A DNA stretch of 64,000 nt from Phaeacidiphilus oryzae TH49 (GTDB lineage Bacteria; Actinomycetota; Actinomycetes; Streptomycetales; Streptomycetaceae). The position numbers and the translations under genes were made by a program. Below are positions 1-64,000 of this stretch, in pieces. The notes under the pieces were generated by a model. The model was not told the origin of the DNA. It saw only the letters and a program-made list of their open reading frames with translations, and ran no database searches. The DNA is taken from the NCBI RefSeq assembly GCF_000744815.1, contig NZ_JQMQ01000005.1:1806055-1870054 (forward strand), in the 5' to 3' direction. The stretch's first letter is position 1. Every line of letters begins with the position of its first letter.

Positions 1-538
1 GCTCTTCGTCTCCGCGCTCTGGATCGCCGGACGCATCTGGCTGCCGTACTTCTTCCTCTACAACCTCTTCCATGTGCCGGCCGAGCGCTGGCTCGGCACC
101 GCCCGCTGGCTGGCCGTCGCGGTGATCGCCCACGTCGGCGCCACCTACGCCAGCCAGGGCGTCCTCTACTGGGCGATCCAGCACGGCCACGCCCCGGCCT
201 CCGCCGCCAACACCCTGGACGTGGGCGTCAGTTACGCGCTGGCCGGCGTCCAGGGCGTGCTGGTCTACCTGATCGTCTCCCCGTGGCGGTACGTCTACCT
301 GGCCGGGCTGCTCGCCTTCTACGGCGGGATCCTGGTGTACTCCAGGACCTTCACCGACGTCGGTCACTTCACCTCGGTGCTGCTCGGCCTGGCCTGCTAC
401 CCGCTGGTCCCCGGCTGCCGGAGGCGCGGCTACCACTGGGACCCGGTCGACTCGGCGCGCCGCCTCCGCGCCGGCTGGCGCGCCCGCCGCCAGCGCGCCA
501 GCCATCAGCGCACCCGGCCCCGCAGCACCACGGCCTGA
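1..538 (+). CDS. Rhomboid-like membrane protein (5' end missing)
   Basis: The reading frame is open from base 2 and its start lies before the window, so this is the C-terminal part, about 178 residues. It is a polytopic membrane protein with several hydrophobic helices and ends in an Arg-rich cytoplasmic tail. A Ser in a DVGVSYALAG segment (Ser codon 230-232) and a His in DVGHFTSVLLG (His codon 365-367) sit where rhomboid proteases carry the catalytic Ser (GxSG) and His. The residue after the Ser is Tyr instead of Gly, so activity is uncertain. The class is known in Streptomyces as rhomboid-like protein. It converges on the amidohydrolase gene and overlaps its end by 34 bases. Confidence 0.8.
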   Translation, partial: LFVSALWIAGRIWLPYFFLYNLFHVPAERWLGTARWLAVAVIAHVGATYASQGVLYWAIQHGHAPASAANTLDVGVSYALAGVQGVLVYLIVSPWRYVYLAGLLAFYGGILVYSRTFTDVGHFTSVLLGLACYPLVPGCRRRGYHWDPVDSARRLRAGWRARRQRASHQRTRPRSTTA

Positions 539-1599
539 GGGTCCGTCAACACCCGTACGTCGTCCCGCGGATCGGCCCCGTAGACGACCAGGTCGGCGGA
601 GGCCCCCTCCTCGATGCCGGGGCGCCCCAGCCACTCCCGCGCGCTCCAGGTGGCCGCGGAGATCGCCGCCAGCGGCGGCAGCCCCGCCCGGACCAGCTCG
701 CCGACCTCCTCCCCGGCCAGGCCGTGCGCCAGCGAACCGCCCGCGTCGGTCCCCACGAAGACCGGGATCCCCGCCTCGTAGGCCGCCGCCACGGTCGCGT
801 ACCGCCGCTCGTAGAGCCGCCGCATATGGTCCGCGTAGGCCGGGAACCGGGCCTCGCCCTGGGCCGCGATGTCTGGGAAGGTCAGGATGTTGACCAGGGT
901 CGGGACGATCGCCACGCCCCGCTCGGCGAAGAGCGGGATGGTCTCCTCGGTCAGCCCGGTGGCGTGCTCGATGCAGTCGATGCCCGCCTCGACCAGGTCG
1001 GCGAGCGAGTTCTCGGCGAAGCAGTGGGCGGTGACCCGGGCGCCCTCCTCGTGGGCGGCCGAGATCGCCGCCCGCACGGCCTCCAGCGGCCAGCACGGGC
1101 CCAGATCGCCGACCTCCCGGTCGATCCAGTCCCCCACCAGCTTCACCCAGCCGTCCCCGCGCCGGGCCTCCTGCCGGACGTAGCCGACCAGCTCGTCCGG
1201 CTCGATCTCGTGGGCGAAGTCCCGGATGTAGCGCTTGGTCCGGGCGATGTGCCGGCCGGCCCGGATGATCCGGGGCAGGTCCTCGCGGTCGTCCACCCAG
1301 CGGGTGTCGGTGGGCGCCCCGGCGTCCCGGATCAGCAGGGTGCCGGCGTCCCGGTCGGTGAGCGCCTGCTTCTCCGCGGTCTCCGCGTCCACCGGGCCGC
1401 GCGCGCCGAGCCCGACGTGGCAGTGGGCGTCGACCAGCCCCGGCAGCACCCAGCCCTCGACGGTCTGCACGTCCAGCCCGGCCCCGACGGGCCGGCTGAA
1501 CGTCACCTTCCCGTCCACGACCCAGAGTTCGTCCCGCACCTGGTCCGGATCCGGCCCGAGGAGTATCCGCCCCCGGACCCGCAGCACCTCACCGCTCAC
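505..1599 (-). CDS. Amidohydrolase family protein (imidazolonepropionase-like)
   Basis: A 364-residue metal-dependent hydrolase of the amidohydrolase superfamily. The first metal motif VDAHCH gives H59 and H61. Lys153 in WVKLVGDW, H192 in VTAHCF, H212 in IEHATG and D285 in GTDAGG fall at the positions expected for the (beta/alpha)8 barrel with a dinuclear site. The family includes imidazolonepropionase and prolidase-like enzymes; the substrate cannot be read from the sequence. The GTG start at 1599 overlaps the stop of pepN by four bases (GTGA), so the two genes are almost certainly cotranscribed and translationally coupled. This could point to a peptide or amino-acid derivative as substrate. 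Confidence 0.85.
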   Translation of the reverse strand: MSGEVLRVRGRILLGPDPDQVRDELWVVDGKVTFSRPVGAGLDVQTVEGWVLPGLVDAHCHVGLGARGPVDAETAEKQALTDRDAGTLLIRDAGAPTDTRWVDDREDLPRIIRAGRHIARTKRYIRDFAHEIEPDELVGYVRQEARRGDGWVKLVGDWIDREVGDLGPCWPLEAVRAAISAAHEEGARVTAHCFAENSLADLVEAGIDCIEHATGLTEETIPLFAERGVAIVPTLVNILTFPDIAAQGEARFPAYADHMRRLYERRYATVAAAYEAGIPVFVGTDAGGSLAHGLAGEEVGELVRAGLPPLAAISAATWSAREWLGRPGIEEGASADLVVYGADPRDDVRVLTDPQAVVLRGRVR

Positions 1600-4238
1600 T
1601 CCGCACCCTCCGTCTTCCCGCCTGCGCCCGCCGCGCCCGCGCCCGCGCCCGGGCCCGCCGACGCTCCACCCGCACTAACCGCGCTACCCGCGCTACCCGC
1701 GCTACCCGCACTACCCGCACTACCCGCACCAGCCAAACCAGCCCCGCCCGCCGCGAGTTCCCGCACCCGCACCGCCCGGCGCAGATCGTCCGCCGAGTCG
1801 GCCATCGCCCGGCGCAGGGCTTCGGTCAGCCCTTCCTCCGAGGCCAGGCACTTCTCGGCCCGCCCGAGGGTGCGCGGATCGGCCGCGTGCCCGGGGAAGC
1901 CGAGGCTGCCCAGCGCCTTGCCGACGGCCGGCCCGCGCCGCCCGGCCGCCCCCGGCGCCTGCGCGAAGTACCGCTCCACATAAGGCTCCAGCAGCTCCGC
2001 CTGGCGCGCTCCCGGCTGCCAGAAGCCCTGCAGCACGGCCTTCAGCAGGTAGTTGGAGAGCCCGTCCGCCTCGAACACGGACGCCCAGGCCCGCTCCTTC
2101 GCCGCCGGATCGGGTAGCGCGGCCCGGCAGCGGGCGGCGCCCTCCGCACCGGTGTCGCTCGGGTCGCGCTCCAGCTCGGCGGCGATCTCCGCCTCCCCTG
2201 CGGCGCCGGCGGAGCCCAGCCGCAGCAGGATCCGCCAGCGCAGCTCCGGGTCCAGCGGGACGCCCAGCGCCTCCCCCTCCTCCAGCCACCCGGCCAGCGC
2301 CACGAGTTCCCGCTCCCCCTCGCTCGCGTCGATCAGCCCGCGCAGGGCCGCCAACCGCACGCCGGGGTCCGCCCCACCCTCCACCAGCCCGCGGCAGACC
2401 TCCGCCAGCCGCTCCAGCGCGCCCTTCCGCCGCTCGGCCGGCAGATACAGATCGGCCACCGGGCGCTGCGCGAAGACCAGCGCCGACTCCAGCACCCGGA
2501 CCGAGCGCTCCCCGGCCAACTGCCCCTCCACCAGGGCGAGGTACTCCTCCGGGTCGAGCTCGCCGTCCCGCACCGCGTCCCGGACGGAGGCCCAGAGCAG
2601 CGCCCGGCCCAGCGAGTCCGCCATCCCCCCGAGCCCGCGCCGCACGGCCCGCATCCCCCGCTCGTCCAGCCGGATCTTGGCGTACGTCAGGTCCCCGTCG
2701 TTGGGCAGCACCAGCTCGGCCGCGCCCGCGGCGGTCAGCCCGATCGGCGCCCCGTCCCCCCGAAGCTCGACCGCAGACCCCCCGGTCCGCCTCAACCCGG
2801 CGTCGTAGAGCCCGACCTCGACGACATGCGGGCGGAGCACCGGACCGGCCGCGGACTGCCGCAGCTGCCGGCCGCCGCCCGGGCCCTCGACCACCCGCAG
2901 GGTGTCCACCCCGGTGGTGCGCAGCCACCGCTCGGCCCAGCCGTGGACGTCCCGGCCGCTCTCCGCGGCCAGCGCGTCCAGCAGGTCCTCGAGACCGGCG
3001 TTGCCGAACCGGTGCCGGGCGAAGTGGGCGTTGGCCCCGGCCAGAAAGGCCTCCTCGCCCAGCCAGGCCATCAGCTGCCGCAGCGCGGAGGCGCCCTTGG
3101 CGTACGAGATCCCGTCGAAGTTGAGCAGCGCCTGCGCGGTGTCCGCGACGTCGGTGGGCGCCACGGGATGGGTGGACGGCCGCTGGTCCGCCGCGTACCC
3201 CCACGGCTTGCGGGAGGCCGCGAAGCCGGTCCACGCCTCGTCGAAGCGGGTGGCCGAGGCCAGCACCCACTGCCCCATGAACTCGGCGAAGGACTCGTTC
3301 AGCCAGAGGTCGTCCCACCACCGCATGGTGACCAGGTCGCCGAACCACATGTGCGCCATCTCGTGGGCGATGACCAGCCCGCGCTCCTCGCGCTGGGCCT
3401 CGGTGACCGCGGCCCGGAAGAGGTACTCCTCGCGGAAGGTCACGCAGCCCGGGTTCTCCATCGCCCCGGCGTTGAACTCCGGCACCAGGCACTGGTCGTA
3501 GGACCCGAACGGGTACCGCTCACGGAACACCGCGTGGTACCGGTCGAAGCACTGCCTGGTGATCTCCAGGATCTCCGGCGCGTCCGCGTCCAGGTACCGC
3601 GCGAGCGACCGCCGCGCGTGCAGCCCGAGCGGAATCCCGTCGTGCTCGTCCCACACCGAGTGGAGCGGCCCGGCGACCACCGCCACCAGGTAGCTGGAGA
3701 TCGGCCGGGTCGCCTCGAACTCCCAGACCCCGCCGTCCCGTTCCACCGCCCGGGTGTTGCCGACCACCCGCCATCCCTCGGGCGCCCGGACCGCCACCTG
3801 GTACGGCGCCTTCAGGTCCGGCTGGTCGAACGCGGCGAACACCCGCGGGCCGTCGTCCAGGAAGGCCTGGGTGTAGACGTAGGCCTCGCCGTCCTCCGGG
3901 TCGACGAACCGGTGCATCCCCTCGCCGGTGCGCGAGTAGGCCATGTCGGCCTCGACCAGCAGCTCGTTCTCGGCGGCGAGCGCCTCCAGCGGGAACCGCC
4001 CGTCCGCCAGCAGCCCCGGGTCGAGATCCCGCCCGTTCAGCACCACCCGCCGCAGGGCGGCCGGCTTCACGTCCACGAAGGTCCGCGCCTGCGGACCGGG
4101 CTCCGCGCAGGCGAACCTGATCTCGGTCCGCGACCCGAAGAGCTCGGCCCCCCGCGTCAGGTCCAGCCCCACGACGACCGACCGGACGTCCAGCAGCCGC
4201 CGCCGTTCCACCGCTTCCACCCGCGTGAGCACACCCAT
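1596..4238 (-). CDS. pepN: Aminopeptidase N (M1 family)
   Basis: An 880-residue zinc metallopeptidase removing N-terminal residues from peptides in the cytoplasm. The substrate-binding motif GAMEN lies at residues 258-262. The zinc motif HEMAH lies at 292-296, followed by the third ligand E315 in WLNESF at the standard spacing. The length is slightly above the usual 850-870 residues because of a C-terminal tail rich in Gly, Ser and Ala, encoded by a 9-base tandem repeat at about 1674-1730. The ATG at 4238 has no clear ribosome binding site; the GTG two codons in is an alternative start. The amidohydrolase gene follows with a GTGA overlap. Confidence 0.95.
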   Translation of the reverse strand: MGVLTRVEAVERRRLLDVRSVVVGLDLTRGAELFGSRTEIRFACAEPGPQARTFVDVKPAALRRVVLNGRDLDPGLLADGRFPLEALAAENELLVEADMAYSRTGEGMHRFVDPEDGEAYVYTQAFLDDGPRVFAAFDQPDLKAPYQVAVRAPEGWRVVGNTRAVERDGGVWEFEATRPISSYLVAVVAGPLHSVWDEHDGIPLGLHARRSLARYLDADAPEILEITRQCFDRYHAVFRERYPFGSYDQCLVPEFNAGAMENPGCVTFREEYLFRAAVTEAQREERGLVIAHEMAHMWFGDLVTMRWWDDLWLNESFAEFMGQWVLASATRFDEAWTGFAASRKPWGYAADQRPSTHPVAPTDVADTAQALLNFDGISYAKGASALRQLMAWLGEEAFLAGANAHFARHRFGNAGLEDLLDALAAESGRDVHGWAERWLRTTGVDTLRVVEGPGGGRQLRQSAAGPVLRPHVVEVGLYDAGLRRTGGSAVELRGDGAPIGLTAAGAAELVLPNDGDLTYAKIRLDERGMRAVRRGLGGMADSLGRALLWASVRDAVRDGELDPEEYLALVEGQLAGERSVRVLESALVFAQRPVADLYLPAERRKGALERLAEVCRGLVEGGADPGVRLAALRGLIDASEGERELVALAGWLEEGEALGVPLDPELRWRILLRLGSAGAAGEAEIAAELERDPSDTGAEGAARCRAALPDPAAKERAWASVFEADGLSNYLLKAVLQGFWQPGARQAELLEPYVERYFAQAPGAAGRRGPAVGKALGSLGFPGHAADPRTLGRAEKCLASEEGLTEALRRAMADSADDLRRAVRVRELAAGGAGLAGAGSAGSAGSAGSAGSAVSAGGASAGPGAGAGAAGAGGKTEGAE
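1674..1730. repeat. 9-base tandem repeat in the 3' end of pepN
   Basis: About six copies of a 9-base unit close to GCTACCCGC (plus strand). It encodes repeated Gly-Ser-Ala triplets in the tail of PepN, beyond the peptidase fold. The unit is a multiple of three, so copy-number changes keep the frame. Confidence 0.8.
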
Positions 4239-4320
4239 GGGAGATCATGCTACGCGCGGCCGCGTCCGGCCCAGGGCGCCCCGAACAGACCGCCGCAGGC
4301 CGGTACGGCGGGCGGGCGGG

Positions 4321-5847
4321 TCAGATGTGGAGCACCCCGTCCACCCGCCGCGGCAGCCCCGCCACGCCCGCGTCCCGCAGCTCGACCGGCAGCAGCGCCT
4401 CCGGCGCGTTCTGGAACGCCACCGGCCGCACCCACCGCTCGATCGCCGTGGCCCCCACCGAGGTGGAGGTGGAGGTGGAGGACGGGTAGGGCCCACCGTG
4501 GTTCATCCCCGCCGCCACCGCGACGCCGGTCGGCCAGCCGCCGAACAGCACCCGTCCGGCGACCCCGGCCAGCCGCTCCAGCAGCTCCCGCGCCGCCGGC
4601 TCGTCCGCCTCCGCGTGGAGGGTGGCGGTCAGGTTCCCGCCGACGGCGGCCAGCACCCGCTCGACCTCCGCCGCGTCCTCGTACCGCACGATCACGGTCA
4701 CCGGCCCGAAGCACTCCTCAAGGAGCGCCGACCCGTCGCCCACGTCCGCCGCCGCGACCCGCAGGTACCCCGGCCGCACGGCCAGCGGCACCCCGTCGAC
4801 GCCGTCGTCCGCGCCGGCCTCGACCGCGACCGAGACGCCCGCCAGCTCCGCCCGTTCGGCGAACCCGGCCAGGAAGGCCTCCCGCATCCGCGGGTCGAGC
4901 AGCGCGCCGGACGCGGCCTCGCCGGCCGCGGCCGCCAGCGCGGCCTCCACCTCGTCGCCGGCCGGCCCGGCCGGCACCAGCACCAGTCCGGGCTTGGTGC
5001 AGAACTGGCCCATCCCCAGGGTGAAGGACCCGGCGAGCCCGGTTCCGATCTCCTTGGCCCGCGCCGAGGCCGCGGCCTCCGTCACCACGACCGGGTTGAG
5101 CGAGCCCAGCTCGCCGTAGAACGGGATCGGCTGCTCCCTGCTCACCGCCAGGTCGAAGAGGAACCGCCCGCCGGCCACCGACCCGGTGAACCCGACCCCG
5201 GCGATCTCCGGATGCCGCACCAGGTCCACGCCGGCCTGCCGGCCGTGCACGACCACCAGCACGTCCTCGTCGAGGCCGGACGCCACCGCCGCCCGCCGGA
5301 TCGCCGCTCCGGTGAGCTCGCTCGTCGCCGGGTGGTCGGGGTGCGCCTTGGCGACCACCGGGCACCCGGCGGCCAGCGCGCTCGCGGTGTCCCCGCCGGA
5401 GACGCTGAACGCGAGGGGGAAGTTGCTGGCCGCGAAGACCGCGACGACGCCCAGCGGCGTCTTCCACCGCCGCAGGTCCGGCCGCGGCACCGGCTTGGCC
5501 TGCGGGTCCGCGTGATCGATGATCACGTCCAGGTACGCGCCCTCGTCGACGACGTCCGCGAAGGCCCGGAACTGGTAGGCGGTACGGGCCAGTTCACCGG
5601 TCAGCCGGGGCACCCCGAGGGCGCTCTCCCGGTCGGCGGCGGCGATGATCCGCTCGCCGTCGGACTCCAGCTCGGCCGCCACCGCGCGGAGGAACTCGGC
5701 ACGGCGGGCCCGGTCTGCCAGACTCTGCCGCGTGCCGGCCGCCGCGCGTACGGCGCGGTCCACGTCCGCGCCGGTCGCCTCGACGGTGACCTGCTCGATC
5801 TGCTCCCCGGTGCGCGGGTCCACACTCCACACTGGGACCGTGTTCAC
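4321..5847 (-). CDS. Aldehyde dehydrogenase, 2-oxoglutarate-semialdehyde dehydrogenase type
   Basis: An NAD(P)-dependent aldehyde dehydrogenase of about 508 residues. The substrate-anchoring Asn is in ASNFP, the general base Glu in PFYGELGSLNPV and the catalytic Cys in GQFCTKPG. This combination (FYGELGSLNP, GQFCTKPG) is typical of the 2-oxoglutarate semialdehyde dehydrogenase group, which finishes the oxidative uronate, aldarate and pentose routes by making 2-oxoglutarate. The GTG at 5847 has a good ribosome binding site (GGCGGAG). An upstream ATG at 5889 has none and lies inside the GTTCAG repeats, so 5847 is preferred. The gene is divergent from the IclR gene, and kdgD at 8815-9849 would supply its substrate. 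The cofactor is not certain. Confidence 0.9.
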   Translation of the reverse strand: MNTVPVWSVDPRTGEQIEQVTVEATGADVDRAVRAAAGTRQSLADRARRAEFLRAVAAELESDGERIIAAADRESALGVPRLTGELARTAYQFRAFADVVDEGAYLDVIIDHADPQAKPVPRPDLRRWKTPLGVVAVFAASNFPLAFSVSGGDTASALAAGCPVVAKAHPDHPATSELTGAAIRRAAVASGLDEDVLVVVHGRQAGVDLVRHPEIAGVGFTGSVAGGRFLFDLAVSREQPIPFYGELGSLNPVVVTEAAASARAKEIGTGLAGSFTLGMGQFCTKPGLVLVPAGPAGDEVEAALAAAAGEAASGALLDPRMREAFLAGFAERAELAGVSVAVEAGADDGVDGVPLAVRPGYLRVAAADVGDGSALLEECFGPVTVIVRYEDAAEVERVLAAVGGNLTATLHAEADEPAARELLERLAGVAGRVLFGGWPTGVAVAAGMNHGGPYPSSTSTSTSVGATAIERWVRPVAFQNAPEALLPVELRDAGVAGLPRRVDGVLHI

Positions 5848-5880
5848 AGCTTGCTCCGCCCTCTGTCGCAGTGGTCGACT

Positions 5881-5931
5881 CTGTTCCATATACTGAACGC
5901 GATCTACAATCCTGAACGTCCATTCTGAACA
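5881..5931. promoter_or_regulatory. Divergent promoter with three GTTCAG/CTGAAC repeats
   Basis: Three CTGAAC copies lie at 5893, 5912 and 5925 (plus strand), and an inverted GTTC half at 5883 pairs with the first. A near-identical element, ATATACCTGAACGCG, lies before kdgD at 9881 and a weaker one (ACATACATGAACTGCG) before udh at about 9985. The position between an IclR gene and its likely target suggests an IclR operator. This is inferred, not proven. Confidence 0.55.
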
Positions 5932-5960
5932 TACGTCTCGGCGAAAGAAGGGGTCAACCC

Positions 5961-6737
5961 ATGGCGCTGCCGACCGCCGCCGCCGGCGGCTCCCAGGTCA
6001 AGTCCGCCGTCCGCACAGTGGAACTGCTCGAGTTCTTCGCCGGACGTCCCGGCATCCACACCCTGGCCGAGGTGCAGACAGCCGTCGGCTACCCCAAGTC
6101 CAGTCTCTACATGCTGCTGCGCACCCTCGTCGAGCTCGGCTGGGTGGAGACCGACGCCACCGGCACCCGCTACGGCATCGGCGTCCGCGCACTCCTCGTC
6201 GGCACCTCCTACATCGACGGCGACGCCGTGGTCGCGGCCGCCCGACCCATTCTGGACCGCCTGGCCGAGGAGACCACCGAGACCATCCACCTCGCCCGCC
6301 TGGACGGCACCAACGTCGTCTACCTGGCGACCCGCCAGTCGCAGCACTACCTGCGCCCCTTCACCCGGGTCGGCCGGCGGCTCCCGGCGCACTCCACCAG
6401 CCTCGGCAAGGCCCTGCTCGCCACCCACACCGACGACCAGGTCCGCGCCCTCCTCCCGGAGAAGCTGGAGGCCCTCACCGAGCACACCACCACCGACCGC
6501 GAGGAGCTGATCAAGCAGCTCGCGGTCATCCGCGAGCGCGGCTACGCCGTCGACGCCGAGGAGAACACCGTCGGCCTCCGCTGCTTCGGCGTGGCCATCC
6601 CCTACCGCACCCCCGCCCGCGACGCCATCAGCTGCTCCGTCCCGGTGGCCCGCCTCACCCCCGAACACGAGGCCACCGTCCGCACCGCCCTCCTCAACGC
6701 CCGCGACCCCCTTTTGATGACCACTCGTCATCTCTGA
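5961..6737 (+). CDS. IclR family transcriptional regulator
   Basis: A 258-residue regulator. The N-terminal winged helix-turn-helix spans residues of about 15-75 (VELLEFFAGRPG, then the YPKSSLYMLLRTL recognition helix). The C-terminal effector domain starts near residue 90 and carries typical IclR features: HSTSLGKALLA, the ERGYAVDAEENTVGLRC segment and a late CSVPVARL strand. The ATG at 5961 follows a strong ribosome binding site (GAAAGAAGGGG). It is divergent from the semialdehyde dehydrogenase gene with repeated GTTCAG elements between them. It is probably the local repressor or activator of the uronate/aldarate genes, with a sugar acid or 2-keto acid as the likely effector; this is inference from context. 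Confidence 0.92.
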   Translation: MALPTAAAGGSQVKSAVRTVELLEFFAGRPGIHTLAEVQTAVGYPKSSLYMLLRTLVELGWVETDATGTRYGIGVRALLVGTSYIDGDAVVAAARPILDRLAEETTETIHLARLDGTNVVYLATRQSQHYLRPFTRVGRRLPAHSTSLGKALLATHTDDQVRALLPEKLEALTEHTTTDREELIKQLAVIRERGYAVDAEENTVGLRCFGVAIPYRTPARDAISCSVPVARLTPEHEATVRTALLNARDPLLMTTRHL

Positions 6738-6839
6738 GGCGACATCGAGGTCCTTCCGTCCGAACCCGCGCAAAACGCGTGTCCGAGCAGGACGTTCAGG
6801 GCATCACCTTCCCGCACCCCAGCGACCGAAGGCCCCGCG

Positions 6840-7558
6840 ATGCCCCGACGTCCCCGTTCGATCCTGTTCAAGCGAGCCGTGCCGATAGCGGCCCTGATCC
6901 TCGGCTCCGCGCTGGCCTGCGAGCTGCTCAGCATCCTGCTGGTGCACATCCCGGGCCTGCAGTCCCAGGGCAGCGCCAACGCGGGCGACGCCTTCGGGGC
7001 GGCGGCCGCCTCGGGGTCCGTGGTGGTGCTGTACTACATGGCCCGGTCCCTCCACATCCAGCAGGGCGAGGCCGTCGACCAGCGCAGGGAGCTGCACAAG
7101 CAGCGGGTCGCGTTGCAGCAGACCGTCGAGGCGTCCATCAGGAGCCGCCACATCGAGCTGATGCGGATCGCCATGGAGGACCCGGAACTCGCCGCCACCT
7201 GGCCGTCCTTCCGGGCGGACCGGCCGCAGGAGCGCAACAAGCAGTTCCTGTACATCAGCGCGGTGCTGTCGATGCACCTCCTCGCCTATGAGACGGGCTA
7301 TCCGGAGGCGGAGATCGAGAGCACCCTCCGGCGGCTCTTCAGCCGCTCACCCCTCTGGCGCGAGTTCTGGGCCGAGAACGCCGACGCCCGCGCGCAGACA
7401 GCCGTCGCCGACACCACGAAGACGCGGTTCGACGCCCTGGTGGACCGCGCCTTCCGGTCGGCCCCCGCCGCCGCCCCGGCCCCGCGCCCGCCTCCCCCTC
7501 CGACTGCGCCTCCGCCTCCGCCGACAGCCGGAGCGGCGTCTCCGACGCGGCGGCCTGA
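6840..7558 (+). CDS. DUF6082 family protein, probable frameshift near the 3' end
   Basis: The N-terminus has one strong hydrophobic segment (residues of about 12-33), a second near 50-63 and then a basic coiled-coil-like stretch (RRELHKQRVALQQTVEA). RSRHIELMRIAMEDPELAATW and the LLAYETGYPE region resemble the Streptomyces DUF6082 family, of unknown role. As written the frame has no stop and runs to 8945 through the antisense strand of the next gene. After about 7490 its codons end often in A or T, while the -1 frame is fully G/C-ending and stops at 7556-7558. One missing C in the C-rich tract 7470-7498 would restore a normal protein of about 239 residues. The ATG at 6840 has an upstream CGAAGG. 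Confidence 0.65.
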
Positions 7559-7574
7559 CGACCGGCCTCCGGGG

Positions 7575-8810
7575 TCAGCGGCCGGGCGCGGAACCGGAAT
7601 CGGAAGCGGAATCGGAACCGGCCTGCAGCGCCTCGCGGACGAGGGCGAGGTCCGCCTCCCCCGCCAACCCCGCGTGGTACAGCCGCAGCTCCGTCGCGCC
7701 TGCGGCCTGCGCCGCCCGCAGGTCCGCCGCGAGCCGCTCCGGCGCGCCGCCCATCCCCCGGACCACCGTGAAGTTGGCGGCGAGCGAGGCGCCCTCGGGG
7801 GCCTTCGCCGCGGCGCCCGTCAGGGCTTCGAGGCCGCCCGCGCAGGGCAGGACCAGGCCGTCCGCGCCGCCGCCTTCGGCGGAGAGCAGCCATTCCGGTT
7901 CGACGCCGGCGTTGGCACCCGTCCGCCAAGGCAGCGGGTCGGCGTGCAGCCGTACGGCGAAACCGCCGGGCGTCGCCGCCCGCACCGCCGAGACCGCGGC
8001 CGACTGCAACTCCCGTGCCACCTCCAGTCGGTGACGGAGGGTCAGCTCGGCGTCCCCGGCGCCGAGCAGCCGCTCGACGTCCGCCCACTCGCCGTCGCCG
8101 CCCGCCCGCCACTCGCCGGACCACACCACCGCCAGCGCGTCCCGCACCCGCCGGGCCAGCGCCGCCGGCTCGGCGCCGAGCACCGCGTACCCGGCCCCGC
8201 AGGACTCGCAGAAGCACAGCGACATCGCGTACGCCGCGGCGCCGTCCAGCGGCACCCCGCCGATCTTGTCGTGGGCGTGGAGATGGGCGAGGCCGTACCA
8301 GCCGCAGGACTCCAGCTCGACCCCGGTCGCCCCGGGCCGGGCCGCGGCCTCCGCCGCCAGGTCGACGAGGTACTCCCGCACCTCCGGCCGGCCGATGCAC
8401 GGCGCCCAGCCGTACCGGTCCCCGTACGCGTTGCGCACCACCGAGGACGGATGCTCGGCCCCCAGCCGGGAGTTGTGCGCCAGCACCACCCAGGCGTGGA
8501 CGTCCAGCCCCGCGCCCCGCAGCGCCTCGGCGGCCGCCCCGAAGGCGTCGGGACCGCCGGAGCCCGCCCACTCCCCCGCCGGATACGGCCGCAGCGCCCG
8601 CCCGCGCCAGCGCGCCTCCTCCACCGGGTAGTAGACGGCGGCGTGCTCGGCGACCACGATCCGGTGCCGCGGATGACGCGGTGTCAGCGCGCGGGTCGAG
8701 TGATAGGACGAGGCCAGGGTGACGCCGTCCACGCCCAGCCCGGCGATCCGCTCGGCCGCCTCCGGGTCGCCGATGACGTCCCAGGGATAGACGAAGGCCT
8801 GACTCCGCAT
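7575..8810 (-). CDS. Uncharacterised protein, possible TIM-barrel glycosidase-like enzyme
   Basis: A 411-residue protein I do not recognise by name. It starts MRSQAFVYPWDVIGDPE, and phrases such as GVDGVTLASSYHS, LDVHAWVVLAHN and TGVELESCGWYG have the rhythm of beta/alpha-barrel strands. The Trp, Tyr and acidic residues at strand ends, a CFCESCG segment and the YGWAPCIGRPEVREYL segment recall putative glycoside hydrolases of the family-10-like type; this is a weak resemblance. It lacks a signal peptide. The ATG at 8810 has the ribosome binding site GGGGTGAG and follows the kdgD stop by four bases, so it is in one operon with kdgD. A GTG at 8822 is an alternative. A role in uronate or aldarate metabolism is inferred from context only. 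Confidence 0.75.
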   Translation of the reverse strand: MRSQAFVYPWDVIGDPEAAERIAGLGVDGVTLASSYHSTRALTPRHPRHRIVVAEHAAVYYPVEEARWRGRALRPYPAGEWAGSGGPDAFGAAAEALRGAGLDVHAWVVLAHNSRLGAEHPSSVVRNAYGDRYGWAPCIGRPEVREYLVDLAAEAAARPGATGVELESCGWYGLAHLHAHDKIGGVPLDGAAAYAMSLCFCESCGAGYAVLGAEPAALARRVRDALAVVWSGEWRAGGDGEWADVERLLGAGDAELTLRHRLEVARELQSAAVSAVRAATPGGFAVRLHADPLPWRTGANAGVEPEWLLSAEGGGADGLVLPCAGGLEALTGAAAKAPEGASLAANFTVVRGMGGAPERLAADLRAAQAAGATELRLYHAGLAGEADLALVREALQAGSDSASDSGSAPGR

Positions 8811-8814
8811 CGGC

Positions 8815-9849
<1,035 letters not shown>

Positions 9850-9880
9850 CAAGGATCGTTCTCCCTGGTGACTCTCATCT

Positions 9881-9902
9881 ATATACCTGAACGCGCTCGA
9901 CG
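9881..9902. promoter_or_regulatory. GTTCAG-type element before kdgD
   Basis: ATATACCTGAACGCG here matches ATATACTGAACGCG at 5888-5901 with one extra C, and the next bases (TC-A-C) also agree. On the minus strand it contains a TATATA -10-like box about 25 bases before the kdgD ribosome binding site. It is likely an operator for the IclR protein encoded at 5961. Confidence 0.5.
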
Positions 9903-9982
9903 CTACCCCTCCATCCCGCGCCTCCGCCAGACCCCTTTCGGCGATTGACTGCGCAGCCCGGCACTCCTAGGCTGCTGCCCAA

Positions 9983-10003
9983 ACACATACATGAACTGCG
10001 TAC
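9983..10003. promoter_or_regulatory. Possible regulatory element before udh
   Basis: ACATACATGAACTGCG resembles the elements at 5888 and 9881 (ATATAC-TGAACGCG). It sits 60-80 bases before the udh start, in the right place for a promoter operator. The match is weaker than between the other two. Confidence 0.35.
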
Positions 10004-10061
10004 ACATTCTCGTACCGCGATTCGCGGCGGTAACCGCACCGCCCACAGGAGAGGCCGCTCG

Positions 10062-10895
10062 ATGAGCCCAGCGCCCGCAGCCCCCCGGACCGTCCTCCTC
10101 ACCGGCGCAGCCGGCGGCGTCGGCAGCTTCCTCCGCGCCTCGCTGCCCGCCGAGTACGGCTACGATCTCCGGCTCTTCGACCAGGCCCCGATCGAGGGCG
10201 AGCCGGAGGCGATCACCGCCCCGCTCTCCGACACCGCCGCCCTCCGCAAGGCCGCGGAGGGCGTGGACGCCATCGTCCACCTGGCCGGGATCTCGGTGGA
10301 GGCCCCCTTCGCGGACATCCTCGGCGCCAACATCGAGGGCACCTACAACCTCTACAAGGCCGCCCGCGCGGCCGGCGTCCGCCGGGTCGTCTTCGCCAGC
10401 TCCAACCACGCCGTCGGCTTCACCGAGCGCCCCGAGGGCGCCCCGGAGAGCGGCGCCACGGTCCCGGTCGAGACCCGCCTGCGCCCGGACACCTACTACG
10501 GCCTGTCCAAGTGCTTCGGCGAGAACCTCGCCTCCCTCTACGCGGACAAGCACGGCATCGAGACCGTCTCCATCCGGATCGGATCCTGCTTCGCCAAGCC
10601 GCGCACTGTGCGGATGCTGGACACCTGGCTGAGCCCGGCCGACTGCCACCGGCTGATCCACGCCTCGATCACCGCCGAGCTGCCCGCGCACAGCCACGGC
10701 CACCACGTGGTCTACGGCATCTCGGCGAACACCCGCGCCTGGTGGTCGTTGGACTCGGCCCGGGAGATCGGCTTCGAGCCGCAGGACGACTCCGAGGTCT
10801 TCGCCGCTGAGGTCATCGCCGAGCTGGGCGAACTCACCCCGGAGGACCCCGAGTACCGCTACTTCGGCGGCGCCTTCACCCAGCAGCAGGTCTAG
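10062..10895 (+). CDS. udh: Uronate dehydrogenase (NAD-dependent epimerase/dehydratase family)
   Basis: A 277-residue extended short-chain dehydrogenase. The Rossmann motif LTGAAGGVG lies at residues 13-21 and the catalytic Y146-x3-K150 in TYYGLSK. Other marks shared with uronate dehydrogenases are HLAGISVEAPF, FASSNHAVGF and IRIGSCFAKP. The reaction oxidises D-galacturonate or D-glucuronate with NAD+ to the aldaro-lactone, entering the route that continues through KdgD. The frame is open from 9945, but the ATG at 10062 with CAGGAGAGG upstream fits the family's N-terminus. It is divergent from kdgD. The product could in principle be another sugar dehydrogenase, but the motif set is specific. 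Confidence 0.88.
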   Translation: MSPAPAAPRTVLLTGAAGGVGSFLRASLPAEYGYDLRLFDQAPIEGEPEAITAPLSDTAALRKAAEGVDAIVHLAGISVEAPFADILGANIEGTYNLYKAARAAGVRRVVFASSNHAVGFTERPEGAPESGATVPVETRLRPDTYYGLSKCFGENLASLYADKHGIETVSIRIGSCFAKPRTVRMLDTWLSPADCHRLIHASITAELPAHSHGHHVVYGISANTRAWWSLDSAREIGFEPQDDSEVFAAEVIAELGELTPEDPEYRYFGGAFTQQQV

Positions 10896-10937
10896 AGCGG
10901 CAGGGCGACGGCCGGGCTCCGCCCCGGCCCCGCAGGC

Positions 10938-10984
10938 GCCGCCGGGCGGGGAGGGCGTCCGCTCACCCCTCCCCGCCCGGCGGC
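10938..10984. terminator. Bidirectional terminator between udh and the hydroxyacid dehydrogenase gene
   Basis: A perfect 18-base inverted repeat (arms 10938-10955 and 10967-10984) with an 11-base loop lies between two convergent genes. The stem is almost entirely G/C, with no clear U tract, as is usual for actinobacterial terminators. Confidence 0.85.
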
Positions 10985-10988
10985 CCCA

Positions 10989-11968
10989 CTACCGCGCGAC
11001 CGGGTTCGCCAGCGGCCGGCCCGCCGCCCACCGCCGCACCTGCTCCACCACCAGCCGCTCGGCCCGCGGCCTGAACGCCGCCGATCCTCCCCCGACATGC
11101 GGGGTGACCAGCACGTTCGGCAGCCCCCGCAGCTCGTGCCCGGCGGGCAGCGGCTCCGGGTCCGTGACGTCAAGCGCCGCCCGCAACCGCCCGGCGCGCA
11201 CCTCCGCCAGCAGCGCCCCGGTGTCCAGCGTCCGCCCCCGCCCGACGTTCACCACCAGCGCCCCGTCCGGCAGCGCGGCCAGCTCCGCCGCCCCAGCAGC
11301 CCCACCGTGGACGGGTTCTCGGGCAGCACCAGCACGGCGATGTCCACCTCGGGGAGCAGCCGCGGCAGCTCCGCCACCGGGTGGACGTCCTCGGCCGGCC
11401 GCGCCCGGCGCGCGATCCGCAACACCTCCGCCTCGCAGGCCAGCAGCCGCCGCTCCAGCGCCGCCCCGATCGAGCCGTAGCCGATCACCGCCACCCGGGA
11501 GTCCGCCAGCGAGCGGGTGAAGTGCGGCTCCCAGCGGCCCGCGTCCTGGTCCCGCACCCAGCGCGGGAGGTCCCGCTGGGCGGCCAGGATCAGCCCGAGG
11601 GCGTGCTCCGCGGTGCTCGCGTCGTGCAGCCCCCGCCCGTTGTGGAGGGCGACGCCCTCGGGCAGCAGCGGCTGGAGCTTCTCCACCCCGGCGCTCAGCG
11701 ACATCACCGCCCGCAGCCCGGTGAGCCGCGGCAGCAGCCGCTCCGCCCCCGGGGTGGCGTACGGCATCACCCACAGGCCGATCCGCGCGAGATCCGTGCC
11801 GTCCAGCCCCACCGGCTCGCCGTCCCCGCCCCGGCTGCCGTCCCACACCCGGACGCCGACCCCGCTCGGCCACGGCCCGTGCGCCTTCTCCAGCCCCTCC
11901 CAGGGGACGAGGACATCCGGCGCCGACGAGGCACCGGCCTGCTCAGCCGAAGAGTCCGCAGCGACCAC
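10989..11968 (-). pseudogene. D-2-hydroxyacid dehydrogenase, frameshifted
   Basis: Two overlapping frames together make one NAD-dependent 2-hydroxyacid dehydrogenase of about 326 residues. The upstream frame (from 11968) gives the catalytic-domain N-terminus, the SAGVEKLQPL and TAEHALGLILA segments and the nucleotide motif VIGYGSIGAALE. The downstream frame (to 10989) gives VVNVGRGRTLD with the catalytic Arg, the Glu in DVTDPEPLP and the His in VTPHVGGG. The frames meet at the CCCC run 11291-11294 (plus strand), where one extra C would join STVGLLG directly to AAELAALPDG. It is either a real pseudogene or a base-call error. The gene is divergent from the MFS permease, so it may act on an imported hydroxy or keto acid. 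Confidence 0.85.
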
Positions 11969-12024
11969 AGCACATCTCCCTTTCCAGAACGGTTGACCCG
12001 GGGGGTGAGCGAACTCTAACGTCC

Positions 12025-12060
12025 TTTCCGCATAACAGAAGACTTTCTACCTCACGGAAA
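12025..12060. promoter_or_regulatory. Tandem TTC-N9-GAA palindromes before the MFS gene
   Basis: TTC-N9-GAA at 12026-12040 and TTTC-N9-GAAA at 12044-12060 lie side by side, centres 19 bases apart, just before the MFS ribosome binding site. The outer halves TTTCCG and CGGAAA also pair. Spaced dyads of this kind suit IclR-type dimers, and an IclR gene follows the permease at 13457. Confidence 0.5.
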
Positions 12061-12076
12061 ACAGGAGGTGTGGCGG

Positions 12077-13402
12077 ATGACAGCGGCGTCCCCCCATACC
12101 CGCACCGGCTTCTGGTCCTCGACCCGCGCCAGGCACATGATCCCGATCGCGTTCGTCACCTACTCCCTGGCCTATCTGGACAAGTCCAACTACTCGATCG
12201 GCTCGGCCGGCGGGATGGCCCAGGACCTCCACATGTCCAGCGGCACGAACGCCCTCGCCGCCGCCTCCTTCTTCCTGGGCTACTTCCTCTTCCAGATCCC
12301 CGGCACGGTGTACGCGGAGCGCCGCAGCGCCCGCCGGCTGGTCGCCTGGTCCACGGTGGTCTGGGGCGTGCTGGCGATGGTGCAGGGCCTGCTGGACAGC
12401 GCCGCCCTGCTGATCGCCGCCCGCTTCCTGCTCGGCGTGGTGGAGGGCGCGGTGCTGCCCTCGATGGTGATGCTGCTCAGCCGCTGGTTCACGCGGCGCG
12501 AGCGGGGCCGCGCCAACACCTTCCTGATCCTCGGCAACCCGGTCACCGTGATGTGGCTGTCCGCCGTCTCCGGCCTCCTCGTCCAGGCCACCGACTGGCG
12601 GACGATGTTCGTGGTCGAGGGCCTGCCCGCGGTGGTCTGGGGCCTGTGCTGCCTGAAACTGATCAAGGACCACCCGGAGGAGGCCGGCTGGCTCCCCGCC
12701 GAGGAGCGGGCGAGCCTCACCACCGATCTCGCCGCCGAGCAGCGGACCCAGCAGCCCCCGACCGGCGCCGCGGCCTACCGCCGGGTGCTCACCTCCCGGC
12801 TGGTGCTGGTCCTCGCCGTCCAGTACTTCTGCTGGTCGATCGGCGTCTACGGCTTCGTCTTCTGGCTGCCGTCGATCATCAAGCAGGCCTCCGGCGAGGG
12901 CATCGGCGCCACCGGCCTCCTCTCCGCCGTCCCCTACCTCTTCGCGGCGCTCGCGATGCTGGTCAACTCCCAGCTCTCGGACCGCCGCGGGCGCCGCCGC
13001 ACGGCGGTCTGGCCCTGGCTCACGGTGGCCGCCCTCGCCCTCTACGGCTCGTACCTCGCCGAGGGCGCCTTCGCCCTCTCCTTCATCCTGCTGATCGTCG
13101 CCGGCCTCTGCCTGTACGCGCCCTACGGCCCGTACTTCGCCCTGGTCTCCGACCAGGCGCCGAAGAACGTCTCCGGCGCGGCGGTGGCCCTGGTCAACTC
13201 CTTCGGCGCACTGGGCTCCTTCACCGGCACCTACCTGGTGGGCTGGGTGCGCGGCAGCTCGCTCGGCGACGCGGGCGCCTTCGGGCTGATGGCCGCCGGC
13301 ACCCTGGTCTCGGCGGCCCTGATCGCGCTGGTCCGGGAGCGGCCCGCGGCCCCGGTGCCCGCCGGGGAGGAGGCCCGCGAACCGACCGCCCGCCCCGCGT
13401 AG
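12077..13402 (+). CDS. MFS transporter, anion:cation symporter type
   Basis: A 441-residue permease with about 12 transmembrane helices and a large hydrophilic loop near residues 195-225. N-terminal features such as TYSLAYLDKSNYS, FFLGYFLFQIPG and ARFLLGVVEGAVLPS match the ACS branch of the major facilitator superfamily, which imports glucarate, galactonate, hexuronates and other organic anions with protons. The ATG at 12077 lies eight bases after AGGAGG; the frame also has a GTG at 12068 inside that site. It is flanked by the uronate genes and an IclR regulator, so a sugar acid or related hydroxy acid is the likely cargo. The exact substrate cannot be read. Confidence 0.9.
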   Translation: MTAASPHTRTGFWSSTRARHMIPIAFVTYSLAYLDKSNYSIGSAGGMAQDLHMSSGTNALAAASFFLGYFLFQIPGTVYAERRSARRLVAWSTVVWGVLAMVQGLLDSAALLIAARFLLGVVEGAVLPSMVMLLSRWFTRRERGRANTFLILGNPVTVMWLSAVSGLLVQATDWRTMFVVEGLPAVVWGLCCLKLIKDHPEEAGWLPAEERASLTTDLAAEQRTQQPPTGAAAYRRVLTSRLVLVLAVQYFCWSIGVYGFVFWLPSIIKQASGEGIGATGLLSAVPYLFAALAMLVNSQLSDRRGRRRTAVWPWLTVAALALYGSYLAEGAFALSFILLIVAGLCLYAPYGPYFALVSDQAPKNVSGAAVALVNSFGALGSFTGTYLVGWVRGSSLGDAGAFGLMAAGTLVSAALIALVRERPAAPVPAGEEAREPTARPA

Positions 13403-13456
13403 GGTGTGGCCGACCGGTAACGAACCGACGCACGAACGAACGAGGACGAACAGGCC

Positions 13457-14221
13457 GTGGGCGACGACATGCTCCGCAGGGGGCTGAGGCTGCTGACCGC
13501 GCTGACGGACCACCCCGGCGGCGTCGGGGTGAGCGCCGCGGCCCGCGCCGCCGCCCTCCCGGTGAGCAGCGCCCACCGCCTCCTCGGCCTGATGGCCGAG
13601 GAGGGCTACGTGGCCTACGACCCGGCCGCCCGCAGCTACGCCCTCGGCTACCGGGCCCTCGAACTGGCCCGCGGCTTCAGCCGATCACCGGCCGGCTTCC
13701 AGGACGCCCGCGGCCCCATGCGCCGGCTGGCCGCCCGCACCGGTCTGGCCGCCATCGCCGGCATCCTGGACCGCGACGAGGTGCTGCTGGTCCTCTCCGT
13801 GGACGGCCGGCAGCACCTCCAGCTGCGCAGCGAGGAGGGCACCCGCAACGCCTGGCACGCCACCTCGCTCGGCAAGGCCCTGGTGGCCGCGCTGCCGACG
13901 GAGGATCAGGAACGGCTGCTGGCGGCCCCGTTGAAGCCGAGCACCCCCCGGACGGTGGTCGACCCGGCGGCGCTCCGGGACGAGCTGGCGACGGTCGCCG
14001 GGCGCGGCTGGGCCGAGGTGGAGGAGGAGAACGAGGTGGGCGTGCGCTCCATCGCCGTCTGCGTCCCCTCCCCCGATCCGTCCCCCGATCCGGCCGCCGG
14101 GCAGCCCCGGCTGGCGATCTCGCTGGGCGCGACGGTCCTGCTGACCGGCCGCGAGGAGCTGAGGACCCATGTCCCCGCCCTCCAGGAGGCCGCCCGCGAG
14201 GTCGCGGCCGGCATCCCGTGA
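13457..14221 (+). CDS. IclR family transcriptional regulator
   Basis: A 254-residue regulator starting at GTG 13457. The winged helix-turn-helix covers residues 1-70 (LPVSSAHRLLGLM recognition region). The effector domain has NAWHATSLGKALVAALP and EVEEENEVGVRSIAV, as in IclR proteins. It lies 54 bases after the MFS gene in the same direction and is probably cotranscribed, so it is the likely controller of the permease and of the divergent hydroxyacid dehydrogenase through the tandem palindromes at 12025-12060. It is clearly distinct from the IclR protein at 5961, so the block has two regulatory inputs. Confidence 0.9.
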   Translation: MGDDMLRRGLRLLTALTDHPGGVGVSAAARAAALPVSSAHRLLGLMAEEGYVAYDPAARSYALGYRALELARGFSRSPAGFQDARGPMRRLAARTGLAAIAGILDRDEVLLVLSVDGRQHLQLRSEEGTRNAWHATSLGKALVAALPTEDQERLLAAPLKPSTPRTVVDPAALRDELATVAGRGWAEVEEENEVGVRSIAVCVPSPDPSPDPAAGQPRLAISLGATVLLTGREELRTHVPALQEAAREVAAGIP

Positions 14222-14240
14222 CCCCTGCCGAACCGGAGGC

Positions 14241-14258
14241 CGTGCCGAACCCGGCACG
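14241..14258. terminator. Small hairpin between convergent iclR and proline dehydrogenase genes
   Basis: CGTGCCG (14241-14247) pairs with CGGCACG (14252-14258) across a four-base loop. It sits between the stops of two convergent genes 64 bases apart and could terminate both. Confidence 0.5.
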
Positions 14259-14285
14259 CCGGGCCGGCCGCCCTGCCTGACCGGC

Positions 14286-15215
14286 TCAGCCGCGGCTGGC
14301 CAGCGCCCGCAGGAAGAAGGTCAGGTTGGCCGGGCGCTCGGCGAGCCGGCGCATGAAGTAGCCGTACCACTGGGAGCCGTACGGCAGATACACCCGCATC
14401 GTGCCGCCGGCCTCGACCAGCCGCTCCTGCTCCTCCGGACGGATGCCGTAGAGCATCTGGTACTCGAAGGAGTCGGGCTTGCGGCCGTTCCACTCCGCCA
14501 GCTGCCCGGCGATCCTGATCAGCCGCGGGTCGTGGGAGGCCACCATCGGGTAACCCTCGCCCGCCATCAGCACCTTGAGGCAGCGGACGTACGCCCGGTC
14601 CACCTCCGCCCGGCTCTGGAAGGCCACCGAGGACGGCTCCTGGTACGCGCCCTTGCACAGCCGCACCCGGGAGCCCGGCCCGGAGAACTCCCTGCAGTCC
14701 GCCTCCGTGCGGTGGAGGTACGCCTGGAGCACCACGCCCAGCCAGGGGAAGTCCTCCCGCAGCCGCCTGGCGATGCCCAGGGTGGAGTCCGTGGTGGTGT
14801 GGTCCTCCATGTCGAGGGTGACCGTGGTGCCCGCGTCGGCCGCCGCCTCGCAGATCAGCCGGGCGTTCTCGAGGGCGGTCCGCTCCCCGTCCCGCGGCAG
14901 GAACTGGCCCACCGCGGAGAGCTTCACCGAGACCTCGGCGTGCGCGGCGAGCCCGGTCCGCTTCAGCTCGCCCAGCAGTTCCCGGTACGCCCGCACTGTG
15001 GCGGCGGCCTGTTCCGCGTCGGTGGTGTCCTCGCCCAGATGGTCCAGGGAGATGCTCCGGCCGGAGGCGATCAGCTCGTCGGTGACGGCGACGGCCTCGT
15101 CGAGGCGGTCCCCGGCGACGAACCGGTCGACGATGGCCCGGGTCACCGGGACGTTCTCGACGACCTTGCGGCAGCCGCCGGAACGGGCGGCGGCGAGGAT
15201 GGTGGAACGGAGCAT
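14286..15215 (-). CDS. Proline dehydrogenase
   Basis: A 309-residue monofunctional proline dehydrogenase, an FAD enzyme that oxidises L-proline to 1-pyrroline-5-carboxylate at the membrane. Family marks are VSVKLSAVGQ, TLDMEDHTTTDSTL, the QAYLHRTEAD segment and RLCKGAYQEP, lining the FAD and substrate sites of the barrel. The ATG at 15215 has AGGGG upstream. It lies 99 bases after pruA in the same direction. A hairpin in the gap could lower its expression relative to pruA. The short length is typical of Gram-positive ProDH, unlike the fused PutA. Confidence 0.93.
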   Translation of the reverse strand: MLRSTILAAARSGGCRKVVENVPVTRAIVDRFVAGDRLDEAVAVTDELIASGRSISLDHLGEDTTDAEQAAATVRAYRELLGELKRTGLAAHAEVSVKLSAVGQFLPRDGERTALENARLICEAAADAGTTVTLDMEDHTTTDSTLGIARRLREDFPWLGVVLQAYLHRTEADCREFSGPGSRVRLCKGAYQEPSSVAFQSRAEVDRAYVRCLKVLMAGEGYPMVASHDPRLIRIAGQLAEWNGRKPDSFEYQMLYGIRPEEQERLVEAGGTMRVYLPYGSQWYGYFMRRLAERPANLTFFLRALASRG

Positions 15216-15271
15216 CTTTACCCCTGAGCTGGACGTGCGGACGGATCGGGCGGGGCGAACCCCGGGGGGCG

Positions 15272-15299
15272 GCGGCGCCGACCGCGCTGTCGGCGCCGC
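15272..15299 (-). terminator. Hairpin between pruA and the proline dehydrogenase gene
   Basis: GCGGCGCCGA (15272-15281) pairs with TCGGCGCCGC (15290-15299) around an eight-base loop. In the transcript it lies after the pruA stop and before the next ribosome binding site, so it may act as a partial terminator or mRNA stabiliser. Confidence 0.55.
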
Positions 15300-15314
15300 T
15301 CGGCTGACTCCTCG

Positions 15315-16943
15315 TCAGCCCATGTGCGGGTAGCGGTAGTCGGTCGGCGGCACCAGCGCCTCCTTGATCGCCCGCGGCGAGGTCCAGCGCAGCAGGTTCT
15401 GCAGCGAACCGGCCTTGTCGTTGGTGCCCGAGGCCCGCCCGCCGCCGAAGGGCTGCTGGCCGACGACCGCGCCGGTGGACTTGTCGTTGACGTAGAAGTT
15501 GCCGGCCGCGTAGCGCAGCCGCTCGGCGGCCTCGGTGACGGCGGCCCGGTCGTTGGCGATGATCGAGCCGGTCAGGCCGTAGGGGGCGAAGGACTCCATC
15601 TGGTCCAGCGCCTCCTCCCACTTCTCGTCCTGGTAGACGTGCACGGCGAGCACCGGGCCGAAGTACTCCTCCCGGAAATACTCGGCCGCCGGGTCCTCGC
15701 AGACCAGCACCGTCGGCCGGACGAAGTACCCGACCGAGTCGTCGTACTCGCCGCCGGCCAGCACGGTCACCTTCGGGTCCGCCTTGGCCCGGTCGATCGC
15801 CGCCTTGTTCTTCTCGAACGCGCGGGCGTCGATCACGGCGCCGATGAAGTTCGAGAGGTCGGTGACGTCGCCCATGGCGATGCCGTCCACCTCGGCCGCG
15901 AACTCGTCCCTGATCCGCTCCCACACCGAGGCCGGCACGTACGCCCGCGAGGACGCCGAGCACTTCTGCCCCTGGTACTCGAAGGAGCCGCGGGTCAGCG
16001 CGGTCTTCAGGACCGCCGGGTCGGCCGAGGGGTGGGCGAAGACGAAGTCCTTGCCGCCGGTCTCGCCGACCAGCCGCGGGTAGGTGCGGTACTTCTCGAT
16101 GTTCTGGCCCACGGTCTTCCACAGGTACTGGAAGGTCTTCGTCGAGCCGGTGAAGTGGATCCCCGCCAGGTCCCGGTGCTCCAGGGCGACCTCGGAGACG
16201 GCGATCCCGTCACCGGTCACCATGTTGATCACGCCGGCCGGCAGTCCGGCCTCGGTCAGCAGGTCCATGAAGAGGCCGGCCGCGAACTGCTGGGTGGGCG
16301 ACGGCTTCCACACCACCACGTTGCCCATCAGCGCCGGAGCGGTCGGCAGGTTGCCCGCGATGGCGGTGAAGTTGAACGGGGTGATCGCGTAGACGAAGCC
16401 CTCCAGCGGACGGTGGTCCATCCGGTTCCACACGCCGGGCGAGCTGATCGGCTGCTGGGCCAGGATCTGCCGGGCGTAGTGGACGTTGAACCGCAGGAAG
16501 TCGACCAGCTCGCAGGGGGTGTCGATCTCCGCCTGCTGCGCGGTCTTGGACTGGCCGAGCATGGTCGCGGCGGCCAGCGTCTCCCGCCAGGGGCCGGCCA
16601 GCAGGTCGGCCGCGCGGAGGAAGACCGCGGCGCGGTCGTCGAAGGAGAGGGCCCGCCAGGCCGGGGCGGCGGCCAGCGCGGCGTCGATCGCCGCCTGCGC
16701 GTCCTGCTGGGTGGCGTTGCGCAGCACGCCCAGCTTGGCGGCGTGCCGGTGCGGCTGGACCACGTCGATCGGGGCGCCGCCGCCCATCCGGCGCTCGCCG
16801 CCGATGACCATGGGCAGCTCCACCGGCGCCTGGCCGCCGAGCCGCTTCAGCTCGGCCTCCAGCCGGGCACGCTCGGGGGTCCCGGGGGCGTAGCTGTGCA
16901 CGGGCTCGTTCACCGGCGCGGGGACCTGGGTCACGGCATCCAT
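15315..16943 (-). CDS. pruA: 1-pyrroline-5-carboxylate dehydrogenase
   Basis: A 542-residue NAD-dependent aldehyde dehydrogenase converting glutamate-5-semialdehyde (from pyrroline-5-carboxylate) to glutamate, the second step of proline use. The Asn in ITPFNFTAIAG, the Glu in LVGETGGKD and the catalytic Cys in YQGQKCSASSRAY are in place. The length fits the long P5CDH group. The ATG at 16943 has GAGGAGT upstream. It is the first gene of the pair with proline dehydrogenase and is divergent from the PucR regulator. Confidence 0.95.
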   Translation of the reverse strand: MDAVTQVPAPVNEPVHSYAPGTPERARLEAELKRLGGQAPVELPMVIGGERRMGGGAPIDVVQPHRHAAKLGVLRNATQQDAQAAIDAALAAAPAWRALSFDDRAAVFLRAADLLAGPWRETLAAATMLGQSKTAQQAEIDTPCELVDFLRFNVHYARQILAQQPISSPGVWNRMDHRPLEGFVYAITPFNFTAIAGNLPTAPALMGNVVVWKPSPTQQFAAGLFMDLLTEAGLPAGVINMVTGDGIAVSEVALEHRDLAGIHFTGSTKTFQYLWKTVGQNIEKYRTYPRLVGETGGKDFVFAHPSADPAVLKTALTRGSFEYQGQKCSASSRAYVPASVWERIRDEFAAEVDGIAMGDVTDLSNFIGAVIDARAFEKNKAAIDRAKADPKVTVLAGGEYDDSVGYFVRPTVLVCEDPAAEYFREEYFGPVLAVHVYQDEKWEEALDQMESFAPYGLTGSIIANDRAAVTEAAERLRYAAGNFYVNDKSTGAVVGQQPFGGGRASGTNDKAGSLQNLLRWTSPRAIKEALVPPTDYRYPHMG

Positions 16944-17010
16944 CTGGCGGGCACTCCTCAGTTCGGTCGGGCTGCGCTCAACTGCGTGGGGGGCGGAAGG
17001 CAGCGGGAAG

Positions 17011-17029
17011 GGCGGGCCTCGGGCCCGCC
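17011..17029. promoter_or_regulatory. GC-rich dyad between pruA and pucR
   Basis: GGCGGGCC (17011-17018) and GGCCCGCC (17022-17029) form a short inverted repeat in the 221-base divergent promoter region. It may be an operator for the PucR protein, but GC-rich dyads are common here. Confidence 0.3.
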
Positions 17030-17164
17030 TGCCCCCGGGGAAGACGGTAGAAGCGAAGGGCGGCGCAGGTGTCTGTCCGCACGGCTAACCTTGAGTCCCA
17101 GGAGTTGTATCCGCGAACAACACCGGGCCCCCCGCCGGGCCCGAAGGCCACCCCAGGACCGACC

Positions 17165-18856
17165 ATGGCTGCCCGCCCGCCCGCAGACGAACCGCCGCCC
17201 TCCACCACCCCCGCCCATCTCCCCTCCCCCGGGGGGATCTCCCTCCGCCACCTTCTGCTGGCCCTCGGCGAGGCGCTGGTCGAGACCCAGGCGGCCCCGC
17301 AGGGCCTGGACGTGGGGGTCCGCGGTCTGGCCCTGCTGGATCCGGAGGACCCGCCGCTCGTCGGCCCCGGCGAACTGGTGCTCGCCATCGGCGTACGCGG
17401 CCGGGCCGCACTCCCCGCGATCCGCGCCGCGGGCCGGGCCCGGGCCGCGGGGGTGGCCGTACGCTCCCCCGCAGGGGAGGCCCTGCGCGAGGCGGCCGAG
17501 GAGGCCGGGGTGGCGCTCCTCTCGGTCCCGCCCGGGGTCCGCTGGGAGCAGCTGCACACCGTGGTCCGCAGCGTCCTGGACCACCCCGACCCCCACACCC
17601 CCGGCCTGGACGGCGACCAGCAGTCCGCCGGCGGCTCCGGCGCCGGCGCGGACGCCGGCGACCTGTTCTCCCTCGCCCAGACCACCGCCGTCCTCACCCG
17701 CGGGATCGTCAGCATCGAGGACTCCGCCAACCGGGTCCTCGCCTACTCCCGCTCCTCCGACCAGGACGAGGTGGACGACCTCCGCCGGCTCTCCATCCTC
17801 GGCTGGCAGGGCCCCGAGCCGTACCTCGCCCAGCTCCGCGCCTGGGGGGTCTTCCAGCGGCTCCGCTCCTCCGACGAGGTCATCCCGATCGACGACCATC
17901 CCGAGCTGGGCATCCGCCGCCGGCTGGTGGTCGCCATCCGGGCGGGCCACCAGCTCCTCGGCACCATCTGGGTGCAAGAGGGCGCCCAGCCGCTCGCCGA
18001 ACGCTCCTCCCAGGTCCTGGAGGGGGCGGCCCGGGTCGCCGCCCTCCACCTGGTACGCCGCCGCCGCGAGGTCTCCGGCGACCTCCGCCTCACCCAGACC
18101 CTCCTCACCGGACTGCTGGAGGGCTCCACCGGCCCGCAGTCGCTCTCCACCCATCTCGGTCTGGACCAGCGCCGCCCGGCCGCCGTCCTGGGCTTCGCGC
18201 CCGCACCGACCGAGTCCGGCGCCTCGCCCGCGCTGGCCCGCACCGAGATCACCAACCTGATCTCCGTCCAGGCCGCCGCCCGCCACCCCAGCGCGCTGGT
18301 CGCCCCCATCGGCGCCCGCGTCTACGCCCTCCTCCCCGACCTCCCCCGCTCCGGCCCCGCCACCCACGTGCTGGTCGCCTGGGCCCAGGAGATCGCCGAC
18401 GCCGCCCGCACCCACCTCGACGTCCCGCTCCGCGGCGCCGTCGGCCGCACCGTCCCGCAGCTCGCCGACACCCCCGACTCGCGCCTGGAGGCCGACCGCA
18501 TCCTGGACGCGATGGCGTCCGGCGGGGTGGACCGTGAGGTGGCCGCGCTACCGGACGTCCAGGCCGAGGTCCTGGTCCGCGAGATCCTCGCCCTCCTCGC
18601 CGACCGCCCCAGCATCCGCGACCCCCGCCTCACCGCCCTCACCGAGTACGACGCCCGCCACCGCAGCCGGCTCTCCGAGTCCGTCCTCGCCTATCTGGAC
18701 GCCTTCGGCGACGTCCGCACCGCCGCGGACCGCCTCCACATCCACCCCAACACCCTCCGCTACCGCCTCCGCCGAGCCGAGAGCCTCACCGGCCTGGACC
18801 TCACCCGCCCGGAGCAGCGGCTGCTGACCACCCTTCAGCTCCGCCTCCCGACCTGA
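17165..18856 (+). CDS. PucR family transcriptional regulator
   Basis: A 563-residue regulator. The N-terminal half (about residues 20-140) is the purine catabolism PucR ligand-like domain, the centre has a GGDEF-like/CdaR-type linker region, and the C-terminus ends in the PucR helix-turn-helix (VLAYLDAFGDVRTAADRL then HPNTLRYRLRRAE). It is divergent from pruA, and PucR proteins in actinobacteria commonly activate proline catabolism, so proline-responsive activation of pruA is the likely role. The ATG at 17165 with AGGA upstream fits; the frame is open back to 17069. Confidence 0.9.
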   Translation: MAARPPADEPPPSTTPAHLPSPGGISLRHLLLALGEALVETQAAPQGLDVGVRGLALLDPEDPPLVGPGELVLAIGVRGRAALPAIRAAGRARAAGVAVRSPAGEALREAAEEAGVALLSVPPGVRWEQLHTVVRSVLDHPDPHTPGLDGDQQSAGGSGAGADAGDLFSLAQTTAVLTRGIVSIEDSANRVLAYSRSSDQDEVDDLRRLSILGWQGPEPYLAQLRAWGVFQRLRSSDEVIPIDDHPELGIRRRLVVAIRAGHQLLGTIWVQEGAQPLAERSSQVLEGAARVAALHLVRRRREVSGDLRLTQTLLTGLLEGSTGPQSLSTHLGLDQRRPAAVLGFAPAPTESGASPALARTEITNLISVQAAARHPSALVAPIGARVYALLPDLPRSGPATHVLVAWAQEIADAARTHLDVPLRGAVGRTVPQLADTPDSRLEADRILDAMASGGVDREVAALPDVQAEVLVREILALLADRPSIRDPRLTALTEYDARHRSRLSESVLAYLDAFGDVRTAADRLHIHPNTLRYRLRRAESLTGLDLTRPEQRLLTTLQLRLPT

Positions 18857-20007
18857 ACAACCCGCTCCGCGCCCACCCCGCGGCACCCCACCCACCCCGC
18901 ACGGGCCCCGCATGCAGCGCCGCGGGCGCGCGCCCCGCTACGCCCTGCCCGCCCGCCACCGCTCCCACTGGGCCAGCCACACCCTCTCCTCCTCGGCGCG
19001 CGCCCCGGCGCCCACCCCCGCCCCCACTGCCAGTCCCAGACCCGCCCCCACGCCCGCTGCGCCTCCGCGCTCCGCACCTCGCTGCCGAAGACCGCCCACC
19101 GCAGCGACTCCTCCAGCGCCGTCGCCCCCTCCGCGCCCCCCGGGAACCAGTCCACGCACTCCCCCAGCCGAATCATCTGGTTGACGAGGGCGGTGACCGC
19201 CTCCTCCGCCTCCTCCCGGCTCTCACCGGCCAGCCGCATCTGCTGACGGATCGTCAACTCCCAGAGCCTGGCCTGCCCCTCGGGCGCAGAGGCACCGCCG
19301 GGCTGCTGTCCGGCCGCCGCCCGCCGCCCCGCCTCCAGCGCATGCCGCACCGCCCGCTCCACCAGCTCCCGATGCGCGTCCACCCCGACGGCCGCACCCG
19401 CGGCCGCGCCCTCGCCCTCGGCCTCGCCCTCGGTCACCCACTCCGCCGCGCGCCCGGCCTCGGCCTCCACCGCCCGCAACCGCCCCACCGCATACGGCAG
19501 CAGGTCGCGGACCGTCTCCAGCTCGACGACGTCCACCGCCACCCCGCGCCCCACCACCGTGAGGAGCAGCGGTTCCTGACCGGCCGTCAGCTGCGGCGGC
19601 GCATCCGGCTCCGCCCGCAGCCGCATCGCCCAGACCTCCCCCCGCCGCCGTCCGTCGAAGGCCAGCGCGAGGCCGTCCACCACCACCCGCGCCTCGAACC
19701 CGGCGCACACCCCGGCGCCCTCCGCGACCAGCTCGTCCAGCCCGCAGCCGCCCGGGTCGTCGACCGCGCTCTCCACCCGGACCCAGGCCCCCGTCCCGCC
19801 CCAGTCCCCGTGCTCCAGGCCGACCTTGACGATCCGCCCGGCCGACCGCGCCCACCCGCCGAGCGCCCGCTCGCCGGACGGCAGCGACCCCTCGCGCAGC
19901 CCGAACACCGGGAAGCCGGCCTCCGCCACGACCCGCAGGTCCTCCTCGGCCTGCTCCCGCAGCCGCCGCTCGAACTCGGCACCTTCGAGCCGTCCCACAA
20001 AGCGCAT
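18835..20007 (-). CDS. Conserved-looking hypothetical protein, probable frameshift near the C-terminus
   Basis: I do not recognise this 390-residue protein. It starts MRFVGRLEGAEFERRLREQAEED and is mixed alpha/beta with an acidic middle and an Ala/Gly-rich linker near 200-215. No signal or membrane segment is seen. From about 19025 downward the written frame uses many A/T-ending codons. The frame one base back is fully G/C-ending, reads AEEERVWLAQWERWRAGRA and stops at 18938. One missing C in the C5 runs at 19015-19025 would restore this end and remove the overlap with pucR. It lies 227 bases downstream of another unknown gene (20097-21779) on the same strand, so the two may form a unit. Confidence 0.65.
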   Translation of the reverse strand: MRFVGRLEGAEFERRLREQAEEDLRVVAEAGFPVFGLREGSLPSGERALGGWARSAGRIVKVGLEHGDWGGTGAWVRVESAVDDPGGCGLDELVAEGAGVCAGFEARVVVDGLALAFDGRRRGEVWAMRLRAEPDAPPQLTAGQEPLLLTVVGRGVAVDVVELETVRDLLPYAVGRLRAVEAEAGRAAEWVTEGEAEGEGAAAGAAVGVDAHRELVERAVRHALEAGRRAAAGQQPGGASAPEGQARLWELTIRQQMRLAGESREEAEEAVTALVNQMIRLGECVDWFPGGAEGATALEESLRWAVFGSEVRSAEAQRAWGRVWDWQWGRGWAPGRAPRRRGCGWPSGSGGGRAGRSGARARGAACGARAGWVGCRGVGAERVVQVGRRS

Positions 20008-20096
20008 CGCGACTACCCCATCGCTCGCCCGTCCCGGTCCATCATCCCGGACCGCTCACCAGCGGATGACCGGCGACCGGCGACGCCCCGCCCGCC

Positions 20097-21779
20097 TCAC
20101 GCCCCGCTGCCGCTGCGCGCCTTGTGCGCGGCCCGCCGGGCCTCCTTGACCACCGTACGGTCCGGGTGCAACTCCCCGATCGCGTCCAGTACTTCGGCGG
20201 TGTACGGGTGGTCGATCCGCCAGAACTCGTCGAAGAAGGCCGCCGGGTCCTGCCGCGCCGGCAGCTGCTCGACCAGCTCCTGCACGACGTCCAGCTCGAC
20301 CGCCTCGTCCAGGATCTGCGCGGCGAGGGTGTCCACCGTGGTCCACAGCAGCAGCGACCGCTCCGGCGCCGGCACGTCCGCCGCGCCGTGGTCCACCAGC
20401 CAGGCCCGCGCGAACCCGCCCAGCTGCGGATCGTCCAGCGCCCCGCGCACGGCGGGCTCCGCCCCGGCGCCCAGCTCGGAGAGGGCGACCTGGCAGAACA
20501 TCCGCCGCACCGGGCTCAGCGGATCGGTTCCGCGCGCGGCGGCGAGCAGCTCCTCGGCGGCGACCACCGGCTGGCGGCCGGCCGCCCACTCCCGGATCTC
20601 CTCCTCCGGCAGCACGTTCGCCGCCTCGGTGATCCCGGTGAGCAGCTCCTTCGCGGTGCCGCCCGCGTGCGCCCCGATCAGCGGCGCGTCATAGCCCTCG
20701 GCGATCAGCCAGGTCCGTACGGCGTGGGCGCCGAGCGGCGTCAGCCGCACATGCCCGAAGCGCGCCGCCTCGGCCTCGCTGACCTCGATCCGGCCGCCCT
20801 TCGACGCCGCCTCCGAGCCCTCCGCGCCCCCCGCGCCCTCCGGGGCCTCCGCGCCCTCGGGCGCCTCCCGGCCCTCCGAGCCGTCCGCGTCCTCGGACTC
20901 CTCGAACAGCTCCGGGTCGATCGGCCGGTAGTCCAGCACCCCGATCTCCGCCAGATCCTGGAACATCGGGTCGAGCTCCACCATCACCGAGGTGATCTCG
21001 CCCAGCATCTCCTGGTCCGGCTCCTCGCCCTCCGGCACCACCAGCAGCGCGGCCAGCACCCCGAGCGGCATCGGCTCGGTGGCCTCGGCCGCGAGCGCGG
21101 TCGCGGTGTAGAGGGCGAGGAGGGCCTCGTCCAGGAGGTCCTCGGCCTCCTCGGTGGCCTCCTCGATCCGGGCGTACTCGGCGTCCGCCGCCGCCTCCAG
21201 CTCGGACTGCGAGGGCTCGGACGAGGAGGCGCCCTCCGCGCCGTCCTGCGCGGCCCCGAAGAGCGCGTCGACGTCGGCCTCCGCCTCGACGGCCGTCTCC
21301 AGCACCACCGACGCGGCCAGCTCCCAGAGCGCCAGCACGGACTCCGGGTCCGACTCGTCCAGCGCGTTCAGTGCCGCCCCGGGCCGGGCCACCTCGCCGG
21401 CGGCCTCGCCCCCGGTCCCCTCGCCGGACTTCTCCAGCGCGACCAGCTCCAGGTCGACGGCCAGCGGCCAGGCCCGCCACAGCAGCCCGTCGCCGTCCTC
21501 CCCGGTGATGCCCAACTCCCGCTCGGCCGCGGCCTCCTGACCAGACGTCAGGTCGCCCCACTCGTCCACGGGGCAGCCCGCACCGTCCTCCCGCCCGGTC
21601 CACCGGGCCAGCCGCAGCGCGGCGGAGAACAGCGGGGACCCCGCGGCCGCCGCGGCCAGCTCGGCCCGCGGCGCCAGCCGCACCGGCGGCACCACGACCG
21701 GCTCGTCGTTGCCCTGCTCACCCGACTCCTCGACGTCCCAATCGAGTTCGCCATACATTTCGGGGCGTCGTCCGGCCAT
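20097..21779 (-). CDS. Hypothetical acidic protein
   Basis: A 560-residue cytoplasmic-looking protein of unknown function. It is very acidic, with an Ala/Glu-rich middle (residues about 150-330) containing long helical stretches such as EEATEEAEDLLDEALLAL and a low-complexity EGAEAPEGAGGAEGSEA region. The N-terminal third (LFSAALRLARWTG, LLWRAWPLAVDLELVAL) and the C-terminal third, with the ERSLLLWTTVDTLAAQILDEA segment, look globular. The C-terminus is basic (RRAAHKARSGSGA). The ATG at 21779 has GAGGAG nine bases upstream; the frame is open to 21872. No motif gives a function. The suf operon ends in front of it, but the terminator at 21920 separates them. Confidence 0.8.
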   Translation of the reverse strand: MAGRRPEMYGELDWDVEESGEQGNDEPVVVPPVRLAPRAELAAAAAGSPLFSAALRLARWTGREDGAGCPVDEWGDLTSGQEAAAERELGITGEDGDGLLWRAWPLAVDLELVALEKSGEGTGGEAAGEVARPGAALNALDESDPESVLALWELAASVVLETAVEAEADVDALFGAAQDGAEGASSSEPSQSELEAAADAEYARIEEATEEAEDLLDEALLALYTATALAAEATEPMPLGVLAALLVVPEGEEPDQEMLGEITSVMVELDPMFQDLAEIGVLDYRPIDPELFEESEDADGSEGREAPEGAEAPEGAGGAEGSEAASKGGRIEVSEAEAARFGHVRLTPLGAHAVRTWLIAEGYDAPLIGAHAGGTAKELLTGITEAANVLPEEEIREWAAGRQPVVAAEELLAAARGTDPLSPVRRMFCQVALSELGAGAEPAVRGALDDPQLGGFARAWLVDHGAADVPAPERSLLLWTTVDTLAAQILDEAVELDVVQELVEQLPARQDPAAFFDEFWRIDHPYTAEVLDAIGELHPDRTVVKEARRAAHKARSGSGA

Positions 21780-21919
21780 GGCGCTCGTTCTCCTCGGATC
21801 TGGTGCGGCTCTCGTGCAGCCTGAGGCAGGCTGACAGCCTAGCCCCTGCACTCCATCCCACCGGTCCCTCACGCGGGTGACAGCGCCTCGACCACCACTC
21901 GAACCGCGGGGAAACGGGA

Positions 21920-21964
21920 ACGGCCGCGGAACGCCCTCCGAAAGGAGGTACGCTCCGCGGCCGT
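21920..21964 (-). terminator. Terminator of the suf operon
   Basis: An 11-base perfect stem (21920-21930 with 21954-21964) encloses a second stem CCTCC/GGAGG with a GAAA loop at 21935-21948. It lies directly after the stop of sufT. Confidence 0.8.
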
Positions 21965-21983
21965 CCGCGATTCGATCGAGCGG

Positions 21984-22391
21984 TCAGACGTTGAAGCCCA
22001 GCGCGCGCAGCTGGTCGCGCCCGTCGTCGGTGATCTTGTCCGGGCCCCACGGCGGCATCCAGACCCAGTTGATCCGCAGGTCCTTGACCAGACCGTCGGT
22101 GGCGCTGCGCGCCTGGTCCTCGATCACGTCGGTCAGCGGGCAGGCGGCGGAGGTCAGCGTCATGTCGACGGTGGCCGTGTCGGCCTCGTCCACATGCAGG
22201 CCGTAGATCAGGCCCAGATTGACCACGTCGATCCCGAGCTCCGGGTCGACGACGTCCATCAGGGCCTCCCTGAGGTCCTCCACCGAGACCGTGCCCTTGG
22301 ACACGAAGGCCTCGTCCGAGGCCTCGGCAGCGGCACCGCCCTCCGCGGCGCTCCCCGCGGTGTTCTCTTCGGTGTTCACACTCTCGCTCAC
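21984..22391 (-). CDS. SufT-like iron-sulfur assembly factor (DUF59/MIP18 family)
   Basis: A 135-residue protein. After a low-complexity Ala/Glu N-terminus (about 35 residues) comes the MIP18/DUF59 domain: LREALMDVVDPELGIDVVNLGLIYG, then TLTSAACPLTDVIEDQ with the conserved Cys, and VWMPPWGPDKITDDGR near the end. Proteins of this group help deliver Fe-S clusters to target enzymes. The GTG at 22391 overlaps the sufU stop by four bases (GTGA), so it is the last gene of the suf operon. A longer frame upstream lies inside sufU and is rejected. Confidence 0.92.
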   Translation of the reverse strand: MSESVNTEENTAGSAAEGGAAAEASDEAFVSKGTVSVEDLREALMDVVDPELGIDVVNLGLIYGLHVDEADTATVDMTLTSAACPLTDVIEDQARSATDGLVKDLRINWVWMPPWGPDKITDDGRDQLRALGFNV

Positions 22392-22831
22392 ACGGCCTCC
22401 TTCGCCAGAGCCTTCGCGGTGGCGTCCTTCCAGGCCATCCAGGACAGCAGGGCGCACTTCACCCGTGCCGGGTACTTGGAGACGCCGGCGAACGCCACCG
22501 CGTCCTCCAGCACCTCCTCGTCGCCCTCCATCTGGCCCTTGCTCTGCATCAGCTCAAGGAAGGCCTCCTGCACGGCCTGAGCCTCGCCGAGCGTCTTCCC
22601 CACCAGCATGTCGTTCAACACGGACGCCGAGGCCTGGCTGATCGAACAGCCCTGCGACTCGTACGACACGTCCTCGATCCGCTGGCCGTCCAGCTTCACC
22701 CGCAGGGTGATCTCGTCACCGCAGGTGGGGTTGACGTGATGCACCTCGGCGTCGCCGTCCCGCAGCCCCTTGCCGTGCGGGTTGCGGTAGTGGTCCAGGA
22801 TGATCTCCTGGTACATCGATTCCAGCTTCAC
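22388..22831 (-). CDS. sufU: SufU-type cysteine desulfurase sulfur acceptor
   Basis: A 147-residue SufU protein, the zinc-dependent sulfurtransferase that takes persulfide from SufS. The three zinc-binding Cys are C37 in NPTCGDE (with D39), C62 in SQGCSISQAS and C126 in VKCALLSW. It starts at ATG 22831, 28 bases after sufS. It overlaps the sufT start by four bases. Confidence 0.95.
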   Translation of the reverse strand: MKLESMYQEIILDHYRNPHGKGLRDGDAEVHHVNPTCGDEITLRVKLDGQRIEDVSYESQGCSISQASASVLNDMLVGKTLGEAQAVQEAFLELMQSKGQMEGDEEVLEDAVAFAGVSKYPARVKCALLSWMAWKDATAKALAKEAV

Positions 22832-22859
22832 GCGAGGCGCCTCCTAACCGAATCTCTGC

Positions 22860-24128
22860 TCATCCGAAGAACTGACGCACATGCTCGAGACCGTCGACCA
22901 GCGCGTCGACCTCGCCCGGCGTCGAGTACAGATAGAAGGACGCCCGCGTGGTCGCGGGAATTCCGTACCGCAGGCAGACCGGCCGCGCGCAGTGGTGGCC
23001 GACCCGGACCGCGATCCCCTGCTCGTCCAGCACCTGCCCCACATCGTGGGGGTGGATGTCGCCGAGGGTGAAGGAGATCGCGGAGCCCCGGTCCACGGCG
23101 TCCGTCGGGCCGACGATCCGCAGGTCGGGGACCTCCTTCAGCCGCTCAAGCGCATACGCGGTGAGCGCCTGCTCATGCGCGGCGATCTTCTCGATCCCCA
23201 CCGACCGCAGGTAGTCGACGGCCGCGCCCAGCCCGATCGCCTCGGCGATCGCCGGCGTCCCCGCCTCGTACTTGTGCGGCGCCGGGGCGTACGTGGAGGA
23301 GTTCATCGAAACGGTCTCGATCATCTCCCCGCCGCCCAGGAACGGCGGCAGGTCCTCCAGCAGCTCCTGCCGGCCCCACAGCACGCCGATGCCGGTCGGA
23401 CCGCACATCTTGTGCCCGGTGAAGGCCACGAAGTCCGCGCCCAGCGCCTGCACGTCCACCGGCATGTGCGGGACGGCCTGCGAGGCGTCGACCACGACCA
23501 GCGCGCCGACGTCCTGCGCCCGCCGCACGATCCGGTCGATCGGGTTGTGGGTGCCCAGCACGTTGGAGACCAGGACGATCGAGACGACCTTGGTCCGCTC
23601 GGTGATGACCTGCTCGATGTTCGACAGGTCGAGACGGCCCTCGTCGGTCAGCCCGAACCACTTGAGCCCGGCGCCGGTCCGCTGCGCCAGCAGCTGCCAC
23701 GGAACGATGTTGGAGTGGTGCTCCATCTCCGTGATGACGACCTCGGCCCCGGCCCCGACCCGGTACGGCTCGTCGGCCCAGCCCAGCAGGTTGGCGACCA
23801 GGTTGAGGCTCTCGGAGGCGTTCTTGGTGAACACCACCTCGTTCCGGCTGGGCGCGTTGATGAACTCGGCGACCTTGTCCCGGGCGCCCTCGTACGCCTC
23901 GGTGGCCTCCTCGGCGAGGACGTGGACACCGCGGTGGACGTTGGCGTTGTACCGCTCGTAGTAGTCGGCCAGGGCGTCCAGCACCTGGCGGGGCTTCTGC
24001 GAGGTGGCCGCGTTGTCCAGGTAGACCAGGGGCTTCCCGTCGTGCAGCTGGCGCTGCAGGATCGGGAAGTCCTTACGGACCGCGTCCGTGTCGAGCAGCC
24101 CGCTGAGCTGCTGCGAGGTTGAAGTCAC
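22860..24128 (-). CDS. sufS: Cysteine desulfurase SufS
   Basis: A 422-residue group II, PLP-dependent cysteine desulfurase that takes sulfur from L-cysteine for Fe-S cluster assembly. The PLP Lys is in FTGHKMCGPTG, and the active-site Cys that carries the persulfide is in RVGHHCARPVC. YLDNAATSQKP near residue 35 and STYAPAPHKYEAGTP are typical. It overlaps sufC by four bases. Confidence 0.96.
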   Translation of the reverse strand: MTSTSQQLSGLLDTDAVRKDFPILQRQLHDGKPLVYLDNAATSQKPRQVLDALADYYERYNANVHRGVHVLAEEATEAYEGARDKVAEFINAPSRNEVVFTKNASESLNLVANLLGWADEPYRVGAGAEVVITEMEHHSNIVPWQLLAQRTGAGLKWFGLTDEGRLDLSNIEQVITERTKVVSIVLVSNVLGTHNPIDRIVRRAQDVGALVVVDASQAVPHMPVDVQALGADFVAFTGHKMCGPTGIGVLWGRQELLEDLPPFLGGGEMIETVSMNSSTYAPAPHKYEAGTPAIAEAIGLGAAVDYLRSVGIEKIAAHEQALTAYALERLKEVPDLRIVGPTDAVDRGSAISFTLGDIHPHDVGQVLDEQGIAVRVGHHCARPVCLRYGIPATTRASFYLYSTPGEVDALVDGLEHVRQFFG

Positions 24129-24889
24129 TCGGCTGCGCCACCCTTCACGTACGCCTCGTAGCCCTCGTTCTCCAGCTTGTCGGCGAGCTCGGGACCGCCG
24201 GACTCGACGATCCGCCCGCCCGCGAAGACGTGGACGTAGTCGGGCTTGATGTAGCGGAGGATCCGCGTGTAGTGGGTGATCAGCAGGGTGCCGACCTCGC
24301 CGTTCTCGCGGACCCGGTTGACGCCCTCGGAGACGATCCGCAGCGCGTCGACGTCGAGGCCGGAGTCGGTCTCGTCGAGCACCGCGATCTTCGGCTTGAG
24401 GAGCTCCAGCTGGAGGATCTCGTGGCGCTTCTTCTCACCGCCGGAGAAGCCCTCGTTGACGTTGCGCTCGGCGAAGGCGGGGTCGATCTGGAGGCGCTCC
24501 ATGGCCTCCTTGACCTCCTTGACCCAGTGCCGCAGCTTGGGGGCCTCACCGCGGATGGCGGTGGCGGAGGTCCGCAGGAAGTTGGACACGGAGACGCCGG
24601 GCACCTCGACCGGGTACTGCATGGCGAGGAAGACGCCGGCCTTGGCCCGCTCGTCCACGGTCATCGCGAGGACGTCCTCGCCGTCCAGCAGCACGGTGCC
24701 GCCGGTGATCGTGTACTTCGGGTGGCCGGCCAGCGAGTAGGCCAGCGTCGACTTGCCGGAGCCGTTCGGACCCATGATGGCGTGGGTCTCGCCCTGCTTG
24801 ACCGTCAGGTCGACGCCCTTCAGGATCTCGCGGGGGCCGTTCTCGGCTTCAACGGTGACGTGCAGGTCGTTGATCTCAAGCGTTGCCAT
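24125..24889 (-). CDS. sufC: Fe-S cluster assembly ATPase SufC
   Basis: A 254-residue ABC-type ATPase of the SufBCD scaffold complex, soluble and cytoplasmic. Walker A is GPNGSGKSTL, the signature region is NEGFSGGEKKR, Walker B runs into AVLDETDSGLDVDAL, and the switch His is in LLITHYTRIL. It follows the Rieske gene by seven bases and overlaps sufS. Confidence 0.97.
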   Translation of the reverse strand: MATLEINDLHVTVEAENGPREILKGVDLTVKQGETHAIMGPNGSGKSTLAYSLAGHPKYTITGGTVLLDGEDVLAMTVDERAKAGVFLAMQYPVEVPGVSVSNFLRTSATAIRGEAPKLRHWVKEVKEAMERLQIDPAFAERNVNEGFSGGEKKRHEILQLELLKPKIAVLDETDSGLDVDALRIVSEGVNRVRENGEVGTLLITHYTRILRYIKPDYVHVFAGGRIVESGGPELADKLENEGYEAYVKGGAAE

Positions 24890-24896
24890 GGGTGAC

Positions 24897-25232
24897 TCAG
24901 GACTCCTGGTTGACGGCGACGAGCACGGCGGCGTCGGCGCCGTCTCCTTCGATCTTCACGGGGTACACGGGGACGGGCTTGGTGGCGGGCAGCCCGTTGG
25001 GCTTTCCGGTGCGCAGGTCGAAGGACGACCCGTGCAGCCAGCACTCGATGGAGCAGTCCTCGACCTCGCCCTCGGAGAGCGAGACGTGGGCGTGCGAGCA
25101 GATGTCGTTGATCGCGTAGACCTCGCCCTCCGCGCGGACCACGGCCACCGGCACCCCGCCGACCTCCACCCGCTTCGGGGTGTCCGGCTCCAACTCGCCG
25201 AGCGCGCACACCCGTTCAAAATTCGCGGTCAC
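24897..25232 (-). CDS. Rieske [2Fe-2S] ferredoxin-type protein of the suf operon
   Basis: A 111-residue soluble Rieske ferredoxin. The cluster ligands are C45 and H47 (CSH) and C64 and H67 (CWLH). It resembles the ferredoxin subunit of aromatic dioxygenases, but here it sits between sufD and sufC, a placement seen across actinobacteria, so a role in electron supply to Fe-S assembly is the reasonable inference. The GTG at 25232 overlaps the sufD stop by four bases; the longer open frame upstream is inside sufD. Confidence 0.92.
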   Translation of the reverse strand: MTANFERVCALGELEPDTPKRVEVGGVPVAVVRAEGEVYAINDICSHAHVSLSEGEVEDCSIECWLHGSSFDLRTGKPNGLPATKPVPVYPVKIEGDGADAAVLVAVNQES

Positions 25233-26455
25233 GAGACGACGGCCTCCAGCTCCTGCTCGACCTTGCCCATCAGCCGCTGCTGAAGCTCGGGCAGGCCGAT
25301 CTGCTGGACCAGCTCGCCGAAGAAGCCGAGCACCACCAGGCGGCGGGCCTCGTCCGCCGGGATGCCGCGGGCCTGCAGGTAGAAGAGCTGCTCGTCGTCG
25401 AAGCGGCCGGTGGCCGAGGCGTGGCCGGCCCCGACGATCTCGCCGGTCTCGATCTCCAGGTTCGGCACCGAGTCGACCCGGGCGCCGTCCGTGAGGACCA
25501 GGTTCCGGTTGAGCTCGTAGGTGTCGGTGCCGGTGGCCTCGGCCCGGATCAGCACGTCGCCGATCCACACCGCGTGGGCGTCGTCGCCCTGCAGCGCGCC
25601 CTTGTAGGCGACGTTGGAGCGGCAGTGCGGGGTGTCGTGGTCGATGAAGAGCCGGTGCTCCAGGTGCTGGCCGGCGTCGGCGAAGTAGAGCCCGAAGAGC
25701 TCGGCCTCGCCGCCCGGGGCGCCGTAGACGATCCGCGGGTGCAGCCGCACCAGGTCGCCGCCGAAGGTCACCACCACGGACTTGAAGCTCGCGTCCCGGC
25801 CGACCAGCGCGGTGTGCTGGGCGGCGTGGACGGCGGTGTCCTCCCAGTCCTGCACGGAGACCACGGTCAGCTTGGCGCCGTCCCCGATCAGGTACTCGAC
25901 GTTGGCCGCGAGCACCGCGTCGCCGGTGTGCTCGATGACCACCACGGCCTCGGCGAACGCGCCCACCTCGACCACCTGGTGGCCGTAGGCGGTGCCGCCC
26001 TCGCCGTGCACCGTGATCCGCACCGGCTCGGTCAGCACCGCGTCCTTGGGGATGGACACGACGCCGGCCTTCTCGAAGGAGGAGTAGGCCTGCGCGGCCA
26101 CCCGGTCCACCGGCTTGCCGGCCTTGCCGAGCCGCGCGTCGTCCCGGCCGACGGTCTCGACCCGCACGCCCTCCGGCGCGCTGACCTCGACCCGCACCGA
26201 GCCGCCCGCCTGGGCGGTGCCGTCGTGGAGGCCCTTCAGCCGGTGCAGCGGGGTGAACCGCCAGTTCTCCTCGCGCCCGCTGGGCACCGGGAAGTCCGCG
26301 ACGTCATAGGACTCGACGGCCTGCAGCCGGGCGTCGACGGGCTGCTCGACCCGGCCGGTGCCCGGCCCGGCCATCCGGCCACCGGCTCCCGTCGTGCCGG
26401 TCTCGATCGAACCGGCGGTGGTCGCCCCGCCGGGCGTGGTGGTTACGTCAGCCAT
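25229..26455 (-). CDS. sufD: Fe-S cluster assembly protein SufD
   Basis: A 408-residue scaffold protein of SufBCD. After a Thr/Gly-rich N-terminus (about 35 residues) come FPVPSGREENWRFTPL and the right-handed beta-helix core, ending in the conserved GHASATGRFDDEQLFYLQARGIPADEARRL region shared with SufB. It lies 58 bases after sufB and overlaps the Rieske gene. Confidence 0.95.
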   Translation of the reverse strand: MADVTTTPGGATTAGSIETGTTGAGGRMAGPGTGRVEQPVDARLQAVESYDVADFPVPSGREENWRFTPLHRLKGLHDGTAQAGGSVRVEVSAPEGVRVETVGRDDARLGKAGKPVDRVAAQAYSSFEKAGVVSIPKDAVLTEPVRITVHGEGGTAYGHQVVEVGAFAEAVVVIEHTGDAVLAANVEYLIGDGAKLTVVSVQDWEDTAVHAAQHTALVGRDASFKSVVVTFGGDLVRLHPRIVYGAPGGEAELFGLYFADAGQHLEHRLFIDHDTPHCRSNVAYKGALQGDDAHAVWIGDVLIRAEATGTDTYELNRNLVLTDGARVDSVPNLEIETGEIVGAGHASATGRFDDEQLFYLQARGIPADEARRLVVLGFFGELVQQIGLPELQQRLMGKVEQELEAVVS

Positions 26456-26513
26456 GGCTGTGGCTTAGCTCTCTTCTCTGGAAACCGTCAGTACCTGGAT
26501 GCGGGCGGAGGGG

Positions 26514-27935
26514 TCAGCCGACCGCGCCCTCCATCTGGAGCTCGATCAGCCGGTTGAGCTCCAGCGCGTACTCCATCGGCAGTTCGCGGGCGATCGGCTC
26601 GACGAAGCCGCGGACGATCATCGCCATCGCCTCCTGCTCGGTCAGGCCCCGGCTCATCAGGTAGAAGAGCTGGTCCTCGCTGACCTTGGAGACGGTCGCC
26701 TCGTGGCCCATCGACACGTCGTCCTCGCGGACGTCCTGGTACGGGTAGGTGTCCGAGCGCGAGACGGTGTCCACCAGCAGCGCGTCGCAGAGGACGTTCG
26801 ACTTGGCGCCGTGCGAGCCCTCGCTGACCTCGATCAGACCGCGGTACGAGGTACGGCCGCCGCCGCGGGCCACCGACTTCGACACGATCGACGAGGAGGT
26901 GTTGGGCGCCAGGTGCACCATCTTGGCGCCGGCGTCCTGGTGCTGGCCCTCGCCCGCGAAGGCGATGGACAGCGTCTCGCCCTTGGCGTGCTCGCCCATC
27001 AGGTAGACGGCCGGGTACTTCATGGTGACCTTGGAGCCGATGTTGCCGTCGACCCACTCCATGGTCGCGCCCTCGTGGGCGACGGCCCGCTTGGTCACCA
27101 GGTTGTAGACGTTGTTCGACCAGTTTTGGATCGTCGTGTAGCGGCAGCGGCCGCCCTTCTTGACGATGATCTCGACCACCGCGGAGTGCAGCGAGTCCGA
27201 CTTGTAGATCGGCGCGGTGCAGCCCTCGACGTAATGGACGTAGGCGTCCTCGTCGACGATGATCAGCGTCCGCTCGAACTGGCCCATGTTCTCGGTGTTG
27301 ATCCGGAAGTAGGCCTGCAGCGGGATGTCCACGTGCACGCCCTTCGGCACGTAGATGAACGATCCGCCGGACCACACGGCCGTGTTCAGCGAGGCGAACT
27401 TGTTGTCGCCGGCCGGGATCACGGTGCCGAAGTACTCCTTGAAGAGCTCCGGGTGCTCCTTGAGCGCGGTGTCGGTGTCGAGGAAGATGACGCCCTGCGC
27501 CTCCAGGTCCTCGCGGATCTGGTGGTAGACGACCTCGGACTCGTACTGCGCGGCGACACCCGCGACAAGACGCTGCTTCTCCGCCTCGGGGATGCCCAGC
27601 TTGTCGTAGGTGTTCTTGATGTCCTCGGGCAGCTCCTCCCAGGACTCGGCCTGCTGCTCGGTGGAGCGCACGAAGTACTTGATGTTGTCGAAGTCGATCC
27701 CGGTGAGGTCCGAGCCCCAGGTCGGCATCGGCTTCTTGCCGAACAGCTTCAGGCCCTTGAGCCGAAGCTTGAGCATCCACTCCGGCTCGTTCTTCTTCGC
27801 GGAGATGTCACGGACGACGTCCTCGCTGAGACCGCGCCTGGCGCTGGCGCCCGCGACGTCGGAGTCGGCCCAGCCGTACTCGTAGGTGCCCAGGCCCTCG
27901 AGCTCTGGGTGGGCAGTCTCTGCGGGCAGAGTCAT
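26514..27935 (-). CDS. sufB: Fe-S cluster assembly protein SufB
   Basis: A 473-residue core scaffold subunit where clusters are built with SufC and Suf[20 protein letters not shown], the [22 protein letters not shown] region, [12 protein letters not shown] and [18 protein letters not shown] are highly conserved SufB segments. The ATG at 27935 overlaps the sufR stop by four bases (ATGA). Confidence 0.97.
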
Positions 27936-28717
27936 GCGGGGTTCCTCCCGGACGGAGTGGTACTGCGATCGTTGGGCTGCGGGGCGCCGGCGGGGCCGGG
28001 CACGTACGTGGTGCAGACCCCGTCGCCGTGGGCGATGGTGGCCAGCCGCTGCACGTGGGTGTCCAGAACCTTGGAGAAGACTTCCGTCTCCGCCTCGCAG
28101 AACTGGGGGAACTGCTCGGCGATGTGGGCCACCGGGCAGTGGTGCTGGCAGAGCTGCTCGCCGACGGGGCCGGAGGCGCCCGCGCCGGACGGGACACGCC
28201 GCACTCCGGCAGCGTACCCGTCCGCGGAGAGCGCCTCCGCAAGGGCCTCGGCGGGCGTCCGCCCCTCCTCGGCACGGGCCTCGGCGACGGCGGCCCGGTA
28301 ACGCTCCACCTGGGCCTCCAGCCGGGCCCTGGCGAAGGAGGCGACCGCCTCCGCACCCGCCTCGCCGCCGCCGGCCTGGTCCGCGATGAACTTCATCGCG
28401 TCCGCGGCCAGCTTGTCGTAGGCCTGGTAGAAGGCGGAGCGCCCGGAGTCGGTGAGCGCGAAGACCTTGGCCGGCCGGCCGCGCCCGCGGTGCCCGTACA
28501 CCCGCTGTTCACGGGGCTCGACCAGGCCGGCCGCGACCAGCGCGTCCAGATGCCGGCGGACGGCGGCCTGGGTCAGGCTCAGCCGCTCCGCGAGGTCCCC
28601 GGCGGTGGAGGGGCCGTGGTCGAGGATCGAGCGCGCGACGCGATCGCGCGTGTTGCGGTGGGCGGCCTGCTCGGCCGCCTCCGACACCCGCTCCTGCCTC
28701 GTGCGCGCGTTTTTCAC
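27932..28717 (-). CDS. sufR: SufR-type Fe-S-sensing transcriptional regulator
   Basis: A 261-residue winged-helix regulator, first gene of the suf operon. The helix-turn-helix covers residues of about 27-85 ([13 protein letters not shown]). Cys190, Cys194 and Cys207 in the [19 protein letters not shown] region are the expected ligands of a [4Fe-4S] cluster, with which SufR senses cluster supply and represses suf. The start is taken at GTG 28717. It has no ribosome binding site, but a -10 box ends seven bases before it, which fits a leaderless mRNA. A frame extension to 28753 exists but lies within the promoter. Confidence 0.92.
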
Positions 28718-28753
28718 AACGCCATTGTTGCGTAATTCACGCCGAAGGAACAA
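28717..28753 (-). promoter_or_regulatory. suf promoter with SufR-type operator
   Basis: On the minus strand TTGTTC (28748-28753) is separated by 18 bases from AACAAT (28724-28729), which ends seven bases before the sufR GTG. The inverted repeat CAAC-N6-GTTG at 28717-28730 covers the -10 box and the first base of the start codon. CAAC-N6-GTTG is the site reported for cyanobacterial SufR. Confidence 0.75.
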
Positions 28754-28886
28754 GCGCGATCAACCGGCGGCGGTGTCTCCTCGATCACGAAGGCATACCT
28801 AAGTCGACCGGCGCGAATGTCCGACGCGCGCGCCTGACCGGCCAAAACCCGATGCGGTCGGCGGCCCCGTCCGGAAGACTCGGTCC

Positions 28887-29684
28887 ATGGCCGAGACCCC
28901 CCGCGAACCACTCTGCACCCGCGATTCGCTCGCCGAGGACCTCCGTGCGCTGGGCGTGCGCCCCGGAGGCGCGCTCCTCGTCCACTCCTCGCTCAGCTCC
29001 CTCGGCTGGGTCGTCGGCGGGGCGGTCACCGCGGTCGAGGCGCTGATGGCGGCGCTCGGCGCGGCGGGCACGCTGGTCGTCCCCACCCACACCTCCGACA
29101 ACTCGGACCCCGGCGAATGGGGGAACCCGCCCGTCCCCGAGGAGTGGTGGCCAGTCATCCGCGCCCACATGCCCCCCTACGACCCGCGGATCACCCCCTC
29201 GCGAGGGATGGGCGCGATCGCGGAGACCGTCCGCACCTGGCCGGGCGCGCAGCGAAGCGCCCACCCGCAGACCTCCTTCTCGGCCCACGGCCCCCTGGCC
29301 GAGAAGATCACCGGCGGCCACGCGCTAGACTGCCGCCTCGGCGAGGACTCCCCCCTGGCCCGCCTGGAGGAGGCCGACGCCCAGGTCCTCCTCCTCGGCG
29401 CGGGCTACGACTCCTGCACCTGCTTCCACCTCGCCGAATACCGCCTCCCGCCGGACCGGCGCCGCACGGCCGAGTGCGCCTGCGCGGTCTCCGGCCCCGC
29501 CGGCCGCGCCTGGCGCACCTTCACCGACACCCGCGTCACCAGCGAGGACTTCGCCGAGCTGGGCGCCGGGTACGAAACCGCCCAGCCGGTCACCCGCGGC
29601 CGCGTCGGCGGCGCCGACTCCCGCCTGTTCCCCCTGCGGGATGCCGTCGCCTACGCCCAGGCCTGGCTCCGCGACCACCGCTGA
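28887..29684 (+). CDS. AAC(3) family N-acetyltransferase
   Basis: A 265-residue protein of the aminoglycoside 3-N-acetyltransferase fold (antibiotic_NAT). Family features are LLVHSSLSSLGWVVGG near residue 31, the TLVVPTHT strand, SRGMGAIAETVRTWPGAQRSAHP near 108-130 and LLLGAGYDSCTCFHLAEY near 170. Many chromosomal members in actinomycetes do not give clear aminoglycoside resistance, so the substrate is open. It is divergent from sufR, with only 169 bases between. Confidence 0.9.
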   Translation: MAETPREPLCTRDSLAEDLRALGVRPGGALLVHSSLSSLGWVVGGAVTAVEALMAALGAAGTLVVPTHTSDNSDPGEWGNPPVPEEWWPVIRAHMPPYDPRITPSRGMGAIAETVRTWPGAQRSAHPQTSFSAHGPLAEKITGGHALDCRLGEDSPLARLEEADAQVLLLGAGYDSCTCFHLAEYRLPPDRRRTAECACAVSGPAGRAWRTFTDTRVTSEDFAELGAGYETAQPVTRGRVGGADSRLFPLRDAVAYAQAWLRDHR

Positions 29685-29736
29685 GACCGCCCCGGGAGCG
29701 GCGCCCCAGGCGCGGATCAGGCGCGCGGGGCCTGCG

Positions 29737-29773
29737 CGCCCAGCCGACCACGGCGCCGCACCCGGCAACGGCC
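29737..29773. repeat. Half copy of the palindromic intergenic element
   Basis: This stretch matches the left half of the element at 32655-32818 (the parts around CCGACCACG and GGCGCCGCACCCGGCAACGG) but lacks the right arm. It lies after the AAC(3) gene stop. Confidence 0.6.
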
Positions 29774-29872
29774 GGCAAGCCGCCCGGCGGGGCCCGGGGC
29801 GTCGGTCCCGGAGAACGGGCCGGGGCGGGGTCGGGGAGGAAGCCCGCCGCAGGCGCGGCCCCGGACGCTTCG

Positions 29873-29878
29873 TAGACT
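29873..29878 (+). promoter_or_regulatory. -10 box of the ABC transporter genes
   Basis: TAGACT ends seven bases before the ATG at 29886, and no ribosome binding site is present, so the transcript is probably leaderless. Confidence 0.45.
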
Positions 29879-29885
29879 TCTGCGC

Positions 29886-30860
29886 ATGCAATCCGAGTCG
29901 GACCGCCCCACCCCAGCGATCCCCGCACCACGCGGCGCCGCCGACCCCGCGGTGGAGATCCGCGGTCTGACCAAGCGCTACCGCGGCAAGACCGCCGTCG
30001 ACGCCCTCGACCTGACGATCCGCCGAGGCGCCCTCACCGCCGTCCTGGGCCCCAACGGAGCCGGCAAGACCACCACCGTCGAGACCTGCGAGGGCTACCG
30101 ACGCCCCGACGCCGGCATCGTCCGCGTCCTCGGCCTCGACCCCGTCGCCGACGCCCGCGCCCTCCGCCCCCGGATCGGCGTGATGCTGCAGTCCGGCGGC
30201 GTCTACTCCGGCGCCCGCGCGGCGGAGATGCTCCACCACATGGCGAAGCTCCACGCCCACCCGCTGGACGTCCCCGCCCTGATCGAGCGGCTCGGCCTGG
30301 AGTCCTGCGGCCGCACCGGCTACCGCCGCCTCTCCGGCGGCCAGCAGCAGCGGCTCTCGCTGGCGATGGCCGTGGTCGGCCGCCCGGAGCTGGTCTTCCT
30401 CGACGAGCCCACCGCCGGCCTCGACCCGCAGGCCCGCCGCGCCACCTGGGACCTGATCCGCGACCTCCGCCGGGACGGCGTGACCGTGGTCCTCACCACC
30501 CATCTGATGGACGAGGCCGAGCAGCTCGCCGACGAGGTCGCCATCGTCGACCACGGCAAGGTGATCGCCGTCGGCTCGCCCGAGCAGCTCTGCCGCGGCG
30601 GCGCCGAGAACACCCTGCGCTTCTCCGGCCGCCCCGGCCTGGACCTCGGCGGCCTCCTCAAGGCCCTCCCCGACGGCACCGCGGTGGCCGAGCTGAGCCC
30701 CGGGAGCTACCGCGTCGAAGGGACCGTGGACCCCCAGCTGCTGGCCACCGTCACCTCCTGGTGCGTCCAGGTCGGCGTGCTGCCGGACCAGCTCGCGGTC
30801 GAGCGCCGCACCCTCGAAGACGTCTTCCTGGAACTCACCGGACGGGACCTCCGCGCGTGA
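29886..30860 (+). CDS. ABC transporter ATP-binding protein
   Basis: A 324-residue ATPase of the DrrA/antibiotic-exporter type. Walker A GPNGAGKTTT, signature RLSGGQQQRLS, Walker B LVFLDEPTAGLD and the switch TTHLMDEAEQ are intact. A C-terminal extension (about residues 230-324) is typical of this exporter group. The stop overlaps the permease start (GTGA). The pair sits between suf and the heme A genes, a placement I recall from other actinobacteria including mycobacteria, but its cargo is unknown. Confidence 0.92.
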   Translation: MQSESDRPTPAIPAPRGAADPAVEIRGLTKRYRGKTAVDALDLTIRRGALTAVLGPNGAGKTTTVETCEGYRRPDAGIVRVLGLDPVADARALRPRIGVMLQSGGVYSGARAAEMLHHMAKLHAHPLDVPALIERLGLESCGRTGYRRLSGGQQQRLSLAMAVVGRPELVFLDEPTAGLDPQARRATWDLIRDLRRDGVTVVLTTHLMDEAEQLADEVAIVDHGKVIAVGSPEQLCRGGAENTLRFSGRPGLDLGGLLKALPDGTAVAELSPGSYRVEGTVDPQLLATVTSWCVQVGVLPDQLAVERRTLEDVFLELTGRDLRA

Positions 30861-31627
30861 CCACCACCGACTTCACCCCGGCCCCCGGGGCCGCCCCGAC
30901 CGGCCGGATGCTCGCCGCCCAGACCCTCCTCGAGACCAGGATGCTGCTCAGGAACGGCGAGCAGCTGCTGCTGACCGTGGTCATCCCCACGGTCCTGCTG
31001 GTGCTGTTCTCCGCGGTGGACATCCTGCCGACGACCGGGCCGGGCCACCGGGTGGACTTCCTCGCCCCCGGGCTCCTCGCCCTCGCGGTGATGTCCACGG
31101 CCTTCACCGGGCAGGCCATCGGGACCGGTTTCGAGCGCCGCTACGGGGTCCTCAAGCGGCTCGGCGCCAGCCCCCTCCCCCGCTGGACGCTCCTCACCGC
31201 CAAGACCGGCTGCGTGCTGATCACCGAGATCCTGCAGTTCGCCCTCCTCTCGGTGATCGCCCTGGCCCTGGGGTGGCAGCCGCACGGCAACCCCGGCGCG
31301 GTGGTCCTCCTCCTGGTCCTGGGCACGGCCGCGTTCTCCGGGCTCGGCCTGCTGATGGCCGGCACCCTGCGGGCCGAGGCGACCCTGGCCGCCGCCAACC
31401 TGGTCTTCATCCTTCTCCTCCTGGCCGGCGGCGTGATCGTGCCGCTCAGCAAGTTCCCCTCGGCGGTCCGCCCGGTGCTGGACGCGCTGCCGGTCTCCGC
31501 CCTCTCCGACGGGCTCCGCGCCGTCCTCCAGCACGGTTCCGCGATGCCCTGGGGCGACCTGGGGATCCTCGCCGCCTGGGCGGTGGCCGGACTCGCCGCG
31601 GCGGCCCGGTTCTTCCGCTGGGAGTAG
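30857..31627 (+). CDS. ABC-2 type transporter permease
   Basis: A 256-residue membrane protein with about six transmembrane helices; LVLGTAAFSGLGLLMAGTL and LLLAGGVIVPLSKFP are typical of ABC-2 permeases. It partners the ATPase just upstream, with which it shares a GTGA overlap at 30857-30860. The frame is open further upstream but inside the ATPase gene. It ends 54 bases before ctaA. Confidence 0.9.
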   Translation: MTTTDFTPAPGAAPTGRMLAAQTLLETRMLLRNGEQLLLTVVIPTVLLVLFSAVDILPTTGPGHRVDFLAPGLLALAVMSTAFTGQAIGTGFERRYGVLKRLGASPLPRWTLLTAKTGCVLITEILQFALLSVIALALGWQPHGNPGAVVLLLVLGTAAFSGLGLLMAGTLRAEATLAAANLVFILLLLAGGVIVPLSKFPSAVRPVLDALPVSALSDGLRAVLQHGSAMPWGDLGILAAWAVAGLAAAARFFRWE

Positions 31628-31668
31628 CCGCCGGCCACCCCGTACACAAGATCCGTAGGTCCGCGACC

Positions 31669-31674
31669 TAGAAT
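31669..31674 (+). promoter_or_regulatory. -10 box of ctaA
   Basis: TAGAAT ends seven bases before the GTG start of ctaA, which has no ribosome binding site. This again suggests a leaderless transcript, independent of the ABC genes. Confidence 0.5.
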
Positions 31675-31681
31675 CTGCCGG

Positions 31682-32647
31682 GTGCGTACCCCTTTCTCCT
31701 GGCTCGCCGCCCATTGGACCGCATCGGACCGTGTGGTCCGGTGGACCGCCTTCGCGGCGCTGGTGATGAGCATCGTCGTGGTGGTGACCGGCGGCGCCGT
31801 CCGGCTGAGCGGCTCCGGCCTCGGCTGCCCGACCTGGCCGACCTGCACGGGTGACCACCTGGCCAACACCCCGGCGATGGGCATCCACGGCGTCATCGAG
31901 TTCGGCAACCGGCTGCTGACCGACGTCCTCTGCGTGGTGGTCGGGCTGGCGATCATCGCCGCCCGCTGCGGCAGGCCGTGGCGGCGCAGCCTCACCAGGC
32001 TGGCCTGGGCCCAGTTCTGGATGATCGTCTTCGACGCGGTCTGGGGCGGCATCGTCGTCCTGGCGAAGCTCAACCCGTTCCTGGTGGCGGTGCACTTCCT
32101 GGCCTCGCTGGCGCTGATCGCGATCGCGCTGGTGCAGTGGCAGCGCAGCCTGGAGAGCGACGAGGCGCCGGTGCGGACGGTCGGCGTGCCGGTGGTGCAG
32201 ATGACCCGGTTCCTGGTGCTGGTCACCGGCGCGCTCTGCGTCGCGGGCACGCTGGTCACCGGCTCGGGTCCGCACTCGGGCGACGGCACCGTGGTCAAGC
32301 GGATGCCGCTGGACTGGGAGAAGGTCACCCAGTTCCACGCGGACCTGGCCTTCGCGACGGTCGGTCTGGCGGTCGCGATGATCTTCGTTCTGATGGCGGT
32401 GGACGCCCCGTCGACCCCGCGGCTGCGGGCCAAGCAGTTCCTCGCGGTCCTGCTCTCCCAGGCGGTCGTCGGCTATGTGCAGTACTTCCTCCACCTGCCG
32501 GAACTGGTGGTGGGCATCCACCTCCTCGGCGCCGCGCTGGTCTGGCTGACCGCCCTCCGCCTCTACCTCTCCCTCCACACCCGCCCGGCACCGGGCGAGC
32601 TGGACCGCACCCCGGTCACCCCGCCCCGCGTGGCCGCCGAGGTCTAG
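31682..32647 (+). CDS. ctaA: Heme A synthase (COX15/CtaA)
   Basis: A 321-residue membrane protein with eight predicted helices that oxidises the C8 methyl of heme O to make heme A for the aa3-type cytochrome c oxidase. RLSGSGLGCPTWPTCTG near residue 44, FGNRLL and the heme-ligand His residues in AVHFLASLAL, KVTQFHADLAF and ELVVGIHLLGA are as expected of the family. The GTG at 31682 is taken as start. The partner ctaB lies 618 bases away on the other strand. Confidence 0.93.
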   Translation: MRTPFSWLAAHWTASDRVVRWTAFAALVMSIVVVVTGGAVRLSGSGLGCPTWPTCTGDHLANTPAMGIHGVIEFGNRLLTDVLCVVVGLAIIAARCGRPWRRSLTRLAWAQFWMIVFDAVWGGIVVLAKLNPFLVAVHFLASLALIAIALVQWQRSLESDEAPVRTVGVPVVQMTRFLVLVTGALCVAGTLVTGSGPHSGDGTVVKRMPLDWEKVTQFHADLAFATVGLAVAMIFVLMAVDAPSTPRLRAKQFLAVLLSQAVVGYVQYFLHLPELVVGIHLLGAALVWLTALRLYLSLHTRPAPGELDRTPVTPPRVAAEV

Positions 32648-32654
32648 CGGCCCC

Positions 32655-32818
32655 GCGCCGCAGCGCGAGCTGGGGGCGCGGGGAACTGCGCGGCCGACCA
32701 CGAACGGCGCCGCACCCGGCAACGGCCATCGGGTTGCAACCCAGTCTCCGTTGCCGGGTGCGGCGCCGTTCGCGCGGGCCGCGCAGTTCCCCGCGCCCCC
32801 AGCTCGCGCCTGCGGCGC
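32655..32818. repeat. Long palindromic intergenic element (copy A)
   Basis: Outer arms of about 40 bases (32655-32695 and 32777-32818) pair almost perfectly. Inner arms 32701-32725 and 32748-32772 pair perfectly over 25 bases. The centre holds GGGTTGCAACCC, itself a 12-base palindrome. It fills the 187-base gap between convergent ctaA and the next gene and could end both transcripts. A related copy lies at 47246-47410. Confidence 0.85.
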
Positions 32819-32834
32819 CGCGCCGAGGACACCG

Positions 32835-33173
32835 CTAACGCGTGCCCGCGGGCTGCCGCCCGCCCAGCTGGCTGCCGGCCATCCTGCGCCACTCGTACTC
32901 GCTGGTGCGGACCTTCGCGCCCAGCTCGCCCTCGAAGGACTCCTCCTCCTGCGCCCCCGACAGCTCGACCGCCCGCTTGGCGGTGGCGTAGTCCGGCGCC
33001 ACCTGGTCGCCCCAGGAGCCGTCCCCCGCGACCAGCGCGATCCGGGTGCCGATCGCGCCCACGTACTCCACCACGGCCTGGACCTCGCCGTGCTCACGGG
33101 CGAAAGCCCGGATGTGGCCGGCGATGCGCTCCGCCCGCCGCTCGTTGCCCTCGTTCTCGCTCATGCCGGGCAT
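32835..33173 (-). CDS. Small hypothetical protein
   Basis: A 112-residue protein with no membrane segment and no known motif I can name. It has a helical N-terminus (RRAERIAGHIRAFAREHGEV), a beta-rich middle (YVGAIGTRIALVAGDGSWG) and a charged C-terminus ending RRMAGSQLGGRQPAGTR. The ATG at 33173 has GGTGGG upstream; an in-frame ATG at 33164 gives the start MSENEGNE, which looks natural, so either may be used. It is convergent with ctaA and is followed by the palindromic element. Confidence 0.75.
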   Translation of the reverse strand: MPGMSENEGNERRAERIAGHIRAFAREHGEVQAVVEYVGAIGTRIALVAGDGSWGDQVAPDYATAKRAVELSGAQEEESFEGELGAKVRTSEYEWRRMAGSQLGGRQPAGTR

Positions 33174-33202
33174 GCTACCCACCGGTAGCCCCAAGCACGA
33201 GA

Positions 33203-33241
33203 CCGCCCCGGCACTCCCTCTGCGGAGGAGGACCGGGGCGG
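33203..33241 (-). terminator. Terminator of ctaB
   Basis: CCGCCCCGG (33203-33211) pairs with CCGGGGCGG (33233-33241), with partial inner pairing in the loop, directly after the ctaB stop. Confidence 0.7.
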
Positions 33242-33264
33242 GCCGACGAGACGGCTCAGCGCAC

Positions 33265-34206
33265 TCAGCGCAGGAACGGGTCGATCGCTATCACCACGAA
33301 CAGCAGGGTGATGTAGGTGATGGACCAGTGGAACAGCCGCATCTCCTTGAGCTTGGGGCCGACGACGCCGGCCTTCGCCCTGCTGTGCAGCTGATGGGCC
33401 TCCTTCAGCCACATCGCCCCGAAGACCGCGGCCGCGATCGGGTACAGCAGACTGGTGTGGGCGGCCGGCCAGAGCAGCAGCGAGACCAGCACCATCACCC
33501 AGCTGTAGATGACGATCTGACGGGCCACCACCAGGTTCCCGGCCACCACCGGCAGCATCGGCACCCCGGCGTTGGCGTAGTCGTCCTGCACCTTCATGGA
33601 GAGCGGCCAGTAGTGCGGCGGCGTCCAGAAGAACATCACCAGGAAGAGCACCACCGGCGCCCAGGAGAGCGAGTTCGTCACCGCCGACCAGCCGATGAAG
33701 ACCGGCATGCAGCCGGCGATCCCGCCCCAGACGATGTTCTGCGGGGTCCGGCGCTTCAGCCCCAGCGTGTAGACGAAGACGTAGAACAGCAGCGCGGCCA
33801 GCGACAGCGCCGCGGACAGCGCGTTGACCAGCACCGCGAACCACACCGTGGAGAAGACGCCCAGCGAGATGCCGAAGACCAGGCACTCCCGCGGCGAGAC
33901 CATCCCGGTGACCAGCGGCCGGTTCTCGGTCCTGTGCATCAGCGCGTCGATGTCGCGGTCGATGTACATGTTGAGGGCGTTGGCGCCGCCCGCCGAGAGG
34001 TAGCCGCCGACGACGACCTCGAGGACCAGCAGCAGGTTCGGGATCCCGCGCTGCGCCAGGAACATCACCGGGACGGTGGTGATCAGCAGCAGCTCGATGA
34101 TGCGTGGCTTGGTCAGTGCGACGAAGGCCCCGACACGGGCCGGAAACGGCCGGTGTCGCGGGGTCGCCTCGACCACCCCAGCGGGGCGGGATTCGACGGC
34201 GGTCAC
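33265..34206 (-). CDS. ctaB: Protoheme IX farnesyltransferase
   Basis: A 313-residue UbiA-type prenyltransferase that adds farnesyl to heme B to make heme O, the substrate of CtaA. The Mg-diphosphate motif is [19 protein letters not shown], the entry segment is [12 protein letters not shown], and [13 protein letters not shown] lies in the middle. It has about nine transmembrane helices. The GTG at 34206 has TGGGGTG upstream and gives a normal N-terminus; the frame is open to 34299. It is divergent from tkt. Confidence 0.94.
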
Positions 34207-34685
34207 GAACACCCCAGGTAGTTGAAATAGATCCGCGTACCGAGGGAGCCGGTGATGACCAGGCCCCCTGCGCGTACCACGCCACTTTAGACGTTGCACG
34301 GGTACGCCCCGTGCGCGGGGTCCCCGTGTCGGGCCGCGCCTGAGGCCGCGGCCGGAGAGCGTGGGCCCCTCGGTCGTACCCCCGGTCTCCCGCGTTCAGC
34401 AGGCGCGCGCGGCGTACTTCGGACAGGGTTGGATCGAGGCCGTGCCCAGCCGGGGGCGGCCGACCGTGAGTCGCGACCGGCGACGCGGGGAATGCGCCGA
34501 GGTGGTGGTCCGTTCCTCTGCCCGGACGATGTGTCAGCGGGCGGTAGGCTCACTGGCGCAGGGCCCCTCCGGCCCGGTTGTAGGCCGGAGGGCGGGTCAA
34601 CGTTCCGTGTGACCAGCGTCCGCCAGCGTCGACGGGGTCCGGTACACGGGGTCGAAAGACGATATGGAAGGAGCCCTGATCCAGG
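34207..34685. other. Non-coding divergent promoter region ctaB-tkt
   Basis: No credible gene is seen in these 479 bases. It must hold the promoters of ctaB and of the tkt operon. The clearest signal is GGAAT-N18-GTT at 34489-34514 towards tkt. Confidence 0.7.
34489..34514 (+). promoter_or_regulatory. SigR-type promoter (GGAAT-N18-GTT) before tkt
   Basis: GGAAT at 34489-34493 and GTT at 34512-34514 are exactly 18 bases apart, the consensus of Streptomyces sigma-R (thiol stress). A transcript from here would have a leader of about 160 bases before tkt. Confidence 0.5.
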
Positions 34686-36761
34686 GTGAGCACGACGCCG
34701 ACCAACGCGTTCGAGTGGACCGAGCTGGACCAGAAAGCCGTCGACACGGCACGGGTTCTGGCCGCGGACGCGGTGCAGAAGGTCGGGAACGGGCATCCGG
34801 GTACGGCCATGAGCCTGGCCCCCGCCGCGTACCTGATCTTCCAGCGCTTCCTCAACCACGACCCCTCCGACCCCGACTGGACCGGGCGCGACCGCTTCGT
34901 GCTGTCCCCCGGGCACACCTCGCTGACCCTCTACCTCCAGCTCTTCCTCTCCGGCTACGGCCTGACCATGGATGACCTGGAGCGCTTCCGGACCTGGGGC
35001 TCGCTGACGCCGGGCCACCCGGAGCACGGGCACACCGCCGGTGTGGAGACCACCACGGGACCGCTCGGCCAGGGCATCGCCAACGCCGTCGGCTTCGCGA
35101 TGGCCCAGCGCTACGAGCGCGGGCTGTTCGACCCGGAGGCTCCCGAGGGGGCCTCCCCGTTCGACCACACCATCTGGGCCATCGTCTCCGACGGCGACCT
35201 GGAGGAGGGCATCTCCTCCGAGGCCTCCTCGCTGGCCGGGCACCAGAAGCTGGGCAACCTGATCGCGGTCTACGACGACAACCACATCTCGATCGAGGGC
35301 GACACCGAGACCGCCTTCTCCGAGGACGTGCTGAAGCGCTACGAGGCGTACGGCTGGCACGTGCAGCGGATCGAGCCGCACCAGAACGGCGACATCGACG
35401 TCGAGGCGCTGAACAAGGCGCTGACCGCGGCCAAGGCCGAGACCGGGCGGCCGTCCATCATCGCCATGCGCACCATCATCGGCTGGCCGGCCCCGAACAA
35501 GCAGAACACCGAGTCCGCGCACGGCTCCGCGCTCGGCGCCGACGAGGTGGCCGCCACCAAGCAGGTGCTGGGCTTCGACCCGGAGCAGTCCTTCGTCATC
35601 GCCCCGGAGGTGCTGGAGCACGCCCGCAAGGTCGCCGACCGCGGCCGTGAGGCGCACGCCGCCTGGGACAAGCAGCTCTCCGAGTGGCGCTCCGCCAACC
35701 CGGAGCGGGCCGAGGACTTCGACCGGATCCGCGCCGGCGAGCTGCCGGACGGCTGGGAGAAGGCCATCCCGGTCTTCGAGACCGGTGCCTCGCTGGCCAC
35801 CCGCGCCGCCTCCGGCAAGGTGCTGCAGGCGCTCGGCCCGGTGATCCCGGAGCTGTGGGGCGGCTCCGCCGACCTGGCCGGCTCCAACAACACCACCATC
35901 GACAAGAACTCCTCGTTCCTGCCGAAGGGCAACTCGCTGCCGGGCGCCTCGCCCTACGGCCGCACGGTGCACTGGGGCATCCGCGAGCACGCCATGGGCT
36001 CGACCATGAACGGCATCGCGCTGCACGGCAACACCCGCATCTACGGCGGCACCTTCCTGGTGTTCTCCGACTACATGCGCCCGGCCGTCCGGCTGGCCGC
36101 GCTGATGAAGCTGCCGGTCACCTACGTGTGGACGCACGACTCGATCGGCGTCGGCGAGGACGGCCCGACCCACCAGCCGGTGGAGCACGTGGCCGCGCTG
36201 CGCGCCATCCCGGGCCTGAACATGGTCCGCCCGGCGGACGCCAACGAGACCGCCATCGCCTGGCGCGAGGTGCTCAAGCGGCACTCCTCCAACCCGGCCC
36301 CGCACGGCCTGGCGCTTACCCGTCAGGGCCTGCCGACGTACCCTGCGAACGAGGGCACGGCCAAGGGCGGCTATGTCCACACGGAGGCCGAGGGCGGCCA
36401 GCCGCAGGTGATCCTGATCGGCACCGGCTCCGAGCTCCAGCTCGCCGTCGAGGCGCGCGATGCCCTCCAGGCGGAGGGCATCCCGACCCGCGTGGTCTCG
36501 ATGCCGTGCGTGGAGTGGTTCGACGAGCAGGACCGCGCCTACCGGGACAGCGTCCTGCCGCCGACCGTGAAGGCCCGGGTGGCGGTCGAGGCCGCGATCG
36601 GCCTGACCTGGCACCGCTTCGTCGGTGACAGCGGCCGGATCGTGTCCCTGGAGCACTACGGCGCCTCCGCGGCCGCCGCGAAGCTCTTCGAGGAGTTCGG
36701 GTTCACCGCGGCGCATGTGGCCGCCGCGGCCCGCGAGTCCCTCGCCGACGTCAACAGCTGA
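34686..36761 (+). CDS. tkt: Transketolase
   Basis: A 691-residue thiamine-diphosphate enzyme moving two-carbon units in the pentose phosphate pathway. The cofactor motif begins SDGDLEEGISSEASS, the loop HPEHGHTAGVETTTGPLGQG is conserved, and HDSIGVGEDGPTHQPVEH is in the middle domain. The GTG at 34686 is about 12 bases after AAGGAG. It is the first gene of tkt-tal-zwf-opcA-pgl. Confidence 0.96.
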   Translation: MSTTPTNAFEWTELDQKAVDTARVLAADAVQKVGNGHPGTAMSLAPAAYLIFQRFLNHDPSDPDWTGRDRFVLSPGHTSLTLYLQLFLSGYGLTMDDLERFRTWGSLTPGHPEHGHTAGVETTTGPLGQGIANAVGFAMAQRYERGLFDPEAPEGASPFDHTIWAIVSDGDLEEGISSEASSLAGHQKLGNLIAVYDDNHISIEGDTETAFSEDVLKRYEAYGWHVQRIEPHQNGDIDVEALNKALTAAKAETGRPSIIAMRTIIGWPAPNKQNTESAHGSALGADEVAATKQVLGFDPEQSFVIAPEVLEHARKVADRGREAHAAWDKQLSEWRSANPERAEDFDRIRAGELPDGWEKAIPVFETGASLATRAASGKVLQALGPVIPELWGGSADLAGSNNTTIDKNSSFLPKGNSLPGASPYGRTVHWGIREHAMGSTMNGIALHGNTRIYGGTFLVFSDYMRPAVRLAALMKLPVTYVWTHDSIGVGEDGPTHQPVEHVAALRAIPGLNMVRPADANETAIAWREVLKRHSSNPAPHGLALTRQGLPTYPANEGTAKGGYVHTEAEGGQPQVILIGTGSELQLAVEARDALQAEGIPTRVVSMPCVEWFDEQDRAYRDSVLPPTVKARVAVEAAIGLTWHRFVGDSGRIVSLEHYGASAAAAKLFEEFGFTAAHVAAAARESLADVNS

Positions 36762-36845
36762 CGCCCCGCCAACAGACGTGCACCGCCGGGCCGCCGACCC
36801 CACAAGGCGCGACGGCCCGGCTCCCGAGAAGGAGATGAACGAAGA

Positions 36846-37967
36846 ATGACCGACGCTCTGAAGAAGCTGAGCGACGAGGGCGTGGCGATCTGGCTCGACG
36901 ACCTCAGCCGCAAGCGTCTGGAGTCCGGCAACCTGGCCGAGCTGATCCGCGAGAAGCACGTGGTCGGTGTCACCACCAACCCGACCATCTTCCAGAAGGC
37001 GATCGGCTCCGGTGACGGCTACGACCAGCAGGTGAAGGAGCTGGCCGCGCGGCGGGTCACCGCCGAGGAGGCGGTCCGCATGATCACCACCGCGGACGTC
37101 CGCGCCGCCGCCGACGTGCTCCGCCCGGTGTACGACGCCACCGACGGCCGGGACGGCCGGGTGTCCATCGAGGTGGACCCGCGGCTGGCGCACAACACCA
37201 CGGCCACCGTCGCCGAGGCCAAGCAGCTGGCCTGGCTGGTCGACCGGCCGAACACCCTGATCAAGATCCCGGCCACCAAGGCGGGCCTGCCGGCGATCGC
37301 CGAGGTCCTCGGCGAGGGCATCAGCGTCAACGTCACGCTGATCTTCTCGCTGGAGCGCTACCGCGACGTGATGGAGGCCTTCCTCACCGGCCTGGAGACG
37401 GCCAAGTCCAAGGGCATCGACCTGGCCGGCATCGAGTCGGTCGCCTCGTTCTTCGTGTCCCGGGTGGACACCGAGGTCGACAAGCGCCTGACCAAGCTCG
37501 GCTCCTCGGACGCCGAGGCCGCCAAGCGCCGGGCCGCGGTGGCCAACGCCCGCCTGGCCTACGCCGAGTACGAGAAGGTCTTCTCCTCGGACCGGTGGAA
37601 GAAGCTGGCCGAGGCCGGCGCCAAGCCGCAGCGCCCGCTGTGGGCCTCGACCGGCGTCAAGGACCCGGAGATGGACGACACCACCTACGTGGTCGAGTTG
37701 GTCGCCCCCGGCACCGTCAACACCATGCCGGAGGCCACCCTCAACGCGGTGGCCGACCACGGTGTGATCTCCGGCAACGCCGTCGAGGGCTCCTACGAGA
37801 AGGCCCAGGCCGAGATCGACGAGCTGGCCAAGCTCGGCGTCTCCTACGACGACGTGGTCCGCGTCCTCGAGGAGGAGGGCGTGGAGAAGTTCGAGGCCTC
37901 CTGGAACGAGCTGCTGGAGACCGTGGAGGACCAGCTCAAGAAGCTGGCGCCGGAGGGGGCCAAGTGA
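36846..37967 (+). CDS. tal: Transaldolase
   Basis: A 373-residue transaldolase that swaps three-carbon units between sedoheptulose-7-phosphate and glyceraldehyde-3-phosphate. The Schiff-base Lys is in [10 protein letters not shown], and [13 protein letters not shown] lies near the start, as in long actinobacterial Tal. The ATG at 36846 has AAGGAG upstream. The stop overlaps the zwf start. Confidence 0.96.
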
Positions 37968-39529
37968 CCGACCCCGAAGCCGTAGCCGAGGCCGCCGCCC
38001 GCGGCCCGGCGCCGGCGAACCCGCTGCGGGATCCGGCCGACCGGCGGCTGCCCAGGATCGCCGGCCCCTCCGGCCTGGTGATCTTCGGCGTCACCGGCGA
38101 CCTGTCCCGCAAGAAGCTGATGCCGGCGGTCTACGACCTGGCGAACCGGGGGCTGCTGCCCCCGGGCTTCTCGCTGATCGGCTTCGCCCGCCGGGACTGG
38201 GAGAACGAGGACTTCGCCCAGGTCGTCCACGACGCCGTCAAGGAGCACGCCCGCACGCCCTTCCGCGAGGAGGTCTGGCAGCAGCTCTCCAAGGGGATGC
38301 GCTTCATCCAGGGCGAGTTCGACGACGACGAGGCCTTCGACAAGCTCCGCTCCACCATCGAGGAGCTGGACAAGGAGCAGGGCACCGGCGGGAACTTCGC
38401 CTTCTACCTCTCCGTCCCGCCGAAGTTCTTCCCCAAGGTCGTCGAGCAGCTCAAGGCGCACGGTCTGACCGACCCGCCGAAGGGCTCCTGGCGCCGGGCC
38501 GTGATCGAGAAGCCGTTCGGCCACGACCTCAAGTCGGCCCAGGAGCTGAACGAGGTCGTCCACTCGGCCTTCCCCAAGGACGAGGTCTTCCGGATCGACC
38601 ACTACCTGGGCAAGGAGACGGTCCAGAACATCCTGGCGCTGCGCTTCGCCAACCAGATGTTCGAGCCGATCTGGAACCGGTCGTTCGTCGACCACGTGCA
38701 GATCACCATGGCCGAGGACATCGGCATCGGCGGCCGGGCCGGCTACTACGACGGCATCGGCGCGGCCCGCGACGTCATCCAGAACCACCTGCTCCAGCTA
38801 CTGGCGCTGACCGCGATGGAGGAGCCCGCCTCCTTCCACCCCAAGGCGCTGGTGGCGGAGAAGCTGAAGGTGCTCACGGCCATCGAGATCCCGGACGACC
38901 TGGGCAAGTCGACCGTGCGCGGCCAGTACACCCACGGCTGGCAGGGCGGCGAGGAGGTTCCGGGCTATCTGGAGGAGGAGGGCATCGACCCCCACTCCAG
39001 CACGGACACCTACGCGGCCATCAAGCTGCAGATCAACAACCGCCGCTGGGCGGGGGTGCCGTTCTACCTCCGTACCGGCAAGCGGCTGGGACGCCGGGTC
39101 ACCGAGATCGCGGTGGTCTTCGAGCGCGCCCCGTACCTGCCGTTCGACTCCAACGCCACCGAGGAGCTCGGGCAGAACGCCCTGGTCATCCGCGTCCAGC
39201 CGGACGAGGGGATGACCGTGCGGTTCGGCTCCAAGGTGCCCGGCACCTCGATGGAGGTCCGGGACGTGACGATGGACTTCGCCTACGGCGAGTCCTTCAC
39301 CGAGTCGAGCCCCGAGGCCTACGAGCGGCTGATCCTGGACGTGCTGCTGGGCGACGCCAACCTCTTCCCCCGCTACCAGGAGGTCGAGGAGTCCTGGCGG
39401 ATCCTGGACCCGATCGAGTCGTACTGGGACAGCCACGGCAAGCCCGCCCAGTACCTCTCCGGGACCTGGGGTCCGCCCGAGGCGGACGAGATGCTCGCAC
39501 GAGACGGACGGAGCTGGCGCCGGCCATGA
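37964..39529 (+). CDS. zwf: Glucose-6-phosphate 1-dehydrogenase
   Basis: A 521-residue enzyme making 6-phosphogluconolactone and NADPH. The cofactor motif is [12 protein letters not shown] and the active-site segment is [23 protein letters not shown] and YTHGWQGG are further family marks. The GTG at 37964 shares GTGA with the tal stop; the longer frame upstream lies in tal. It ends with an ATGA overlap to opcA. Confidence 0.96.
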
Positions 39530-40563
39530 AGATCGATCTCACGGACACCACCTCCAGCAAGATCAACGCCTCGCTGGTCAACGGACGCCGGGCGATCGGC
39601 ACCCCGACCGTCGGCATGGTGCTCACCCTCGTCATCGTCACCGACGAGGGCGGCGCCTACGACGCCCTCAAGGCGGCGGGCAACGCCTCCCGCGAGCACC
39701 CCTCGCGGATCCTGGCGGTCATCCGCCGCCCCGGCCGCTCGCCGCGGGCCAGGGCCGAGGCCCGGCTGGACGCCGAGGTCCGCCTCGGCTCCGACGCCGG
39801 CACCGGCGAGACCGTCGTCCTCCGGCTGCACGGCGAGCTCGCCGACCACGCCCAGTCGGTGGTGCTGCCGCTGCTGCTGCCGGACGCCCCGGTCGTCGTC
39901 TGGTGGCCGGAGAACGCTCCGGCCAACCCGGCCAAGGACCCCCTGGGCGCCCTGGCCCAGCGCCGGATCACCGATGCGGCGACCGCCGAGGACCCGGCGG
40001 ACCAGCTGACCCGGCTGGCCGACGCGTACGCCCCCGGCGACACCGACCTGGCCTGGACCCGGATCACCCCGTGGCGCTCGATGCTCGCCGCGGCCCTGGA
40101 CCAGCGCCCGGGCACCAAGGTCACCGGGGCGGTGGTGGAGGGCGAGTCCTACAACCCCTCCGCCGAGCTGCTCGCCCTCTGGCTGGCCTCCCGGCTCGAC
40201 ATCCCGGTCGAGCGGGTGGTCTCGGAGGGTCCCGGCCTGACCGACGTCAAGCTCCGCACCCCGGACGGGGAGATCGGGCTCGACCGCGGCGACGGGCTGC
40301 TGGCCCGGCTCGCGATGCCCGGCCAGCCGGACCGGCAGGTCGCGCTGAAGCGCCGGGACACCTCGGAGCTGATCACCGAGGAGCTGCGCCGCCTCGACCC
40401 GGACGACATCTACGCCGCGGCGGTCCGCTACGGCGTGCACAAGTTGCACAAGGTGTCGCCCACCGAGGAGCACGTCGACCCGGTGACCCCGCCCGAGAAG
40501 GCCCCCGCGGCCAAGCCGGCCAAGAAGGCGGCCTCCCCGCGGGCGAAGGGCAGCGCCAAGTGA
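39526..40563 (+). CDS. opcA: Glucose-6-phosphate dehydrogenase assembly protein OpcA
   Basis: A 345-residue protein of the OpcA family, which promotes assembly or redox control of the dehydrogenase encoded just upstream. MVLTLVIVTDEGGAYDAL near residue 28 and VVWWPENAPANPAKDPLG near 125 are typical. The C-terminus is a Lys/Ala-rich tail (about 25 residues). It is coupled to zwf (ATGA) and to pgl (GTGA). Confidence 0.95.
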   Translation: MKIDLTDTTSSKINASLVNGRRAIGTPTVGMVLTLVIVTDEGGAYDALKAAGNASREHPSRILAVIRRPGRSPRARAEARLDAEVRLGSDAGTGETVVLRLHGELADHAQSVVLPLLLPDAPVVVWWPENAPANPAKDPLGALAQRRITDAATAEDPADQLTRLADAYAPGDTDLAWTRITPWRSMLAAALDQRPGTKVTGAVVEGESYNPSAELLALWLASRLDIPVERVVSEGPGLTDVKLRTPDGEIGLDRGDGLLARLAMPGQPDRQVALKRRDTSELITEELRRLDPDDIYAAAVRYGVHKLHKVSPTEEHVDPVTPPEKAPAAKPAKKAASPRAKGSAK

Positions 40564-41342
40564 CGACGCCGCAGCTCGTCGTCCACCGCGACAAGGAGCT
40601 GATGGCCGAGGCCGCCGCGGCCCGGCTGATCACCCGGATCGTGGACGCCCAGTCCGCCCGCGGCACCGCCTCGGTGGTGCTGACGGGCGGGCGGAACGGC
40701 AACGCTCTGCTCGCCGCGATCGGCGCCTCCCCGGCGCGGGACGCGATCGACTGGTCGCGTCTCGACCTGTGGTGGGGCGACGAGCGATACCTCCCGCAGG
40801 GCCACCCGGACCGCAACGCCACCCAGGCCGGCGAGGAGCTGCTGGACCGGGTGCCGGTGGATCCGGCGCGGGTGCACGAGATGCCGTCCTCGGACGGCGC
40901 CGACGGCGAGAACGTGGAGGCCGCGGCGGCGCGGTACGCGGCGGAGCTGGCCAGGGCGGCGCGCCCGGACGACCACGCGGGGGTGCCGTCCTTCGACGTG
41001 TGCCTCCTCGGGGTCGGCCCGGACACCCATGTCGCCTCCCTCTTCCCGGAGCATCCGGGGGTACGGGAGACCGAGCGCACGGTGGTCGGGGTGCGCGGGG
41101 CTCCCAAGCCCCCGCCGGTCCGGGTCTCGCTGACCCTGCCGGCGATCCGGGCCGCCAAGGAGGTCTGGCTCCTCGCCGCCGGCGAGGACAAGGCCGAGGC
41201 GGTCGCCCTCGCGCTCTCCGGCCCCGGTGAGATCCAGGCGCCCGCCTCCGGGGCCACGGGCCGCGCCCGGACCCTCTGGCTCCTGGACCGCGCGGCAGCC
41301 GCCAAGCTGCCGTCGGACCTCTACCCCCCGGCGTCGGCGTAG
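40560..41342 (+). CDS. pgl: 6-phosphogluconolactonase
   Basis: A 260-residue DevB-type lactonase hydrolysing the product of Zwf. LTGGRNGNALLAAI at about residue 40, DLWWGDERYLP near 70 and LLGVGPDTHVASLFPEHP near 145 are family motifs. The GTG at 40560 overlaps the opcA stop. It is the last gene of the operon. Confidence 0.95.
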   Translation: MTTPQLVVHRDKELMAEAAAARLITRIVDAQSARGTASVVLTGGRNGNALLAAIGASPARDAIDWSRLDLWWGDERYLPQGHPDRNATQAGEELLDRVPVDPARVHEMPSSDGADGENVEAAAARYAAELARAARPDDHAGVPSFDVCLLGVGPDTHVASLFPEHPGVRETERTVVGVRGAPKPPPVRVSLTLPAIRAAKEVWLLAAGEDKAEAVALALSGPGEIQAPASGATGRARTLWLLDRAAAAKLPSDLYPPASA

Positions 41343-41359
41343 GCAGCCCCACGCCCCTT

Positions 41360-41404
41360 GCGCCCCCTGGCGTGCCGCGCCCCCGGCGCGCGGTCAGGGG
41401 GCGC
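41360..41404. terminator. Bidirectional terminator between pgl and the tetR gene
   Basis: GCGCCCCCTG (41360-41369) pairs with CAGGGGGCGC (41395-41404), with a further inner GC stem in the loop. The flanking genes are convergent. Confidence 0.75.
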
Positions 41405-41406
41405 GC

Positions 41407-42018
41407 CTACGCCTCCCGCGGGGTCAGGCCCTCCAGGACCATCGTCAGGTAGCGGGAGGCCAGCTCGTCGGCGGTCAGGCGGCCGCCCGGGCGGTACCAG
41501 GAGGCCGCCACCCACACCGTGTCGCGCAGGAACCGGTAGGCCAGCCGCACGTCGAGGTCCGCCCGGAAGGCCCCGGTCGCGACCCCCCGCCGCAGCGTCT
41601 CCAGCCACGCCGACTCGAAGCGCTCCTGGGACTCGTTCAGGTACTTGAAGCGCGGCTCGCTCGCCAGCCCCCGCTCCCGCTGGTAGATGGCCACCGCGTG
41701 GCCGTGCCGGTCGATCTGCCGGACGGACTCCCGGACCAGCTCCTCCACCGTCTCCCGCGGCCCGAGACCGGCGTCCAGGACGGCCTGGTACGCCTCCCAG
41801 AGCTCGGTCAGGAAGCCGGACAGTATCTCGTCGACCATCGACTCCTTGGAGTCGAAGTGGTAGTACAGGCTGCCCGCGAGCATCCCGGCGGCGTCCGCGA
41901 TCTCCCGCACGGTGGTGGCGTGGTAACCCTGCCGGGCGAAGACCTCGGCGGCCGTGGCCAGGATCTCCTCCCGCCGCCCGGCGGGCGCGGTCCTGCTGGA
42001 CGTTCTCTTGGTCGGCAC
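41407..42018 (-). CDS. TetR family transcriptional regulator
   Basis: A 203-residue regulator. The helix-turn-helix spans residues 17-62 (GYHATTVREIADAAG, then LAGSLYYHFDSKESM). The C-terminal half resembles the KstR2-like TetR group of actinobacteria that controls lipid or steroid-acid use; this assignment is weak. The GTG at 42018 (VPTKRTSS) is preferred over the longer frame to 42096. It lies next to pgl, where other Streptomyces carry pgi as far as I recall. Confidence 0.88.
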   Translation of the reverse strand: MPTKRTSSRTAPAGRREEILATAAEVFARQGYHATTVREIADAAGMLAGSLYYHFDSKESMVDEILSGFLTELWEAYQAVLDAGLGPRETVEELVRESVRQIDRHGHAVAIYQRERGLASEPRFKYLNESQERFESAWLETLRRGVATGAFRADLDVRLAYRFLRDTVWVAASWYRPGGRLTADELASRYLTMVLEGLTPREA

Positions 42019-42117
42019 CAGGCCATTCTGGCGTATCGCCGGGAGCGGCACGGGAGCGGTGCCCCGCCACGGGCACCGCTCCCGACCGGGACGCACCGAG
42101 CCGCGCCCGGCCGCCCG

Positions 42118-42714
42118 TCAGACCTTCGGCACACCGCCGACCGAGGCCACCGTCGCGGTCAGCAGCGCGACCGTGTCGGTGGCGAGCTTGGTCAGCGCCG
42201 CCGCGATCTTGGTCAGGTCTCCCGAGGTCAGCGCGGTACCCAGGGCCTTGGCGTCGGCGGCGACCTTCGCCGCGGCGTCCTTGAGGCTGCCGGCGGCGGG
42301 CAGCGCGGGCGCTCCCGGCACGGACGGCGGGCTGACCGGCAGCGGCACCGGCAGATCCCGGTGGCCGGCCGTCGCGGCGGTGGCCACCGGCACCTTGGCG
42401 GCCTTGACGGGCGCGCCGACCTTGGCCACCGCGTCGGTGACCGCCTTGACGGCCGCGGTGACCGCGCCGGCGCTGGGCTTGGGGGCGCCCGACTTGGCCA
42501 TGGCGGCCAGCTTCCCGACGGCGCTCAGCACGTCGCCGGTCTGACCGGCGGTGGCGAGGACGCTGGAGGGGTCGGGAGCCGCGAGACGGGTGGCGGTGGG
42601 GTGGTGACCGGCGGGCGGGGCCGCCAGAGCGGAGGAGGCTGCGATCGTGCCCGAGGCGACTACTCCGGTGAGGGCGACCCCGGTGACGGCCGCGACGATC
42701 CGCTTGTTGCGCAT
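42118..42714 (-). CDS. Secreted Ala-rich hypothetical protein
   Basis: A 198-residue protein with a clear signal peptide (MRNKR, then a hydrophobic core to about residue 28, and a likely cut after ALA at 31). The mature part is rich in Ala, Val, Lys and Pro with helical repeats such as AVTAAVKAVTDAVAKV and AAALTKLATDTVALL, separated by a Pro-rich bridge (PVPLPVSPPSVPGAP). It lacks Cys after the signal. The function is unknown. The gene is alone, between tetR and rbpA, and nothing else is seen in the 220 bases upstream apart from promoter room. Confidence 0.8.
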   Translation of the reverse strand: MRNKRIVAAVTGVALTGVVASGTIAASSALAAPPAGHHPTATRLAAPDPSSVLATAGQTGDVLSAVGKLAAMAKSGAPKPSAGAVTAAVKAVTDAVAKVGAPVKAAKVPVATAATAGHRDLPVPLPVSPPSVPGAPALPAAGSLKDAAAKVAADAKALGTALTSGDLTKIAAALTKLATDTVALLTATVASVGGVPKV

Positions 42715-42937
42715 GAGTGGTGAACCTTTGCAGTGAGAGGGCTACTTCGGCCACGAACCACACTCGCCCCGGTCAACACACTGTGCAACAGAACTACTCC
42801 ATAGGGTGACATCCCGTCAGCGACGAAAAGCCGGTGCCCGGGGACCTTGGTGAGGGGAAGCCCCGGCGACACCGGCCGTCGCGAAGAGACGGGTTGAAGG
42901 CCCGTCAGCTTCTGTGCCCTGCTTTTCCGAACACCGC

Positions 42938-43273
42938 TCAGATCTCGCCGCGGAGCTTGGCCAGCGCCTCGGCGAGGATCGCCTCCCCGTCGGCGTCGCT
43001 GCGCCGCTCGCGGACGTAGGCGAGATGGGTCTTGTAAGGCTCGGTGCGCGGCGGCGCCGGCGGGTTGTCCTCGTCCTGCCCGGCCGGGAAGCCGCAGCGC
43101 GGGCAGTCCCAGGTCTCCGGGATCTGCGCGTCGGAGGCGAAGCTCGGGCGCGTCTCGTGTCCGTTGGCGCACCAGAAGGAGACCCGGAGGCGGGGGGCGG
43201 ATTCGCCGCGTTCGGCCTCCCCCATCGGACCGGCCCCGACCCTGCTGCCACGGATGGCGTTGCCACTTGCCAC
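42938..43273 (-). CDS. rbpA: RbpA-family RNA polymerase-binding protein
   Basis: A 111-residue protein. It has the RbpA architecture: a basic N-terminal part (GNAIRGSRVGAG), a zinc-type core with C35-x3-H39 (CANGH) and C57-x2-C60 (CPRC), and the C-terminal sigma-binding helix region TEPYKTHLAYVRERRSDADGEAILAEAL. RbpA binds RNA polymerase and principal sigma factors. The sequence is divergent from the classical stress-induced RbpA as I remember it, so it may be a second paralogue. The GTG at 43273 follows AGGGAG. Confidence 0.82.
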   Translation of the reverse strand: MASGNAIRGSRVGAGPMGEAERGESAPRLRVSFWCANGHETRPSFASDAQIPETWDCPRCGFPAGQDEDNPPAPPRTEPYKTHLAYVRERRSDADGEAILAEALAKLRGEI

Positions 43274-43469
43274 GGTCTGACTCCCTGCGTGATGGTGCAT
43301 TGCGATCGTCACCGGGGAGCTTGCGTGTGCTGTGGGTTTCCCCCCGGCGTCCCGTCGCCCCCTTCCCGCACGCGGGCCCCCCATGGGCTCCCGCCTGAGG
43401 TGGGGGCGCCCATCGGAGGAGACGGAGTCGTCCCAGTGTACGGATGGCATAAAAGACCGCCAGTCCTGC

Positions 43470-43510
43470 CGCCCGCACACGGAACCGCCCTCATGATAGG
43501 CGTGCGGGCG
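43470..43510 (-). terminator. Hairpin after secG
   Basis: CGCCCGCAC (43470-43478) pairs with GTGCGGGCG (43502-43510). Confidence 0.5.
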
Positions 43511-43521
43511 ACGCCCCGTCA

Positions 43522-43564
43522 GTTCCCCTGTGACGCAAGGGAATTGAGTCGCCGAACGGGGAAC
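43522..43564 (-). terminator. Hairpin directly after secG
   Basis: GTTCCCC (43522-43528) pairs with GGGGAAC (43558-43564) just beyond the secG stop. Together with the next hairpin it probably ends the glycolytic transcript. Confidence 0.5.
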
Positions 43565-43581
43565 TCGTGAGCGCCCGGCGA

Positions 43582-43818
43582 TCAGCCGTTCGACTTCAGC
43601 AGAAGCCCCAGCACCACGACGCAGGCGAACCAGAGGACGCCCAGCACGATGGTGATGCGGTCCAGGTTCCGCTCGGCCACCGAGGAACCGCCCACCGAGG
43701 AGGCCATACCGCCGCCGAACATGTCGGAGAGGCCGCCGCCCTTGCCCTTGTGCAGCAGGACGAGCATCGCCATAAGGACGCTGAGGACGATCAACGCGAT
43801 CGAGAAGCCGAGGATCAC
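43582..43818 (-). CDS. secG: Preprotein translocase subunit SecG
   Basis: A 78-residue protein with two transmembrane helices (residues 2-22 and 56-74) around the conserved LLHKGKGGGLSDMFGGG loop. SecG is part of the SecYEG channel. It lies after tpiA, the usual order in actinobacteria, but a hairpin separates the two. Confidence 0.95.
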   Translation of the reverse strand: MILGFSIALIVLSVLMAMLVLLHKGKGGGLSDMFGGGMASSVGGSSVAERNLDRITIVLGVLWFACVVVLGLLLKSNG

Positions 43819-43904
43819 GGCGGGACCAACTCTCTCGTTCCGGATTGCGAGGACCCGGGATCACTGCCGGGCCGGGGTTTGCGTTCGCGCCCACGATAAG
43901 CGCT

Positions 43905-43937
43905 GGAGGGGCCGGGCCGCACCGACCCCGCCCCTCC
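43905..43937 (-). terminator. Hairpin between tpiA and secG
   Basis: GGAGGGGC (43905-43912) pairs with GCCCCTCC (43930-43937), 16 bases after the tpiA stop. It may end or weaken transcription into secG. Confidence 0.6.
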
Positions 43938-43952
43938 TTCCACAACGACCGG

Positions 43953-44762
43953 TCAGCCTACCTGCTGATCCCGGTAGCGCACGATCTTCACGAACTCCTC
44001 GGGGTCCAGCGAGGCCCCGCCCACCAGCGCCCCGTCCACGTCCGGCTGGGCCATGATGGAGGCCACGTTCCCGGACTTCACCGAGCCGCCGTAGAGCACC
44101 CGGACCCGGTCCGCGGTCTGCGGGCTGTACAGCTCGGCCAGCCGGCGGCGGATCGCCCCGCAGACCTCCTGGGCGTCCTCCGGGGTGGCCACCTCACCGG
44201 TGCCGATCGCCCAGACCGGCTCGTAGGCGATGACCAGGGACTCCACCTGCTCGGCCGGGACGCCCGCCAGGGCGCCGTCCACCTGGGCCAGGGTGAAGGC
44301 GACATGTCCGCCGGACTTCCGGATCTCCAGGCCCTCGCCGACGCAGAGCAGCGGCACGATGCCGTTCCGGTAGGCGGCCTTGACCTTCTCGTTGCAGGTG
44401 GTCTCGTTCTCGCCGTGGTACTGCCGCCGCTCGGAGTGGCCGACCAGCGCGTACGCGCACTTGAACTTGGAGAGCATCGGCCCGGAGATCTCGCCGGTGT
44501 AGGCGCCGGAGTCGTGCGCGGACACGTCCTGCGCGCCGTACCTGATCTTCAGGCGGTCGCCGTCCACCAGCGTCTGCACCGAGCGAAGGTCGGTGAACGG
44601 GGGCAGAACCGCGACCTCGACCTGCTCGAAGTCCTTGTCGTGCAGCGCGAAGGCGAGCTTCTGTACGTGGGCGATGGCCTCGAGGTGGTTGAGGTTCATC
44701 TTCCAGTTGCCCGCCATCAGCGGGGTGCGCGCGGTCACGTGGTTTTCGCTGCTGTCGCTCAT
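43953..44762 (-). CDS. tpiA: Triosephosphate isomerase
   Basis: A 269-residue enzyme interconverting dihydroxyacetone phosphate and glyceraldehyde-3-phosphate. MAGNWKMN carries the catalytic Lys, LVGHSERRQ the His, and [11 protein letters not shown] the Glu. It starts nine bases after pgk. Confidence 0.97.
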
Positions 44763-44771
44763 AAAGCTCTT

Positions 44772-46001
44772 TCAGTCCTCCAGTGCGGCAAGGCCCGGGA
44801 GGGTCTTGCCCTCCAGGTACTCCAGGCTGGCGCCGCCGCCGGTCGAGATGTGCCCGAACTTCTTCTCGTCGAAGCCCAGGGTGCGGACGGCCGCGGCGGA
44901 GTCGCCGCCGCCGACCACGGTGAAACCGGGGCAGGCGGTCAGGGCCTCGGCCACCGCCTTGGTGCCCGCGGCGAACTGCGGGTGCTCGAAGACGCCCATC
45001 GGCCCGTTCCAGAAGACGGTCGCCGCGTCCGAGATCTTCGAGGCGAAGAGCCGCTGCGACTCCGGGCCGATGTCCAGGCCCTCCCGGTCCGCCGGGATGG
45101 CGTCCGCGGCGACGGTGGCGTAGTCCGCGACCGGGGCCTTGGTCTTCAGGTCCGGGAAGTTCGCGGAGATCGCGACGTCGACGGGGAGGACGAACTCCAC
45201 GCCGAGCTCCTCGGCCCGCTTCAGATAGCCCTGGACGACCGGGATCTGGTCCTTCTCCAGCAGCGACTTGCCGACCTCGCAGCCCTTGGCGGCGAGGAAG
45301 GTGTAGGCCATGCCGCCGCCGATGACCAGCCGGTCGGCCTTGCCCAGCAGGTGGTCGATGACGCCCAGCTTGTCCGAGACCTTGGCCCCGCCGAGGACGA
45401 CCACGTACGGCCGGTCCGGGCTCTCGGTCAGCCGCTTGAGGACCGAGACCTCGGTCTGGATCAGGTCGCCGGCCCCGTGCGGCAGCCGCTTCGGCAGGTC
45501 GAAGACGGAGGCGTGCTTGCGGTGCACCGCGCCGAAGCCGTCACCCACGTACAGGTCGGCGAGCTCGGCCAGCTGGTCCGCGAAGGCCCCGCGCTCGGCG
45601 TCGTCCTTGCTCGTCTCGCCCGGGTTGAAGCGGAGGTTCTCGAGCAGCACGACCTGGCCGTCGCGGGCCTCGCCCACCGCCGCGCGGGCGCTGCTGCCGA
45701 CGGTGTCCCCGGCGAACACCACGTCGCGGCCGAGGATCTCGCCCAGCCGGGCGGCCACCGGGCCGAGGGAGAACTTCGGGTCGGGCGCGCCCTTGGGACG
45801 GCCGAGGTGCGAGGCGACCACCACGCGGGCGCCGGCCTCCGCGAGCTTGGCGATGGTCGGGGCGACGGCGCGGATCCGGCCGTCGTCGGTGATCACCGTC
45901 CCGTCCTCGGTGGCGGCCATCGGGACGTTGAGGTCGGCGCGGACGAAGACCCGCTTGCCGGACACACCGGGGTCGGCGAGGAGCTCTTCGATCGTCTTCA
46001 T
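44772..46001 (-). CDS. pgk: Phosphoglycerate kinase
   Basis: A 409-residue enzyme making ATP from 1,3-bisphosphoglycerate. [12 protein letters not shown] lies near the start, ASHLGRPKG follows, and [35 protein letters not shown] is at the C-terminus. The ATG at 46001 with TGGAGAG upstream gives the normal N-terminus (MKTIEELL); the frame is open to 46034. A long palindrome lies between it and gap. Confidence 0.96.
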
Positions 46002-46040
46002 CGGACTCTCCAGATCGGATGTGGGTACTGCCACGCGCGG

Positions 46041-46074
46041 GAGAGGGACAGGACCCGCGGGTCCTGTCCCTCTC
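46041..46074 (-). terminator. Perfect 34-base palindrome between gap and pgk
   Basis: All 34 bases form an inverted repeat without loop, centred on CCCGCGGG. In RNA it folds to a stem of about 15 pairs directly after gap. It is likely a partial terminator or processing site that sets gap and pgk to different levels. Confidence 0.75.
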
Positions 46075-46107
46075 GCAGGTTCAGCTCAGAAGCTGTCGGA
46101 CAGCCTG

Positions 46108-47187
<1,080 letters not shown>

Positions 47188-47199
47188 CTACCTCGGCAG

Positions 47200-47215
47200 T
47201 GTGCCCCCGGGCACA
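47200..47215. promoter_or_regulatory. Palindrome in the gap promoter
   Basis: TGTGCCC-CC-GGGCACA, a 16-base dyad, lies about 90 bases before the gap start and just upstream of TAGGGT (minus strand), a possible -10 box. It overlaps the -35 region and may be a repressor site. Confidence 0.45.
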
Positions 47216-47245
47216 TTGACTCCGCCGGGCGAGCCATGCTTACCG

Positions 47246-47410
47246 CGCCGTAGGCGCGCATAAGGGGCGCGGGGAACCGCGCGGCCAGCCTGCTACGGCG
47301 CAGCGCCCGGGAACGGCGACCGGGTTGCAACTCAATCTCCGTTGCCGGGTGCGGCATCGTTGCCTGCTGGGCGCGCGGTTCCCCGCGCCCCTTGTGCGCG
47401 CCTGGCGGCG
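47246..47410. repeat. Long palindromic intergenic element (copy B)
   Basis: Arms 47246-47293 and 47362-47410 pair over nearly their full length. The centre shares GGGTTGCAAC and CCGTTGCCGGGTGCGGC with copy A at 32655-32818. It lies five bases after the whiA stop and probably ends that transcript. Confidence 0.82.
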
Positions 47411-47415
47411 CGGAA

Positions 47416-48396
47416 CTACTGCGCGATCATCTCATCCGTCAGATTCGCCTCGGTGCTGGGGAGGCCCAGCTCGCTCGCCCGCTTGTCCGCCATCGCCAGC
47501 AGGCGCCGGATCCGGCCGGCCACCGCGTCCTTGGTCAGCGGCGGGTCCGCCAGCGAGCCCAGCTCCTCCAGCGAGGCCTGCTTGTGCTCCATCCGCAGCC
47601 GTCCGGCGGCGGCCAGGTGCTCCGGCACCTGGTCGCCCAGGATCTCCAGCGCCCGCGCCACCCGGGCGCCCGCCGCCACCGCCGCCCGCGCCGAGCGGCG
47701 GAGGTTGGCGTCGTCGAAGTTGGCCAGCCGGTTGGCGGTGGCCCGGACCTCGCGCCGCATCCGGCGCTCCTCCCAGGCCAGCACGGACTCGTGGGCGCCG
47801 AGCCGGGTCAGCAGCGCGCCGATCGCGTCGCCGTCCCGGATCACCACCCGGTCGACCCCGCGCACTTCCCGGGCCTTGGCCGGGATGCTCAGCCGGCGGG
47901 CCGCGCCGACCAGGGCGAGCGCCGCCTCGGAGCCGGGGCAGGTGATCTCCAGCGAGGAGGAGCGGCCGGGCTCGGTGAGCGAGCCGTGCGCCAGGAAGGC
48001 CCCGCGCCAGGCCGCCTCGGCGTCGCAGGTCGCGCCGGAGACCACCGCCGGGGGGAGCCCCCGGATCGGCCGTCCGCGGCCGTCCACCAGCCCCGTCTGG
48101 CGGGCCAGCAGGTCGCCGTCCTTCACCACCCGCACCACGTACCGGCTGCCGCGGCGGAGTCCGCCGGGGGCCATCACCACCAGGTCCGAGGAGTGTCCGA
48201 AGATCTCCAGCAGGTCCTTGCGCAGCCGCCGGGCCGCCACTCCCGTGTCCAGCTCGGCCTCGATCACGATCCGGCCGCTCACGATGTGGAGGCCGCCCGC
48301 GAACCGGAGGATCGCGGAGACCTCCGCCTTGCGGCAGCAGGCCCGGGTGACGGGGAGTCGGCTGATCTCGTCCTTCACCGCTGCCGTCATCGCCAT
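47416..48396 (-). CDS. whiA: Sporulation regulator WhiA
   Basis: A 326-residue DNA-binding protein needed for sporulation septation in Streptomyces, with an N-terminal LAGLIDADG-like domain and a C-terminal helix-turn-helix ([19 protein letters not shown] to [21 protein letters not shown]). It starts [15 protein letters not shown]. It overlaps the end of yvcK by 10 bases. Confidence 0.97.
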
Positions 48397-49475
48397 GGGC
48401 CGATCCTTCCATGCGTTCTGAAGATCCGGTCGTACGCGGCGGCCAGGAGCTCCGGGTCGTGTCGCGGAGTTCCGTCGCCCGCGGCGACCGTGTCGAGTAC
48501 GAGTTCACCGCCCATCGCCTCGGCCGCCTTCCGCAGTTTCCCGAGGTCGGCGGTGGCCCCGAAGGCCCCGGCACCGCCGGGGGCACCGGCGGCGCCGCGT
48601 ACCGCGTCGGCGTCGGCGAGCACCGCGTCCACGGTCAGGTCCGGGGCGTGCTCGGCGAGCACCTCCAGGTGGCGCTCCGGCGAGAAGCCCTCGGTCTCGC
48701 CGGGCTGGGGCGCGAGGTTGAGCGCGACCACTTTACGGGCCTTTGTCGCGACCAGGGCCGAAGCGAGCTCAGGAACCATCAGATGGGGGAGCACGCTGGT
48801 GAACCAGGAGCCCGGTCCGAGGACCACCCAGTCCGCGTCCCGTACGGCCGCGACGGCCTCCGGGACGGCCGGCGGGTCCTTCGGAAGAAGATGGATCGAC
48901 TCGACCGTCCCGGGCGTGGCGGCCACCTCCGCCTGGCCGCGCACGGTGCCCACCTCGTCCGGCCGGGCCGGGTCATGGCCGCGCACGGCGGCCTCGATGT
49001 CCAGCGGCACGGCGGACATCGGCAGCACCCTGCCCTGCGCGCCGAGGAGCCGGGCGACCCAGTCCAGGGCCTGCACCGGGTCCTCCAGCTTCTGCCAGAG
49101 GGCGACGATCAGCAGGTTGCCGAAGGCGTGCTCGTTCAGGTCACCGCCGCTGCGGAAGCGGTGCTGGATGACCTCGGACCAGGTCCGGCCCCATTCGTCG
49201 TCACCGCACAGGGCGGCCAGCGCCTTGCGCAGATCGCCCGGCGGCAGCACGTCGAACTCGTCCCGCAGCCGGCCGCTGGAGCCGCCGTCGTCGGCGACCG
49301 TGACCACGGCGGTGAGGTCGATGGTCAGCCGCCGCAGCGCGGAGAGCGAGGCGGAGAGGCCCTGCCCCCCTCCCAGCGCCACGATCTTCGGCGCCGACCG
49401 GCCGATCCGGCTGCTCTTCCTGGATCCGGTTCTGCCGCCCGACCGGCCGACTCCGCGCCCGAAAACAGACCTCAC
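48387..49475 (-). CDS. yvcK: YvcK/CofD-like gluconeogenesis factor
   Basis: A 362-residue protein of the UPF0052 family. After a basic N-terminal stretch comes [19 protein letters not shown], the nucleotide-binding start, then [18 protein letters not shown] and [15 protein letters not shown]. The family binds UDP-sugars and links central carbon flow to cell wall growth. It is part of rapZ-yvcK-whiA, a conserved Gram-positive set. The start is uncertain by about 25 residues. Confidence 0.93.
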
Positions 49476-49530
49476 GCACGCCCCAAGGGTCTCGCCCTGC
49501 CCCAGCGGGCGGAACAGTGTTCTTCGAAGA

Positions 49531-50439
49531 TCACTCCCGCCCCATGTCGCGGTGGACGAGCACGGTCTCGACCCCGTCCGCGATCAGGCGCTTGGCCAGG
49601 CGCTCGGACATGGCGACACTGCGGTGCTTGCCCCCGGTGCAGCCTACGGCAAGTGTCATGTACCGCTTGCCTTCTCGGCGGTACCCCTCGGTGATCAGCC
49701 GCAGCAGCTCCGAGTAGCCGTCCAGGAACTCCTTCGCACCGGGCTGGTCGAAGACGTAGCGGGCCACCTCGTCGTCGGTCCCGGTGCGGGCGCGCAGCTC
49801 CGGGACCCAGTGCGGGTTGGGCAGGAAGCGGCAGTCCACCACCAGGTCGGCGTCGACCGGGAGGCCGTACTTGAAGCCGAAGGACATCACGGTGGCCCGC
49901 AGCTCCGGCTCGTCCTCGTCGGAGAACTGGGCGTCCAGCTTGGCCCGCAGCTCGTGGACGTTGAGGCTGGAGGTGTCGATCACCAGATCGGCCTCCCCGC
50001 GCAGGTCGCGCAGGAGGTCGCGCTCGCGGGCGATGCCGTCCACGATCCGGCCGTCGCCCTGCAGCGGGTGCGGGCGGCGGACCGACTCGAAGCGGCGGAC
50101 CAGGGCGTCGTCCGAGGCCTCCAGGAAGACCACCCGCAGCCGCACCCCGCGCTTCTCCAGGTCGTCGAGCGAGGCCAGCAGGGTGTCGAAGAAGCTGCGG
50201 CCCCGGACGTCGACCACGGCCCCTATCTTCGCCACCGAGCCCTGGGAGCGGGCTCCGAGATCGACCATGGTCGGTATCAGCGACGGCGGAAGGTTGTCCA
50301 CGACGAACCAGCCCAGGTCCTCCAGGCACTTGGCCGCGGTGGACCGGCCGGCGCCGGACATCCCGGAGATGATGACCAGCTCCGGGACCGTCTCCGCGGA
50401 CTCCCCGGCGCTGCCGGTACTCGTACTGGCGACGTTCAC
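49531..50439 (-). CDS. rapZ: RNase adapter RapZ/YvcJ family nucleotide-binding protein
   Basis: A 302-residue protein with a Walker A-like GMSGAGRST (Arg replaces the usual Lys), WFVVDNLPPSLIP, and the C-terminal GCTGGKHRSVAMSERLA. In enteric bacteria RapZ guides RNase E to glmZ; in actinobacteria the role is unclear. The GTG at 50439 with GGGGAG upstream is preferred to the longer frame to 50544. Confidence 0.93.
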   Translation of the reverse strand: MNVASTSTGSAGESAETVPELVIISGMSGAGRSTAAKCLEDLGWFVVDNLPPSLIPTMVDLGARSQGSVAKIGAVVDVRGRSFFDTLLASLDDLEKRGVRLRVVFLEASDDALVRRFESVRRPHPLQGDGRIVDGIARERDLLRDLRGEADLVIDTSSLNVHELRAKLDAQFSDEDEPELRATVMSFGFKYGLPVDADLVVDCRFLPNPHWVPELRARTGTDDEVARYVFDQPGAKEFLDGYSELLRLITEGYRREGKRYMTLAVGCTGGKHRSVAMSERLAKRLIADGVETVLVHRDMGRE

Positions 50440-50611
50440 TGGCTTTCTCCCCGCTTTCGGCGCTCTGCGGCGCACTAGTGGCCCTTCTTCTGAACCGCCC
50501 GGTCCGTACCAAGAACGCGGCGGACGGGCCGAGGCTTCCCCCATTCACCCCGGCGGGTGACGGTGGGCACCGCCACCAGGGTGCACCGGCGTGCGGCCGG
50601 ACGCCTCTGCC

Positions 50612-52588
50612 TCAATCCTCCAGGATCTCCCCGGTGGACGTGTTCACCGCCGGAGCGGCCGGTGTACGGGAGGCCAACGCCGCCGCAACGGACTCCGCCG
50701 TACGGCGGCCGATGCCGGGGACCTCGCAGATCTCGTCCACCGTGGCCGCGCGCAGCTTCTTGACCGAGCCGAAGTGCTTGAGCAGCGCCTTCCTGCGGGT
50801 CTCGCCGAGACCGGGAACCTCGTCCAGACCGCCCGCGACGGCGCGCTTGGCGCGCTTGCCGCGCTGGTAGCGGATGGCGAAGCGGTGCGCCTCGTCGCGC
50901 ACCCGCTGAAGAAGATAGAGCCCTTCGCTGCTTCGCGGCAGTACGACCGGGTCGCCCTCACCCGGCAGCCACACCTCCTCCAGCCGCTTGGCGAGGCCGC
51001 AGACCGCGACGTCGTCGATACCGAGCTCGTCCAGCGCCCGCTGGGCGGCGGCGACCTGCGGCCGGCCGCCGTCGACCACCACCAGCTGCGGCGGGTAGGC
51101 GAACCTCCGGGGACGGCCGGTCTCGGGGTCGACCGGGCCGCGGGCGGCCTCGGCGTCCCCCTCCTCGGTCTCCCACTCCCCCTGGTCTTGCTTCTCGGCG
51201 AGGTAGCGCCGGAAGCGGCGGGTCAGCACCTCGTGCATGGACCGGACGTCGTCCTGGCCCTCGAAGCCCTTGATGGCGAACCGGCGGTACTCGCTCTTCC
51301 GGGCCATGCCGTCCTCGAAGACCACCATCGAGGCGACCACGTCCTGGCCCTGGAGATGCGAGATGTCGAAGCACTCGATCCGCAGCGGGGCGGAGTCCAG
51401 GCCGAGGGCGTCGGCGATCTCCTGGAGGGCGACGCTGCGGGTGGTCAGGTCGGAGGCGCGCTTGGTCTTGTGGAGGGCCAGGGCGTGGCCGGCGTTCCGC
51501 TCGACCGTCGCCATCAGGTCCTTCTTGTCGCCGCGCTGCGGGATGCGGAGGTCGACCCGGGAGCCGCGGCGGTCGGAGAGCCACTGGGAGATCGGCTCCG
51601 GCGGGTCGGGCAGCGCCGGGACCAGGACCTCGCGCGGGACGCCCTCGCCATGCTCCTCCCCGTAGAGCTGCTGGAGGGCGGACTCCACCAGGTCGCCGGT
51701 GGAGACCGCCTCCACCTTGTCGGTGACCCAGCCGCGCTGGCCGCGCACCCGGCCGCCGCGGACGTGGAAGATCTGCACCGCGGCCTCCAGCTCGTCCTCG
51801 GCGACGGCCAGGACGTCGGCGTCCGTGCCGTCGGAGAGGACCACGGCGTTCTTCTCCATGGCCCGGCGGAGCGCGTCGACGTCGTCCCGGAGCCGGGCGG
51901 CGCGCTCGTACTCCTCCTCGGCCGCGGCGGCCTTCATCTCCTGCTCCAGGCGGCGCAGGTACTGGCCGGTGCGGCCGGCCATGAAGTCGCAGAACTCCTC
52001 GGCCAGTTCGCGATGGTCCTCGGCGGAGATCCGGCCCACGCAGGGGGCCGAGCACTTGCCGATGTAGCCGAGGAGGCAGGGCCGGCCGATCTGGGCCGAG
52101 CGCTTGAAGACCCCGGCCGAGCAGGTGCGCACCGGGAAGACCCGGAGCAGCAGGTCGACCGTCTCGCGGATGGCCCAGGCCTGGCCGTACGGGCCGAAGT
52201 AGCGGACGCCCTTCTTCTTGGGGCCGCGCATCACCTGGACCCGGGGGAACTCCTCGTTCATCGTCACGGCGAGCGAGGGGTAGCTCTTGTCGTCCCGGTA
52301 CTTGACGTTGAACCGGGGGTCGAACTCCTTGATCCAGGAGTACTCCAGCTGGAGCGCCTCCACCTCGGTGGAGACCACGGTCCACTCCACCGAGGCGGCG
52401 GTGGTCACCATGGTGGCCGTGCGCGGGTGGAGGTTGGCGACGTCCTGGAAGTAGTTGGCCAGGCGGGAGCGGAGGCTCTTCGCCTTGCCGACGTAGATCA
52501 CCCTGCCGTGGGCGTCACGGAACTTGTAGACACCGGGGGAATCCGGGATCTGCCCGGGCGCTGGACGGTACGTCGACGGGTCGGCCAT
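50612..52588 (-). CDS. uvrC: Excinuclease ABC subunit UvrC
   Basis: A 658-residue endonuclease of nucleotide excision repair. The N-terminal GIY-YIG domain begins [22 protein letters not shown], the cysteine-rich motif is [15 protein letters not shown], a UVR motif lies near 205-240, the RNase H-like domain has [12 protein letters not shown], and the C-terminus carries a double helix-hairpin-helix ([16 protein letters not shown]). It is upstream of rapZ in the same direction. Confidence 0.97.
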
Positions 52589-52722
52589 GCGGCCAACGTT
52601 ACCGACCGGCTGTGACAGTCCGGGAACGGCCCGGCACTGACGTACCGTCAGACGTGCTCCGGCGGCCTGGCGCCCGGGGGCGGCCCCTCAGCCGGGGCGG
52701 GCCGTCGGCCGGGGGCGGCCCG

Positions 52723-53223
52723 TCAGCCGACGACCACCTTGCCGCCGGCCACCGCCACCTTGACCGGCGGGAGCGGCTTGGTCGCCGGACCGTTGGCCAC
52801 CGAGCCGTCCGCGACCTTGAACTGGCTGCCGTGGCAGGGACAGCTGATCACGCCGCCGGAGACCTCGTTGACCGTGCAGCCCTGATGGGTGCAGACCGCG
52901 GAGAAGGCCTTGTACTCCCCCTTCGACGGCTGGGTCACCACGACCTTCTGCCCGGCGAAGATCCTGCCGCCGCCGACCGGGATCTCGTCCGCCGCGCCCA
53001 CGGTCTCCGGGGAGGTGGGCACCGAGCCGGCCGAACTGCCGCCGCCGCCACCGGAGCAGGCGGCCAGTGCGGCCCCCGCCGCGCCGAGGACGCCGACCGC
53101 GGCCGCGCCGCGGAGGACCGACCGGCGGCCGGGGCCGCAGGGGCAGGCCGGCTGCTCGGCCGGGAGTTCGTCGGCGGACCGCGCGGCGGAGGGCTGGGAG
53201 AGGGAAGGCTGCGGCTGGGTCAT
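52723..53223 (-). CDS. Rieske (2Fe-2S) protein, Tat-exported lipoprotein
   Basis: A 166-residue protein. The N-terminus has a twin-arginine GRRSVLRG followed by a hydrophobic stretch and the lipobox LAAC, so it is likely exported by Tat and lipid-anchored. A Gly/Ser linker precedes a Rieske domain with CTHQGC and CPCHGSQF; the two Cys and two His ligands are present and the extra disulfide Cys pair is too. Its electron partner is unknown. The ATG at 53223 fits the Tat signal. Confidence 0.92.
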   Translation of the reverse strand: MTQPQPSLSQPSAARSADELPAEQPACPCGPGRRSVLRGAAAVGVLGAAGAALAACSGGGGGSSAGSVPTSPETVGAADEIPVGGGRIFAGQKVVVTQPSKGEYKAFSAVCTHQGCTVNEVSGGVISCPCHGSQFKVADGSVANGPATKPLPPVKVAVAGGKVVVG

Positions 53224-53289
53224 ACGGCGGTGCTCCACTCGCTGGCGGTGATCGACTGGCTGAGCTGCGTTCGGGACGTTACACCCGGC

Positions 53290-54708
53290 TCAACGCCCGG
53301 AGGCGCCCAGGGTTTCGGGTGAACCGGGCGGCTCGGCCGGAGTATTTCTCCCTTCCCCTCCCCCGTCGCCCGCGCCGGCGCGCCGGGCGGCGGCGGGCGC
53401 CCGGCGGGCCCGGGCGCGGGCGGCGAGCAGCGCCTCCGCGAGCAGCGGCAGGCCGAGGACGGCGGGCAGCCAGATCAGGGCGCCCAGGCGTTGGTACTCG
53501 TAGACCACCGGATGGGCGCAGACCGTAAGCACCCCGAGCAGCAGCCCGGCCAGCGAGACCCAGCCGAGCGTCCGGCGGCCCGCGGCGGCGTCCGCCCGGC
53601 CCCCGCGCATCAGCAGCCAGAGCCCGGCGCCGCTGAGTACCAGGAGCGTCGGCAGGAACGCCTGCTCGCGCAGGAAGTACAGCCAGAAGCGCAGGTTGAG
53701 CTCGATCAGCAGGCCCCACGGGTTCGGCACGTCCGAGCGGTGGTAGTGCCGGGTGAAGGTGTCCTGGAGGGTCTCCGTGGAGCCGGGCGCGCCGGCCGCC
53801 GCCGCTCCCGCGGTGATCAGCACCGCCGCCACCGCTCCCCCGGCGCCGAGCAGCAGGGTGCCCCGGTGGCGGGCCTGGCGGACGGTCAGCGCGCAGCCCG
53901 CGGCGGCCAGGGCGAGGGCGGTCGCGAAGAGCGCCCCCGAGGAGTACTTGATCACCGAGGTCGCCACCAGTCCGGCCAGGCAGACCGGGCCGCCCAGGAG
54001 CAGCCGGCGGCGCAGCAGCCACCAGACGCCCAGGAGGCCGAGGAGGACGGCCGCGTTCAGCGCACCCTCGGCCAGCGGGTGGACCCCCCACTCGCCCAAC
54101 GGGCAGAGGAGGAAGACCGCTTCGCCGGCGATCGCGCTGAGCGGGCGCAGCCCGGCGGCGGTGAGCAGCGCGGCCGCCAGGAATCCGGCGGCGGCGGTGC
54201 AGCCCACCGCGGTCGCCCACAGCCCCAGCCGCGGGCCGAGGACGGCCACGGCGGGGACGGAGAGGAGCGGGTAGCCGATCCGGCTCTCGAAGATCTGCTC
54301 ATAGCGGCGGGTGCCCGCGTCCGGCCGCGCGAAGTGCCTGGCCTGCCGTTCGCAGGCGGCGATCGAGTCGCCCTCGGTGTCCGGTTCGCGGAAGCGGATC
54401 GGATCCACCGAGGTGATCCGGCGGGCCGCGTCGCCGGTGGAGACGCAGCCGGCGTCCCAGGCCCGGACGGCCGCCTCGGAGGGGGACTCGCCCAGGTAGC
54501 CGAGAGCGACCCGGGCGTACTGCACGGCGTCCCCGTTCATCGCCACCCGGGGACCGGCGAGCCCCTGGAGGGCCGCGAAGACCAGCGCCACCAGCAGCGC
54601 GCCGGCCCACCAGCGGGTCCGCAGCACTCTGCGGGCCCGCAGCGCCGGGCCGGGCGGCGCCTGGGCGGAGGCGGCGGAGTCGTCTGTACGGAACGGGGCA
54701 GGAGGCAC
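53290..54708 (-). CDS. Polytopic membrane protein, possibly GT-C-type glycosyltransferase
   Basis: A protein of about 472 residues with ten or more hydrophobic helices. After the first helix comes a large outer loop (MNGDAVQYARVALGYLGESP and on to SIAACERQARHF), whose acidic residues near the first helix are typical of GT-C sugar transferases that use lipid-linked sugars. RYEQIFESRIGYPLLSVP and ATSVIKYSSGALFAT are further conserved-looking stretches. The GTG at 54708 has a GAGG ahead; an ATG at 54831 is also in frame. The substrate is unknown. Confidence 0.72.
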   Translation of the reverse strand: MPPAPFRTDDSAASAQAPPGPALRARRVLRTRWWAGALLVALVFAALQGLAGPRVAMNGDAVQYARVALGYLGESPSEAAVRAWDAGCVSTGDAARRITSVDPIRFREPDTEGDSIAACERQARHFARPDAGTRRYEQIFESRIGYPLLSVPAVAVLGPRLGLWATAVGCTAAAGFLAAALLTAAGLRPLSAIAGEAVFLLCPLGEWGVHPLAEGALNAAVLLGLLGVWWLLRRRLLLGGPVCLAGLVATSVIKYSSGALFATALALAAAGCALTVRQARHRGTLLLGAGGAVAAVLITAGAAAAGAPGSTETLQDTFTRHYHRSDVPNPWGLLIELNLRFWLYFLREQAFLPTLLVLSGAGLWLLMRGGRADAAAGRRTLGWVSLAGLLLGVLTVCAHPVVYEYQRLGALIWLPAVLGLPLLAEALLAARARARRAPAAARRAGAGDGGGEGRNTPAEPPGSPETLGASGR

Positions 54709-54872
54709 GAGGGACCTCGGACTCGGGGGCCTTGCGGCGGCGCGCGGACCACGCCCACCCGGGAAGGTAGGCGCGGCCCGCGAACCGGCGGTGTGCGGCG
54801 GGGCAAGCGGACGGATCGCGGCGGTGAACAATCACCGACGGTAGCCGCTCGCCGCCTCACCGGCCCCCTCGG

Positions 54873-57353
54873 CTACTCCTGGTGAGCGAGCGTCAGATCC
54901 AGGTCCTGGCGGCCCTGTCCGACCAGGCTGACCCTGGTGTGCACCGGCGGATATCCGCTGGCGACCACCGTGTACGCGGAGCCGTCGAGGTCGCCGAAGT
55001 GGTAGCCGCCGTCCTCCCCGGTGCGGACCGAGCGCAGCGGGCTGCCGGCCGGGTCGAGGAGGATCACCCGGGCGTCCGGCAGCGGCGACCCGTCGACGCG
55101 GCGGACGGTGCCCTGGACGGCTGCCGCCGGGGGCAGCTCGACGTCGACCGCGGCCGCCGAGCGGAGGTCGGCCGGGTCGAGCGGCAGTGCCACCGGGCGG
55201 TGCCCGGTCGCGCTGACCGCGAGGGTGAGCGCGGATGCCCGGTCCGCTGCGGTGGCCGGACCCGACGCCGGGGTCAGTTCGAGGCGATACGAGCCGTCGG
55301 CGCCGGTGGCCGCGGAGCCGCGGACCGCCCCGCTCGGGTCGGTGGCGACCACCAGCGCGTCCGGTACGGGGGCGCCGTTCTCGGCGGTCCGGACCGTCCC
55401 GCTCAGCGGCTCGACCGAGCCGGCGAGCCGGAAGTCGCGGTCGGCCGGCCGGACGCCGTCCACGATCAGCGTCGCCGCCTCCGGCCGGTGGCCCGGGGCG
55501 ATGGCGATCAGCACATAGCTGCCGGGCCGCGGCAGCTCCACGGCGTACGTCCCGTCGGCCTCGGCGGCGGGCACCCGGGCGACCTGACGGCCCGCCAGGT
55601 CGGTCGCGGTGACCGCGGCCCCGGCGGCCGGCAGGCCGGCCGGGCCGAGCACCCGGCCGGAGACCGCGCGGCCGCTGAGCGGCGCGGCGGGGGCGGGCAC
55701 CTGCGCGGGGGCGGCGTGCTGCGCGGGGGCGCCGGCCTGCACGGGGGCGGGCACCTGCGCGGGGGCGGCGACCCCGGCCTGGGCCGGGACCGCGGTCCGG
55801 GCCTGGCCCTGGGTCTCGCCCTCCGCCGAGTGGTCGGTCGGCCCCGCGGCCGGACGCGCCTGCGCCGGGCGTGGGTTGACCAGCAGCAGGGTGATCACGC
55901 CGGCCACGCCCGCGGCCAGCGCCGCGACCAGGAAGATCCGGTCCAGACCCGCCGCGAAGGCCTGGTGGGCGAGACCGCCGACGGCCTGCCGGGAGGCCTC
56001 GGGCGCGGATCGGATCATCGCGTAGGCCTCGCCGCTGCCCAGCGCGGAAGCCGTCGCGTGGGGATCCCGGACGAGGCCGCCGGCGCCCTCCAGCACCTGC
56101 TGCGCCCGCGCGCTGAAGAGCGCCGCGAAGACCGCGATGCCCAGGGTGAGCCCGAGCTGGCGGAAGGTGTTCACCGCTCCCCCGGCCATCCCGATCCGCT
56201 GCGGCGGCACGCTGCCCATCGCCGCCGAGACCAGCACGGGCGTGGCCAGGCCGATGCCCAGGCCGATCACCGCGAGCCCCAGGTAGAGCGAGGAGCGGCC
56301 GGAGTCCGCGGTGAGCTGGAGCCGGATCAGCAGCAGGCCGAGACCGACGATCAGGCCGCCCACCCCGATCGGGTACCGGGCCGGCAGCCGCTGGATGTAC
56401 CGGCCGACCAGTGCCGACACCGCGAAGGAGAGCAGCGAGAGCGGCAGCAGGGCGAGCCCCGCCGGGATCGGGTCCAGTCCGAGGAGCGACTGCATCCAGA
56501 CCGAGACCAGCACCAGTCCCCCGAAGGCCGCGCCCTGCATCAGCACCGCGCCGACCATCAGACCGGCGAAGGAGGGGGTGCGCAGCAGGCCGAGGTCCAG
56601 CATCGGCCGCTCGCTGCGGAGCTCGACCACGACGAAGACGAGGAGCGCCGCCGCGGCCACCGCGAAGCTGATCAGGGTGGTGCGGTCGGACCAGCCGGAC
56701 TCGCCGCCCCGGATCAGGGCGTAGGTGAGCGCCGCGGCGCTGACCGTGAAGGCGATCGCGCCGGGGAGGTCGATCCCGCCCGCGCGCCCGGGCCCGTGGT
56801 GCGGGTCCTTGGCGACCGCGCGCAGGGTCAGCCCCACGGTGATCGCCGCGATCGGCACGTTCACCAGGAAGATCGCCTGCCAGCCGATGCCCTGGGTGAG
56901 GAGCCCGCCGAGTACCGGCCCGGCCGCCGCGCCCGCTCCGTTGACCGCGCCCCAGAATCCGAACGCCACTCCGCGGTCCCGGCCGCCGTAGTTCTTGGTG
57001 AGGAGGGCGGCGGAGGTGGCGAACATCGCCGCGCCGCCGATCCCCTGCACCGCGCGGGAGGCCACCAGCGCGTCGGCGTTCGGGGCCAGCGCGCAGCTCA
57101 GCGAGGCCAGCGCGAAGAGCACCAGGCCGCCCAGGTAGAGCCGGCGGTGGCCGTAGAGGTCGGCCAGCGAACCGAGCACCAGAAGGACGGCGGCGAGCGC
57201 CAGCGAGTAGGCGTCGACCACCCACTGGAGGGAGGAGAAGGAGGCGTGGAAGTCGCTCGCCATCCTCGGCAGGGCGACGTTCACGATGGTGACGTCGAGC
57301 AAGAGGATGAAGGAGCCGAGGCAGATCGCCACCAGCGGCCACCACTTGCGCAT
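54873..57353 (-). CDS. MFS drug transporter (DHA2) fused to carboxypeptidase-regulatory-like repeats
   Basis: An 826-residue protein. Residues 1-500 are a 14-helix DHA2 permease; FILLLDVTIVNVALPRMASDF, WVVDAYSLALAAVLL and SRAVQGIGGAAMF are the standard motifs. A Pro/Ala/Gln-rich linker follows (about 505-560). The last 260 residues hold three repeats of a carboxypeptidase-regulatory-like beta domain, seen as SGRVLGPAGLPAAGAAVTA, SGTVRTAENGAPVPDALVVA and QGTVRRVDGSPLPDARVIL. With 14 helices both ends should be cytoplasmic, which is odd for such domains. It is divergent from the AsnC gene. Confidence 0.9.
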   Translation of the reverse strand: MRKWWPLVAICLGSFILLLDVTIVNVALPRMASDFHASFSSLQWVVDAYSLALAAVLLVLGSLADLYGHRRLYLGGLVLFALASLSCALAPNADALVASRAVQGIGGAAMFATSAALLTKNYGGRDRGVAFGFWGAVNGAGAAAGPVLGGLLTQGIGWQAIFLVNVPIAAITVGLTLRAVAKDPHHGPGRAGGIDLPGAIAFTVSAAALTYALIRGGESGWSDRTTLISFAVAAAALLVFVVVELRSERPMLDLGLLRTPSFAGLMVGAVLMQGAAFGGLVLVSVWMQSLLGLDPIPAGLALLPLSLLSFAVSALVGRYIQRLPARYPIGVGGLIVGLGLLLIRLQLTADSGRSSLYLGLAVIGLGIGLATPVLVSAAMGSVPPQRIGMAGGAVNTFRQLGLTLGIAVFAALFSARAQQVLEGAGGLVRDPHATASALGSGEAYAMIRSAPEASRQAVGGLAHQAFAAGLDRIFLVAALAAGVAGVITLLLVNPRPAQARPAAGPTDHSAEGETQGQARTAVPAQAGVAAPAQVPAPVQAGAPAQHAAPAQVPAPAAPLSGRAVSGRVLGPAGLPAAGAAVTATDLAGRQVARVPAAEADGTYAVELPRPGSYVLIAIAPGHRPEAATLIVDGVRPADRDFRLAGSVEPLSGTVRTAENGAPVPDALVVATDPSGAVRGSAATGADGSYRLELTPASGPATAADRASALTLAVSATGHRPVALPLDPADLRSAAAVDVELPPAAAVQGTVRRVDGSPLPDARVILLDPAGSPLRSVRTGEDGGYHFGDLDGSAYTVVASGYPPVHTRVSLVGQGRQDLDLTLAHQE

Positions 57354-57480
57354 GGGGAACTCCGACGTGTCTCAGATTGCGGAAGGCCTGTCGGCCTGTG
57401 GGCTCTACGCCTGTCGGCTGTTGCGTCCAGGTTCCACGGCCTTCGCCGGATTCCACAGCCACGGCGGCGTCGGCGGCGTA

Positions 57481-57500
57481 TTCCGACAGGGAATAGGCTT
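57481..57500 (+). promoter_or_regulatory. Dyad and -10 box before the AsnC-type gene
   Basis: ATTCC-N5-GGAAT (57481-57495) lies directly before TAGGCT (57495-57500), which is six bases ahead of the GTG start. It could be an auto-operator that also acts on the divergent transporter. Confidence 0.45.
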
Positions 57501-57505
57501 CCACG

Positions 57506-58546
57506 GTGGATACCGACACCAGGCCGGCTTTCGCGGCGGAAGACCAGGGCATCGTCCAGGCCCTCCAGATCGACGGACGGGCCCCGTTCCGGCGGATCGC
57601 CGAGGTGCTCGGCGTCTCCGACCAGACGGTCGCGCGCCGGTACGCCCGGCTGAGGGGCGCAGGACTGCTCCGGGTGCTGGGCCTGACCAACCCGCTGGCC
57701 TGCGAGGAGACCCCCTGGCTGGTCCGCGTCCGGTGCACGCCGGACGCCGCCGCCTCGATCGCCGACGCGCTGGCCCGGCGCGAGGACACCAGCTGGGTCA
57801 GCCTGAGCTCCGGCGGCACCGAGATCACCTGCACGGTACGGGAGGCGCCCCGGCCGCGGGACGAGGACCATCTGCTGCTCCGCCGGCTGCCCCGGACCCC
57901 CCGGGTGACGGATGTGCAGGCGCACGCCCTCCTGGAGGTCTTCTTCGGTCAGGACCAGGCGCAGATCGTCAAGACCGGCCCGCTGACCCAGGACCAGAAG
58001 CGGGCGCTGGTCTCCGAGGACGCGCCGCCCGGGACGCGGGAGGAGTTCGGCCGGTGGTCGCGGCGGCAGGTCTCCGGTCTCGGCCGGACCCTGGACCCGG
58101 CGGAGCGGCGGCTGGCCGCCGTGCTGGCCCGGGACGGCCGGGCGTCCATCGGCGAGCTGGCCGAGGCGACCGGCTGGTCGCCGACGACGGTCCGGCGCCG
58201 GCTGGGTGAGCTGCGCCGGGCCGGGGTGCTCTACTTCGACCTCGAACTCCATCTGGACCTGGTCAACCAGGGGATGCGGGCGGGGCTCTGGGTGGACGTG
58301 GAACCGACCTCGCTGGCGCGGGCGGGGGCGGCGCTGGGCGCGCAGGCGGAGGTGATGTTCGCCGGCGCGGTGACCGGCGAGCACAACGTGTACGCGAACG
58401 TCTCCTGCCGCGACTCGCAGGCGCTGTACCGGTACCTCACCGAGTCGGTGACGGCGATCCCGGGGATCCAGCGCATCGTCACCGCGCCGGTGCACCGGAC
58501 GATCAAGGGGCCGGGGCCGTTTCTGCGCCCGATGGGCGGCAGCTGA
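57506..58546 (+). CDS. Lrp/AsnC family regulator with two helix-turn-helix domains
   Basis: A 346-residue regulator, twice the usual AsnC length. The first helix-turn-helix is near residues 12-60 (RRIAEVLGVSDQTVARRYARL), followed by one ligand-like domain. The second starts near residue 192 (RLAAVLARDGRASIGELAEATG, then SPTTVRRRLGELRR), again with a C-terminal ligand-type domain. Tandem Lrp proteins of this kind are common in Streptomyces. The GTG at 57506 seems leaderless. The position back-to-back with the transporter suggests it controls it. Confidence 0.88.
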   Translation: MDTDTRPAFAAEDQGIVQALQIDGRAPFRRIAEVLGVSDQTVARRYARLRGAGLLRVLGLTNPLACEETPWLVRVRCTPDAAASIADALARREDTSWVSLSSGGTEITCTVREAPRPRDEDHLLLRRLPRTPRVTDVQAHALLEVFFGQDQAQIVKTGPLTQDQKRALVSEDAPPGTREEFGRWSRRQVSGLGRTLDPAERRLAAVLARDGRASIGELAEATGWSPTTVRRRLGELRRAGVLYFDLELHLDLVNQGMRAGLWVDVEPTSLARAGAALGAQAEVMFAGAVTGEHNVYANVSCRDSQALYRYLTESVTAIPGIQRIVTAPVHRTIKGPGPFLRPMGGS

Positions 58547-58549
58547 CGG

Positions 58550-58594
58550 CGTCGGCGTCTGCGGGTAGGTCGCTGGGCGCCGCAGACGCCGACG
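58550..58594. terminator. Bidirectional terminator between the AsnC-type gene and uvrA
   Basis: A perfect 15-base inverted repeat (58550-58564 and 58580-58594) with a 15-base loop, between convergent genes. Confidence 0.85.
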
Positions 58595-58602
58595 AGGCGG
58601 CC

Positions 58603-61503
<2,901 letters not shown>

Positions 61504-61970
61504 GCTATGCGCCTTTCTCCGGGCTCTTGCGGGGGCCACGGGATCCCAGGGTCGTCGGCCCTTTGCGGGCCCTCGGACTCAGCTGGTGTGAGTGGACTGG
61601 TGCGAGTGGGGTGGTGCGACTGGTCCGGGGCTGCCCCGGCCAATCGTAAACGCGGTGCGAAGCGGTTTTCTTCCGGTTTCCGACGCGCGACCGTGCCACT
61701 GTATAGCGCAGGCGTTCGAATTGCGAGAAAGTCCAGCCGGTTCCACCCGAATGAGTGATGACCCGTCAGAAAAGCCCTGGCCGTACCCCTCGAAGGGGAC
61801 ATTCTCGGCCGCCGCGCCCCGGCCGCCCCCGGCCGTCAGCCCCTGGGGATAGGGTCGAACCGCGCAACCGGGCCCGACCCGCGCCGGGTACAACGACCCT
61901 ACCGGCGCCCGGGACACGAGACCGGTGAACGGCAGTCAGCGAGCGAGCGAACCGAGCCTCCGGGGGCAGC
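61504..61970. other. Non-coding divergent promoter region of uvrA
   Basis: No gene is seen in these 467 bases. TATACA on the minus strand (61700-61705) is a good -10 box for uvrA with a leader of about 190 bases. A TTCGAA at 61715-61720 lies beside it, but a full LexA box is not present. Confidence 0.5.
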
Positions 61971-62768
61971 ATGTCCGAACCGACTCCGCGAACAGTGACC
62001 TCGACCACCACCCCTCCGGCGGCCCCGTGGAGCAGGCGGGACATCGCCGACGCGCTGCGCGAGTCGCTGGCCGAGCTCCGCCGGGACGCCGCCGAGCTCA
62101 CCCCGGAGCAGTTGTCGGGCCCCTCCCTGCTGCCCGGCTGGAGCCGCGGCCACGTCCTCGCCCACCTCTGCCGCAACGCCGACGCGGTGGAGCGCGGGCT
62201 GGCCGGCGCGGCCCGCGGCGAGCAGGTCGCGATGTACCCGCCGGAGCACCCCCGGGACAAGGAGATCGAGCAGGGCGCCGGCCGCCCGCTCGACGAGCAG
62301 CTGGCCGACCTGGACGAGTCGGCCGCCCGGCTCGCCGCCACGGCCGCCGCGATGCCCGAGGAGGGCTGGTCCTTCGAGGTGGTGCACCGCAGCGGGGCCC
62401 GCTTCCCGGCCGAGCGACTGCTCTGGATGCGGCTGGCCGAGCAGGAGTACCACCACGTCGACCTGGACGCCGGCTACACCCCGGCGCACTGGCCGGCCTT
62501 CTTCACCGGCCGGGAGATCGCCCACCTCGCCGAGCGCTTCCACGCGCGGGCAGGGCTGCCGCCCACCGTGCTGCACGTCCTCACGGAGGGCGCTCCGGAC
62601 ACCGAGTACCGGATCGGGGACGGGGACGCCGGGCCCGCCCTGCGGATCGAGGGGCCCGCGCGGGCGCTGGTCGCCTGGCTCTCCGGCCGGGCCGCCGGGG
62701 ACGGGCTCACCGCGCACACCCCGGACGGGGCGCGCGCGGAGCTGCCCGCGATCCCGGCGATGTCCTGA
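61971..62768 (+). CDS. Maleylpyruvate isomerase family mycothiol-dependent enzyme
   Basis: A 265-residue protein of the DinB-like, mycothiol-dependent maleylpyruvate isomerase family. The N-terminal helical bundle has LLPGWSRGHVLAHLCRNADA near residue 55, with the first metal His, and EQEYHHVDLDAGYTP near 160 with the others. The C-terminal small domain (about 205-265) is MDMPI-like. The exact substrate is unknown. It is 45 bases upstream of an MBL hydrolase. Confidence 0.9.
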   Translation: MSEPTPRTVTSTTTPPAAPWSRRDIADALRESLAELRRDAAELTPEQLSGPSLLPGWSRGHVLAHLCRNADAVERGLAGAARGEQVAMYPPEHPRDKEIEQGAGRPLDEQLADLDESAARLAATAAAMPEEGWSFEVVHRSGARFPAERLLWMRLAEQEYHHVDLDAGYTPAHWPAFFTGREIAHLAERFHARAGLPPTVLHVLTEGAPDTEYRIGDGDAGPALRIEGPARALVAWLSGRAAGDGLTAHTPDGARAELPAIPAMS

Positions 62769-62813
62769 CCGGCGATGCTCTGACACCGGTCGGCGAAGAA
62801 GAGGAGTCTGCAC

Positions 62814-63467
62814 ATGACGTACCACGGAGCGGTGAAGGTCGGCGGGCCCGCCGACGTCCGCGAGCTGGCACACCTGATGATCACCAAGGTCGCGGTGGGT
62901 CCGATGGACAACAACGCCTATCTGCTGCGCTGCCGGGCCACCGACCGCCAGCTGCTGATCGACGCCGCCAACGACGCCCCGGTGCTGCTGGAGACCGTCG
63001 GCGAGCGCCTCGACACGGTCGTCACCACCCACCGGCACGGCGACCACTGGGCGGCGCTGGAGGAGGTCGTCTCCGCCACCGACGCCCAGACCGCCGCCGG
63101 GCGGATCGACGCCGAGGGCATCCCGGTGCCGACCGACCTGCTGCTGGACGACGGCGACACCCTCCGGGTCGGCGAGGTCTCCCTGAAGGTCCGTCACCTG
63201 GTGGGCCACACCCCGGGCGCGATCGTCCTGATCTACGACGACCCCCAGGGGCATCCCCACCTCTTCACCGGCGACTGCCTCTTCCCCGGCGGCATCGGCA
63301 ACACCCAGGGCGACCCGGAGCGCTTCCGCACCCTGCTGGACGACGTGGAGACCAAGATCTTCGACGAACTCCCCGACGAGACCTGGGTCTACCCGGGCCA
63401 CGGCAACGACACCACCCTCGGCGCCGAGCGCCCGCACCTGGCCGAGTGGCGCGAGCGCGGCTGGTGA
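62814..63467 (+). CDS. MBL fold metallo-hydrolase
   Basis: A 217-residue metallo-beta-lactamase-fold protein. The metal motif is TTHRHGDHWAAL (HxHxDH type with Arg in the x position), VGHTPGAIVL and FTGDCLFPGG give the next ligands, and YPGHGNDT the last. It resembles glyoxalase II-type thiolesterases. Pairing with a mycothiol-dependent enzyme gene suggests a mycothiol thioester or conjugate as substrate; this is inference. Confidence 0.92.
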   Translation: MTYHGAVKVGGPADVRELAHLMITKVAVGPMDNNAYLLRCRATDRQLLIDAANDAPVLLETVGERLDTVVTTHRHGDHWAALEEVVSATDAQTAAGRIDAEGIPVPTDLLLDDGDTLRVGEVSLKVRHLVGHTPGAIVLIYDDPQGHPHLFTGDCLFPGGIGNTQGDPERFRTLLDDVETKIFDELPDETWVYPGHGNDTTLGAERPHLAEWRERGW

Positions 63468-63532
63468 GCCCGGCGCCCTGAGCGTCCGGGGGGCCGGCGG
63501 GAGTCCGCGGGAGCCGGTGAGCCGACCCGCCG

Positions 63533-64000
63533 TCAGGAGGCTTTCTCCGCGCGGCGGGAGGCGATCAGGCTGGTGATCGTGGTGACCACCAGGACCACGA
63601 CGATCACGCCCAGGGAGAGCGGGATGCCGATCTCGGGGACGTGGACGCCGGACTCGTGGAGGGCGTGGAGCACCAGCTTGACGCCGATGAAGCCGAGGAT
63701 GAGGGAGAGCCCGTAGGAGAGGTGGACCAGCCGCTTGAGCAGTCCGCCGATCAGGAAGTACAGCTGGCGCAGACCCATCAGGGCGAAGGCGTTGGCGGCG
63801 AAGACCAGGTAGGCCTCCTGGGTCAGGCCGAAGATCGCCGGGATCGAGTCCATCGCGAAGAGGACGTCGGTGGTGCCGATCGCGATCATCACCGCGAGCA
63901 GCGGCTTGGACGGGAAGCGCCGCCGCATCGCGGTGACGAGACGATTCTCCTTGACCTCCTCCTTCTCCCCGGCCCCCGCTCCGGGCCCCTCGCCGCCGCG
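63533..64000 (-). CDS. TerC family membrane protein (5' end missing)
   Basis: The frame continues past the end of the window, so this is the C-terminal part (about 155 residues visible). VLFAMDSIPAIFGLTQEAYLVFAANAFALMGLRQLYFL is the second conserved TerC segment, with the Asp/Ser pair; the C-terminus has two further helices. TerC/Alx proteins are metal (Mn or tellurite-linked) homeostasis proteins. The internal ATG at 63928 is not the start, because EEVKENRLVTA continues upstream in frame. Confidence 0.9.
   Translation of the reverse strand, partial: RGGEGPGAGAGEKEEVKENRLVTAMRRRFPSKPLLAVMIAIGTTDVLFAMDSIPAIFGLTQEAYLVFAANAFALMGLRQLYFLIGGLLKRLVHLSYGLSLILGFIGVKLVLHALHESGVHVPEIGIPLSLGVIVVVLVVTTITSLIASRRAEKAS

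Follow-up and report, generated by a model that had tools for sequence, protein, structure and literature searches.

The product of uronate dehydrogenase is a 1,5-lactone, and in some other bacteria UxuL and UxuF open the galactaro- and glucaro-1,5-lactones formed after this enzyme (PMC6353982, in excerpt). Agrobacterium bypasses lactone opening via Gli and Gci, and Gli belongs to the Amidohydrolase superfamily, going by a title cited in the same article (PMC6353982, in excerpt). GlcNAc1A likewise first exists as a 1,5-lactone, and sugar 1,5-lactones also open spontaneously in a pH-dependent manner, as described for GlcNAc1A (PMC12017989, in excerpt). Given this spontaneous opening and the Agrobacterium bypass, a lactonase is not obligatory. 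The N-acetylglucosaminate (ong) pathway, with a gene set known from marine bacteria, comprises OngB, OngC, the RidA protein OngD and KdgK (PMC9537276, in excerpt).

On the structural side, the closest described protein is Cwp19, a lytic transglycosylase of Clostridioides difficile. In this enzyme Asp196 was singled out as the probably catalytic residue, Asp195 lies mostly buried, and Gly328 takes the place of the Glu that PgaB and GH42 enzymes carry on strand 7 (PMC5765458, in excerpt).

Here we describe a gene of Phaeacidiphilus oryzae TH49. The window analysed is a stretch of 64,000 nucleotides (contig NZ_JQMQ01000005.1, positions 1,806,055 to 1,870,054); the features of the locus and of the protein under study, hereafter the target, are collected in Table 1.

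Table 1. Features of the uronate locus and of the target protein (window coordinates)
Feature	Position	Strand	Basis
Target, 411 aa, GHL10/GH42-like (beta/alpha)8 barrel, proposed aldarolactonase	7575..8810	-	ORF, predicted model, structural matches
kdgD, 5-dehydro-4-deoxyglucarate dehydratase, directly upstream of target, same strand	8815..9849	-	Pfam and NCBIfam
Uronate dehydrogenase, divergent	10062..10895	+	Best PDB matches are uronate dehydrogenases
Aldehyde dehydrogenase, probable alpha-ketoglutarate semialdehyde dehydrogenase	4321..5889	-	Assigned by context
IclR-family regulator	5961..6737	+	Pfam
MFS transporter, closest model D-galactonate transporter	12077..13402	+	TIGR00893; cluster membership inferred
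Residues 163-168 (GVELES), C-terminal end of barrel strand 4	8307..8324	-	Model and 51-row alignment
His37, just behind strand 2	8700..8702	-	51/51 rows
His112, just behind strand 3	8475..8477	-	49/51 rows
Cys138	8397..8399	-	51/51 rows
C199-F-C201-E-S-C204 (CxCxxC)	8199..8216	-	51-row alignment

The target gene and its neighbours

The target gene runs on the minus strand from the ATG at 8808-8810 to the stop codon at 7575-7577; a spacer of four bases (8811-8814) separates it from the stop codon of kdgD (8815-8817). These ORF coordinates bear out the preliminary description of a 411-residue protein four bases behind kdgD. A plus-strand reading of 7575-8810 gave a translation senseless as protein and was dropped. 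In a search of genome contigs, 269 of 300 candidate stretches encoded a relative, and on comparison their starts mostly align at a common [VML]-[KR]-x-x-x-F-[VL]-Y-P-W-D motif, indicating that the reading frame is not a product of chance. The 80 best of the 269 relatives, with 60-67% identity, were retained. The target is single-copy in the window genome.

The upstream gene product matches PF00701 at 3.9e-52 and NF002958 with 402 bits (above the cut-off of 278); its score against the stricter KdgD equivalog TIGR03249 is 304.6, under the cut-off of 374. The uronate dehydrogenases 6mfh (2.2e-68) and 3rft (4.9e-56) are the best PDB matches of the divergent gene. The aldehyde dehydrogenase (ALDH) matches many ALDH models, that for alpha-ketoglutarate semialdehyde dehydrogenase being one of them, with every one among the matches listed below cut-off, and the MFS transporter scores 260.9 bits with TIGR00893, below the cut-off of 395. 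A close relative of the IclR regulator is found in the fetched flanks of 21 of the 80 loci. A glucarate-dehydratase candidate is encoded elsewhere in the window genome (C5:3710806) and is 61% identical to the dehydratase next to a distant relative of the target (locus L142, see below), so that all other pathway steps have a candidate gene. For lactone opening, no other candidate was found among the annotated cluster genes.

Beyond the uronate dehydrogenase, a D-2-hydroxyacid dehydrogenase (10989-11968, minus strand) is apparently split across two frames: ORF 11249-11968 holds its NAD-binding part (PF02826) and the C-terminal part seems to run on in the frame of ORF 10989-11873, which looks like a frameshift in the gene or in the sequence.

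Family status and distribution

The target protein has no match among Pfam or NCBIfam models at E<=1. This agrees with the preliminary description, which could name no family for it and considered a new enzyme family possible; the target family indeed lies outside Pfam and NCBIfam. By a single-protein search, close and distant members are present in 119 of 150 sampled Streptomycetaceae genomes, with about 57-71% identity in the close group and about 50, 43 and 35% in the distant groups. With a profile of 68 rows, members were found in 228 of 293 genomes of the order, in at least 44 of 296 genomes of the class (a lower bound, at most six candidates having been scored per genome) and in 12 of 296 genomes of the phylum, of which one is the window genome and six belong to its taxonomic family. 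A "no match" in the class search is unreliable, since locus L206 carries the target in spite of a target-negative call.

The 68-row alignment comprises the window protein and 67 of the 80 loci; those left out are L009, L022, L061 and L064, in which a stop was read through on extension, and L005, L023, L027, L028, L031-L033, L035 and L041, mostly near-copies. Residue counts and the tree are based on 51 of 54 rows, L142, L105 and L154 being excluded.

Predicted fold and remote kinship

An AlphaFold2 model of the target, built from 68 sequences, is a confident (beta/alpha)8 barrel (pLDDT 91.1, pTM 0.90), in which strands 2-7, 29-36, 103-109, 163-167, 285-289, 318-322, 342-348 and 374-378 were taken as the eight barrel strands. 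The best PDB matches found with Foldseek were Cwp19 (4.8e-9), the Paenibacillus alpha-L-fucosidase 6tvk (which we take to be a GH151 enzyme), GH42 enzymes and PgaB. A second aligner, in whose list neighbouring ranks are tied or nearly tied, gave Cwp19 5oq2 (Z 24.4, rmsd 3.3, 292 aligned, 13% identity), 6tvk (Z 23.4, rmsd 3.4, 302 aligned), PgaB (Z 23.1, rmsd 3.6, 310 aligned) and the GH42 enzyme 5xb7 (Z 22.4, rmsd 3.0, 301 aligned). The look of a beta/alpha-barrel sugar enzyme noted from the sequence is thus supported by the predicted structure and by its structural matches to sugar enzymes. The shared barrel fold says nothing on function.

At the sequence level, hhalign of 29 relatives against 19 actinobacterial GHL10 sequences gave 97.2% with E 8.7e-11 (one comparison) over 310 columns, and the GHL10 model PF02638 was matched by 4 of the 29 relatives (best E 2.3e-5); the window protein itself has no PF02638 match at E<=1. 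These comparisons support a remote kinship of the target family with GHL10. Against the PDB, phmmer of the window protein retrieved Cwp19 alone (E 0.12), the 68-row profile gave no useful match and the 29-row profile gave Cwp19 at 0.028, ranked after a designed repeat protein at 0.025; these weak matches served as a lead that was afterwards tested by fold comparison and hhalign. DUF4838 was matched by 11 of the 68 members (best 0.062), was absent among the 12 families listed for the broader 29 rows and was set aside. SMP-30/gluconolactonase enzymes are beta-propellers, whereas the target model is a TIM barrel, and the window protein has no Pfam match at E<=1 to this family (PF08450) or to amidohydrolases.

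The target shares with Cwp19, its best structural match, and with GHL10 the (beta/alpha)8 barrel in the predicted model, and with Cwp19 also the lack of a strand-7 Glu (PMC5765458, in excerpt). It differs from GHL10 in its CxCxxC cysteines and in operons shared with sugar-acid enzymes, as well as in the strand-4 motif: DG[VL]HFDD[YF] was found by pattern in 11 of 19 GHL10 rows, whereas the target strand ends in E followed by S/A/G. It resembles GH42 5xb7 and fucosidase 6tvk in barrel fold, and its cysteines are arranged (C...(N)E...CxCxxC) as in the Cys-Zn cluster known from Gal42, a cluster that is not present in all GH42 enzymes (PMC8573354, in excerpt). Unlike GH42, the target has neither the Asn-Glu pair nor the strand-7 Glu, and is 411 residues long as opposed to about 640-700 for the GH42 chains among the matches listed.

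Conserved residues

Cys138, Cys199, Cys201 and Cys204 are each conserved in 51/51 rows and probably hold a structural zinc. Residue 167 is Glu in 50 rows and Asp in one; Glu165 is Glu in just 17/51. Other conserved positions are Tyr36 (50), Trp107 (50) and Tyr378 (48) and, in a loop, His176 (48), His180 (48) and Asp/Glu at 181 (49 of 51 rows).

The invariant Glu167 aligns one residue ahead of the usual strand-4 acid/base position, which is residue 168 and is Ser in 40, Ala in nine and Gly in two of the 51 rows. The correspondence of Glu167 with Cwp19 Asp195 and of residue 168 with Asp196 is based on a HMMER alignment and on an alignment made by eye without gaps between VR (144-145) and GV (163-164); hhalign placed a gap inside the strand-4 motif. 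In this mapping an Asp at the Cwp19 Asp196 position is absent from all 51 rows. At positions 343-352, which cover strand 7 and the stretch just behind it, Asp or Glu occurs in at most 2/51 rows each. Catalytic carboxylates at strands 4 and 7, which had been suggested as a feature to look for, are therefore not borne out, and judging from the alignment the family has lost the standard glycosidase dyad. Position 353, which follows strand 7 at a distance of five residues, holds Asp in 10/10 rows of clade V (see below), in 16/19 "other" rows and in 0/22 rows of the uronate setting. This Asp might be a second carboxylate in the clades outside that setting and counts against a lactonase, although the odds of that reading stay the same, since the setting of the window protein is not touched.

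Uronate loci (context A)

Among the 80 Streptomycetaceae loci, a uronate dehydrogenase gene lies upstream on the other strand in 77 and a close same-strand kdgD in 71, both being present in 69. These counts support the coupling to kdgD that had been read from the window. Eight loci retain the dehydrogenase and the target but have no close kdgD, in L022 dehydrogenase and kdgD are both missing, and two loci without the dehydrogenase (L002 and L078) are at contig ends. The target flanks of 19 of the 80 loci (L002-L081) contain a further kdgD/DapA-like gene, which is distant from kdgD (<40% identity).

The same setting, here called context A, is kept by distant relatives: within four genes of the target, 15 such loci have kdgD (14), uronate dehydrogenase (14), an enolase-superfamily dehydratase (11), IclR (10), ALDH (7) and an ABC permease (5). 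The ends of kdgD and target overlap by four bases in L101, L102 and L104-L107. In 10 of 42 distant loci counted (a neighbour count that excludes L136-L138), the target shares 1-7 bases with an overlapping gene of the enolase superfamily that is glucarate-dehydratase-like; these are L108, L109, L139-L144, L150 and L154. The gene order in L142 is kdgD, dehydratase, target, ALDH, sugar-porter MFS, talarate/galactarate dehydratase and MFS, the first dehydratase being nearest to probable glucarate dehydratases (3vdg, 1.1e-157) and scoring 238 bits with TIGR03247, under the cut-off of 829.

A different arrangement was observed in genome G112, in which the target (L180) lies away from the uronate dehydrogenase and next to an IlvD/EDD dehydratase, a DapA-like aldolase, an FCD regulator and ABC permeases; in L179 of the same genome kdgD and uronate dehydrogenase are still together, with an SSF carrier.

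N-acetylglucosaminate-type loci (context B) and other relatives

In a second setting, context B, relatives in L136, L138, L147-149, L151-153 and L155-157 are surrounded by ong-type genes for an OngB-like deacetylase, an OngC-like deaminase and Rid, although not every gene is present in every locus. L149 has the order SDR, target, OngB-like deacetylase, with ends overlapping by 4 bases; this deacetylase matches PpOngB at 1.2e-41 and, more strongly, a D-aminoacylase at 1.8e-64. L152 encodes a D-serine-deaminase-type PLP enzyme (OngC-like), and L148 contains Rid together with KDG-kinase-like and KDPG-aldolase genes. In L155, L156 and L157 an SDR gene is directly upstream of the target; those of L155 and L157 score above the cut-off set for PRK07231, a "glucose 1-dehydrogenase" subfamily model, with which the SDR of L149 scores 171 bits (below the cut-off of 215). 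L157 also has an SSF carrier. Two of these loci are from small genomes of moderate GC (locus GC 0.52): L136, with OngC-like, Rid and OngB-like genes ahead of the target, and L138, where the target has two SDRs and a gene of aminoacylase type as neighbours. Within four genes, the 17 loci classed as "other" have an SDR in nine, any of the dehydrogenases in 10, Rid in eight, an OngC-like gene in seven and an OngB-like gene in five; five ong-type loci (L147, L148, L151-153) showed no sugar dehydrogenase over that distance.

These loci resemble the ong pathway in the OngB-, OngC- and OngD(Rid)-like genes beside the relatives (PpOngB being PDB 9kb1), in the KDG kinase of L148 and in the SSF carrier of L157. 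The marine cluster differs in that OngA, compared with GH20, is named and a target-like protein is not, as far as the excerpt of the article goes (PMC9537276). Ong-like N-acetylglucosaminate gene sets were seen in actinobacteria in L136, L147-L149, L151-L153, L155-L157, L206, L216 and L217.

In the tree (51 rows), context A forms one side of a branch with SH-aLRT 96; context B is in the other half (26 rows), not as one clade, and clade V is among those rows. As contexts A and B lie in opposite halves of the tree, the link to sugar oxidation looks old. Clade V (L111-L120) comprises ten Streptomycetaceae genomes, six of genus g14 and four of g3, with about 35% identity; its members keep the core residues, lie near a conserved VapB-like gene and are distant from sugar genes, with an SDR within four genes in 1/10 loci and the other counted gene kinds in none. 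Relatives in L158 and L159 are located between creatininase-family and metallo-beta-lactamase-fold genes, with a Gfo/Idh/MocA dehydrogenase and ABC genes, a setting in which a third substrate is possible.

Clusters without the target

For the uronate cluster, 20 loci around uronate-dehydrogenase-like genes were examined, 18 from genomes without a target match in the class search plus one each from G532 and G112, which have targets elsewhere in the genome. A dehydrogenase was called in 19 (not in L175), and in 16 of these no kdgD or enolase label was found within six genes; part of these dehydrogenases may be other SDRs, such as the glucose-6-phosphate dehydrogenase Azf, a model matched below cut-off in the NCBIfam search. 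An SMP-30 gene is beside the dehydrogenase solely in L168 and L174, apparently in another sugar's pathway, and SMP-30 presence (33 of 39 genomes) fails to separate target-bearing from target-less genomes. L173 of genome G605 is a full uronate cluster without the target. The target was absent from G605, G023, G043, G075, G063, G435, G565, G494, G590 and G567 in a search that scored all or nearly all candidates and had no positive control.

For the ong cluster, 10 loci were taken that were target-negative in the class search or, for G642, had a weak partial match. L206 is the one found to carry the target; L207-L215 were rejected as ong clusters, as no Rid, OngB-like gene or target was found in them.

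Proposed function

Based on this evidence, it can be proposed that the target represents a new cytoplasmic family of aldaro/aldonolactonases on a glycosidase-like barrel of the GHL10/GH42 type, a reading to which we give an even chance. From what was computed (predicted fold, GHL10 kinship, gene context, conserved residues and dyad loss) we infer a lactone substrate, residue roles and the zinc. Uronate dehydrogenase would oxidise D-glucuronate or D-galacturonate to the 1,5-aldarolactone, which the target would open to glucarate or galactarate; the enolase-superfamily glucarate dehydratase encoded elsewhere in the genome would then form 5-dehydro-4-deoxyglucarate, and KdgD would convert it to 2,5-dioxopentanoate, to be passed to the aldehyde dehydrogenase. 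Glu167 would act as general base for water, aided by His112, His37 and the H176/H180-[DE]181 loop. The C1 of a sugar lactone is flattened, like the C1 that glycosidases stabilise in the transition state, so that a glycosidase-type pocket could bind such a lactone. The target is not known to share a protein family with UxuL, which is an SMP-30-type propeller, or with UxuF. Its likeness to the two lies in the proposed step and substrate (PMC6353982, in excerpt).

Lactone opening is favoured because contexts A and B both pair C1 oxidation, which gives a 1,5-lactone, with enzymes that use the open acid. A lactone-yielding dehydrogenase accompanies the target in 77/80 close loci and, within four genes, in 14/15 distant context-A loci, and elsewhere a sugar-type dehydrogenase is found within four genes in 10/17 "other" and 1/10 clade-V loci. 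The loss of the glycosidase residues, as read from the alignment, fits a lactonase. Of the functions suggested in the preliminary description, lactone opening thus agrees better with the data than release of uronate from glycosides, given the 1,5-lactone-to-acid logic shared by the two contexts and the lost residues; uronate release is less supported, with S/A/G at the acid/base position in 51/51 rows and no conserved carboxylate on strand 7. The SMP-30 lactonase genes beside related dehydrogenases in the target-less clusters L168 and L174 are suggestive only: both have an FAA-hydrolase-like gene and L168 also an enolase-superfamily gene, and the two clusters probably serve another sugar, so that SMP-30 does not strictly replace the target within one pathway. 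Against a lactonase stands G605, in which kdgD, dehydratase, IclR and uronate dehydrogenase are together with no target at E<=1e-5 among all 92 candidates scored; the two unlabelled neighbour genes checked there encode a SIS-domain protein and a lactate permease. Clade V and those context-B loci in which no dehydrogenase was seen nearby also count against it. We know of no lactonase on this fold, and a search of open-access literature found, among the matches listed, neither such a lactonase nor such a Streptomyces family.

The kinship with glycosidases also admits an intracellular glycosidase with a non-standard catalytic set, which would free uronate, glucarate or N-acetylglucosaminate from imported disaccharides and take the part of OngA in context B. 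The closest folds are glycosidases and the glycoside hydrolase domain of Cwp19, which likewise has no strand-7 Glu, and the Asp present behind strand 7 in 26/29 of the rows that do not belong to context A could stand in; relatives in L103, L108-L110, L140, L143, L144, L152, L158 and L159 have sugar-type ABC permease genes no more than four genes away, the ong cluster of a marine bacterium includes the glycosidase OngA (PMC9537276, in excerpt), and a route from C6/C1-oxidised cellulose to glucuronate and saccharic acid exists (PMC6391835, in excerpt). However, the residues at the acid/base position and on strand 7 speak against it, as do the carriers: the compared genes of L142 include two carriers of MFS type but none from the two ABC-permease clusters, and the symporter of L157 is of the SSF class, to which OngIT, the carrier of monomeric GlcNAc1A, belongs (PMC9537276, in excerpt). 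A glycosidase also explains less well why target and dehydrogenase remain paired after loss of kdgD in 8/80 loci, and we consider it rather unlikely.

Another candidate role is that of an isomerase, either of lactones (1,5- to 1,4-lactone, like Gli, which in Agrobacterium acts right behind Udh; PMC6353982, in excerpt) or of sugars, as an epimerase/mutarotase that would act on the uronate ahead of its oxidation, and several invariant His/Glu residues could perform the acid-base chemistry. Yet the neighbouring dehydratase is nearest to glucarate dehydratases, users of the open acid that a 1,4-lactone would not feed, and the next gene in L149 encodes an OngB-like deacetylase, which makes this reading highly doubtful. 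Some other role in the pathway is unlikely in our view, be it that of a further dehydratase of sugar acids, of a metal-dependent hydrolase acting on some unrecognised conjugate, or of a barrel with a regulatory or non-catalytic task. Such a role would accommodate clade V, without metabolic neighbours of the counted kinds save one SDR, and the G112 target with its IlvD/EDD dehydratase, DapA-like aldolase and FCD regulator; against it, most distant context-A clusters already have a dehydratase (enolase type, 11/15), and the nearly invariant polar residues at the predicted strand ends argue for catalysis.

Concluding remarks

Taking the lactonase reading to both contexts, we tentatively suggest, at somewhat below even probability, that loss of both catalytic carboxylates turned a glycosidase barrel into a lactonase, which became a widespread actinobacterial family serving the oxidation of uronates and of N-acetylglucosamine. 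As part of this suggestion, the N-acetylglucosamine arm would run from dehydrogenase through lactonase, deacetylase and deaminase to KDG, also in actinobacteria with small genomes of moderate GC.

The target family is widespread in Streptomycetaceae and its member in the window carries no Pfam or NCBIfam name. If the target is a lactonase, it would supply a step that is still unassigned in the oxidative utilisation of uronates by Streptomyces, provide a new enzyme for producing glucaric and galactaric acids and show a glycosidase fold changing its reaction. If true, the joint reading would moreover predict an LPMO-independent route from N-acetylglucosamine to KDG in other actinobacteria.
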